A stretch of 64,000 nucleotides of DNA, from assembly GCA_034406715.1 (NCBI GenBank), contig CP137864.1, positions 186,001 to 250,000 on the forward strand, in the 5' to 3' direction. A program made the translations under genes and the position numbers. Each line of letters begins with the position of its first letter. Position 1 is the stretch's first letter. Source of the stretch: Rhodotorula mucilaginosa (lineage: Eukaryota; Basidiomycota; Microbotryomycetes; Sporidiobolales; Sporidiobolaceae). Under the pieces are notes generated by a model. The model had not been told where the DNA came from. It made no database searches and was given only the letters and a program-made list of their open reading frames with translations. This document shows positions 1 to 64,000 of this stretch, piece by piece.

Positions 1-3000
1 CGCGCCAAAGAGAGTCCTGGGGTTTGCGAAGGCTCACGTCAAACTCGCTCAGGAAGAGGGTAAAGAGCGGCGCCGGTATCGCCAACGTCGGCGAAAAGAC
101 AATCCCGAGGTTGCGCAGGTTCATCTTGGACGTCTCGGCGTTCTGAGCGATCGTGCAGAGATGCGCAAAGCTATGTCGAAGTAGACGTTCTGCGTCAGCT
201 CATCGAGGTACAGCGGCAGAACAACTCGAACCCGTGGTTACAAGACACTCACAAGAAGCGGAAGAGCGTGTACTCTTCGATCGGGAGCTGTTGGACCAAC
301 TTGCCGAGCGCATTGACTTGGTCCTCGCGCCGGCGCAGGTCTGAGAGAGGATGACTGGTCAGATGGTCGAACTCGGGAAGACTTCCCTTTCCCTCCTGCA
401 CGCCAACAAAGGACTCACCTATCACGCGGAGAAAGTCGGGCTGCAGCGTCCTCGTGAGCAGTGGCGGTGGCAAGTCCCGCAAGTACTGCTTCAACAAGCC
501 GGCGACGGCGTGGACGTCGTAGAACTCGCTGCTCTGGAGCAAGTTGACGTCCCCTTCGGCATCGAAGCGCTCCTTCAACTGCCGGATCACGTTGGTACTC
601 CCGGACAAGCGGAAGATGCCTTCTTCGTTCTCGGCGTTCTGCAGAGGTTGGTACTTCAGCAACATGTAATGCCAACGGAACGGCGGTGTCCTTGCCTCAC
701 CTTGGCTTCGAGGAACTCGACGCAACGATACACGATCGCAGGCAGCTCGAGGCCCGGGCGGATCCGCGAGATCGAGACCGCTTCCTTGAGCGGGACTCCG
801 AAGACTGGCCGTGCGGGAGCTGCAACCGTCGCCTTGTCGTTCGAGCCTCGGGACGTAAAGTGCCAGAAGGACGATTTGGTCTTCTTCTGTCGCTCGATCT
901 TCTTAAACTCGAAACCGGACGGGAGAGGGACCGCATTCATCGGGCTCGAGACATCGCTGGCGGAGTACTTTGCTGCGGAGGTGTCAAAGTTGCGCTTGTC
1001 GGGACTCTGCGGTCGATCCGGAGCCGGGAGGGATCGCCAAGTCCCGCTTGAAGAAGTGGCGGCGGCGGCAGCAGATCCGGTCGGGTTCAACCTGCTTGAG
1101 CGGACGTTGGTCCCCTCAGACGAAGAAGGCGTCTCCTCTTCGAGGATTGGCGAGACCTTCTTCGCCGAGAGACCTTCCACGGCGGGCATCCCTCGCGCGA
1201 GCGCGTCCAGGTTCGACGGCAAAGAGACCGAAGGAGGAAGTTGATCCCCCGCCGACCGTACAGACAAGCCTCGTGGATCTTGCGGCGGCGGCGGCTGCAT
1301 CATCATCGAATGCGAGTCGACACTCATGCTGGCAGGACCAGAACCGGACCGCCGCCGTTCTTGCCGCACGCGGGGCGAGTCTGGTTCGTGTGCAATGGTC
1401 GGGATCGGAGGTGCCATCGGGAGCGACGAAGACGAGAAGACGCGCTCTCGCTCAGTCGATGAAGAGCGCACATTTGCCGCTCCTCCACTAGACGCTGACG
1501 CCGAAGTCGTCGCGTTCGCAGAGCGGCTTCGCGACGGTCCCCCAAGGGTTGTCAGAGCCTGGATCCACGCATCCCGCTCTTCGTCATTGTCGGCACAGAG
1601 GATGTGGTCGGCTTCGTCTTTGCCCGTCTGCGTCCGGATCAGAAGCGCGTGCGCATACGCGTCGTCGCCCGACTCGGCGGCGCGAGACGACTGCCGGCCA
1701 ATCTGAGCGGTCTGAAGCGGGATTTCGCCGACTTTACTTCCGCCGGGCTGATCACCACAAATACGAGGTGAGCTGACGTGTACCTTTGGTACAGCGGAGT
1801 GCAAGGCAAGATACGCACCGTGTCATAATATGCCAGGGCAGAGCCGGGCGTCAAGATGTAGTACCGAGTCTGCCATCCTCCAAACGCCCGTCCCTTCTTC
1901 GTGAGCCAACCCTCCTTGGCGGAGCCGGACGAGGAAGTCGACGTCCCATCAGGGACGACATCGCTAGTCAGGAAATTCTGAATGGCGGCCTTGTCTCGGA
2001 GCGAGACGGTCGTCAGCGCTTGGAGGTACCGCTCGATTGAGCTCTGTGAACACAGCAGCGGCGGTTATTAGTACAATGAGAACCGAGCAAGACCATGTGA
2101 AGAGTCGAAAGGTCCTGAAACCCACCTTTCTCTGATCGCTCCGCTGCGGCGCATGGTCCTTGAACAGACTCTTATCCGGCAAGCCGCTCAACCCTTTACT
2201 CTCCTGCCTATTCGCCTTGCTCCTCACTTGCGCATCCAAAGCCTGCAAATCGATCCAACTCTTCTCCACGCGCCAATTGGTCGGAACCGCCCCTGGTCGC
2301 TGCGTGTCCGACATGGAGGAAGAAGAAGAGGAAGGCGTCGGCGCGGCTGCGGCTGCGGCTTCGAGTTCCGAGGCGGGCGCACTGGCGAGACTGATTGCGA
2401 TCCGGAACGAGACGAGCTCCTTGTGACGTTCGGTGATCCGCAAGGACGAGGAGACGACGCGGATTTGGGCAAAGGGCAATAACGACGAGGTCAGGACGGG
2501 TCGGGTTTGCCGTTCCATCGGGAGCGGAGTTCGAGGCGAGATGGGCGGTTGCAGGGTCGGCGAAGGGAGCGCGCCCAGACCTGCTCCTCCTCCTCTCGAT
2601 TGAGGCTGGGAAATAATGCCAGTGCTGCTATCCGAAGGGCGACGAGACACCGGCGCCGAGGCGGAAGCAGTCGCGCCCACCAGGGCGCCGTCGGAAGCGG
2701 ATCCGCCAAGTCCCCCGGAGAGGACGCCCGTCATCGTCGAAGAGGAGGAAGAGGAGGGAGGATACTGCAGCTTGTTGGGCACTGAAGGTCTTCTCTCGCG
2801 AAGGGAGGAGGAGGAGGAAGACGTCGAAGGGTACTGGTGCTGCATCCGGAAGGGCGAAGCGCTCGACAACGATGCTTGGATCGAAGCCGATCTCGGCGGC
2901 GGATGCGGCGGATGCGGCGGACTCGCGAAGAGACCACCACCAGGACGCTGATCGTCCAGAGCCGGTCCAGCGAAAGACGAAGACCCACTGGAAATGGTCC

Positions 3001-4294
3001 GCTCGCGCCGCGGGAGTTGCAACTGCGCTTGGAGCTGTTCCCCCGCCGCGGCCGCCGTACGAAGCCCCGTCGTACTCGCCAGCAGCAAGGCCGGGTCGGC
3101 ATCGTGCGAACCACTTCCGCTACCACCGCCGCTGAAGGAGAACGGACTGACGGGCGAGAGAGTCGGGAGGAATCGCCGCTCGTGGAGCGGGGCCGCCGAG
3201 TCGGCGAGGAGGGGCATGCTGGCGCTCCCGCTGATTCGTGGACTAGGTTGCACCCGTCGTAGAAGAGGAGGGTTCGAACCCGGTGGCGGAGGAGTCTGCG
3301 GCGGCCGCGGCGGCGAAGGGAAAGCCCCACTGTCTTCGCTAGCGAGGTCAGATTCCTGCGAGAGCGAATTCGTGGCGATTGTGTTTCTGGACGTGACGGA
3401 ACTTCTCCCTCCGACTGCTGCTGTTGCCGAAGACGAAGAGGAAGAGGAAGAAGAAGACGCTGCTGGAATCCCGCCACCAGCAGAACGCTTGCCGAGGTCG
3501 AGCGAGCTCGCTTTCCGGAGCAGCGAAGGCGGGATCGGATCGGTCTGGCGCAGCAGAGATGTCGAATTCGGAGGCGGTGGAGTGGCCGACTTGCCGCGGA
3601 GCGAGGAAGGCGAAAAGTTGTGACTCGCGTGACCGTACGACGCGGCGGACCGAGGGGACGGCTCTGCCCCGCCCGTGTTTGTTGTGGGCGGGTAATCGAG
3701 CCAGTGCGAGGCGGCGGCGGCAGGGTCCGCTGCAGGTTGCGCACGGGGAGAAGACGACGAGAACGCTGGGGGAAAGAGAGGAGACGACGACGACGAGGTG
3801 GTGGACGACGACGAGAGGAACGGCTCGTGTCGGTTGTTGAACAGGCCCGAGTCGCTCGAAGGCATGCGTTTCGTCGCGCGCACGCTGGGTGTCGTCTCGT
3901 GCCCGTGCCCATGCCCGTGCCCGTGCCCATGGCCCGGCGTCGTGGGTCCGATCCCGAGTCCCCTCGTCGACGATGCTGCGCCGGCACCATGCTGGTCCGA
4001 GTTGCTTCTCGCGACGGCAGGAGGAGGAGGCGGTCTCGGACTATTCGCCTTGAACGACCTCCACAGCAACTCGTTCTCCTGGACTGCGGAATCGCGTTCC
4101 TGCGTCAGGGCGGCGTGCTGCGAGACGAGGCGGTTGTACCGCGAGACGAGGGTCGCGAGCGCGCGGGCGGGGTCGTTGTCGTATTCGACGAGCAGGGCCG
4201 AGAGCGAGACGGCTGCGAGGGCTTGTTCACGTTCAGCCGGAGCGATGCGAGGGGCAGCAGCAGTCGAAGACGGCGACATGTTGGCCGAGTCCAC
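1..4294 (-). CDS. BEM3: Bem3-like Rho GTPase-activating protein (PX-PH-RhoGAP), partial
   Basis: Stimulates GTP hydrolysis by Cdc42/Rho GTPases and so limits polarity signalling at the cell cortex (family knowledge). A long Ser/Pro/Gly-rich N-terminal region is encoded at about 4294-2520 and includes a run of Gly-His repeats near 3900-3935. A PX-type phosphoinositide-binding domain follows at about 2510-2130. A PH domain is next (EGWLTKKGRAF, GGWQTRYYIL, then DERDAWIQALTTL) at about 2000-1560. The RhoGAP domain begins near 850, with the arginine finger in GIFRLSG and the motif AGLLKQYLRDLPPPLL. Introns fit at about 2046-2127, 1750-1820, 639-700 and 170-245. The last visible stretch (NAETSKMNLRNLGIVFSPTL) is typical RhoGAP, and an apparent donor then leads off the window, so the C-terminus is missing. 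Start chosen at MDSANMSP; a second ATG lies five codons in. Domain order supports Bem3 rather than other RhoGAPs. Confidence 0.88.
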
Positions 4295-5076
4295 GGCGAG
4301 GGCGGGCCGGGCAGCAAGTTTGCTCTCTGCAAAAATACCGTGCTCGTCAGTGGTTGCGCAAGAACCGGCGCGCGTGTACCGTTACCGTACGTATGGCGCG
4401 AGGTGCACGGCAGACAATAGACGAGCGAGCGACTCACCCGCGTCCCTCTCTGATTCAGTCCGTCCGGCGAGCTTGTCCGATGTGCCCAAGGCTCAGAATA
4501 AGCGATACGAGTCCTCCAGCGCTCTCTTCCAAGCTGTTGTCGGTGGCTCGAGTCGAGTTGGCCGGAGACGCGGGAGACCAGACGCGTTCGTTCGTCGACT
4601 ACGTTCCGACCCTCCGTCCCGTCCAGGGGGGGGCAAGAAAGCTGGGCGGCGAGAGAGAGCAGTCGGAAGTGTCTCGGCTCCCTACACGCCCGCGCAGGCG
4701 GTGTGTGTTCTTCGGCGGTGGCGGTGAATGGACGTCGATCGCCCACAAGTCGCGTCGTCGGCGTCTGAGCCTCCCCTGTGCAGAGCTGCTTCCGCGTGAT
4801 GACGTGGCAGTGCAGTTTCATCTGCACCCAATCACTCCGCAGTATGGCGTGCACTGCGACTTTCTTTGGGTTGTTGGATCTGACCAAGGTCGACGTGCGA
4901 GCTCTCGCCCCTCGCCAGCATCGCGGCCTGCCCGCCCATCCGCCGTGTCATCTCGCCCAGCTCTCGCCAAACGCTGTTAGACTTGACTCTGTCTCTCCGC
5001 TTTCATCTGCATCCGGCTACTCCGCGCATCCCTAGATTTCTGCCTGCAGAGTTCAGCCACAAGGACAACCGACGCC
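4295..5076. promoter_or_regulatory. Divergent intergenic region between RhoGAP gene and SSU1-like gene
   Basis: About 780 bp separate two divergent starts and should hold both promoters. Open frames here on both strands are low-complexity, Arg/Ser-rich and match nothing I recognise, so I call no gene. No TATA box or operator could be assigned. Confidence 0.5.
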
Positions 5077-7259
5077 ATGATGCGCTTCGATGGGCAGGAT
5101 CCATCCCTCGCACCCCTCGAGAACGTCGCCTCGGACCGGCGCACTCCTGCTGCCGTCGCTCCACTCTCGGACCGACACCGCGATCACGCCCCTCGGAGCG
5201 CCGCCGACCGCCACGACGAGTTCACCCTCGTAGAGGCCAAATCTAGAACAACAGACCAGAGCAGCCACGAAGGCTTCCACGGGACCAGCGAAGGAGGAGG
5301 AGAAGGGAGCGCAACTCCAGCAGCAGAAGAAGCCGGGCCGACGGCAGCAGGGGCAAAGACCTGGCACAACCCCATCTTTGCAGACAAGGCCCGCGGCATC
5401 AGAACTCGGGCGTTGCGATTTGTGAGTTGCCCCCATTCAAAGGTCGAGCTCCCAAGACACAGCTGACGCTCAATGGTGGCCTTGGAACCCAGACTTCATC
5501 GTGGTTCAGCGTTACGATGGTACGTCTTTTCCCTGGCCCACAAACAAGGTCGCAAAAGTGCTTGATAATAACGACACACACGACGGCGCGCAGGGTACCG
5601 GAATCGTCAACATTTTGTTCTTCGGGCTGCCATGGCTCGAGAGCCACGCCGCGTTCCGAGCGATCGGCTGCGCCTTCCTCGTCGGCAACATGATCCTCTT
5701 TGGCGCCTTCACCTTCCTGACCCTCTTGCGGTACTACCTCTCGCCGCGAATCTTTATCGCCATGCTGCACCACGAGACCCACTCGCTCTTCCTCGGGACC
5801 ATCCCCATGGGGTTGGTCACGATCGTGTCGGGAATCGCGGCAACCGGAGAAGAGTACGGGCTCAAGACGCTCGATGCTGCCCTCGTCCTGTACTGGATCA
5901 CGGTCGGTGAGTCGAAAAGTCGTTGTAACTTTTTTGAGACTCGCTCTTGGAAACGACTGACACGAACGCATCCCTCGCTCCGGCCCGCAGGCCTCTCCTG
6001 CCTGACTGCGTTCGGCGTCCCCTTCATCATGTTCACGCAACACAAGCACGCCGCCGAAACCATGACCGCGGCCTGGCTCCTCCCCATCGTCCCCATGATC
6101 ACCTCCGCCTCGGTCGGGAGCACCATGTGCAAACTCCTCCTCGCGCAGGACCGCCTCTCGTACTGCATGACGGTCCTCATCGGGTCGTACTTGTGCGCCG
6201 GGATCGGAATGCTCCTCGCCATGGCCATCATCGTGTTGTACATCCAGAGGCTCGTGTTGCATCATTTGCCGCCGAGGGAAGTGATCGTCTCGTCGTGGTT
6301 GCCGGTCGGTCCGATCGGACAAGGCGGATACGCCCTCATCGAGTTGGTGAGTCCCAGTCCCACACTCTCTTTGGGCAGACTCCCGGCCCGAAACTTCCGT
6401 CGGGTCGGAGGGAGGTCGCGCCTGTTTGCTGAAAGACGTTTCACGCTTACGTCCGTCCGTCCGTTTCCAGGGCATCGTCGCCACCCAACTCTTCCCGCGC
6501 TACACAACCCTGCACCCTGACCAACCCTACCTCAACATGATCGCCCCGCCCATGCTCGGTTCCGCCGTCCTCCTCGGACTCTTGCTCTGGGGCCTCGGGA
6601 TCTGGTTCGCCCTGTTGGCCATCTTTTCGATCGCGGCGCAGTTCAGAGAGTCGACGACGACGCCGGAGGGGAAAAAGACGGCCGTGTTCAATATGGGTTG
6701 GTGGGCTTTCACGTGAGTCGCGCGCGTCGCGTGCTTCTTCGTGTACCTCGTGACTAGACCTTTACGCGCTCGAGACTGCTGATCAAGTTGCGATTGATGC
6801 GCAAAACATGAACAGCTTCCCGCTCGGATCGCTTACGCTCCTCACGTTTGCGCTCGGCCAAGTCTTCAACTCGATGTTTTTCAAGTGCGCATTTCGAAAC
6901 GTCTCGTCGCGCTTCTCGCGTTGTTTCCTCCTGATTGACCCACTCTTATACATTACGGACGACAGGGTGTGCTCTACGATCATGACTGCAGCAGTGACCG
7001 CGCTCTGGGTGGTCGTCTTCATCCCGACCTGCATCGGGTTCTGCCGGTACGTTTCCGCTTCATCGGCACCTCAGCTTCCCGGGTGGCTTACCGCGTCGTC
7101 TGATACTGATCGAGCCTTGCGAGCGCTTCGTACAGCGGGACGCTCTTCTCTGCGCCGTGCTTGCAAGCCCTGCCGCGCGAATACGTCGACAAGCTCGCGC
7201 CTGCGGAAGGGGGTGCGCCGCTCCGGAAAGCGGAGAAGCAAGCTCAGGCGGGAGCGTAG
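5077..7259 (+). CDS. SSU1: SSU1-type sulfite efflux pump (TDT/SLAC1 family)
   Basis: Ten-helix plasma-membrane transporter; Ssu1 relatives export sulfite and confer sulfite tolerance, while other TDT members carry malate or C4-dicarboxylates. Eight exons join in frame: 5077-5421, 5493-5519, 5594-5906, 5991-6346, 6471-6712, 6816-6884, 6966-7046, 7136-7259, giving 518 codons plus stop. Family motifs appear in order: WFSVTMGTGIV, FLGTIPMGLVTI, GPIGQGGYALIELG and NMGWWAFTFPLGSL, with a tail (GTLFSAPCLQALP) resembling the Ssu1 C-terminus. The GPxGQGG motif favours sulfite over malate transport. A soluble N-terminal region of about 115 residues precedes the first helix. Exon 2 is only 27 nt. The first of two adjacent ATGs is used as start; the second is equally possible. 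The gene heads a run of three same-strand transporter genes. Confidence 0.9.
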
Positions 7260-7506
7260 GGTTGTGCTCTTTGTATCCCAGATAGAGCATATATAAGAAT
7301 ATGTAACGATATTGCACTTGTACATATCTCCGGGCTCGTTTGAAGCGGCCGCCGGCAAGTCAAATCGAGCCCTTTCTCTCTCGGCCGAATCGGCACGTCG
7401 GAGGGCTATTCTCAGCAGACTTTGATCCTCCGACATTGCCCGCAGGAGGGGCTTAACTTGACAGTGCGCGTGCTCATGCATCTTACTCGGTGACCACTCT
7501 GGGTGC

Positions 7507-9852
7507 GTGCTCTCCTCCACCTCCCCAACGCCCGATATGGCGACCCCGCACCCAACTCCGCCGGCGGCGGAGATTCACAATCCGGTTCATCCGACCACCG
7601 CGGCAACTATTCCTCCGCCAGCCCGGGATAGTCGTGAGGAGGCAGCTCTACCGGGAGATGACGGCATGACCGCCGTCGAGGCGATCAAGAGTCGAGGCGT
7701 CGACTTGCAGAAGGAGTGGACGGAATCGCCCGAACACCCGCAGAATTGGCCGGACCGGAAACGATGGACAATCGCACTCGTCATTGCATTGACTGGCTTT
7801 CTGGTGCGCACTGTTCCTCTTTCCTTGCGAGGAGGGGTCGATGCGGCAAAGACAGCGAGTTGACGACGGTACCCGCCTCGGCGCAGAGTACGGCCGACTC
7901 GTCCGTCTTTGTCGCCGACATCCCAACCGTCCAGGACCGATACAACGCCAGCAAAGAACTCGCAACTCTTACCATCTCGCTCTACGTGGTCGGGCTCGGC
8001 TGCGGACCGTTCGTGTTTGCGCCGCTGAGCGAGCTGTACGGACGTCAGCGCGGTTATGTCGTTTCGATGATCGGTTCGTCGAAGTTATCACTCCAGCATC
8101 ATCCCTTTCAGCGCCACTAACTATCGTACATACAGGCTTCACCTTTATGAACCTCGGATGTTGCTTCGTCGACAAGTGAGGCGTTTCAGCTCGCGCTTTG
8201 ACTGCGACGGAAAGTTTCGCTCCGCATGCTGACAAGCTGCATACTTTGATTGCCGTCGCCATTCAGTCTACCAGGCTTTATTGTGTTGCGCTTGTGAGTC
8301 ACAGGCCGCTCGTATCTGCGCTACCTCGCGACTGACCCGGATCCGTTCGCAGTCTTGCGGGCTTTTTCGGGAGCAGTGGTCCTGGCTTAGGAGTCGCCAC
8401 TATCTCCGATCGTAAGTCCCGATACGCACCGAGAGATGCTCTCCTGGAGCTCACAAGCTGCTTGCAGTCTTTAAGCCCTACGAACGTGGTCGTCCGATTG
8501 CGATTTATGGCATCGTGAGTTCCGCCCGCAAACTCGCTCAATTTTCTGCTCCGGATCTGACGCTTGTTCGCTCCCTGCAGGGACCGATGCTCGGTACGCA
8601 CACCTGCCGACTCTGAGCTAAGTGTGTTACGTACGCTGACGAGTCCTTGCATGACGGGCAGGTCCGGTCATCGGATCCTTACTCGGAGAATGGCTCGTCC
8701 TCCTCTCCTGGCGCTGGCCCATGCGCCTCATGACTATCCTGATCGGCATCAACACGTGTTGCGTGATTCTGTTTATGCGCGAAACATACAGTCCGGTGCT
8801 CGAGCGGAAGTGGCTCACGCGAAGGATCGCGGCGGAGACGAGCGAGAAAGGCGAGGAGGCGGACGCAATCGTCGCATCTGTTGCGCCGCAGCCCAGCTTC
8901 CGCGAGCTTGCCGTCCGAACCTTCACTGTACGTCCCATTCTTGCAGCTTCTGGTGTTGAGCGCTGGTTGGTTTCCACACGAGCGAAAAGTTGACGACTCC
9001 CGTCACCTGCGCAGCGACCGCCTCGGCTGCTGATGAACCCGATCTGCGGGATGTTCGCTACATACTATTCGATCTGCTACGGGTCCATTTATATCTTCAT
9101 TGTCTCGACGTAAGCCTAGGCGGATCTGAGCGCCTCGTCCATGACTGACTCACTCGCTCCACCGGATGCTAACGGATTCCTCGAAGCCGTTCAGAACTGA
9201 CGCCTCTTTCGAACGCAGGCCTCTACTCTTTTCCAAGCACAACGACAACCTGTTCTCGTACAACTGGCCGGCAGGAACGGCTGGACTCGGCTACGTCCCG
9301 ATCGGTATTGGTTTCGTCGCCTCAGCAATGACGGCAGCTTTCACGCAAGATCGAATCTACAAGCACCTCTCACGCCGCTACGGCACTCGAGGCGTGCCCG
9401 AGTACCGTCTGGTCCTAACCCAGGTGAGCCATTACGCCCACTCCGCTGTACATGAACCGCGATTGACGGTTTGAGCACAGATCGGCATGATCATCTTCCC
9501 GGCGGGCCTCTTGATGTACGGCTGGACCGCCCAAGCTCAAACACATTGGATCCTACCAATGATCGGCAGCGTCGTCTTCTCCTACGGCTTGATGCTCTGC
9601 TTCAACTCGCTGCAGAATTATTTGGTCGACGCGTTCTACCCGTACGGCGCCGCCGCGATGGCGGGCGCGACGCTGCTGCGCAGCGTGACGGGAGCGATCC
9701 TCCCCATCTTTTCTCCGATCATGTACAAGAACCTCGGCTACGGGATCGGCAATACGATCATCGCCTGTGTACTCCTCCCCGCCATCCCGGCACCGTTCGT
9801 CGTCTTCAAAGCTGGCGAACGATTACGCGAACGGTGGAAGTTCAGGCCGTAA
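7507..9852 (+). CDS. MFS drug:H+ antiporter, DHA1 family (upstream tandem copy)
   Basis: Predicted 12-helix plasma-membrane proton antiporter exporting drugs, polyamines or other small molecules; substrate unknown. Eleven exons join in frame: 7507-7803, 7887-8073, 8136-8175, 8267-8293, 8353-8411, 8468-8514, 8581-8593, 8662-8927, 9015-9109, 9219-9423, 9481-9852, giving 535 codons plus stop. DHA1 hallmarks are APLSELYGRQRGYVVSM (motif A) and GPMLGPVIGSLLGEW (motif C). The cytoplasmic N-terminus (about 95 residues) ends with the HPQNWPDRKRW segment usual just before helix 1. Exons 4 and 7 are only 27 and 13 nt, and exon 2 uses a GTTCGT donor. The next gene downstream is a close paralogue with the same exon pattern. 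An ATG ten codons further in is an alternative start. Confidence 0.9.
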
Positions 9853-10753
9853 CCGGACATCGGTGGTGGCGCCTATAGATACCTCCGTCACCGCGGGACT
9901 CGCTCCGGTGGCCGTGGCTCGGAGGAAGACGTGGCGGTCCACCTCGGTTTCGGACTCTCGGCGGCGTTCGTGCGATCCGACCACTTCGGCTCGCCCAAAA
10001 AAGCGGGCTGCTCGAGCACGCGCTGACCATCGGCTGATCGTACGTCTATCTGTTCACTTGCGAAGGAGTAAAGTCGTGGACTGACTCGCCGAAGCTTTCA
10101 TGAACTGCTTGCGACTTGCCACCTTCTCCAGCGTCGCCAAATCGGGCTGACAGCACCTGCGGAGGTTGTCCCGTCCTTACCGATGCCAAAGCCCGCGCAT
10201 CCGAGCGTCGCCCGAGGTCGCTGCCTAGGAGAGGTCGCAAGTCATGAATGCTCGAACGCAGATTTCCTTCCTCTCCGGTACGTCCTGTCTGAGTCCTCGG
10301 CTTCCGTGGTTACTCCTCGACTGACATGCTAACGCCTTGGTATCGGAATTCAGGCTGGCGTGCTCTCCGGTCCTGGCATCCGCCGCTGGCGGAGACGAGG
10401 CGCCAACCCTGTGGCGTGGCAAAATAGAGATGTTTCGTTCCGAAGAAGGAGCTTTTGCGCCTACAACAGACTCGGTGACCTCCTCCGTAGACAGACCAGT
10501 AGTAGACAAAAGAACTTCAGCAGGTCGGTAACGATACGGGAAATTTCCACCCAGAAATCACGCTCCGGGTCGCCGTCGGCAGCGTTCTCTCGGCCGACTG
10601 CTCGATCGGCCAAGACGAACAGCTTCTCATCAGTCTGCGCTGCGGACTCGCTCGTTGGCACCGCGCTTAGCATGTTCGACCAGCTTCTCTTCACTGATGA
10701 AGTCTGATGCACTTGTACTATACGACTTCGCCTGCAGCCTGTACTGAGCGAGA
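9853..10753. other. Intergenic gap between tandem MFS genes
   Basis: About 900 bp with no gene I can support. It should contain the 3' end of the first transporter gene and the promoter of the second. Short open frames do not match the transporters or any family I know. Confidence 0.5.
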
Positions 10754-12992
10754 ATGCTCCCTTCGCCTCCAAGTCGCCGGACAACGCCTTCGACGTCCGC
10801 AAGCACGACATCCTCAAAATCGCAGAGGCCGTCAGAATCGATTGGCGCGCAAGACGAAGTGGTGGAGGAGCGCATGAGCAAGCTCGACACGGCGATAACG
10901 AGTCCGACCGTCGACTTGCAGAAGGAATGGACCGAATCGCCCCAACATCCGCAGAACTGGCCAGACCGCAGAAGATGGACAATCGCACTCGTCATTGCAT
11001 TGACGGGCTTCCTTGTACGTGACTTCCTTGTTCTCCCGTGGCTCGGATACTCGGCGTGCGCGCTGACGCCGACCCGGTCTCCGGCAGAGCACGGCCGACT
11101 CGTCCGTTTTTGTCGCCGACATTCCGATCGTCCAGGAGCGCTACGGCACGAGCAGGGAAACCGCGACCTTGACGCTTTCACTTTACCTCGTCGGGCTCGG
11201 ATGCGGACCGTTTGTCTTTGCGCCGTTGAGCGAACTCTACGGGCGACAACGTGCTTACGTCGTTTCCATGATCGGTGAGTTGCTGAACTCATGCTTGCAG
11301 CGTACATTCTGCTGACCATTGTTGCCGTCGTGTGCACAGGCTTTACACTGATGAACCTAGGATGCTGCTTTGTCGATAGGTGCGTTTCACGTCCGCTTGC
11401 TCGGGTCAAAGGTTCCTTCCTCCCTTTGCGGCCCGCCACTCATTCGCTTTCCCGACGATCAGTCTCCCTGGCATCATCGTGTTGCGATTGTGAGTCCACA
11501 AACTCTTGAGCTCGTCCGTGTCGCCGACGCCAACGCTGACTCTGCTGATTCTCGCGCAGTCTCGCGGGCTTCTTCGGCAGCAGCGGCCCAGGTCTCGGAG
11601 TCGCGACCATCTCGGATTGTGAGCTCGTTGCTTGCACCGCACAGAAACAGCCCAATTAATGCTTCTTTCTGCACTCAGTGTTCAGACCGCATGAACGGGG
11701 TGGACCGATTGCGATATATGGCATCGTGAGTCGCTCGGCTAGAATCGCTGCGTCGTTCCTGCTAACGACTCTGATCTGCAGGGCCCTATGCTCGGTTCGT
11801 TGGCCGCGCACTCCAGCTCACTTGACGGAGAGGCGTATGAAGCTTACCCTGCCACCACGCTGACACAGGTCCCGTCGTCGGATCGCTCTTGGGCGGCTGG
11901 CTCGTCCTCATTTCGTGGCGTTGGCCGATGCGCCTCATGACCATCATCATCGGCATCAATACAGTTTGCGTGATTGCGTTCATGCGCGAGACGTTCGGGC
12001 CGGTGCTGGAACGAGAATGGCTCGCCCAGCGACTTCAAGACGAGGATGGCGAAAAAGGCGAGCCCGAAGCAATCGTCTCTTCAGCCGTACCGCAAATAAC
12101 TTTCCACGAGCTTGTGATTCGGACGTTCACGGTATGTACTCCAAGACTCGCTGCAACCTGGAGGCATTGACCCAATGCCTAGCACATCTCTGCAGCGCCC
12201 GCCTCGCCTCCTTGCAAACCCGGTCTGCGCGATCTTCTCGACATACTATGCATACGTGTATTCATGCATATTTTGCTTCATTGTGACGATGTACGTAATC
12301 AAGTCCCTTCGATATCTCCGTGGCTGTTCTGACGTTCCGAAGCAACAGACCGCTGTTGTACGCTCGCCACCACGAGCCCACGGACCTCTTCACCTACAAC
12401 TGGCCGGCTGGAACCGCAGGCTTGGCCTATATCCCTCTCGGCATCGGCTTCGTCGGATCTGCAATCACGGCCGCCTTGACTCAAGATCGCATCTATCGTT
12501 ATCTCTCGGAACGGAGTAGGAACGACGGCATCCCAGAATACAGGCTCGTCGTGACACAGGTATGCTGCGCAATTCTCTTGTTTGACCGCAAGCACATTTT
12601 CTGAATGAGCAAGCGTGCAGATCGGCATGGTCATTTTCCCCGTCGGCCTCTTCATCTTCGGCTGGACCGCTCAAGCCGAAACGCATTGGATCCTGCCCAT
12701 GATCGGCAGCGTCGTCTTCTCCTACGGTTTAATGCTCTGCTTCAACTCGCTGCAGACGTACATCTCCGACGCCTTTTACCCGTACGGAGCAGCGGCGATG
12801 GCAGGCGCGACGTTGCTGAGATCTGCGACGGGCGCAATCATGCCCATCTTTGCGCCCATCATGTATCGGAACCTCGGGTACGGCGTGGGCAGTACCATCC
12901 TGGCCTCCGTTGCCGCCGTCGCTATACCCGCGCCTTTCCTCATGTTCTTCTACGGAGAAAGATTCCGCGGCAGATTCAAATTCGTTCCCTAG
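10754..12992 (+). CDS. MFS drug:H+ antiporter, DHA1 family (downstream tandem copy)
   Basis: Close paralogue of the transporter ending at 9852. Eleven exons join in frame: 10754-11014, 11088-11274, 11340-11379, 11463-11489, 11560-11618, 11679-11725, 11782-11794, 11869-12131, 12196-12290, 12349-12559, 12621-12992, giving 524 codons plus stop. Eight of eleven exons have exactly the same length as in the upstream copy, including the 27- and 13-nt exons; exons 8 and 10 differ by multiples of three. Motif A (APLSELYGRQRAYVVSM) and motif C (GPMLGPVVGSLLGGW) are intact. The cytoplasmic N-terminus differs most between copies, while the last exon is nearly the same. Two complete copies suggest dosage or substrate divergence; the substrate cannot be read from sequence. 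Confidence 0.9.
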
Positions 12993-22529: not shown

Positions 22530-25248
22530 ATGCCGCCAACCCGCTCTCGAAGAACGCCAGCACCCCCTGCCGCCCTCGACAACTCGCCGAGACTGTCACC
22601 GAGTCGCCAGGGTGCGTCGCCGCAAGCGCGAATGGGCGACTTGTGGGTCGAGGAGATGGCGCACTCGATCTATCAAGACGAGCGCAATGCCCGCCCCGCC
22701 AGCACCACCCGCTCGTACGAGGCCAAGCAGCGGGACTGGCGCGCTTGGTGCGACAAGCGAGAGTTCCCTGCGGCCACTCTGTGCGTGACCCCTCTCTTGC
22801 TCGCGGGTCTGCTCTTGATCTCGCTGACACTTTCCTCTTGGACTTGCAGATACACAGTGACCGGTCCCAAACTCGCAGCATTTCTACAAGAGGAGGTTGT
22901 CGGCCGTCGCCCTCGTCCGCGCGGCCCGCCTCCGAAGGACGGCAGCAAGAGGAGCGCTGCAAGGGCGAGAAGAAAGGAAGCGACCGATGGAGCAAGTGCC
23001 GGGATGCAGCAAGGCGAGGAGGCTATACAGGATCACGAACAAGATCAAGGAGACGAAGGCGAGGCAGCGCTTGCAGCGCTCATGGACGGTATGTCTGTCT
23101 CGCTTCACTTCCTTCCAAGTTCCTCGCGATGGAAGTGGATCTGATGCACACTTTTCTGCATAGACCCGCTCGCCAAGTCGGTCGCGCCTTCCACCGTGTC
23201 CACCTACTACGCCGCCGTCGTCGACCTATACAAGCTGCAGCGCAGCCTCGGCACCAACAGCCACCCTCATCCCAGCGAGACCGACGCGGTGAAAACCGTC
23301 CTCAACACGACGAAGATGCAGCGACAGCAGGCAAAACGGGACTCGTATCACGATAGAGGCATCAGTGAGTGATCTGTGCATGATCTGACTCGGACTATCC
23401 ACGCTCTCGAAGCTGACACGCCGTCGCATGCCCCCTTCCAGGTACGCTGAACGACGGTTACTCGCACCGCAGTCAGCTCGCGGCGCTTCTGCGCACAGGC
23501 TGGGAGCGAAAGACCGGTGACGGCCTCCGCGACATGCTGTGTATGGCGCTGAGCCACTACGCCCTTCTGCGCTCGCACAACACGCTCGAGCTCGAGCTCC
23601 CTGACCTCGCGTGTTTGGAGCTCGAGGGCGAGGGCGAGTCGCGGTGTTTAGCTGTGCTGCTCATCCTGCAGCACGGCAAAACCAACAAGCACGGCCGGAT
23701 GGAGTACGGGGCATTTATCCGGAACAAGGACGTCGAAGTCTGCCCCGTCGGCATTCTCGCATTTTATCTCTTTTGGCGGTGCGTGTTTCTGTCCGTACCT
23801 CTCTTGCTGTTGATTTGTTTTGCTGACCACCACTCTTTCCTACAGCTTCCACCTCGCGAACGAGCGCTTCCCGCCCGAGGATTCGACTTTCCCGTCGCTC
23901 GACTCGTCGCGGGATTGGTTCGACTTGAAGGTGATCCGGTCCGGCAAAGGTCCGACCGATCCCCTCACGTCCACAACCTACAGCAACGCAGTCAAGGCGG
24001 CCCAGAAGGCGGCCAACATTTCCGCGTCCGCCTTGACGCACATCTTCCGAAAAGGCGGCGCCATCCTCGCAGAACTCGGTGGAGCGAGTAAGGCGGATAT
24101 TCGGCAGGCAGGCCGGTGGAACACGCAAGTCATGGAACGAGTATACTTGACAACACTTCCCCGAGAGACGATGCGATCCCACGCGGGATTTGCTGCCTCG
24201 GGTCGCGAATTTTACATCAAGCGAGACTTGCCGGTTCCGCCGGAATTGCTCGCCAAGATCTTCCCGGAAGTCGAGACATGGTGAGTAGATATCTCTGTGT
24301 TTCTCTTTGTGCAATGCAAGCTGAAGTTCTGCCAACTTGGTTCTCAGGCAACGGCGTTTCGAGGCGGGCAACGTACAGGAGCGGACAATCGCCGCAGCGA
24401 GCTTTCTCAACCTCCTGTCCGAGCTACGATCCGTGGTGCTTCAAGATGCTGCTATCATGCGCTTGAAGTACCCGGATCACCCCCTCTTCTGTCATCCGGT
24501 CTTCGCCTCAGATTCGTTCCGATCGTTTTCGGATGCCATGGCGATCCGCCTGCGCGAGGCGCCCGACATGCCGTACCACCTCGAGATGGAGCGGGTTCTC
24601 CCCGGCGTCGCTTCCATGATCAAGACTCAGCACGATGCGACTCGCAGCACCATCGCAGACCTGCAGGCTGCCGTGTCCGAGATGCGCCAAGCCGATGCGA
24701 ACTCGTCCTCCCGCATTCTCTCGTACCTCGGCAGCCTCTTCAGTGGCGCTATTCCGATTACGCTCCAGGCCGGCGTCGCCATTGACCACGCCGCTTCAAC
24801 CATCAACAGCGGAGCGAGTCAAGCCGCCTTCGGACTTGCCGCGGAAGGGTCTGCCTCGGCAACAACGTCCGCGACACCGGCGGCATCGGCAGCTCGACCT
24901 GTGGACTTCAAGATGAACCGCAAGATCGTGACGGTGGAGCAGGCTTGGCGGGAGTGGAAGGAGGGGCTTGTCCCCGGCGGACCGAGTGTCGAGGCCACGT
25001 ACGTGAAGGGGACGCCCAGCTGGGCAGCACTCAAGGCAGATGGCGCCGAGGACCGGTACTACAGGCGGCGCCTGAGGGTGATTCAAAAGGTGGAGCAGAT
25101 CATGCAGGCAGAATCTGTGCCTGCCTTGAAGGCTGTGGCCGCTCTCGAGCAGTTCCGGGTGAACCAGCCAAATTCTTCGTTGGCCAAGTTGCAGGAGCTA
25201 TTGAACTCTGACCCAGATGTACATATCCCCATCTATCCTGTAGATTAG
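22530..25248 (+). CDS. Crypton tyrosine recombinase with GCR1_C domain
   Basis: Six exons join exactly in frame: 22530-22780, 22850-23088, 23164-23364, 23442-23778, 23846-24280, 24348-25248, giving 787 codons plus stop. The N-terminus is Pro/Arg-rich. A SAM-like core-binding region follows (residues about 35-230, with ARPASTTRSYEAKQRDWRAW). The catalytic domain has the expected residues: Arg in LLRSHN (about 274), His-x-x-Arg in THIFRK (about 408 and 411), Trp in GRWN (about 434) and the Tyr nucleophile in MERVYLTT (about 443). A GCR1_C-type domain lies at about 675-740 (FKMNRKIVTVEQAWREWKEG, then YYRRRLRVI). The enzyme should cut and rejoin DNA through a phosphotyrosine intermediate. A longer start 14 codons upstream is also open. 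Whether it is expressed is unknown. Confidence 0.88.
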
Positions 25249-26332
25249 CTCCCTTCACTGCATTCATTTGATCCGCACTTTCTTGCCCGTGCTTTCTGAC
25301 CTCCGACGCGCAAAATCAGCTACAAAGTGGCCCCACCCCTACGGCCCTGTCCATGGCCAGAGGACCTGGATGAAGCATGTCTACAGCTACTCACAATCCT
25401 CAGGAGTGGGGCTTGTGAAGGACCTGGTCATATAGCTCTCTTGTCTCTGACAGATTTGGGTTTTTGCACGCTTCTGGCACCTCCAGAAAAAAAAAACCTC
25501 TGCCTCGCTATGCGCGCTCCGGAGCGACCCGCTTTGACTTTCCTGCGGGCAATCTAAGTACTCGAAAGGTACATGTAGCGCTCTAGAGGCTTAAAAGGTG
25601 CTATAGGGAAAGCTGTGCTGCAAAAACTGATCAGGTGGCGCGCGGCTCGGAACTGAGCAAGAGAGTCAAGCACCTCCCCTGCTTCTTCCACATCATTTTT
25701 GAGGTCTTTCTTTGTAGCATTCGCCCTCTAGTACTTTGCTGTTCCCAATAATGCTTTATTTGATACATATACCGCTGCCTGTATAGAGTATTGACGTCCT
25801 TTTCGTCGTCCTTTTCGCTCCCTTCCGCGCAAAGCGGAGCGCCGACTGTGTCAATATGCGCTGTCGCTATGCAGGCCAATAAAAGCTACAAGCAGGACAG
25901 GCTGACCTCGAGCAGGGTCTAGACTTGTCTTGTAAGCACTTGCATGAAGCGAACAAGTTGCAGCGGAGCGACAGCAGGGCGAGAGCGAAGCGAGAGTGCT
26001 TCTCAAGGGCGCGCCGGACTCACGCGCGCGGACCGAGACCGGACTCCCCGCTTCGGCAGGTTGATAACGTGGCCTTCTCAACGTCAGGATTAACTTGACG
26101 ACCAAATTCATCGCCGACTTGCCACAAGCTTGCCCTGAGAGGTTGGTGTGGCTAGCCACGCACTGATGTATATGCGCACACTGTCCGGATCGAGATCTGG
26201 ATCCGATCGCCCTGATCCGTTCTCGTGGTCATGTCCGCGGACATGCCGAGGAGTTTCGTCTGTCGCACGTCCACCGAGGGTTTCCCTCCTTTCCCTCTCC
26301 CATAGTATCTCACGACCGCGTCCTTGATCCCC
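25249..26332. other. Non-coding region between Crypton gene and family A copy A2
   Basis: About 1.1 kb without a supported gene. The left part should be the 3' part of the Crypton. At 25999-26084 CTTCTCAA motifs recur together with CCGGACTC, echoing the left flank. The rest up to 26332 should be the A2 promoter. Confidence 0.45.
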
Positions 26333-27612
26333 ATGGAAGAGGACTGGCAACCCACCGAGGAGGATTGGAAGTTTATTCGGTCGCGAGATCCAAATTACTG
26401 GCCCGTGCGTATGCGTACGAGGCCCCGCCTTGGACCTTTCGCCTTCGTTTCGCATGACCTAGCCTGATCTCTCCCTGCTCCAGCTTCCACCCAAAAAGAC
26501 GCCGGAACAGTGTGAAGCAATATACGCAGGCTTGTTCCGGAACTTTTACGAAAAACACCCTCGGGTTTGTCGCAGTCTACCGGCGACATGGCTTGTCCCA
26601 CTCCACTTCAAGGCATGCTCCGGGCACTGATACGCGTTCTTAGCTGGCAGCATCAGGTGTTCCCTTTGACCACTTGGCCCCGCTCATCAAGGCGGCCGTG
26701 CGCGAATTCATGGAGGTCACATTCTGTCGCGAGCCGCTGACAAAGACCACCGGACTCACACCGTCACCCGTCCATGTTCCTCTCAATTTGAACCTACCTC
26801 ATGTCATTGGTCGCCCTGCCTCCGGGTGCTCGGAAGGGACAGGTACGCTCAATTGGTGCTTGATTGGTCAGGATTGTGTAAAATGCTAAGGACGCTTTAC
26901 TCCTGGACCCCGAAGCAGCACAAGAGCCAATTCATATTTACATCCGCCCGCTCCAATTACCGGCTCGCTGGGTTCAGCGTTGCACCGGAGGCAGCAGGGG
27001 AAACCCCCAGAAATTCTTTCACGAACTGGTGGCGGCAGCAAGTGATGATGGCAAGGTGCAAGAGAGGGTATCCGGCCCCTGTTTCATGCGCGTCATGTTC
27101 AAGACCATATCAGGCAAGAGGACCTGCTACTACTACAGGACGGAAGCAGCCACTCGGTCTTCCCAGGCTTTGCAGGAGTGCCGGCGTTTTTTATATGAAT
27201 TTGTGGTCAACAGTTGGTGCAGTGTCTCCTTCTTTCTCTCTATACAAGAGCATGACACATTACATCCATCTTGGCAACAGTATCTGACGAGGCTGAAAAT
27301 GTGGTGCAATATTGGGTCCAGCTAAAGCAGCTTGGTGACCCAGAGGCGAGGCTTCAAGTCAACTCAGCAGGGCGGAGTGCGCAAGAACCAGACCAACTGC
27401 CTCAGGAGGCTCGTATTGTCAGGTTTGCACTCACTGTCCAGCGCCTTGCAGCTGGCCACCAAGTTGGGTCTCCTGATGTTCACCTTTGCCTGATCTTTGA
27501 TCCGGATGTCCCGCTGTGGCGGGAGAATCCGCCTTTGTTCTTTCCCACTGCGCGTGCATTGGGAAAAGGAGTGCAAGTGTTCCATCCAGAACGGAACTTC
27601 ACATATATTTGA
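26333..27612 (+). CDS. Unknown protein, family A copy A2
   Basis: Second copy of the unrecognised family. A five-exon model joins in frame: 26333-26404, 26484-26564, 26644-26842, 26916-27221, 27281-27612, giving 329 codons plus stop. Exons 1 and 2 match A1 in length, exons 2 and 3 match A4. Shared blocks: EEDWKFIRSRD, FRNFYEKH, LAASGVPFDHLAPLIKAAVR, LPHVIGRPASGCSEGTG, PIHIYIRPLQLPARW, SGPCFM, LKQLGDPEARL and HLCLIFDPDVPLWRE. The acceptor of exon 4 and the donor at 27222 (GTGTCT) are the weakest choices; another junction there would shift the frame, so the exon 4 end is less certain than in A1 or A4. A family B gene follows about 2.2 kb downstream on the same strand. Confidence 0.68.
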
Positions 27613-28714
27613 GGTACTGTATCCCTTTTTTGTACTCTGCCTACTGAGAGTATCAACCAATTTCTTGAAAAGGCCACCTACACGAATCTCGTTCATTCAA
27701 GGTCCGCATTCTGCAGTGTTGGTCAGAAGTGCGCCTCTAGAACTCCAGCCCTTGTAGTAATGGTTTGGAATCTGCAGCCGCCGTGCTTGGCTCTGAGGTG
27801 CCGCTGATGCTCAATCCCTCATCTTTGACCCAGAGGTTCCACTTTGGCGACACAAGTACGTGGGCACTCTGCATAGCGCTTCCACTTGTCAATCTTGTCT
27901 AGCATTTGAGCTTGAAGCAAATGTCACCACTCTTCTCGAGAGCAGGGGCAGGTCAAGAGCAACCTCGCCTTGACGCCTTTCCGAGTCTCTGTCGCCCGAG
28001 GTGGACCCCGAAATAAACAGCCTCGTTTCCCGCAGTGGGCGGGCTTACTCTGACTGAGAGCTCTATACACCTGTAAGATAGCTGGCGCAGCAAGGAGGTG
28101 TGACTGACACGGTTGCAAGCTGTTTTCCCTCGGTGTTTCCAGACCGCCGAAGGAAAGGGTGCCGCACCACTGGCCGGCTCGAGCCGGATTGCATGCATCC
28201 CGCACTCCCCTTGTTGTCACTCCAGTGCAAGAGACTCGTCTGAGAAGTGTAGTTGTTGCGGTGTTATCCATAGATAGACTTTGCGGTGGGTGGCGGAGCC
28301 TTCTCAAGTGCGCACAAGGACAGCCACTGTCGAGGAAAGAAGTACAGGGGGATTGCAATCAGAGGTCAAGGATGATAGAGGAGCTTAGTTCACCTGCGAA
28401 GGAGTTGCTGGCCGCCCGCAGCGAGCCCACACTGGTCAGTCCCTCTGAGTTTTGGACTGTTTTTCGTTTGTGTTTGTTTTTTTGCCTCAGATTCAGTGCG
28501 GGCTCTTGCCACCTCCGGTCGCTCCACCGGCCAGCGCACACTCTCGCTACGTCGCCATGGACGTTGGCTACGCGCTGGGTCAAGCGTATTTGGCTCGGAA
28601 GCAAGTCCGGCGACGTTGTAGCCAGCGAAAGTAGCTTTTGCACGGAAGGAAGCGCGCAATCGACCGCACGAGCCGTCCGCATGTCCGCTCGGTCAAGCTG
28701 CCGCCTTCTGCCTC

Positions 28715-29512
28715 TCACTCCGCCTTGATTGTCATGCGGGACATCCGACGGCGCCCGAAAAACGCGTCCGTTGCAGCAGGAACGCGCTCACGATCCCATC
28801 TTTGCCACCCGCGCCCTCTCGCCGTCGACGACGCGCCAGCGCCCAGCAGCTGATTCCGCGATTCCCATCCTCTTTCCTGTACGACGCCGCCCCGCCGAAC
28901 GACCAAGACTCGCAGCACATAGCGAACCTCGCCTTCTGCGGCAAGGACACGTTCCGCTTCCCCGTGTGGTCCACGCTGGTGACGCTGTTTGACCGGATCC
29001 TTCAACTCTTCCGACAATCCCGTCGTTATGACCTCTGCGGTGCCATAACTGCATCAGTACTCGAATTCAATCGGCATAGAAGCGTCAACGAAGCCGTCTG
29101 CAAGTTGCCACTCGCTCTGAATCGCTTATCGCTGCACGCTGAGCAGCACGACACGCTCTTTTTCTCTTGCGACCAACTCTTGCAGCGCCGATTTCCGCCT
29201 TGACGTGCGCTTTTTTACGCGTCCGCCCGCATGAGGTCGAGTATCACCGCTCAAGAGCTTCATCTCTTCTCTTCACACGGCATAGCAGGCGACCTCGACG
29301 CTCGCTTGGGTTTGCAGGACCCAAGAGAGCCTCTGCGGTACCTCAAAAGCATCTTCGGGCCTCCTACGGCCTCCCTCCGGATGTTGCTGGCTGGATTTGC
29401 CACTATCGCCACTTCAACCCCGCAGACCCGCCATCTCGCCGACGCGCCGTGTGACGAAGCGTGTTTACTCGCCGCCGACGCGCCCAGGCAGCGCGAGATT
29501 TTGAGGGCCTGA
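28715..29512 (+). pseudogene. Decayed open-frame block upstream of B1, possibly F-box-like
   Basis: A block conserved in all three duplicated segments. Pieces of protein-like sequence recur (NLAFCGKDTFRFP; ITAQELHLFSS; DPREPLRYLKSIFGPP; HLADAPCDEACLLAAD), but they lie in different frames in different copies and no copy gives one clean gene. The opening piece (SLPPAP, then LYDAAPPNDQDSQHIANLA) is reminiscent of an F-box N-terminus, followed by Leu-rich pieces. That reading is weak. It could instead be an untranslated leader or promoter of the B gene. Confidence 0.35.
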
Positions 29513-29793
29513 TCCAGGACGCTGCCGCTACCCAGGACACGCTCCGGAACCGCACACCAGATCGATGTTGTGCTAGTGATTTGCCACCGAGCGAGCTGGC
29601 GTGCCGCGCGGGGGTGGCAACGCTCGAGCTTATCAGACGGCGAGCTCAGCTCAAGACTGGAGCGCTCCCTCTCTTTCCTTCCTTTCCTTCACTTGCACCG
29701 ACAAGCTCCCTCCCCTGGCTATACGCTCAGGCGCTCCCTGCTCCTCTCCAGCATCCCTTCTTCAGTTCCGCGCCACACAGCAAACTCGCAAAG

Positions 29794-31134
29794 ATGTTCG
29801 GCTCGACGTTCCTCGCTGGCTGCAGCGCCGTGCTGCGCACGCTCGAAGGTCTGCTTGTGCTTGCTGCCACGTCTTCGGTGAGTCTCTGGCTTGCTCCATA
29901 GCCTCTGCGCTCTCGAGCTCGCGTGCTGACTCAGCTTCGTCGTCGTCCCACTTTCCGCTCCTCGCAGACGCCGGCCCGCAACTTTTACCGGAACTCGCGT
30001 GCCACCAACAAGCACAACTCGGTCTCTGACCCCGCCCCCGCTGTCCCGGTCGTCGAGAAGGCGGAGGAGGAGGACTCGCTCGAGTGCCCTCCGAGCCCGC
30101 CCGTCTCCGACTCGTCCTCCGTCTTCTCGCAGTCGTCCAGGGATCTGTTCGACTCGGACACCGAATGCGATGAAGAAGAGAAGCTCGACGCTCCTTTGCC
30201 AGCTCGCTCGCGCGCTTTCGCCCTCAAACTCGACGCCCTCCACTTTTGGCTCTCGCGCTCCGACCTCTCGACGGCGGATCTCGCCCGAGTCCGCTCGTTC
30301 GGCATCCGGATGATCGAGTCGGAAGAGATCTACGAGATCCAGTACGAGCAGTTGCGGCTCAATGTCAAGGCGGCCAAGTTTGTCGAGCGGGAGGATGTCC
30401 GCAACGAGCGCCTGAGGGAGCGCCTCTCGCGCGCCCTTGACGACTTCGCACGCGAGCAACGACAGGCGGCGGCCGCCCTCCTCGCCCCTCCTTCCGAGGC
30501 CGAGCAGTCTCCCGACGACGACTCTGTGACGCGGCTGTACTGGCCAACGCAGTCCCACTCGCGCACCATCTCCTCTGCCGTCGCCCTCATTGCCTCCACC
30601 GACTCGCACACCATCGACCTCTCCCGCGCGCGGTCGTTTATCCGCCGGTCCCCTTCCTCTGTGCGCCGCGCGCCTAGCGAACGGCCAGCCCGTTCCTTGG
30701 GCAAGTCGGAGTCGCTCCTCCGCTCGACGCTCGACGCCAGCGTCCGACCGGCGTACCGAGCTTACAAGCGGCGGGAGCAGCACGCTCAGGCAATGGCTCG
30801 CATCGCTTCGGTCTCGCGACCGGTCGACGTCGCCCCTCGTTCCTGCTCCGGCGCCGGCGCCGTCTCGGAGGTTCAGCGACAAGGTCCGCGGAAATTCAGT
30901 GGGATCCCGCTTGAGAACTCGTACGCCACCCCGAGCAAGGCCATCGGCCTCGGACGACCGCCTGCGCTGTACAAATCGGCCGCAGCGCCTCGCTCTCGCA
31001 TCCCGATTCCGATTGCGACTCCGAGCAAGACCCACACCCCGACTCCCACTCCGAGCTGCGAAGGTCCGGCACAGCGTGCGCGAAAGTCGTACGGCGAGAT
31101 CGAACCGCGACGACGGCCTCCTTTCCGTGTCTGA
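29794..31134 (+). CDS. Unknown protein, family B copy B1
   Basis: I do not recognise this family. Two exons, 29794-29877 and 29968-31134, join in phase 0 to give 416 codons plus stop. Exon 1 encodes a 28-residue, rather hydrophobic N-terminus (MFGSTFLAGCSAVLRTLEG) that could be a signal or membrane anchor. Then come an acidic Ser/Pro-rich stretch (EKAEEEDSLECPPSPPVSD), a helical, probably coiled-coil region (FGIRMIESEEIYEIQYEQ to REDVRNERLRERLSRALDD), and a basic Ser/Pro-rich tail ending KSYGEIEPRRRPPFRV. The tail contains PRSRIPIPIA, an SxIP-like motif. The frame is open further upstream, but copy B3 breaks it just before this ATG, which supports the chosen start. A family A gene lies upstream on the same strand. 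Confidence 0.7.
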
Positions 31135-31601
31135 TCCCCTCCTCTCCCTCTTACTCCGGTGACTTTCATCTCGCACACTCTTGTCCTGGTGACTTGCTCT
31201 TCATCCCGCGCCTGGGTCTGCCTCTTGTGAATAGCTGTTGTATGGAATAGAGACTCTTATTCAAACAGACTTGCAAGCTCGAGAGCGCCGACAGAACGGA
31301 AGAGCGACACGGCGTGGCGAAAGCAGCTCGGCTCGGAAAGTTTTCTGCTCAATTTTCGGAGCTCTTCTGCTGCCCGCTTGCCGGCGAGATTCGCTTGTGA
31401 CCGCTCCGAGTCGAGCGTTACCGTATCCAACAGCCGCTTCCAACGAGGGCATGGGCGAGCTCGATATGGTCGACCTCCGCGCTCGATCAACTCCGCGCTC
31501 AGCGAAGCAAAGCGATCGAATCGAAAAACATGACGCTGCTCCTCTTTCGCTTTCTCTCCCACCAAAGCCTCGACTCGCTTGCATAGGGAGCAAGGCGCAG
31601 T
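31135..31601. promoter_or_regulatory. Region between B1 and the glycogen debranching enzyme gene
   Basis: About 470 bp holding the 3' end of the duplicated segment (to about 31265) and the promoter of the next gene. No further coding sequence seen. Confidence 0.5.
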
Positions 31602-34600
31602 ATGGCTGCAATCAAGAAAGCCGTCGAATCTGCTGCCTCGAGCCTCGCCAACGCTTTGCCCGGCCACGAGCAGTCGGCGTCAGGCGGTCACCCCACCCAG
31701 CGTGCGAATCCGGCCGAGTCGCTCGCGTCGACGCTCAAGAACGGCGTCCAAGAGGCGCAGGACGGAGGCAAGGAAGTGCTCGTGTACCTCGTCACGCTCG
31801 ACGACAACGGCAACCCGCAACACGGCAAGACAGTCAGTTGTGCTTTATCCTCCGCGCGAAGAGCGATTTCAACCCCGCGCGTCACCACCGCATTGGGCCC
31901 CCCAGATCGAGCGCCCACGCCTTCGTAAAAGGGCGAAGAGAGACTGACTTGGTGCTTATACCGTGTCGCAGCTCTTGCGATTGCCGCCGCCGACAACTCC
32001 GTACGTCCTCCGGATCACGATCGACGCAGGAACGGCGGCCAGTCGGCATGGCGTCCTGCACACCAACTTCCCCCTCGAGGGCGGCGCTTTCGAGCGCAAC
32101 AAGTACTCCCAGGTCGCGTAAGTCTGCAGAGCGGAACATCCAACTTGGAGGAGTGCTCACAATGCTTTTCTCGACTGCAGCCTTCCTCAAGACTTTAGCA
32201 AGCCGTTCGAGATTGACCTGCCAGTGAGCAGCGCCAGTGCCTGGACGAGCGTGTGACACACAGCTGACGGCGGAAAGAGGCGAAACAGATCTCTTCCGCT
32301 GGTGCATTCGCCTACTTTGTCGAGTACGAGTCGTCCTCCGGCGAGCGCAAGCAGTCGGAACCGGGCTACTTTGTCGTCGACCCCATCCTCAAAGTTTCGG
32401 CGCGGACCCCGATCGTCGACCCTTCGTCGTACAAGGTGCTGCCCGTCGGCAAGGGCGCCGTCGTTGAACCCGAGAAGCAAGTCAGCCTCCCGCTCGACGG
32501 ACTCGTGATCCAAACCGTCATCGCGAAATGGATGGGATCTCTCTCCGAATGGGCGCCACATCTCGACACCATGCGCGATCGCGGCTACAACATGATCCAC
32601 TACACGCCGTTGCAGCAGCGCGGCGAGTCCAACTCGCCGTACTCGATCCTCGACCAGAACGAGTTCAGCGAAGACTTGTTCGACGCGGCGACGATCAAGA
32701 AGGGTTCCAAGGGCAAGACGGAAGCGATGAAGAACATGCTGGCCAAGATCAAGAAGGAGTGGGGCATGCTCGGCATGATCGACGTCGTGCTGAACCACAC
32801 GGCCAACAACTCGCCGTGGCTCGAGGAGCATCCCGAAGCAGGCGAGTCGGCGTCATTCTCCCCCGCTGACCGTTGTCGCCATCGAGGCTAACTCAGGGAC
32901 ACCCGGATAGGCTACACGGTCGAATCTTCGCCGCACCTCGCTGGGGCTGTCGAGCTCGACGATGCCCTGATGGACGTCTCGCGTAACCTCGCTGCGCTCG
33001 GACTCCCGACCGCTTTGAACTCGGTCGCAGACCTCGACGCCATTATGGAGCACGTCGAGAACAAGGTCCTCCCTTCCCTCCGATTGTACGAATGCTACGC
33101 CCTCGACGTCGCCGGCCAGAAGGCCCGTTTCCGCGAGGCCTGGGCAGCTGCATCTTCGAAGGGAGCCGCCGCGCCGCAGGGGCAGAAGGATCTCACCTCG
33201 CTCTCGATCGAAGACCTCTCCCTCCGCTTTGCCGAGCTGTGCCTCCCGCCGACGTGGAACAAACTCGGCAAGCGGTACCACGCCCAGCTCGACCTGCCCA
33301 AGGCGATCGGCTTCGTCGCGCAGCATGTTTCGCTCACGCCCGGAGCAGAGACGGCCGACCAGGCGGCGGACCAGGTCGCCAAGATGCTCGACGTCTTGAA
33401 CGTCGACCGTTACCGCGAGTTTGACGAGGACAAGAAGGCGATTCTCGACAACACGCGTAACCGCGTCAAATACACTCGGATTGACGAACACGGTCCGCGG
33501 GTCGGGCCGATCACCGAGAAGTACGGGTACAGCTGCCAGTTTCAGGTCAAGATGACGGACTGACGTGCTTTTCCGGTGCAGGACTCCTCTTTTCGAGACG
33601 CTCTTCACTCGACTGCCGAAGAATGCAAAGACGGCCAAGCACGGCAAAGACCTCCAAGCGCTCGCCAACAACGGTTGGATCTGGAACGCCGATCCGTTGC
33701 TCGACTTTGCTTCGCCGGGATCGCGCACCTACATGCGCCGAGACTTGATCGTTTGGGGCGACTGCGTCAAACTCCGGTTCGGCAAGAAGCGCGAGGACAA
33801 CCCTTGGCTGTGGGATCACATGACTCGTTACGTCGAGAACCTGGCTTCCATGTTTGACGGCTTCCGGCTCGACAATTGCCACTCGACTCCGCTCGAGGTC
33901 GGAGCGTACCTCATGGACAAGGCCCGCGCGGTCAACCCGAATCTTTACGTCTGCGCCGAGCTGTTCACCGGTAATCAGGACCTCGACATGCTCTGGGTGT
34001 GCAAGTTTGGCATCAACTCGCTCATTCGCGAGGCATACAGTGAGCTGATGTTGTGTTGGCGGATCCGTTATCGGAGCGAGCGAGCTGAGCTTACCCCTTC
34101 TTGCAGACGCCAACAGTCCGAAGGAGGAGAGCGCCCTGCTCTACGGCTTTGGACTCGGCAAGCCGATCGGTGAGTACTTGTATCTTTAAGCTTCTCCCTC
34201 AGGACTCATGCGCTGACCGCGTTCCCTGCAGGCTCGATGGACACGGACTGCCTTTCCGAGCGGACGACCGTCGAGGTCAAGGGTGTTCGCCGGGAAGCCA
34301 AGCTCATCCCGCACCCGGGATCGCAGCCGCACGCGTTCTTGATGGACGTCACGCACGACAACGAGTCGCCGCTGCACAAGCGGACGGCCGAAGACGCCCT
34401 CGCGACCGGTTCGCTCGTCACTTTCGCCCGTGCCGCCATCGGTAGCAACCGCGGCTTCGACGACCTGTACCCGAAAATTCTGAACGTCGTCACCGAGTCG
34501 AGGCGGTATGAGATCGTACCGGCGGAAGCTGGCATCGGCGCGTTCAAGCGCCTCCTCAACCACCTTCACACGGAGCTCGTCCTCGATGAAGGCGTCGAGG

Positions 34601-37486
34601 GACATTTCTCCCAAGAAGGCGACGTAAGCTCCCGCTTCGCTGATACAAATGGGACATACTGCTGACGCTGACATCCTCATTCGCAGTACGTCACGGCGCA
34701 CCGCGTGAACCCGGTTACCCACAAGGGTTACCTTCTCGTCGCTCGCACGGCCTTCTCTGCCAGCGGCGACAAGGGACGCGGCGACGGTGCGTCTCTGCCT
34801 TCCAGCAGCAGCTCCAAGAAGCTCTTCAGCTGACATCAACTTCCCTCGGAACAGCTCCTTCGATCCGCCTCGATGGCACGCGCCTCAAGTTCATCTCGGG
34901 CGCCTCCGTCGTCGTCAACTCGACCGAGTCGCGCGACACCGAGACGACTCTTCGTGGACTCGACGCGACCATCTCGCCGATCGAAGGCGTTGAGCCCAAG
35001 TACGAGCAAGACCCGGCGTCCGGACTCGCTTTCTCCAGCGTCGAGGTCCCGAACGAGTTCCCGCCCGGCAGCGTCATGGTCTTCTCGACCTGGATGGACG
35101 ACCTTCCCGCTTCACTCGACGACACTTGCGCGAGTGGCGCCGAGGAGGCCTTCAGCGAGCTCGGCATGGTTGACTTGAACGTCGTCCTGTACCGCGCCGA
35201 CGGCGAGGAGCGCGATGCGACGGGCGGAGACGGCGTCTACGTCTTGCCTGACGCGGGCGCGCTGCTCTACTGCGGCTTGCAAGGGTGGATGCCGCACCTG
35301 CATCATATCATGGAGAAGAACGACCTCGGTCACCCGCTTTGCGCCAACCTGCGCGCTGGCACCTGGACGCTCGACTACGTCGTCAACCGCCTCGAGAAGC
35401 AGACCGACGTCTTCCCGGCCTTGGCCAAGCCGGCCGCGTGGTTCCGCGAACGCTTCGACTTGATCAAGCAGCACGTTCCGCCGTTCCTCCGCCCGAAATA
35501 TTTTGCCTTTGTCATCAACGTCGCCTTCAAAGCTGCGCGCGACCGCGCAATCTCGCTCTGCGCTCCGCTGATCCGCAAGGGTACGAGTTTCGTGCACCAG
35601 CTCGCACTCACGAGCGTGCAGATGTACGGTCAAGTCAAGAGCGCCAGTCTCGACGCTAAGAAGACTACTCCCAGTCTTGCGGCGGGATTGCCTCACTTCA
35701 CGGCGGGCGTGAGTAACGAGCTTTCTTTCTTTCTTTCATCAGAAGCACGCTTCTCACACGTCTTTGTGTCTGCAGTGGGCTCGCACGTGGGGCCGCGACG
35801 TCTTTATCTCTCTCCGCGGTCTCTTCCTCGTCACCGGCCAATTCGACGCGGCAAAGGAGCACATTCTCGCTTTCTGCAGCGTGCTCAAGCACGGCCTGAT
35901 CCCTAACCTCCTCGTGAGTGGTCACGATTCGGTCACCGCTGGTTAGCAGCACCTAATGCTTGTTTGATCTGCAGGACTCTGGACGGACGCCGCGTTACAA
36001 CTCTCGCGACTCGCCCTGGTTCATGCTGCAGAACATCCAGGACTACGTCAATACGGCACCTAACGGCCTCGACATCCTGAACGCGACCGTCAAGCGTCGC
36101 TTCCCGCTCGACGACACGTGGGTTCCGTTCGACGACGAGCGCGCTTACGCCACGACGAGCACCGTTGCGGAAGTGATCCAGGAGATCATGCAGCGTCACG
36201 CGAGCGGCATCCACTTCCGCGAGTACAACGCCGGACCGAACCTCGACATGCAGATGTCAGACGCTGGCTTCAACATCGACATCGAGGTTGACTGGAAGAC
36301 CGGGTTGTCTAACGGCGGCAACGAGTGGAACTGCGGAACTTGGCAGGACAAGATGGTCCGTATTTGCCCTTTTTCGCTCATTCTGGAGAAAGCTCTCTGA
36401 CGAACATTTGTCGCACAGGGCGAGAGTGAAAAGGCAGGCAGCAAGGGATTCCCTGGGACGCCGCGAGACGGCGCGCCGGTCGAGATCTCCGGCCTGCTCA
36501 AGTCAGCTCTCCGCTGGCTCTCCGACTTGTCAAGCAAGGGCAAGTTCCCGCACAAGGGAGTCACGGCGACGGGTAAGTCGCTTCCTCTATAAGAGAGTCT
36601 CACCAGAGCTGAAGACTGACTGGCTTTTCTTCCTAGTCGACGGCAAGGAGCGATTCGTTTCGTACAAGGAGTGGAACGACCTCGTCCAGCAGAACTTTGA
36701 GCGAGTGTACTACGTCCCGGCCGACCCGTCCGAGGACTCGAAGTACGCCGTCGACCCGTCTCTGATCGCCCGTCGCGGCATCTACAAAGACGTGTATGGA
36801 ACTCCGGCCGGCCGCGCCCGCGCCGACTATCAGCTGCGAGGCAACTTCCCGATCGCGATGGCGGTCGCACCGGAGCTGTTCACGCCCAAGCTGGCGTACG
36901 GAGCGCTGCAGATATTGGAGGCGAATCTGGTCGGACCTCTCGGTGTCAAGACGCTCGACCCGGCTGACCCGGACTACCGACGTGAGTTTCCACATACAGT
37001 CGTCCCTTTCCTGCTTTCCAAGACTGACGCGCACAATCTCCGCATATAGCCAACTATGACAACTCGAACGACTCGGACGACTGGCACGTCGCCAAGGGTC
37101 GCAACTACCACCAGGGTCCGGAGTGGGTGTGGCCGATGGGTGCGTGTTTCCCCCGTCTTGGCGCGATCGAGGTCTCGAATTTGACGGTTTCTGACCTGCT
37201 CCCTCGTGCCGAAACAGGCTACTTCCTCCGCGCCTACCTCACCTTTGATACCCTCGCCGGCGCCGGTCGCACCGACCCGACTTCGACTTTCCACCACATC
37301 TACGAGCACCTGTCCCGCCACCGCGCGCACATCTCGAGTGACCCGTGGGCTGGCCTGCCCGAGTTGACGAACGAGAACGGCGCGTACTGCCACGACAGCT
37401 GCCGGACGCAGGCGTGGTCCGGCAGTACGTTGCTCGATGCGCTCGACGACATGGCCAAGTTGGCGGCGGCGAAAAAGAGCGTCTAA
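31602..37486 (+). CDS. GDB1: Glycogen debranching enzyme (4-alpha-glucanotransferase / amylo-alpha-1,6-glucosidase)
   Basis: Bifunctional cytosolic enzyme that moves maltotriosyl units from glycogen branch stubs and then hydrolyses the remaining alpha-1,6 glucose. Sixteen exons join in frame (31602-31832 first, 37218-37486 last), giving 1608 codons plus stop, near the usual 1530-1570. The N-terminal GH13-type half contains [17 protein letters not shown], the nucleophile Asp in [11 protein letters not shown] and the acid/base Glu in CAELFTGNQ. The C-terminal GH133 half contains [49 protein letters not shown] and [16 protein letters not shown]. The intron at 32842-32910 begins GCGAGT, a GC-AG intron, which phase requires. 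The last exon ends [16 protein letters not shown], typical of the family C-terminus. The gene looks complete. Confidence 0.96.
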
Positions 37487-37779
37487 ATAGAGGGCGTTCC
37501 TGCACGGCGGCAATGTGTAGATAGACCCTGCGGTACAGCTTGTAACTATATCCTTCATCCGGTTTGCCACCTGATTGTGGCATGAACTTGTCTCTTCTTT
37601 TCGCTACCGTCTTTCGTTGCGGAGTGGGATCTCGTTCTCAATACTTACCTAGTCGGATAGCCTAATGACTCTAGAGAACCCCAGCCCGTTTATATACAGC
37701 TGTATGCCGTCATTTGCTCCTCATCGCGGCGAAACTTGAGATCACCTTTCGCTTCTTCACTCTTACTCAACAGCAAACG

Positions 37780-39434
37780 ATGGCCTCACTCGGTCGATCT
37801 GTGGGAGCTTCTGCTCCCAGTCTACGTGCTGCTCTGGCGTCTGGCTCGCGCTCGTACACGGTTCCGTCGTTCGCTCCTTCCGCCGCTTCGCCGTTCAGCG
37901 TCTTCGATCGCAACCTCAAAGTGGCGCAGCGAGACCGCGCAGCGCGGAACAAGGAGCGGAGCAGGCTGACCGACTATGTCAAGGACGACGTCGCGCAGAC
38001 CATGGTCGACAGGCTCCTCGTGAGCCCCTTTTATTCCGGCGAGGCACTCTTGCCCAGATTTGTCGCGCTGACCAAGTCTTCGAGTTACCCCTTACGCCAG
38101 GACATTAAGCGAAGATATCCAACCGTGCTGGACGTCGGCTCCGGTCCAGGGTTCCTCGCAAAGCACGTCGATCCCGAAATCACCCAAAACATGATCCTCG
38201 TCGACTCGTCTCGTAAGGCATTTCTTTCGCAGCAAGGGTTTCTGATCGTAGCTGACGATCAACTGCGGCGCCCGTTCTGACAGGCGAGATGCTCTACCGC
38301 GATGAAGACTTGCCGACCGAGAGTGAGCCAGCCGTCTCCGATTTATCCACTCTGCGAGCGCCTGCGGTGTGCCGAGACTGACGCTCTCCTGCCACCTCGG
38401 ACCAGTCCCGCTCGAGCGGATACACCTCGACGAGGAAGCGTTGGCTTCGCATTTTGAGGAGAACTCGCACGAATGCATCATGTCTTGCTTGTCGATGCAC
38501 TGGGTTAACGACCTCCCCGGTGAGCCATTCGCGGGGCTTCGGAGCAGCGCTGCCGCATCTGTACTGATGCACATACGACGTGTAGGCGCCCTGATTCAGA
38601 TCAAGCGCACCCTCAAGCCTGATGGTGTCTTCATCGGCTCAATGTTCGGTGGCGACACGCTTTTCGAGCTGCGGTCAGTCGGCATCTGTTTCCCGTGAGC
38701 CTACTGCCTGCTGACTGATGGGAAGTTTGCACATGCAGAACATCCCTGCAACTCGCCGAGAATGAACGCGAAGGCGGAATCTCCCCACGCGTGTCACCCA
38801 TGACTGGTGAGTTGTGGGGCTCGCTCAAGCTGTTCATGTCTACTCGCGATCCCAGCACGGATCGCTGCCGACTGCTTGCTTTTGAGAGCTCTTCATACTG
38901 AGAAGTTCGTCATGTTTCCTGTCGCACGCAGACTCGCAGTCCGTCACGTCGCTGCTGAATCGCGCCGGTTTCGCACTTTCGACCGTCGACGTCGACGAGA
39001 TCCAGATTGCCTACCCATCCATCTATGAGCTGATCGACGACTTGAAGTGGATGGGAGAAGGGAACGCGGTGGTGAACCGGCGAAAGACCCTGAACCCGGA
39101 GACGCTTTTCGCTGCCGGCGAGATCTACAAAGGTGCGCTTTCGCCGATAGAAAGGTCTACTCTCAGCTTCCCGACTGACACCGATCAATTCTTCACTACA
39201 GAGCTTCATGGTCTCGAAGACGGCTCGATTCCGGCGACTTTCCAGATCATGCACATGGTGAGCCGCCTCCCTCATCTGCATACTACGCCGGGCTGTCGAT
39301 TGAGCCCACTCTGCCCATGACAGATCGGCTGGAAACCCGATCCTTCTCAGCCGAAACCGGCAAAGCGAGGATCCGGCAGGACTAATATTGCGGACGTGAT
39401 TGGTGAAGGCCACAAGCCGCTCTCGGATTCGTAG
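37780..39434 (+). CDS. NDUFAF5: NDUFAF5-like mitochondrial methyltransferase (complex I assembly)
   Basis: NDUFAF5 is a matrix SAM-dependent protein; the human enzyme hydroxylates an arginine of complex I subunit NDUFS7 during assembly. The Arg/Ser-rich, acid-free N-terminus ([19 protein letters not shown]) looks like a mitochondrial presequence. [14 protein letters not shown] and the SAM motif [15 protein letters not shown] follow, then [42 protein letters not shown] and [10 protein letters not shown], in the family order. The C-terminal part has [17 protein letters not shown] and [17 protein letters not shown]. About nine exons. Its stop lies only 22 bp from the stop of the convergent chitinase-like gene, so the 3' UTRs must overlap. 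Presence of this gene fits an organism with respiratory complex I. Confidence 0.9.
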
Positions 39435-39456
39435 ACGACAACAATACGATTTCAGT

Positions 39457-41994
39457 TCAACATACAGTCTTGGCTACCTTTGCGAGTGCACTGTCCTTGT
39501 TCTGTGTCATCCCGGCGTAGATGCTGCACCCCATCAACCCGTTCTTGCCGGCGTAGCCACCTTTGACCTTGTAGGACTCTTCGTCGTCATCTAAAGAGAT
39601 AGAGGGATCAGAGGAGTCGTAAGATCGTAGGGGAGAAGCACGTGCTCGCTCACAAGAGATGAACAGCTGTGTCGAGGACGAGTACAGGAACGGCGTCGAA
39701 CTGCACTTGTCGAAGGTGCGCTTCATCGACGAGATCTGCACGGTGGAAGACAGTCAGGCTTGCTCGGCCCCGTGCGACGACAGTTCCTTCGTCGAGACTC
39801 ACTTGGGCTTTGATCTTGTCGTAGGTTAAGGAGCCTTCTCCCTCGGGGAGCGTGCTAGCTACGGTCTGGTAGATAGACGAGGTGGCACCGTCCACGCCGC
39901 CGCCCTCTTTGAGCTCCGCCACCTGCAGGTGATAGAACTATCGTCAGGTCGTAGGCGAGCAGAGAGCTTACTAGATCTTGGGCTCACCTTCCAAGCATAA
40001 CCGTAAGCCGCCAGTCCGAGCATGATCTGGATAGGCGCATTTCGTTAGCTTCCTCGTCTCGCGTCGTCTGGCTGACCTCGCCGAGTGGACCAAATCTCAC
40101 CTTGTTGGCCGGGAACTTGGCGTCGACCCATGACTTGACCGCCTTGGCGTGGTTGAACTTCTGCGTCGCCGGGGCACAAGTGTCTTCAAAGGCCTAGATG
40201 GAGGACCCAAACGTTAATCGCAGGCGCGCGCATCAGAGCTCGAGAGGCCAGGGCCCCGGGTCTCCACACGCACAAAGTTCGGACCGGTTATCTTTGAGCT
40301 ATACATAACAGAATCATAGGTCTGGTGTGGAAGAGAGTAGAGGGTGAGTGGTTGATCCACAAACGCTCAATGAAGGGTTCGCAGCGGAATGAAACGCACC
40401 ATGATCGTGATGAAATCCATTACCGCGGCAAACTATCAGAGTACGCTGATCAGCCACCTACTCTCGTATCAGTCCAGGATTCCGCCCTGGTGCTTACACC
40501 GCTGAGGTTGTTCGAGGGATTGCCGTCCGCTCCGGCCCACGGTTTAGCGGAAGTATCGGCGCTTATGACTTTGTCCCAGCCGAGCTTGGCTCGCAGCGCC
40601 CACATAAACTCAAGAAAGTTGTTGAGATCGTTCTTGACGTCAAACTGCAAAGAATCCGGTCAGCATTTGGTAGCTTCGTTCCGGCAAATGCTGCCCCCCC
40701 GCGAGCGAATACGCACATCTTGAGTCTCGCCTGCTGCACCAGGATATTCCCAGTCTAAGTCACACCCATCGAATCCGTATGCATCGAGTGTATCGGAGAT
40801 GGTGGTAACAAAGTCTTTCCGTGACTGCTCCGTCGCCACTAAGCTGGAAAAGGTGCTGGAGCCTGCCTCTCGAAGCTGGAGTCAGCAGCCATGAAAGATC
40901 GTAAAGAAGAGGTGTTTGCTCCGTCGTACCTGACCAGCCTCCGATGCTGAGCATCGCTTTGCAATTGGCCTTTTTGGCTGCCTGAACCCATTCCTTCGCA
41001 AGACCTTCTTTCGTCTCGCCCAGGTCGAGCTTGCCCTTCTCCGCAACGGTTCCCGGAACAGCCACAAACCTGTCAAGGCCCGTCAGATATCGTTTGACAC
41101 TTTTGCGCGAGATCAAGACCAGACTTACCAGACTGCATGGGTATACGACGAGAAATCTGTCTCTGCGACAGACTGTCCTCCTGTAACAGGCAGATGTCAG
41201 GGCTCAGAAGGGTGCTGTACATTTGAAGCCGCAATCTCACTCCAGGTCTCCCAGAATCCCTAGTGAAGGGCCAAGAATCAGCGCTCTAATCGTAGAGCCA
41301 ACTCGAGACACACTCACGAGAACTTTGTGTGCACCTCCCCCGCCGCCACCGCCTCCCCCTGTCGGCGCTGCCTTCGGGGGGTCCAGCTTCTTGAGACCAG
41401 TCCCTGTCGCGACGGCAGTGCCAGTGCCTGACACACCTGCACTCCCTGTCCCCGTTCCTGTCGGGTTGGTGGCGCCGGAGGGCTCCGTTACTGCGGGAGT
41501 TTCGTCGACGCTGCCGCCCATCGACGGGCTGGAACCTGCTTCGGGCGAGTCTGTAGAGTCGGACCCTTCTATACCGACGACGAGTAGGTGAGCTCTATGG
41601 AACCCCGGGTAATGTCACTGTTCCGCTCACCTGTGGGATCTGGTAAAGCTCCTGTGGGCTCGCTGACATCTGGGCCTGTCGTAGCCTGCTTGTTGTAGAA
41701 GTAGTACCCTGCCACCAGGATTGCGGCAAGCAAGACGAAGCCGGCGAGCGCGAGCCAAACTCGGTTATCGGAACTGCCGTGCGACTTGTGATGGTGCCGG
41801 TGGTGACGGTGCTGCAGCGTGGGCAGCTCGTCAGCGTCACTTCGCTATACTATATGAGCGGGCGCACGCACTCTGATCGGCGCCTTCTCCTCGTCGCTCG
41901 CGTCCGTCGATTCGTTCCCGTTTTCGGATCCGCTCGAGCTCGGTGGCGGATCGTCGGAGTCGTCGTAGCGATGGTGCCGTAAGTGGTGCGGCAT
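39457..41994 (-). CDS. Membrane-anchored GH18 chitinase-like protein
   Basis: Glycoside hydrolase family 18; should bind or hydrolyse chitin or related N-acetylglucosamine polymers at the cell surface. The start MPHHLRHHRYDDSDDPP gives a charged, His-rich cytoplasmic head. One hydrophobic segment follows (VWLALAGFVLLAAILVAGYYF), so it is a probable type II membrane protein. Next comes a Ser/Thr/Gly/Pro linker with a nine-residue Gly run, then the GH18 barrel. The barrel shows AMLSIGGWS, the catalytic motif GFDGCDLDWEYPG with the Glu acid intact at about 40755, DTSAKPWAG, and an end strand NGLMGCSIYAG. Many small exons make exact boundaries uncertain. The family also contains non-catalytic lectin-like members, but the DxxDxDxE motif is complete here. 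Confidence 0.82.
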
Positions 41995-42230
41995 GGCATA
42001 GCATAGAGCTGTTGGAAGTCGATCTTCTGGCTGGGGGCCGGGCGGAGGGTCGCTCGCTACATCGGCTTGTCCGCGGAGCGCTCAGGCCTTGCGAAAGCGA
42101 GCACTCGAGCACTCGAGCGCTCGAGCACATTCAGCCAGCGACAGCAGAACAGCACGTAGGCCATGGGCAGCTGAATGAATGCTGTATGTGAAGGTGCTCT
42201 GCACACTCTATTTGCGACGAGTCGAGGGCC

Positions 42231-45200
42231 CTACTTGTCTTCGCTAGCTGAGTACGCCTTTGCGCCTTGGCCCCACCGTCCAGCCTTCTTTCCCCAGTCG
42301 TCTCGTACGCCCCAGACGTGTTCCTCGCGCAGAACCGGCTTCTGACCAGGGCGCACGTCGACCTGCTTGTCACCGGTCGGCATACCTTCCGGCCATTTGG
42401 CGCGGAGATCGGCAGGGTCCAAGACGCCCGACAGTCGATCCGTCGAAGAAAGAGGCGACTTCTCGCCCATCACGTGCAGCGAAGGGGCGGGCGCCGTATT
42501 CGAAATTGAGGGAGCGAGCGACTGGGCGATAGTCTGCTCCCATGTCCGGATGCTCGAAGGCAGCGGGGAATGTTGAGCCGTGACGAGGTACTCGGTCGAA
42601 GACATTTCGTGCACTCGGGAGACGGCGCGCTTGAAAGCAAAGCGCTCTTCCTCGCCTGCAGGTATAAAAGAGTTAGCGGAGAGAAGTCACTCGCAAGCGG
42701 AACTCCAACCGCACCGGTGAAGATTGCCAGACTTTGAAAGCTGGGCGTCGCAGCACTCGGATGGATCGGTGCTCGTGCTTCCTGCTCCCTCCGAGCTCGA
42801 AGCTGCCTTGCCACCTGCTCCTCTTGCTGAGCTCGCTCGACGGCTCGTGCTTGGTCACGCTCGTACGCCTGCACGCCGGCGCTCTGGTCGTAACTCGAAA
42901 TGTTGGGTCGGTACGGCGCGTCGAGGTCCTGCTGCACGTCTCCCAGCATCTCTTCGACAAGAGAGTCGGTAACTTCTCCTGCAGCGTCTTGTGCTTCGTA
43001 CCGATTCCCGCGACCGCCGCGGGAGAAGACGGTGTTGAGCGGGAGGGAATAAGTCTCGGCATCGAGGGTGTGGACCGGACCGGAAGTGCCGGGCGCTTGT
43101 GACCCCTCGTGTTCGCTGAAGGTCGTCGGAAGATCGTCTAGAGGAGTATCTTGCGGAGCCGTGGTCGCAGCACTGACAGCGTCCGGGAAGAAAAGCGAGT
43201 CGATCGGAGCGTCCGCACGAGCCAGCAAGCGAGTTTTGGATTCGTCTGCCAGTATTCCTTGCGTAAGTGGGTTCGCAGTCGATTCTGGAAGTTCGGAGGC
43301 TCACAGAGGGCATCGAGCAGGGTGATGAGGCGACGAGCTTCGTTCTTCGCGCTCAGTGGCAGGACCGGAACATCGTCAATGATGATAGTGTGCTGCTCGA
43401 GTACCATGTCAGCTTCAGGAATGCAGGGGAAGGATCAGTGTCAAAGTGACTATGGCAGCGAGACCCACGAAGGCACTTCCGATCGAGATGTAGTCGGCGG
43501 GACCCAAAGGCTGCTCGCAGAGGTCCTTGAAGGAGAACCTTGCGACTCCTCCCGCCGCCCAAGGCACTTTGACCTGCCTCCCGTACACGCTCAAGGTCGT
43601 CGCGTCTCCTTTGACATCCCCGACGATCCACCGCAGCGCCTCGTTCCATGCCTGGTCGTTGTCCTCTCCTTTGACGAACCAGCCGCGAGATCGGGTTCCC
43701 CAGCGTTTCCACGCGTCGACCGAGCCCAAATCGCCCGGTTCGGAAGCATCTTTTTCTGGAGTCAGTCCGTGTTCGGCGCGGGGAACGAGGCGGTAGTCGG
43801 TCGGGGAGGTGAGGTCTATCACGGGCGCGCGGTGCGAGAGGGCGGTCAAGAAGGGAGACAGGGTCGAGCGTTGAATCCCTTGCTTGTACAAGTCTACGGT
43901 AGAGGAAGGTCAGACTTGACTTCCATAGTCGTCGGTCCGTGCGCTCCTCACGCGAGAGACATACCTTCCGGGACCCGGTTCGAAGTTCCGACAACGACCC
44001 CTCCAAGCCTCCAATACCAAGACATGACGCGGCTGACGAGTCCGGCACCGGCAATGTCGACGAGCTGGATCTCGTCGAACGCGAGGAGCCAGCCTTGCGT
44101 CTTGATCAGGTCGAGCGCGACTTGGGCGAGGACAAACTCGCGAGTATTGAGAGCCGGGTCATGCGCGGATCGGCCACCTAATGCCGTGATAAGTTGCAGT
44201 CAGTGTGATGGAAGGCAAAAACGTAGATGCTCAAACTGCGGGAGGCTGACCGGCAAACACGGATTGCCTGCACGGTTCGCGGGAAAAAAAAAAGAAGAAA
44301 AAAAGGACGGATCAGACTGCGTGCAGATCCAGCGACGAGGCACAGGAGAGACGCGACTCACCATCCCTGACTGATCGCTCGTGCCTTCATCTCCTCTCTC
44401 CGACTCCACGGATACCCCTTGTTCCCGTTCGCTTGGTACAGTTCGTTCATCGCCTTCTCCTCGGCCTCATTCTCCAACCTCTGCTTCTCGAGCGCGCGAT
44501 GCACTCCTTGATAGATCCAGAGCAAGAACGCGTGGTAGTGATGCCGCGTCTTGCTCGCGACCGGCAAAGACTGGAAGAACAAGTCCATCAAGAGGCTTTT
44601 GCCCGTTCCGGGCGGACCGGTGAGAAGGAACCCCTTTGGCGTGTCGAGGTCTTCGAGTCCTTCGTGCGCCTTGAGCGCCTTGACGAGTTGCGTCGTTTTT
44701 TCCTTGTCGCTGAGCGCGAGCAGCCGTTTGCGTTCTTGCTCTTCGGACTCGGACAGACCTTCGCCAAGGTTGGAGAGTGCGGACCGCTTAAACGGCCATG
44801 CGGGAAAGGCGGACGGTTTGACGACGGCGTTTGATTCCGACTTGGAGCTTGATGGCAGAGACCGGATCGAGTCGAGGAGCGTCACGAGCTGCACTGGCGG
44901 TTGGTAGTCGAGCAAGTCGGCGTGCAGTTTTCGAATCTGCGCGGGCGAGGATTTCCTCGGTGTCAGCTCGGCAGGTCAAGGAAGTCCGTCTGAGGGAAAG
45001 GCTCGCACCTGTACCAGCGCCCGCAGCTGCTCCTCGTCCTTTTTGATCTTTCCCTGCGCGACTACATGCATTTCCCGACCAACCAAGTGGGGCATGCGAC
45101 GAGAGGCGTCAATTTGTGCTCCTTCCGGCAACGCGGAAAGGCAAAGCGGTCGTCGATCTGACACGTACCGAGGCTGAAGTAGAGCAGGAGCGGGTCTGCG

Positions 45201-45343
45201 ACCTGGATCCCGGTCTCTGACGCTGGCGATGCTGCGGTCGAGGCGGTTCGGCGAGTTGCGCAAGTCGTCCGAGTGATCCACGACGACGCTGGACTTGCCA
45301 GGGACCGCGCAAGTAGGGGAAGCCGTCTACGCGTCACCAGCAT
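42231..45343 (-). CDS. AFG1: AFG1/LACE1-type mitochondrial AAA-like ATPase
   Basis: Inner-membrane-associated P-loop ATPase linked to turnover of mitochondrially encoded respiratory subunits (family knowledge). The N-terminus MLVTRRRLPLLARSLASPAS is a strong mitochondrial presequence. Walker A is GFLLTGPPGTGKSLLMD and Walker B is GWLLAFDEIQLVDIA, followed by GGVVVGTSNRVPEDLYKQGIQ, the family signature after Walker B. Further blocks include VIDLTSPTDYRL, FSFKDLCEQPLGPADYISI and VPVLPLSAKNEARRLITLLDALCE. The C-terminus after about 43060 is longer than in yeast Afg1 and rich in Glu/Gln/Arg. Several introns are present. The promoter region (45344-45763) borders the 3' end of duplicated segment copy 2. 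Confidence 0.92.
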
Positions 45344-45763
45344 GGTCCTCGTCTTTCCAACAGGGCTCTAGTCGCTTGCGCTGGAGAACCTGACTGTCAT
45401 CATCTCGAGCCGACGAAGATCTCGCGGAGAGTGGCGTTGAAGAGTGCGCGGACTTTCGCGGAGATCGAAGGGTGTATAGAGTGTGCAAAATCGTCATTTA
45501 ATATGCCGTTAAAGATTGAGGACAGTCACAGAGTCTCGTTCAGCTTCACACTTCTCCGCACTTGAGAGCCATCTCATGGCGCTCTCGAGCTGCAGCGCGG
45601 CGCTCTCGAGCTCGCATGCGAACCACTCAAGTGGTGTTTGAATACGAGTCTCTATTCCATACAACAACTATTTACAAGATGCAGAACTTATGCGCGGGAT
45701 GAAGGTCAAGTCACCAAGACGTGATGAAGGGCAAGTATGCGGAAGATGAAAGTGAGGAGGGGA
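45344..45763. promoter_or_regulatory. Region between AFG1 start and B2 stop
   Basis: About 420 bp. The B2-proximal part repeats the GTATGGAATAGAGACTC motif (about 45645-45665, complement) that marks the end of the duplicated segment. The remainder must hold the AFG1 promoter, leaving little host intergenic DNA. Confidence 0.5.
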
Positions 45764-47107
45764 TCAGACGCGGAAAGGAGGACGTCGTCGCTGCTCGATC
45801 TCGCCGTACGACTTTTGCGCTACGAGCGCAGGACCGGCGCCGCCCGGAGCGGGAGTCGGACACTGCAAAGTCGCCGACTTGATCGGTTTCGCAATCGGGA
45901 TTGGAATGCGAGACCGAGGCGCTGCGGCCGAACTCGCCAGCATAGGTGGCTTCCCAAGGCCGCGTGGAGTGCTCGCAGTCGTGGAGGTTGCGTTCTCGAG
46001 CGGGACGGCTGCGAACTTCCACGGTTCTCGTCGCGGGAATTCCGGAGCAGAGTCAGAGCAGGCGGGAGCGGAGCAGTCCGTCGGTCGAGAGACGGAAGCA
46101 ATGCAATCCGTCGTCTCCGCTTGCTGTTCCCGGCACTTGTAGGCACGGTAAGCAGGTCGGACGCCGCAGTCGAGGGTCTTGCGCAAGAGCGACTTCGACT
46201 TGCCCTTGGAACGGGCCGGCCGCTTGCGGGGCGTGGGGATGCGGCGGCAAGAAGAGGAGGAGCGGCGTAGGTAAGAGCGAGTAAGCGAGAGGTCGAAGGT
46301 GTCGACGGTGGCGTCGAGCGAGGGAGCAGAGGACAGAGCGCGAGAGTGCCACTGCGCCGGCCAACTGTACGGCCGCGCGACAAACTCGAGCGGGAGAGAC
46401 CTCACGGCTTCGCGAAGCCGAGCAAGGTGCGCTGCCTGCGGTCGCTGCTTTGCAAAGTCGTCGAGAGCGCGCGCAAGGCGGTGCATAAGGCGCTCGTTGC
46501 GGACATCCTCCCGCTCGACAAGCTTGGCCGAGTCGAGGTTGAGCTGCGACTGCTCGTACTGAATCTCGTAGATCTCTTCCGACTCGATCATGCGGATGCC
46601 GAACGCACGGACTTCGGCGGAGTCCATCGAGGCGAGACGGGAATGCTCGAGCCAAAAGTCGAGGAAGGCGACTTTGAACGCAAAAGCGCGCGATCGGATC
46701 GGCAGGCGAGTGTCGAGCTGGTCTTCCGCATCGTCGTCAGAGTCGGAGTCGAACAGATCGCTGGACGACTGCGAGAAGACGGACGACGAGTCGGAGACGG
46801 GCGGGCTCGGAGGGCACTCGAGCGAGTCCTCCTCCTCCGCCTTCTCGACGACCGGGACAGCGGGGGCGGGGTCAGAGACCGAGTTGTGCTTGTTGGTGGC
46901 ACGCGAGTTCCGGTAAAAGTTGCGGGCCGGCGTCTGCGAGGAGCGGAAAGTGGGACGACGACGAAGCTGAGTCAGCACGCGAGCTCGAGAGCGCAGAGGC
47001 TATGGAGCAAGCCAGAGACTCACCGAAGACGTGGCAGCAGGCACAAGCAGACCTTCGAGCGTGCGCAGCACGGCGCTGCAGCCAGCGAGGAACGTCGAGC
47101 CGAACAT
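45764..47107 (-). CDS. Unknown protein, family B copy B2
   Basis: Two exons, 47107-47024 and 46933-45764, join in phase 0 to 417 codons plus stop. Exon 1 is 84 nt as in B1 and B3, and the 90-nt intron is identical to that of B1. The first 85 or so residues are almost the same as B1, but after FSQSS the protein diverges strongly while keeping landmarks: FGIRMIESEEIYEIQYEQ, VEREDVRNERL, GVRPAYRAYK, PRSRIPIPIA and KSYGEIEQRRRPPFRV. Conservation of the overall layout and open frame despite this divergence argues for a translated protein under constraint. Function unknown. A diverged family A copy (A3) lies upstream on the same strand. Confidence 0.7.
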
Positions 47108-47388
47108 CTTTGCGAGTTTGCTGTGTGGCGCGGAACTGAAGAAGGGATGCTGGAGAGGAGCAGGGAGCGCCTGAGCGTATAGCCAGGGGAGGGAGCTTGT
47201 CGGTGCAAGTGAAGGAAAGGAAGGAAAGAGAGGGAGCGCTCCAGTCTTGAGCTGAGCTCGCCGTCTGATAAGCTCGAGCGTTGCCACCCCCGCGCGGCAC
47301 GCCAGCTCGCTCGGTGGCAAATCACTAGCACAACATCGATCTGGTGTGCGGTTCCGGAGCGTGTCCTGGGTAGCGGCAGCGTCCTGGA

Positions 47389-48170
47389 TCAGGCCCTCAA
47401 AATCTCGCGCTGCCTGGGCGCGTCGGCGGCGAGTAAACACGCTTCGTCACACGGCGCGTCGGCGAGATGGCGGGTCTGTGGGGTTGAAGTGGCGATAGTG
47501 GCAAATTGAGCCAGCAACATCCGGAGGGAGGCCGTAGGAGGCCCGAAGATGCTTTTGAGGTACCGCAGAGGCTGACCGGGGTCCAGCAGACCCAAGCGAG
47601 CGTCGAGGTCGCCTGCTATGCCGTATGAAGAGAAGAGATGAAGCTCCTGAGCGGTGATACTCGACCTCGTGCGGGCGGACACCCAAAAAGCGCACGTAAA
47701 AGCGGAAATAGGCGATGCCGGAGTTGGTCGTAAGAGAAAAACGGCGCGTCGTGTTGCTGAGCATGCGGCGATAAGGGTCGTTAGCCGAGTGGCAAAACAG
47801 GCTGGGTCTCCTTGCCAATTCATGTTAGAACATGTCGCATAGCGCTGCCGGATCAGCATTGCAGAGGTCGGAAGGAGAGGATTGTCGGACGAGTTGAAGG
47901 AACCGGTCAAGCAGCGTCGCCAGCGAGAACCACACGGGATGCGGAAGATGCGCTTGGCGCAGATGGCGAGGTTCGCCATGTGCTGCGAGTCTTGATCGTT
48001 CGGCGGGGCGGCGTCGTACAGGAGAGCTGCGGAAAGAGGATGGGAGTCGCGGAATCAGCTGCTGGGCGCTGGCGCGTCGTCGACGGCGAGAGGGCGCGCG
48101 TGGCAAAGATGCAATCGTAAGCGCGTTCGTGCCGCAACGGACGCGTTTTTCGGGGCGGTCAGTTGTCACG
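47389..48170 (-). pseudogene. Decayed open-frame block upstream of B2
   Basis: Counterpart of the block at 28715-29512. Here one frame stays open for 196 codons (47979-47389) and contains ITAQELHLFSS, DPGQPLRYLKSIFGPP and HLADAPCDEACLLAAD. The piece resembling the other copies' N-terminal part is partly in a different frame. Best read as the decayed remains of a gene carried with B; an F-box origin is only a guess. Confidence 0.35.
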
Positions 48171-48779
48171 GAGCACGGTGAAGGTGTAGAGTAAGGCAGA
48201 AGTACGCAGACGGACCAACAAATATGCCGACGGCTCGTGCGGACTTGGCGCGCTTCCTTCCGTGCAAAAGTCGCTCTCGCTGGCTACAACGTCGCCGGAT
48301 TTGCTTCCGAGGCAAATCCGCTCTATTCAGCATGAAGCCGAACTTTTCGGAGAGCTACCAAGAGATTGAGCCGTCCGGCAGAACGACTAGAGATAGCAGG
48401 ACTCTTCAGTGAAGCTGATGTACGGACGGAAAGAAAGAACAACATGCCGAAAGAACAGGTTGACTGGCTGCTGTAGGCCCGCTGTGTTTGGCTAGCAACT
48501 TGGGTCTACGCAGACTAAGCTTGCACACCTTGTTTGGCCTTCTGAGACCTCTTCAGTACCAGTGCCTTTGCAGCGTGCCCGTCCTCTGCACTTGAGAAGG
48601 CTCCGCCACACAACGCGACCCTCCTCTCTATGGACAACAGTGCACAAACCGCACTTCAGTTGGATCGCGTAGGATGAATCACAGTGAGTGAGGATGCCAG
48701 GGATCCGGGCTCAAGCCCACCATCAGTGCGCATTTTCCGTGCTGCGGAACGTGATTGTGTCATCTGCACATTTGCCAGT

Positions 48780-50223
48780 TCACAGTTCGGGAAATCTCTG
48801 GACAAGGAATAATACACAATGATGAGTTAAGCAGAACTTGAGGACTGGAAGGTTTGCACAGATTGGGCAGGGGGACGAGCGACAGGCAAGAAATTCCGGC
48901 TTCGGGTGATCTTGTTTTTCCGTTTCGTGCCAGAGCGGGAGATCTTGGAAAACAAGGCGCAACTGAAGGGCAGGGGGTTGCTGTACCTGCTCCTGCTTCT
49001 GTATGGTGCAGATGAGGACCGCACGGTGCAGACCTTTTGGGGAAGACAAGCCCGTTGGTTCCTTCTCGCTGATGCGACTCGCTGCTAGATCGGCGGGTTC
49101 CTGCAGGGTGACTGTGTAGTCACATAACAGTGCGTCTGCCAGCTGGCCCCTTGCTGAAGGGTGAACATACACAGTCAGGTGCCATCTGAAAGGGAGACGA
49201 AAGCAAAGGAGGCGAGCAAACTCACTGTCAAGGGAGAATATACACCCTTTTCCGTTGGCGACATTCTCCTCCGCAGCACATGTGACAAAGCCATAGGTGC
49301 AGTATGAGCGAGGAAACCGAATGCCGCTCCGTATCCTATCCGACCGCTTTCGGGAGATCACCGCCTCAAGAAAGCAGGGTGCGGCCACTTCAATTGTAGG
49401 TTCAACATTGTTTATGCCGGCGACCATAGGTTGCCAGCGGGGTTTGCGCCGGTGGTTCAGACGTTTGACCCACCCGGCGTGAATCTTGAGTGGCCGAATG
49501 TAAATGTCAAGCGTTTCCGTCGTTCCTGGGCAGATGAGTGGATCATGTCAGCCCAAGAAAGCTCCGGAGCACATCATTGGCTGGACTCAGCATGCCTTCT
49601 TCTGCTGAATACTCTTGCACCGGTTTCCCAACAATGTGAGGCAGAACCAACTCAGTCGGAAAGTGGAGAGACGGGGGATCCTTAAGCTTTTCCAGACTCT
49701 TGTTCAGTGGTTCCTGAAGGTAGTTGATCTGCATGAACTCTCGGACCGCGCCCGTGATGAGCGGTTTGAGCGCCTCGAATGGCACGCCGGACGCCTTCGA
49801 CTACAATGCAAAAGAGTAACAGTGCGGCGTCAAAAAGGAAGGAAAGCTTGCAAAATACGTGCGAGCGGGTACGCACATGGACATACGTCTGGTAAAAGTT
49901 ATGGAAAACCTCTTAGTAAAAGGCCTCATGCCCCTCTGGCGGTGTGGGGTTGAGGAGCTGCACAAAAGGTAAGAATTTGCCGGATGACTCGACGGAGACG
50001 GGAGATCACGAACCGGAAAGTGGTCTGAGGGTTGTGCTGCGATTTTCTCCTGTTCTTGCTTGGTAGGCCGTTCAGGGGCAAATACGCCTGGAGGCGGCTG
50101 TCTGTTCCTGTGCGGAGTAGGGTGCCCTGTCATCGGCGCGAATTGGGCAGGCGTCCCTGCCAGGTCATACGGCAAGTATGCAGCAGAGTTCCCAGCCTGA
50201 TGGGGGTGTAGGTATAGATCCAT
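48780..50223 (-). pseudogene. Diverged, probably broken family A copy A3
   Basis: Most diverged member of family A. Recognisable blocks in order: EVFHNFYQT, ASGVPFEALKPLITGAVREF, LPHIVGKPVQEYS, LDIYIRPLKIHAGWVKR, VAAPCFLEAVI, and LQLRLVFQDLPLWHE. A longer N-terminus (MDLYLHPHQAGN start at 50223) is Pro-rich and unlike the other copies. The exon 2 counterpart carries an in-frame stop, and the GTG block at the exon 3 end is not conserved, so the five-exon gene cannot be assembled as in A1 or A4. It still precedes a B gene on the same strand, so the A-B order predates its decay. Confidence 0.6.
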
Positions 50224-50556
50224 AGCTCCAAGCAATGTAGGGAATGAAGCGTGCCACAGGAAGGAAACCAAGGAAAGGAAGGAACGCGCCGCGCTGACTG
50301 AGCGTGGTCTGCCAACAGCTTCGGAAGCAAGAAAGGAGGTTCGTGCGCGCAGTAACTCGCAAGCGCCTTTCTCATGCGGCAGCACAGCCCGTGAAGCGCT
50401 CGATGTCAGCAGAATGTAGCGAATAAGCCAATTGTCGGTGCCTCGGTTTGGCTCGGTACAAAAAGCGCTGTCTCCGCGGAAATCCGGGTGATTTCGATCG
50501 GGCGCGGAACGAAGAAGCAAGGGTCGTCGGCAAGCTGCGCATAGCCAGGCTTAGGC
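50224..50556. promoter_or_regulatory. Divergent region between A3 and GatA
   Basis: About 330 bp between two divergent starts, so it should include the GatA promoter. No exon recognised. Confidence 0.4.
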
Positions 50557-52727
50557 ATGAGCGGGAGCAGTGCGGCGAGATCGACGGCACGGCGGCTGCC
50601 TGCTCGGATCGCCCGTCAGTTTGCGCGGGCAGAAGAGCTGAACCCGCGGGTGAACGCCTTCACGCATTTGTACTCGGCACAAGGTGAGGCGATCCGGCGC
50701 GCCGGGAGTCTAGCAGGAGCTGACTCGAAGAGCGTACAGATGCAGCGGCGCAACCGCATTCGGGCGCACAGACTGGCGCGTTGGACGGGGTCAGCGTCGG
50801 TGTCAAAGACTTGTTCGCGACTGCAGATGAGGCGCCAACGACTTGCGCTTCCAGGACTCTGCGAGGTGAGCATCCAGTGCGGAGTAGGTGTACCTTTAAG
50901 CTCTGAGCCGAACGCTGACCGCCACCTCCGGATCCGCTGCTGCGCAGAGTACCGCTCTCCTTTCGATGCAACGGTTGTGCAGAAGCTCCGAAGAGCCGGC
51001 GCCGTCCTGACCGGCAAGACCAACATGGACGAGTTCGGTATGGGGTGCGTCTGATCCCCTCCTCTCATGAACGGCGGAAAATGCATTGCAAACTAACCAA
51101 TCTCGGGCACCCATCGCAGGTCCGCCAACGTCCATTCAGATTTCGGACCAGTCATCAACCCTGCCGGACCTTCCGGAGTCGATGCCTCGCTGTCATTACC
51201 CGAAGACAAGCAGAGAGTAGCAGGCGGGAGTTCGGGTGGCAGTGCGGCGGCCGTGGCTTGCGGTCTTTGCGACGTGTGCGTTTCGGTTTCCGTCGCTTTC
51301 CTCTCCGTGCCTTCACAAAGCGCGCAGTCATGTTGCTGATGAACGGAATCTCTATGACAGTGCCATCGCCTCTGATACGGGCGGCTCGACTCGGCTTCCA
51401 GCTTCGTATTGCGGCGTCTACGGGTTCAAACCCTCGTACGGCCTCTTGTCTCGGTACGGCATGGTCGCCTACGCGAGCAGTCTCGACACCGTCGGACTTG
51501 TCTCCCGAGAGGCAGAACTGCTAGACAGAACCTTTGGTAGGCTCTCGCATGCCCAGCGTGCCACATAGTCGGAGACGGGTACTGATTCATTTCGAATATT
51601 TCGAGCACGACAGCCGCGCTCGAGGGGTTTGAACCAAAGGATCCGACCTCAATCCCCGTCGCGCCGAGGAAACGCGCAGAATCCGCGCTCGCCGACTTGC
51701 TGGCTCAAACAGCTTCCCCCGACGCCGAGCGGCCGCTCGAAGGCGTTCGGATAGGTGTCCCAGCCGTGCGCCGCCGCCGCTTCTTGACCGTGCGGACCAT
51801 CAAGCCCGAAGCTGACGCTCCACCGTTGCATACAGGACCTGATCCCACAATCTACGCTCGACTCTCCCTCCCTTCTCGGTCCATTCCGCTCGTTCCTTGC
51901 TTCCCTCCGTACCCTTGGCGCATCGATCACCTCCGTTCGCCTCCCTTCTGCCCCTCTAGGCCTCTCCGCTTACTACGTCCTCGCCTCCGCCGAAGCGAGC
52001 TCCAACCTGGCGAGGTACGACGGTGTTCAGTATGGGTTCCGGGCGCCAAAGGACGACGGACGGGAGGGCAAGGCAGATGTGGCGAGAAAGGAGGCGCTGT
52101 ATGCGAGGACGAGGAGTGCTGGGTTTGGCAAGGAGGTCAAGAAGCGGATTTTGCTTGGCACCTTTGCCCTGAGTGCAGAGTGAGTGTCTCTCTCTGGTGT
52201 TTGTATTGGCGACAGGCGTCGGAAGCTAATCCACTGTTTCCGCCTGGGTGTCTCTCTCTTCAACCGACAGCGCGTTCGACAATTACTACCTCCAAGCGCA
52301 ACGAGTTCGCCGAATGGTACAACTCGAACTCGACAGTCTCTTCCGAGTCGAGAACCCGCTCTCGAACGCGCCGGACCACGTCGACCGGACCGCTGGAGTC
52401 GATTTCCTCGTCCACCCCTCTGCGCTGTCGACCGCTCCGCTTCTCTCGTCCGCCCTCGGACGGACCACCGCCGCTTCCTCCTCCTTGCCATCTCAAGAGC
52501 CCACCACTTCGAAGAACGCCTACCTCCAAGACCTGTTGACCGTTCCCGCTTCGCTCGCGGGACTTCCGGCGCTCTCGCTCCCTGCCGGTCGGGACGCACA
52601 CGACGGCTGGCCCGTCGGTGTCACGGTGATGGGACAGTGGGGGTCAGATCGCGCGGTGTTGCAAGTTGCGCGGCGGTGGGAAGAGTTGCGGAACCGGCGA
52701 GGCGAGTGGCGGCCGGAAGAAGAGTGA
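50557..52727 (+). CDS. HER2: Mitochondrial glutamyl-tRNA(Gln) amidotransferase subunit A (GatA/HER2)
   Basis: Catalytic amidase subunit of the mitochondrial GatFAB-type complex, which converts Glu-tRNA(Gln) to Gln-tRNA(Gln) using ammonia from glutamine. The amidase-signature triad is visible: Lys in [19 protein letters not shown], the cis-Ser in [16 protein letters not shown], and the nucleophile Ser in [20 protein letters not shown]. Also present are [28 protein letters not shown] and, late, [20 protein letters not shown]. The Arg-rich start [20 protein letters not shown] suits mitochondrial import. Several introns; the first joins YSAQ to an exon beginning near 50743. The region coding [24 protein letters not shown] is typical of GatA. 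Confidence 0.93.
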
Positions 52728-53126
52728 TTTGGAGTGACTCGAAGGTGATGCAAACCAGCGCGGAACTTTGTCGGAGCAGTCGGATTTACTTGAGAGAGAT
52801 CGTGCTGCTCTACTTGGACAGTTAACCGGCTGTACTTGCGATATATGCGAGTGATCGAACTCAGCCCGTCATCGAGTCTCTCTCTTCGCCTTTAGCCGCA
52901 TCTCGTCAGCCGCTGCGTGTGCCGTCTGCGTGCAGTCTGTGCAGCTGTGAATAAAACCGACTGTGCGACTGTCTTCGCTACTCGCAGGCTGGCCGCCAAC
53001 AGCTCGCCGTCACTCGACGTTGACTTGCACGTTCGCCCTCCCGCATCACTTTTCACGACCCGTCGACCAGAGCAGCTGTTGCCGACCCACGCCCAAAGCC
53101 TGCAGCATTAAAGAGAGGCGACCGAG
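52728..53126. other. Intergenic region between GatA and EFR3
   Basis: About 400 bp. Terminator of GatA and promoter of EFR3; no gene, tRNA or repeat seen. Confidence 0.45.
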
Positions 53127-56100
53127 ATGGGCGTCCTTCCGACTCCGAACCACCTCGCGTTGATACGAGACTGCTACCCGCCCCACAACAGCACCAATAG
53201 CGAGTCGGAGCTGCCGCGTCCAGTCTCGAATGCAGTCTCCAAGCTCGCCTTCTACGCCGTCAACCGACCCGCCAAGCTACCCAAAGTCGTCGCCGCCTTG
53301 ACCGACCGCGCAGCCAGAGCCACGGGCGGAACTCCCGTCCCGACCTCCTCCTCCTCCTCCTCGACAGCGCACGCACACCCCGTCAAGAACCGAATCGAGC
53401 TCGCCGTCACATGCGAGATCTTTAGGACCCTCGTCATCGAATGCGCAGAGAGCGGGAACCAAGGCAGCGCAGAACTCGTCAAGAGCGCCTTGGCCGAACC
53501 TGCCCTCTCGGTCGCCGACATGGCCCTCGGCGGCGGCGGCGGCGGCGGGGGCGCGGGTGCAGCAAAAAACGCGCGAGATGCAAATACTCGGCCCGCCTCG
53601 CCGACTCTGCGACGCCCAGATGCGGAACTCGAAGCCCGAGGAGCGAGCCTGGTCAGTTCTCTTTGGCCCGCTTTTGTGCGAATCCGCTACTACGATATGG
53701 CTTACGACTATATGCATACAGTTTCACGCTGTCGCGACCATGACAACACCTCCGTTCTTCGGGTTCGGTCTCGCCGCGCGGCAATATCAGCGATGTTTGG
53801 CGACCTTGTCTGCTCGAGTGCAGTTGACCGGCGCAGCAGATCACACCGAGTACGTCTCGCAATTCGATTTCAATGCGGCGCCACACTGACACATCAATAA
53901 GGATACACAGCTCGCGGTATGTCGCGCTCAAGGCGCTCGAAGGCGCCGCACGATCAGACATCATGTTTGCGACCGGGAGCGATTTCGATCGACAGGTCGG
54001 CCAAGTCGCCCCCGCTCTCTTCTGCACTTGCCTCGCTAGCTCGCCATCCGAACTCGAAGACAGGTGAGTCCGGCTCGGAGAAAAGATTTCTTGTCGGGGG
54101 GGAGCGTGCTGCTCTGGCGGCGGGTACCTGTGTCTGATCTTCCGGCAGTCTCGACAGGTTGCTCGAGTCAGACTCGCTTTCGCCCCTTCCTCCCTCGCTC
54201 CGCTCCCGCAAAGCGGCCCCCATCTCCCCACCATCCTCCTCGCCCTCTGACGACTCGACTTCCTCGAAAGCGCCGCCCCCGGTCTCTCAAGTCGCCGTCT
54301 ACAGTCTCGCCCACCTCTCGCGGCACTCGACCGTCCCGCAACTCCTCGTCATTCACTCCAACTTTCTCTCGTACCTCGAAGAGCACGCCTCTGCTCCGTT
54401 GACGAGATCTCCGGACGACGTCGCCTCGGAGTCCTCCAGCAGAGGAGGACCCGCAGCACCCGCGATCGCAAAGACCCTCCTCACGGCGGCGCCGGAACCG
54501 CATCGCAGTCCCGCCCTGAGTTGGTGGGCCGACCGCGCAGCCGAATCGACCGATCCGGGACGGACGATCGCCTTGCTCGAGATCCTGCAACACCTCGTCG
54601 TCGGACTCGCCGCGCCTGCGAGTCCGCAAAAGGGGAAAGCCGACGACAAGACCGCTCATCATCGCCCCGTCTCGTTGAATGCGAGTGGGATCCTCAATAC
54701 CCTGGCCGAGATGGTCGTTGTGCGGAGCTCGCTTGCCGAATCTGCATCCGATCCCGTCGTCGACGCGATCTACTCGACCCTCGCCGCCCTCGTCGAGACG
54801 AGCGACCGGATCGGCTACCCCTCCCAGTTGGACGACCTCGCAAGCGAGACGATCACGCTCCTTGCCGCGCTGAGTCAGGCGGACGAGCACGAGTTCCCCG
54901 TTGAGGAGTTCCGGATCGAGCGCTTGACGGCGGGAATGGACGGGGCCGCAAAGGCGAGAGCGAGGGGACGGTTATTGGTCATCCTCAAGATGCTCGTTGA
55001 GCCTGCACGTGCCGCTGGCGTCGCCGCTTCGATTGCAACTCGGATCGACCAGCAGCTCGAAGAACCGATTCAGACGACGGTCCCCTCGACGCTTGAGCCG
55101 CGACCAGCCGTCGCCGACAACTCCGTCGGAGCTTCCCGTAGCTCACCGCCTCCTTCTTCTTCCGGAGCGGACGTGCCGAAGCAAGATACCGTCGTCCCTC
55201 AAGAGGGTGCAGCGACGACGACGGCGGCGGCGGCGGTAACTGCCGTTCCGGGCCTCCCGCTCGGTGCACCAATCGAGCGGGGACAGGCAGGGGTGGTCGA
55301 GACGGCTGAATCTAGCGCCGCAACGAACCAGCAAGCGGAGGAAGAGGGCGCCCAGGATCCCGCGCAGCCGATCTTCCTCGTCCATCCGCCTTCGAGTGGA
55401 CACCTTGACTCGATCGCCACCGGCGGCGGCGGCGGCAGGAGCGACGGCGCCGAAACGCACGCGACCACGCCGCTCTCTTCTGATCGCGCCGCTGACGCGC
55501 ACACCCACGCCCACGCCCTCTCGCCTTATACCGTCTCTCGCTCGCTCTTCCTCCTCTCTGATTCGTATCCACCTATCCGGTCCGCGTATCTCGAGTTCCT
55601 GATCACTTTCCTGCGACAACTCTCGAGTCGGACGACAGAGGAAGAAGCCAACAAGGCCGCCGAGACGGACGCGTTCTGGCGCAAGTTTGCGGTCGAGTTT
55701 CACGCTGCCGCCGGCACCGCCACCGCCACCGCCACCGCCACATCCCCTGCAGAGGAGACGGAGATGATTCGACTGGCAGAGGCGGCTTTTTCGATCCAGT
55801 CCGGCTCGGCATTACTCGCATGTTTGCCAATGTTGCTCTCGCAATTGCAGGCGCCGACGGCCTCGGGGGGGCCAACGATCGCAAAACACGCTCTCTCGAC
55901 GCTCGCTCGTACTTGGCATGTCAAAATTCCGGCGACTACAGCGGACGTCGTGGTCGATGCGTTTGCGAGCGACGCGGGCGTCCAGGCGGCGACGAGGCGG
56001 GATCGGGCGCAGTTGGTCGAGATGCTCTCGACGCGGTGGGTTTATGGTTCGGCACGACTAGCTGGTGAGTCTACAAGCTTGCTACAATATACACCATATT

Positions 56101-56757
56101 TGTGCTGCGTGGAGCTGAGCTGATCCGCCCTGTTCAAATACCGCCTCGAACAACACAGCTGCGAGTTCGCTCTCGCCGTACTTGACGGGCGCTCCGCCCG
56201 CTCGGTCGCTCGTCCAGCTCGGGATCTCTCGCTCGCGGGCGGGTTCGACCCTGCGCTTGTCATCGGCGTCGGCATCAGCGTCGGCGGCTGCATCTGCGCC
56301 TCGGACGCCGCCTTCGCTCGCGCGCAGTGGGAGCGGCGGCAGTGGTCACGGTCACGGCAACGGGCATGCGCCAGGCGATGCGGCGCACGCCTATAGTGCG
56401 AGTGGGGGTCTATCCAAAGGGACACCGACTACGAGGACGAGTCTGGACTCGTCGTTGTCGCCGTCGGCGTACCTCGCTCGGCGGCTTCGGCAACAGACTC
56501 CGTCGTTGGCGGACCTTCAAGCTGCCGCCGCCACTTCACCGGTACACGACAGCGCTAGCTCTGCCGCCCCTGGGAATGGATCTCCCCGACAGCAAAGCAG
56601 CGTGGTCTCGAGTCTGGTCGGGGCGGAGAGCGCGCTGTTGGGAAGCAGCAGAGTGGGGGAAGAGGATCAGCGGTCGACCTCGAGGCGGACGGGGAGGGAA
56701 TCGGTCGAGAGTTTGTTGGAGCGGGTGGGACGGCGGCCTGCTCGACGGGGAGTGTAG
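53127..56757 (+). CDS. EFR3: EFR3-like plasma-membrane scaffold for PI 4-kinase
   Basis: Efr3 anchors the Stt4/PI4KA complex (with Ypp1/TTC7) at the plasma membrane to make PtdIns4P. The N-terminus (ALIRDCYPPHN, NAVSKLAFYAVNRPAKLPKVV) matches the Efr3 opening, followed by ELAVTCEIFRTLVIEC and the helical-repeat body: FFGFGLAARQYQRCLATLSAR, RYVALKALEGAARSDI, QVAVYSLAHLSRHSTVPQL. The C-terminal half is long and low-complexity, with Ser/Ala-rich tracts, Ala-Thr repeats at about 55710-55742 and Gly-His repeats near 56350, and ends ERVGRRPARRGV. Basic residues near the N-terminus could serve membrane binding as in yeast Efr3. About five exons; boundaries near 53650-53710, 53850-53910, 54063-54148 and 56065-56155 are by eye. 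Identification rests mainly on the N-terminal third. Confidence 0.8.
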
Positions 56758-56913
56758 TGATGAGGGGTGTGTGCAATTGTCCGGGATTGTCCGGGATCAA
56801 CTGCGATCTCCGTTTCGGCACCCAGTTGCCGGGCAGCAAGAAGCGTCGTCTTCTCTTCGTGTCTCTCTCTCTCTCTCTTTTCCTCTTCAATTTCCGTGCA
56901 TCTTGTGCGGGAC

Positions 56914-59415
56914 ATGTTTGCCTTGCAGCAGAGCAGTCGCAGTGTGCTCGCCTCGTCGTCTCGCCGTACTCCCGCGTCTGTCCGCGCGCTCGCCCGCTCG
57001 CTGTCTTCGGTTGCGCCGTCGGCAACCCGTCCGCTCGCCAACTCTCGCCCGCACCTCGCCCACGCTCCGCTCGCAGCCAACATGGGCCAGGTCCGCATGA
57101 GCTCGGGAATGGGCGAATCTACCGTGGGTCGGCGCTCTCTCTGCCTATGCTCGTCCCCGAGAGAGAGCCCCGCGAGGTCGCCCCCCCACCTCTTTCGGGA
57201 ATCTTGTCTCTCTCTCGCGTGGACGCGCTCCTACGTGACATGGGCATGCACAGCGAGAGATTGACCCTACGCCCCCATATCCCCAGGTCCGCCCCGAATC
57301 GGACAAGGTGATGCAGGACATTGCCGACTACGTCCACAACTACGAGGTCAGTCACTCACGCACACACTCGGGCAGCGGGGAAGAGGAATCTAACCACGCT
57401 ATACACGCCCGCAGATCAAGTCGGACCTCGCGTACAACACGGCGCGCCTCTGCCTGATCGACACGATCGGCTGCGGTCTCGAAGGCCTCCGCGTCAGCGA
57501 CGAATGCCGCGCCCTCATGGACCCCATCGTGCCCGGAACCACCGTCCCGAACGGCACCAAGGTTCCCGGAACCCCGTACCAGATGGACCCCGTGTCAGTC
57601 TCTTCCTTAGCCTCTGCTTGCGGGCACGCTCACGACAAGCTGCTGACATCCGACTTGTTCACAGTCGTGGCGCCTTTGCTATCGGCACCCAGATCCGCTG
57701 GCTCGACTTTAACGAGTGAGTCGAGTGGCAGCAGAACAGTCTCCTTTCCAAGAGAGAAAGTCAGGAAACGAAAGCTGACCCCGTCCTGATTGCAGCTGTT
57801 CGTCTTCCTTTCCGAGCACATCCAATCCGCGCTCTCACCGTGATGACTAACTCGGAGAGCGTTCTCTGCCCGCAGGCTGGCTCGCCGCCGAGTGGGGCCA
57901 CCCGTCCGACAACCTCGGCGCGATCCTCGCCGTCGCCGACTACCTCTCGCGCTCGGGCGAGAAGCTCGTCGTCAAGGACGTCCTCCGCGCCATGATCAAG
58001 GCGCACGAGATCCAGGGCTGCATGGCCCTCGAGAACTCGTTCAACCGCGTCGGGTTGGACCACGTCATCCTCGTCAAACTCGCGTCGGCCGCCGTCGTCT
58101 CGGAGATGCTCGGCCTCACCCGCGACCAGACCGTCGACGTCATCTCGCAGGTCTTTGTCGACGGCCAGAGCTTGCGCACTTTCCGTCACGCGCCCAACAC
58201 GGGGTCGCGCAAGAGTTGGTCTGCGGGAGACGCGTGCATGCGCGCTGTCCACCTCGCGTACCAGGTCAAGCGCGGACAGATGGGAATCCCGACCGTCTTG
58301 ACCGCCAAGACCTGGGGCTTCTACGACGTCCTCTTCAAGGGCAACGAGTTCAAGTTCCAGCGTCCGTACGGTTCCTAGTACGTCCCGTCAATTTCGGACT
58401 TCTTACCATCAGCGCACCGCAAAGTCTTCCACTCCAAAGAGTATGCCCGCTGACAGAGCCATGACCCGCCGTCGTACAGCATCATGGAGAACGTCCTCTT
58501 CAAGATCTCGTTCCCGGCCGAGTTCCGTACGCTGCGCCGCCTTCTCTCCGTGTTCTTTTTCCCCCAAGCTGACTCGCTCCCGCCATGCCGCCGCTCACAG
58601 ACGCCCAGACCGCCGCCGAGGCTGCGCACGTCCTGCACAAGCAGCTCAAGGACATGGGCAAGAGCTCGGACGACATCAAGCACGTCAAGATCCGCACCCA
58701 GGAGGCTGCCGTGCGTCGTCGCTCTCCCCTCTCACTCTCTCCAATTCCTCTCTCTCTGCACAAAGTCGCTAACGCTAGATCACTTGACGCCGAACAGATC
58801 CGCATCATTGACAAGTCGGGCCCGCTGCACAACTTTGCCGACCGCGACCACACCATCCAATACATGGTCGCCGTCCCGCTCATCTTTGGCCGTCTCACAA
58901 CCGAGGACTACTCGGACGCGGTCGCCGCTGACCCGCGTATCGACGAGCTTCGTGCCAAGGTGCGTCAATCGGGCAAACTCGCTGGAATTTACTGAGTTGC
59001 TGATTCGCGAACGAGGTGGCATTTTGCGCAGATGCAATGTGTCGAGGACAAGCAGTTCACTGCCGACTACCACGACCCGGGTACGCAACCCTTTCCCAGC
59101 CTGACCCATCTGTACGCGAGTCTCTGACCCTTCCCATCGACCGCCTCTGCAGAGAAGCGCTTCATCTCGAACGCCCTGACCGTCACCCTCAACGACGGCA
59201 CCGTCCTCCCCGAAGTCCACATCGACTACCCCGTCGGCCACAAGCGCCGTCGCGAGGAGGGCACGCCGCTCCTCGAGGCCAAGTTTGAGCGCCACGTCAA
59301 GCCGCACTTTGACGGCGCGCACGTCGAAAAGATCCTCAAGCTCGTCGCCGACCAGAAGACCCTCGAGCAGATGCCGGTCAAGGACTTTACCGACTTGTTT
59401 GTCACCAAGGCATGA
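56914..59415 (+). CDS. PDH1: 2-methylcitrate dehydratase (PrpD family), mitochondrial
   Basis: Dehydrates 2-methylcitrate to 2-methyl-cis-aconitate in the methylcitrate cycle that disposes of propionyl-CoA. The Arg/Ser-rich presequence ([20 protein letters not shown]) indicates mitochondrial import. Family blocks appear in order: [141 protein letters not shown] and [16 protein letters not shown]. About nine exons. The [11 protein letters not shown] active-site region is intact. The gap to EFR3 is only about 155 bp. Confidence 0.95.
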
Positions 59416-60081
59416 GCGTGACAAAACGGGGAGGGGGACCTGTTTAGGAAAAAGAAGCGGAGCGCGGTGCGCTCTTTGCATGTTGCTCGTTTGAATCGAA
59501 GTCGAATTTTATCTGTACTGGAACACGTGATGGCGCCTGACGAGAGATCGGCTTACGAGAGTGTCACTAGTATGTAGTGAGAAAGGCGTCCCTCAGGCGA
59601 TCACGTCCGAAGTGCCTGTAGTAACGGATCCGCACGCTGCGACTTTAAAGCTTCTTCGGGGTTCCTCGGAGCAGGCCCTTCCCCGAGATGATCGGTCCGA
59701 TGCGATCGCAGGTCGCATGCACCTGTTGGCGAGACTCAGGGATATATGTGCCGTGGCGGAACAAAGCAGGCCATATCTCCAACCCTCGGCGCCACCCTCG
59801 CTCTTCTGCCCCATCTGGACAGTAGTTTGACGTTTCCGCTGCAGCCGGCGGCAGCAGCAGGTTCGGCTGCGCTCGCCAGAACTCAACGCTGATACATATG
59901 TGAATTGGTTCGGCGTTGACTTACCGCTGTCTGATGCCGGTGAGCGCGACACGTGTACGCGTGCATGCGTGCACACCGGACATGCCGCGGAGGAGAGGTT
60001 CTTCGGGGGGCGGGGAGGGCCCCAACCCTTTCTCTCTCTCTAACTCTAGCGCTCTGACCAGGGTAGTGCCACTGTTTTCAC
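59416..60081. other. Intergenic region before family A copy A4
   Basis: About 670 bp with no supported gene; contains the terminator of the dehydratase gene and the A4 promoter. A CT-rich tract near 60029-60045 lies about 40 bp before the A4 start. Confidence 0.45.
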
Positions 60082-61321
60082 ATGGAGCAGGCCTCTCAAC
60101 CCGGTCCCGAGGATTGGCAAAAGAAGTTGCACTTCATACAGTCGCAAGAGTCAGACTACTGGGCCGTGCGTACTTGCGCCTGCCTCCTCTCCCTCTCCTA
60201 GTATGGTCTCGCGTTACTTAGACGTCTGGCCATTTTAGCCCGGAATTGCGACCGATCCGAGAGGATATGAAAAAAGCTACGGCGAAATTTTTCGAGACTT
60301 CTACCACCAGCACGACCGCGTCTGTACCAGCTGACCTGAAAGCGTAGACTCTTTAAAAGATGAGACACTGACATGCGTTGATTCATAGCTCGCCGCCTCC
60401 GGAGTTCCATTCGATGACCTGGCGCCTCTCATTTGTGCGGCCATGCGCGAATTCACGGAAGTTACTTTCTATCGCCCGCCGCTCAAGAGCAATGAGGGAG
60501 ATCCGCTGTCGCCTACAGCTATTCCTAAGGATTTATTCCTTCCGCACGTCATTGGTCGACCGGTTACAGGACGCTCAGCAGGAACAGGTACGCTCAAAAG
60601 CACCCATCATGATTTTGCCATCTTTTCTGTAGGGAGGGTCTGAGCCAAACTTGCCTCTGGACCCAGAGCACGAACCCATCGACATCTATATTCGCCCTCT
60701 CATGTTGAAGGCAGGCTGGATCAAACGCAAGAAACAACAACAGGGAGGAAAGCAATCGACATTCCGGGAACTCGTCACTGCCGAACTGAATGGTGTGCCA
60801 GATGAAGCCACTGTGGCCGGTCCCTGTTTCCTTGCTGCAAAGCTTTGCAAAGACACGGTCTACTTCCAGAGCAAGAAACAAGCTGTAATTTGCTTCAGGA
60901 CAGAAAAGGCAAATTGGGCTGCCAAGCGGAACTTCTTCTCCTACACCTTTGATTTTTGGGGTCAGTAACTGAATTCCTTCCCATGCAAAGACCTGACTGA
61001 TCATTACTTGTACTTCACACAGACATCAAAACTCGCAGCGAGGCCCGCAGTGGGCCAGCCTACCGAGTTCAACTGAAACAGCTTGGGGATCCGATGGAGA
61101 GGCTTCGTCAAGTGGGCCCATGCCCGTCCCTTGCAGGCATCAGAGCAAGGCGTTTAGTCAAGTTTGCCTTCAGCATACATCCCATTGTCCCAGACCTTCA
61201 AGCTGAATCTTGCGGCATTCATTTCCGTCTGATCTTTGACCAGGACGTCCCGCTCTGGCGGGAAGAGTACCGTCAACCCGCTTACATTCCTACTGCGCGT
61301 AGACCAGGCAGAGGTGTGTAG
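60082..61321 (+). CDS. Unknown protein, family A copy A4
   Basis: The cleanest copy of the unrecognised family. Five exons join in frame: 60082-60165, 60239-60319, 60389-60587, 60637-60960, 61023-61321, giving 328 codons plus stop. Blocks in order: MEQASQPGPEDWQKKLHFI, FRDFYHQHDR, LAASGVPFDDLAPLICAAMR, LPHVIGRPVTGRSAGTG, EPIDIYIRPLMLKAGW, ATVAGPCFLAAKL, VQLKQLGDPMERL and HFRLIFDQDVPLWREE. Splice positions coincide with A1 and A2. No transmembrane segment, signal peptide or catalytic signature is evident; the regular mix of charged and hydrophobic residues suggests a folded soluble protein. It precedes B3 by about 1.4 kb on the same strand. Confidence 0.74.
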
Positions 61322-61609
61322 ACTCTGGGCCCTCAGGTAAATTCCCTGCGACTACAAATCTAGTGTGTCACCCTGCATCACTTTCCTCCTGTCCAAGCTT
61401 TGATTGCTTTCTTCTCCTTCTACCAATCTGTGTGCCCATCTTTTTCCACCAATCTGTTTGCGCTGAAAGGTGTTGAAAGGTGCCGAGACAGTATGGATGG
61501 TAAAAAAGAACACTGCAGTCAGCGATACACAAAGATAAGGAAGCCCACAGGGACAGGGAAAGACGGGGGTGACGGGAAATCTTTCCATTGGATCCCTTTC
61601 TGCGCCCTT

Positions 61610-62470
61610 CTGCCGCTTACTTCGCCTTGACCGCGCTACGGGACCACCGACCACGCCCGAAAAACGCGTCTGTTGCGGCACAAACGCGCTCACGATCGCA
61701 TCTTTGCCACCCGCGCCCTCCCGCCATGGAGGACGCCCCAGCCCCCAGCTGCTCATCCCCGCGACGCCCAATCCTCTTTGCACACCCCTTCCGCACGACA
61801 CCGCCCCGCCAGACCACCTAGACTCGCCGAACATAGCGAACCTTGCCATCTGTGGCAACGACACCTTCCGCTTCCCCTATGCTCCTCACGGACGCCGCTC
61901 TCCGGCGGGGTCCTTCAACCCGCGCCTCGATCCCCTCCTTTCGACTTCTGCAGAGCTGATCCTGCGGCGCTGTGCAACCTGTCCCAACACAAGGCGGCAA
62001 AGAGACTGCGTCTGATTCGCCACTTGCTCTTGATCCCTTATCGCCGCGTGCTCAGCCTCACGACGCGCTCTTATTCTCTTGCGGCCAACTTCAGCAGCGC
62101 CTATTTCCGCCTTTACGTGCGCTTTTTGCGTGTCCGCCCGCATGAGGTCGAGTATCACCGCTCAAGAGCTTCATCTCTCCTCTTCAGACGGCGTAGGAGG
62201 TGTCCTCGACGCTCCCTTGGGTTTGCTGGACCCCAGAGAGCCTCTGCGGTACCTCAAGGGCATCTTTGACCCTCCTACAGCCTCCCTCCGGACGTTGCTG
62301 GCTAGATTTGCCACTATCGCCACTTCAACCCCGCAGACCCGCCATCTCGCCGACGCGCCGTGTGACGAAGCGTGTTTACTCGCCGCCGACGCGCTCAGGC
62401 GGCGCGAGATTTGGACGGCGCAATCTACGACCCTGCCGCTACCCAGGACACGCTCCGGAACCGCACACCA
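61610..62470 (+). pseudogene. Decayed open-frame block upstream of B3
   Basis: Third copy of the block. One frame at 61673-62269 stays open for 198 codons and includes HLLLIPYRRVLSLTTRSYS and FRLYVRFLRVRPHEVEYHR; another holds ITAQELHLSSSD, DPREPLRYLKGIFDPP and HLADAPCDEACLLAAD. As in the other copies the pieces do not form one clean gene. Confidence 0.35.
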
Positions 62471-62700
62471 GATCGATGTTGTGCTAGTGATTTGCCACTG
62501 AGCGAGCTGGCGTGCCGCGCGGGGGTGGCAACGCTCGAGCTTATCAGACGGCGAGCTCAGCTCAAGACTGGAGCGCTTCCTCTCTTTCCTTCCTTGCCTT
62601 CACTTGCACCGACAAGCTCTCTCCCCTGGCTATACGCTTGGACGCTCCCTGCTCCCATCCAGCATCCCTTCTTCAGTTCCGCGCCACACACCTCGCAAAG

Positions 62701-64000
62701 ATGTTCGGCTCGACGTTCCTCGCTGGCTGCAGCGCCGTGCTGCGCACGCTCGAAGGTCTGCTTGTGCCTGCTGCCACGTCTTCGGTGAGTCTCTGGCTTG
62801 CTCCATAGCCTCTGCGCTCTCGAGCTCGCGTGCTGACTCAGCTTCGTCGTCGCCACTTCTCGCTCCTCGCAGACGCCGGCCCGCAACTTTTACCGGAACT
62901 CGCGTGCCACCAACAAGCACAACTCGGTCTCTGACCCCGCCCCCGCTGTCCCGGTCGTCGAGAAGGCGGAGGAGGAGGACTCGCTCGAGTGCCCTCCGAG
63001 CCCGCCCGTCTCCGACTCGTCGTCCGTCTTCTCGCAGTCGTCCAGCGACTTGTTCGACTCGGACACCGAATGCGATGAAGAAGAGAAGCTCGACGCTCCT
63101 TTGCCAGCTCGCTCGCGCGCTTTCGCCCTCAAACTCGCCGCCCTCCACTTTTGGCTCTCGCGCTCCGACCTCTCGCCGGCAGACCGCGCTCATGTCCGCT
63201 CGTTCGGCATCCGGATGATCGAGTCGGAAGAGACCTACGAGATCCAGTACGAGCAGTCGCAACTGAATGTCAAGGCGGCCAAGTTTGTCGAGCGGGAGGA
63301 TGTCCGCAACGAGCGCCTGAGGGAGCGCCTCTCGCGCGCCCTTGACGACTTCGCACGCGAGCAACGACAGGCGGCGGAACTCGCTTGTCTTCCTGAGGCC
63401 GAGCAGTCTCCCGACGACGACTCTGTCGCGCGGCTGTACTGGCCGGCGCAGTCCCACTCGCGCACCATCTCCTCTGCCGTCGCCCTCATCGCCTCCACCG
63501 ACTCGCACACCATCGACCTCTCCCGCGCGCGGTCGTTTATCCGCCGGTCCCCTTCCTCTATGCGCCGCGCGCCTAGCGAACGGCCAGCCCGTTCCTTGGG
63601 CAAGTCGGAGTCGCTCCTCCGCTCGACGCTCGACGGCAGCGTCCGACCGGCGTACCGAGCTTACAAGCGGCGGGAGCAGCACGCTCAGGCAATGGCTCGC
63701 ATCGCTTCGGTCTCGCGACCGGTCGACGTCCCCCCTCGTTCCTGCTCCGGCTCCGGCGCCGTCTCGGAGGTTCAGCGACCGAGTCCGCGGAAATTCAGTG
63801 GGATCCCGCTCGAGAACCCGTCCGCCACCCCGAGCAAGGCCATCGGCCTCGGACGACCGCCTGTGCTGGCCAAGTCGACCCCAACGCCCCGGTCTCGCAT
63901 CCCGATTCCGATTGCAACGCCAATCAAGACCCCAACCCCGACCCCGACTCCCACTCCGAGCTGCGAAGGTCCTGCGCGGCGAGTGCGAAAATCGTACGGC
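62701..64000 (+). CDS. Unknown protein, family B copy B3, partial (window edge)
   Basis: Exon 1 at 62701-62784 (84 nt) and exon 2 from 62873 to beyond the window. Exon 1 and the start of exon 2 match B1 and B2 closely; the intron is two bases shorter. Through the helical middle and Ser/Pro tail it stays close to B1 (FGIRMIESEETYEIQYEQ, VEREDVRNERLRERL, PRSRIPIPIA) and is less like B2. Just before the ATG it lacks a few bases present in B1 and B2, closing the upstream frame and supporting the start used for the family. The final bases visible encode the start of the KSYGE tail, so only the last dozen or so residues should be missing. Confidence 0.7.

What the first reader, a model, noticed from the sequence alone, without database searches (positions are those of the whole stretch)
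26333..31134. Repeated two-gene cassette: unknown family A gene always upstream of unknown family B gene
A2-B1 (+), A3-B2 (-) and A4-B3 (+) keep the same order and orientation at three loci on both strands, each between unrelated housekeeping genes. Neither protein shows a domain I know, and neither looks like a transposase, reverse transcriptase or capsid protein. A conserved, dispersed pair of intact genes could be a selfish two-gene element, a paired surface or recognition system, or a transposon cargo. The linkage is seen directly; the functional options are inference.
Basis: partly seen in the sequence, partly recalled or inferred. Interest (0 to 1): 0.88.

Follow-up and report, generated by a model that had tools for sequence, protein, structure and literature searches.

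The report
Locally duplicated red-yeast gene pair
A pair of neighbouring genes of unknown function, found here in Rhodotorula red yeasts, has been copied several times within one short stretch of one chromosome, and one of the two genes keeps overwriting the front end of its sister copies; it looks like an ordinary local gene family, not a jumping element.

Summary
The pairs are real: A2-B1 (+), A3-B2 (-), A4-B3 (+), A always upstream and co-oriented. They are not dispersed: in the held 20.35-Mb genome (B1 identical to a Rhodotorula mucilaginosa protein) every detected A (4) and B (3) copy lies within 45 kb of one contig. A1 has no B; A3 carries an in-frame stop. Neither family has a convincing Pfam or PDB match; all hits with species names are Rhodotorula. 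Adjacency recurs in R. pacifica (consecutive locus tags). No terminal repeats of 16 bases or more mark the cassettes.

A copies are old (dS about 1.7-2.0, omega 0.24-0.33). B copies look young partly because their 5' part is homogenised: B1 and B2 are identical over 434 alignment columns of leader and exon 1, stay 95-100% alike into exon 2, then drop to 63-83%. In two species the B N-terminus groups by species, the C-terminus by paralogue: non-allelic gene conversion. Best reading: a resident, [17 protein letters not shown] pair multiplied by local, partly inverted duplication. Biochemical role unresolved: B is mostly disordered with a hydrophobic N-terminal helix; A is tentatively beta-rich. 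Between A1 and A2 lie a young Crypton-like element and an rDNA fragment, probably unrelated.

The parts
19182..20439 (+). A1: five-exon A-family gene (326 aa), no B downstream
   Evidence: Gene model with four GT-AG introns; own-genome search; omega 0.31-0.33 against A2/A4
26333..27612 (+). A2: five-exon A-family gene (326 aa with one choice of last donor); six donor/acceptor choices keep the frame open, none a clear consensus
29794..31134 (+). B1: two-exon gene (exons 29794-29877, 29968-31134), 416 aa, identical to JCM8115_002843
28487..31267 (+). B1 homology block: about 1.1-1.3 kb non-coding upstream DNA plus B1
   Evidence: 82% to B2 block, 89% to B3 block; no 3-base periodicity upstream, codon-position bias and only multiple-of-3 indels in exon 2
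29423..30143 (+). Gene-conversion tract: B1 and B2 identical over 434 shared columns (29423-29860, leader and most of exon 1); B1-B3 identical 29956-30116 and B2-B3 29956-30143 (B1 coordinates)
   Evidence: Longest runs in 2000 shuffles: 76 for B1-B2, 55 for B2-B3, 147 for B1-B3 against 161 observed; sliding identity
48780..50223 (-). A3: A-family gene with TAA in exon 2 and no GT at the homologous intron-3 donor; probable pseudogene in this strain
   Evidence: long branch in the A tree
45764..47107 (-). B2: two-exon gene (exons 47107-47024, 46933-45764), 417 aa
60082..61321 (+). A4: five-exon A-family gene (318 aa)
   Evidence: Four GT-AG introns; omega 0.24-0.31
62701..64000 (+). B3: two-exon gene (exons 62701-62784, 62873-64036), 415 aa; runs 36 bases past the window

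Best explanation
This is a resident, [17 protein letters not shown] Rhodotorula gene pair (A, then B, same strand) that multiplied by local segmental duplication, one copy inverted, inside a 45-kb stretch between ordinary genes. The A copies diverged long ago under purifying selection and one (A3) is decaying. The B copies exchange sequence by non-allelic gene conversion that overwrites the leader, exon 1, intron and start of exon 2 but largely spares the rest of exon 2, giving a shared front end on divergent bodies. Shown: structure, location, selection, conversion pattern. Inferred: A and B are expressed host proteins; B is a mostly disordered protein with a moderately hydrophobic N-terminal helix (perhaps membrane- or organelle-associated) and further helical segments, A a soluble, possibly beta-rich partner or neighbour. 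That A and B act together is only a guess from adjacency.
For: Own-genome searches: 13 of 13 A and 6 of 6 B exon matches in one stretch of C1. Block identity 82-89%. Omega A 0.24-0.33, B 0.47-0.53. B synonymous difference in the first quarter 0.04-0.09; in the other quarters of the B1-B2 and B2-B3 pairs 0.36-0.45. B1-B2 identical run of 434 columns, 0 of 2000 shuffles reach it. N-part of B 99-100% identical within R. mucilaginosa and 98-100% within JG-1b but 74-75% between them; C-part of B2 86% to JG-1b 27889 but 62-64% to its own sisters. R. pacifica A and B tags consecutive. No repeats of 16 bases or more at common cassette ends. B model: helices 4-23, three between 110 and 200, one at 280-308; 270 of 416 residues with pLDDT under 50.
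Against: A1 has no B, and A copies are far more diverged than B copies, so whole-cassette duplication is not shown directly; it needs conversion to explain the mismatch. B1 and B3 resemble each other outside the 5' part too (89% in the C-part), so their history is conversion or later duplication. The shuffle test for B1-B3 is weak (161 observed, 147 the maximum shuffled). In R. pacifica both parts of B group within the species. Conserved adjacency may reflect slow rearrangement only, and orientation in R. pacifica is unknown. No named R. mucilaginosa record for A came up, so annotators may have missed or not believed A; no expression data here. The A model is low confidence (mean pLDDT 42).
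Confidence: 0.78

Rival explanations
1. A-B is a selfish two-gene element (for example poison and antidote, meiotic driver) kept by conversion and local duplication.
For: Orphan, duplicated, conversion-rich family, as described for the S. pombe wtf family (PMC6526906, abstract and section list); B evolves fairly fast (omega about 0.5).
Against: B paralogue types are shared by R. mucilaginosa and JG-1b at 80-86% identity in the C-part, so retention is long; A is under clear constraint; no presence/absence or drive evidence; wtf is one gene with two transcripts (recalled), not a pair.
Confidence: 0.06
2. A-B is cargo of a DNA transposon, perhaps mobilised by the Crypton-like element whose terminal core sequence occurs in two A-B spacers.
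For: GGAGCCTTCTCAAG occurs 5 times in the genome: at the Crypton-like left end, in the A2-B1 and A3-B2 spacers, and at two other places (reversed control 2); CCTTCTCAA flanks the Crypton-like element at both copies. One 17-base direct repeat pair (45730 and 50171, 88%) lies near the ends of the A3-B2 stretch.
Against: CCTTCTCAA occurs only once in each of those two spacers and not at cassette ends, and not in the A4-B3 spacer; the 17-base pair is seen in one cassette only and its second copy lies inside A3 exon 1; A and B matches lie on C1 only, none beside the C8 copy of the Crypton-like element; the spacer site lies in a 70-base stretch shared by the two copies, so it counts once.
Confidence: 0.04
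3. A and B are independent neighbours; B blocks and A copies were each duplicated, and co-orientation is a by-product.
For: A and B divergence differ greatly; A1 stands alone; the high-identity block does not include A.
Against: 3 of 3 B copies lie 1.4-2.2 kb downstream of a co-oriented A; the R. pacifica tags are consecutive; B blocks are conversion-homogenised so their age is hidden.
Confidence: 0.12

Closest known systems
Locally duplicated gene families under concerted evolution by non-allelic gene conversion (general kind; recalled)
   Same: Direct and inverted copies in one region, a species-wise homogenised segment, a sharp edge to diverged sequence
   Different: Homogenisation is strongest in the 5' leader, exon 1 and start of exon 2, while the rest of exon 2 keeps paralogue identity, in two species
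[quoted passage not shown] abstract and section list seen)
   Same: Duplicated family with pervasive non-allelic gene conversion
   Different: No evidence of drive here; two separate gene families; B paralogue types are old; no sequence relationship was tested
CryptonF transposons (PMC3212892; passages seen) - for the element between A1 and A2, not for A-B
   Same: NDC10_II and GCR1_C domains, short direct repeats at both ends
   Different: The shared terminal repeat seen here is 9 bases, against the 4 to 6 described in those passages; catalytic residues were not checked

Membership tests
Gene-conversion-homogenised local gene family | Copies confined to one region | tested here: met
   13 of 13 and 6 of 6 matches within C1:205-250 kb (counts are lower bounds)
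Gene-conversion-homogenised local gene family | A segment more alike within a species than between species, with other segments following paralogue identity | tested here: met
   N-part 98-100% within each of R. mucilaginosa and JG-1b, 74-75% between them; C-part of B2 groups with JG-1b 27889. In R. pacifica both parts group within the species, which does not discriminate
DNA transposon / mobile cassette | Terminal inverted or direct repeats at common ends of the copies | tested here: not met
   repeats of 16 bases or more: cassette 1 no direct and 4 inverted pairs, cassette 2 one direct and one inverted, cassette 3 none; none marks common cassette ends. Block ends differ. Shorter repeats and target-site duplications not tested
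DNA transposon / mobile cassette | Copies at unlinked sites | tested here: not met
   (counts are lower bounds)
Selfish two-gene driver | Biased transmission or toxicity rescued by the partner | not testable with these tools
   -
Selfish two-gene driver | Presence/absence polymorphism between strains | not tested
   No strain genomes held; B is present in three named Rhodotorula sources
Velvet-domain regulators (considered for A) | Sequence-profile match to the velvet domain | tested here: not met
   No Pfam match for A1 or A4; hhalign of the A alignment with frames around this genome's velvet matches gave probabilities of 2% or less (single-sequence templates, some in wrong frames, a weak test)
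CryptonF (element 22241-26081) | Tyrosine recombinase-like and GCR1_C domains | tested here: inconclusive
   NDC10_II and GCR1_C above cut-off; the recombinase catalytic residues were not checked
CryptonF (element 22241-26081) | Short terminal direct repeats, at more than one insertion | tested here: met
   CCTTCTCAA at both ends on C1 and on C8; longer than the 4-6 bases in PMC3212892

The most novel reading that the evidence does not exclude
A-B is a two-gene conflict or recognition system of red yeasts in which directed non-allelic gene conversion keeps a common front end (leader, exon 1, intron, N-terminus of B) on selectively maintained divergent bodies, with A as the matched partner of each B.
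Probability: 0.06. Interest if true: 0.8.

Novelty: new member of a known kind. Interest (0 to 1): 0.34.

Why it matters
It documents two orphan gene families, seen here only in Rhodotorula and in unnamed contigs, and a clean two-species case of gene conversion strongest at the 5' end of a duplicated gene: a usable natural experiment on conversion tracts in a cluster with direct and inverted copies. It also removes a candidate mobile element: the pair is local, old and apparently resident. If the pair proved to be a conflict system, it would be the first such lead in this group known to me (recalled, not searched).

Tried and rejected
Transposon cassette: rejected. Viral origin of A: one viral-contig scan, 32 pattern matches, none a relative; B was not scanned. 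Mating-type link: STE3 lies on C12 and the homeobox matches on C7, not here. Velvet domain for A: an idea by eye, no support. PDB by sequence: best A match E 0.097, best B match E 0.37, taken as chance. Fold comparison with PDB: 0 matches at E 0.001 or better for A and for B; both models are poor. Coding potential of the DNA upstream of B: rejected, no periodicity and mostly single-base indels. Repeats: a 19-20-base inverted pair has one arm in the B intron and one just past the gene in B1 and B2; its CTCGAG-type core looks common here by eye, not followed. Shared promoter motif as a clue to A's role: CGGACAWGCCGMGGAG lies upstream of A1, A2 and A4, not A3, but 46 sites in the genome (control 1) sit beside mixed genes: of 10 neighbouring frames scanned, chosen by me from the 36 distinct flanks, 5 gave Pfam matches at E 0.001 or better, one of these below its cut-off, with no common theme; some of those frames run towards the site, not away from it.

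Limits: the protein searches scored only the 8000 best candidates for B and for the A profile and reach only relatives sharing exact words; remote relatives outside Rhodotorula are not excluded. B was searched from one sequence only.

Full report
WHAT IS THERE. The window is G000:C1:186001-250000 of a 20.35-Mb genome in 19 contigs. B1 (29794-31134) is identical over 416 aa to JCM8115_002843 of Rhodotorula mucilaginosa, so the window is that species or a very near one. Gene models: A1 19182-20439, A2 26333-27612, A4 60082-61321 (five exons each, four short introns), A3 50223-48780 on the minus strand, and B1, B2 (47107-45764, minus), B3 (62701-64036, plus, ending just outside the window). In A2 six donor/acceptor choices for the last intron keep the frame open and none is a clear consensus. 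The order A then B on one strand holds for A2-B1, A3-B2 and A4-B3, with 1.4 to 2.2 kb between the genes. A1 has no B.

NOT DISPERSED. Searches of the own genome with A4 and B1 gave 13 and 6 exon matches; 13 of 13 and 6 of 6 lie in C1:205-250 kb and belong to the four A and three B copies (the tool warns that counts are lower bounds). Neighbours are ordinary by Pfam: a prenyltransferase, glycogen debranching enzyme, AFG1-like ATPase, amidase. Repeats of 16 bases or more do not mark common cassette ends: cassette 1 has no direct and four inverted pairs, cassette 2 one direct pair (45730 and 50171, 17 bases, 88%, the second inside A3 exon 1) and one inverted, cassette 3 none within the window. 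The homologous B blocks end at different points.

NOT ALL INTACT. A3 has TAA in exon 2 (49915-49913 counted by eye) and, by eye, no GT where the intron-3 donor should be; its branch is 0.74 against 0.22 for its nearest relative in the A tree. Alternative splicing is not excluded, but the simplest reading is a decaying copy in this strain.

HOMOLOGUES. One-sequence searches found 2 proteins for A and 10 for B; the A profile found 14, including those 2. The hits with a species name are all Rhodotorula: R. mucilaginosa (one B), Rhodotorula sp. JG-1b (three B), R. pacifica (two B, one A). No named R. mucilaginosa record for A came up; a JGI 'hypothetical protein' of 106 aa matches exon 4 of A4 at 98%. 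In R. pacifica A is JCM10908_003272 and B is JCM10908_003273, consecutive tags, with a second B at 003282. In a tree of the exon-4 core, A1-, A3- and A4-like proteins from unnamed contigs group with the window's A1, A3 and A4 (support 0.87, 0.99, and high-identity neighbours); A2 and the R. pacifica A are unresolved (0.49), and the species of the unnamed contigs are unknown. Neither family has a Pfam match at E 0.001 or better (best 0.0029, DUF3708, 1 of 14 A pieces), a PDB sequence match below E 0.09 or a fold match at E 0.001 or better.

SELECTION. Nei-Gojobori estimates: A1-A2 dS 1.85, dN 0.61; A1-A4 1.71, 0.53; A2-A4 1.98, 0.48 (omega 0.24-0.33). B1-B2 dS 0.40, dN 0.22; B1-B3 0.10, 0.05; B2-B3 0.42, 0.20 (omega 0.47-0.53). 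dS for A is near saturation. B exon 2 shows codon-position bias of changes in its distal part and all its indels are multiples of three; the 1.1 kb upstream shows neither. So A and B look like protein-coding genes under constraint, B more loosely, and the shared DNA upstream of B is non-coding.

GENE CONVERSION. In 100-column windows B1 and B2 are 95-100% identical from about 29364 to 30163, then 63-83% in exon 2. The longest identical run of B1 and B2 is 434 shared columns (29423-29860, leader and most of exon 1); the longest in 2000 shuffles was 76. For B2-B3 it is 188 against 55. For B1-B3 it is 161 against 147, a weak result because the two are alike throughout. Between species the first 84 residues of B are 99-100% identical among the three R. 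mucilaginosa copies and 98-100% among the three JG-1b copies, but 74-75% between the two; the rest of B2 is 86% identical to JG-1b 27889 and 62-64% to its own sisters, while B1 and B3 are 80-82% identical to the other two JG-1b copies. In R. pacifica both parts group within the species (87% and 84%), which fits conversion or a separate duplication. Hence in two species the 5' part is homogenised while the body keeps paralogue identity. Whether this reflects where conversion starts or selection on the body cannot be told here.

WHAT THE PROTEINS LOOK LIKE. B: mean pLDDT 50.7, 270 of 416 residues under 50, helices 4-23, three between 110 and 200, one at 280-308, moderately hydrophobic N-terminus, about 13-14% serine. 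A: mean pLDDT 42, mostly strands, tentatively placed (the folded protein was the R. pacifica relative, 230 aa, in an alignment of 14), no hydrophobic N-terminus. These suggest, no more, a membrane- or organelle-linked disordered B and a soluble A.

MECHANISM AND VERDICT. Best-supported: local duplication of a resident pair, one copy inverted, followed by non-allelic gene conversion among B copies and decay of A3. The molecular job of A and B stays open; a joint function is only suggested by the adjacency. This is a new member of a known kind. Selfish, cargo and plain-neighbour readings are listed as rivals.

SIDE FINDINGS. Between A1 and A2 lie an rDNA fragment (20648-22183: most of 5S, spacer and the start of 18S; 99.7% identical to the rDNA on C13) and a Crypton-like element (22241-26081) with NDC10_II and GCR1_C domains, a 99.6% identical copy on C8, and CCTTCTCAA at both ends in both copies. 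Passages of PMC3212892 describe fungal Cryptons with a GCR1_C domain and short terminal direct repeats. The 16-base motif upstream of A1, A2 and A4 recurs: 46 sites in the genome.

LITERATURE. Searches for Rhodotorula with gene conversion and paralog (4 papers), Rhodotorula pacifica (15 of 20 listed), the locus-tag prefixes and strain (10 papers) and R. mucilaginosa with genome assembly or orphan genes (10 of 468 listed) showed, by title and start of abstract, no paper on these genes; in PMC12930229 the one passage with RHOSPDRAFT tags names other genes. Only the open-licence PMC library was searched.

Noticed in passing
window 22241-26081: Crypton-like element (NDC10_II + GCR1_C), 99.6% identical to a second copy at C8:114306-118151, with CCTTCTCAA at both ends in both places: apparently a recent transposition in a red yeast.
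   Followed up: partly
window 20648-22183: Fragment of the rDNA repeat (most of 5S, spacer, first part of 18S), 99.7% identical to rDNA on C13, ending about 50 bases left of the Crypton-like element; why the two lie side by side is unexplained.
   Followed up: partly
window 22237, 28295 and 48604 (minus): GGAGCCTTCTCAAG occurs 5 times in 20.35 Mb (reversed control 2); three of them are at the Crypton-like left end and in the A2-B1 and A3-B2 spacers, so the element's terminal core resembles a site shared by the spacers.
   Followed up: partly
window 19037, 26238, 59977: CGGACAWGCCGMGGAG upstream of A1, A2, A4; 46 sites genome-wide against 1 in the reversed control, with mostly unrelated flanks by eye apart from arrays: perhaps a general promoter element. 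A paper search for CGGACAAGCCG found 14 papers; the 5 listed are unrelated by title.
   Followed up: partly
G000:C12:76483-88808 (L080-L085): Six copies of that motif at exactly 2462-base spacing, identical in the 116 bases shown; the frame beside the one copy scanned encodes a pantoate-beta-alanine ligase, suggesting a tandem amplification of that gene. Read depth or assembly error not checked.
   Followed up: partly
G000:C4:517375-526774 (L058-L060): Three copies of the motif at 4692-base spacing with identical flanks as shown: another tandem array, gene not identified.
   Followed up: no
window 7680-9766 and 10891-12906: A second local duplication, 69-74% identical, in direct orientation.
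   Followed up: no
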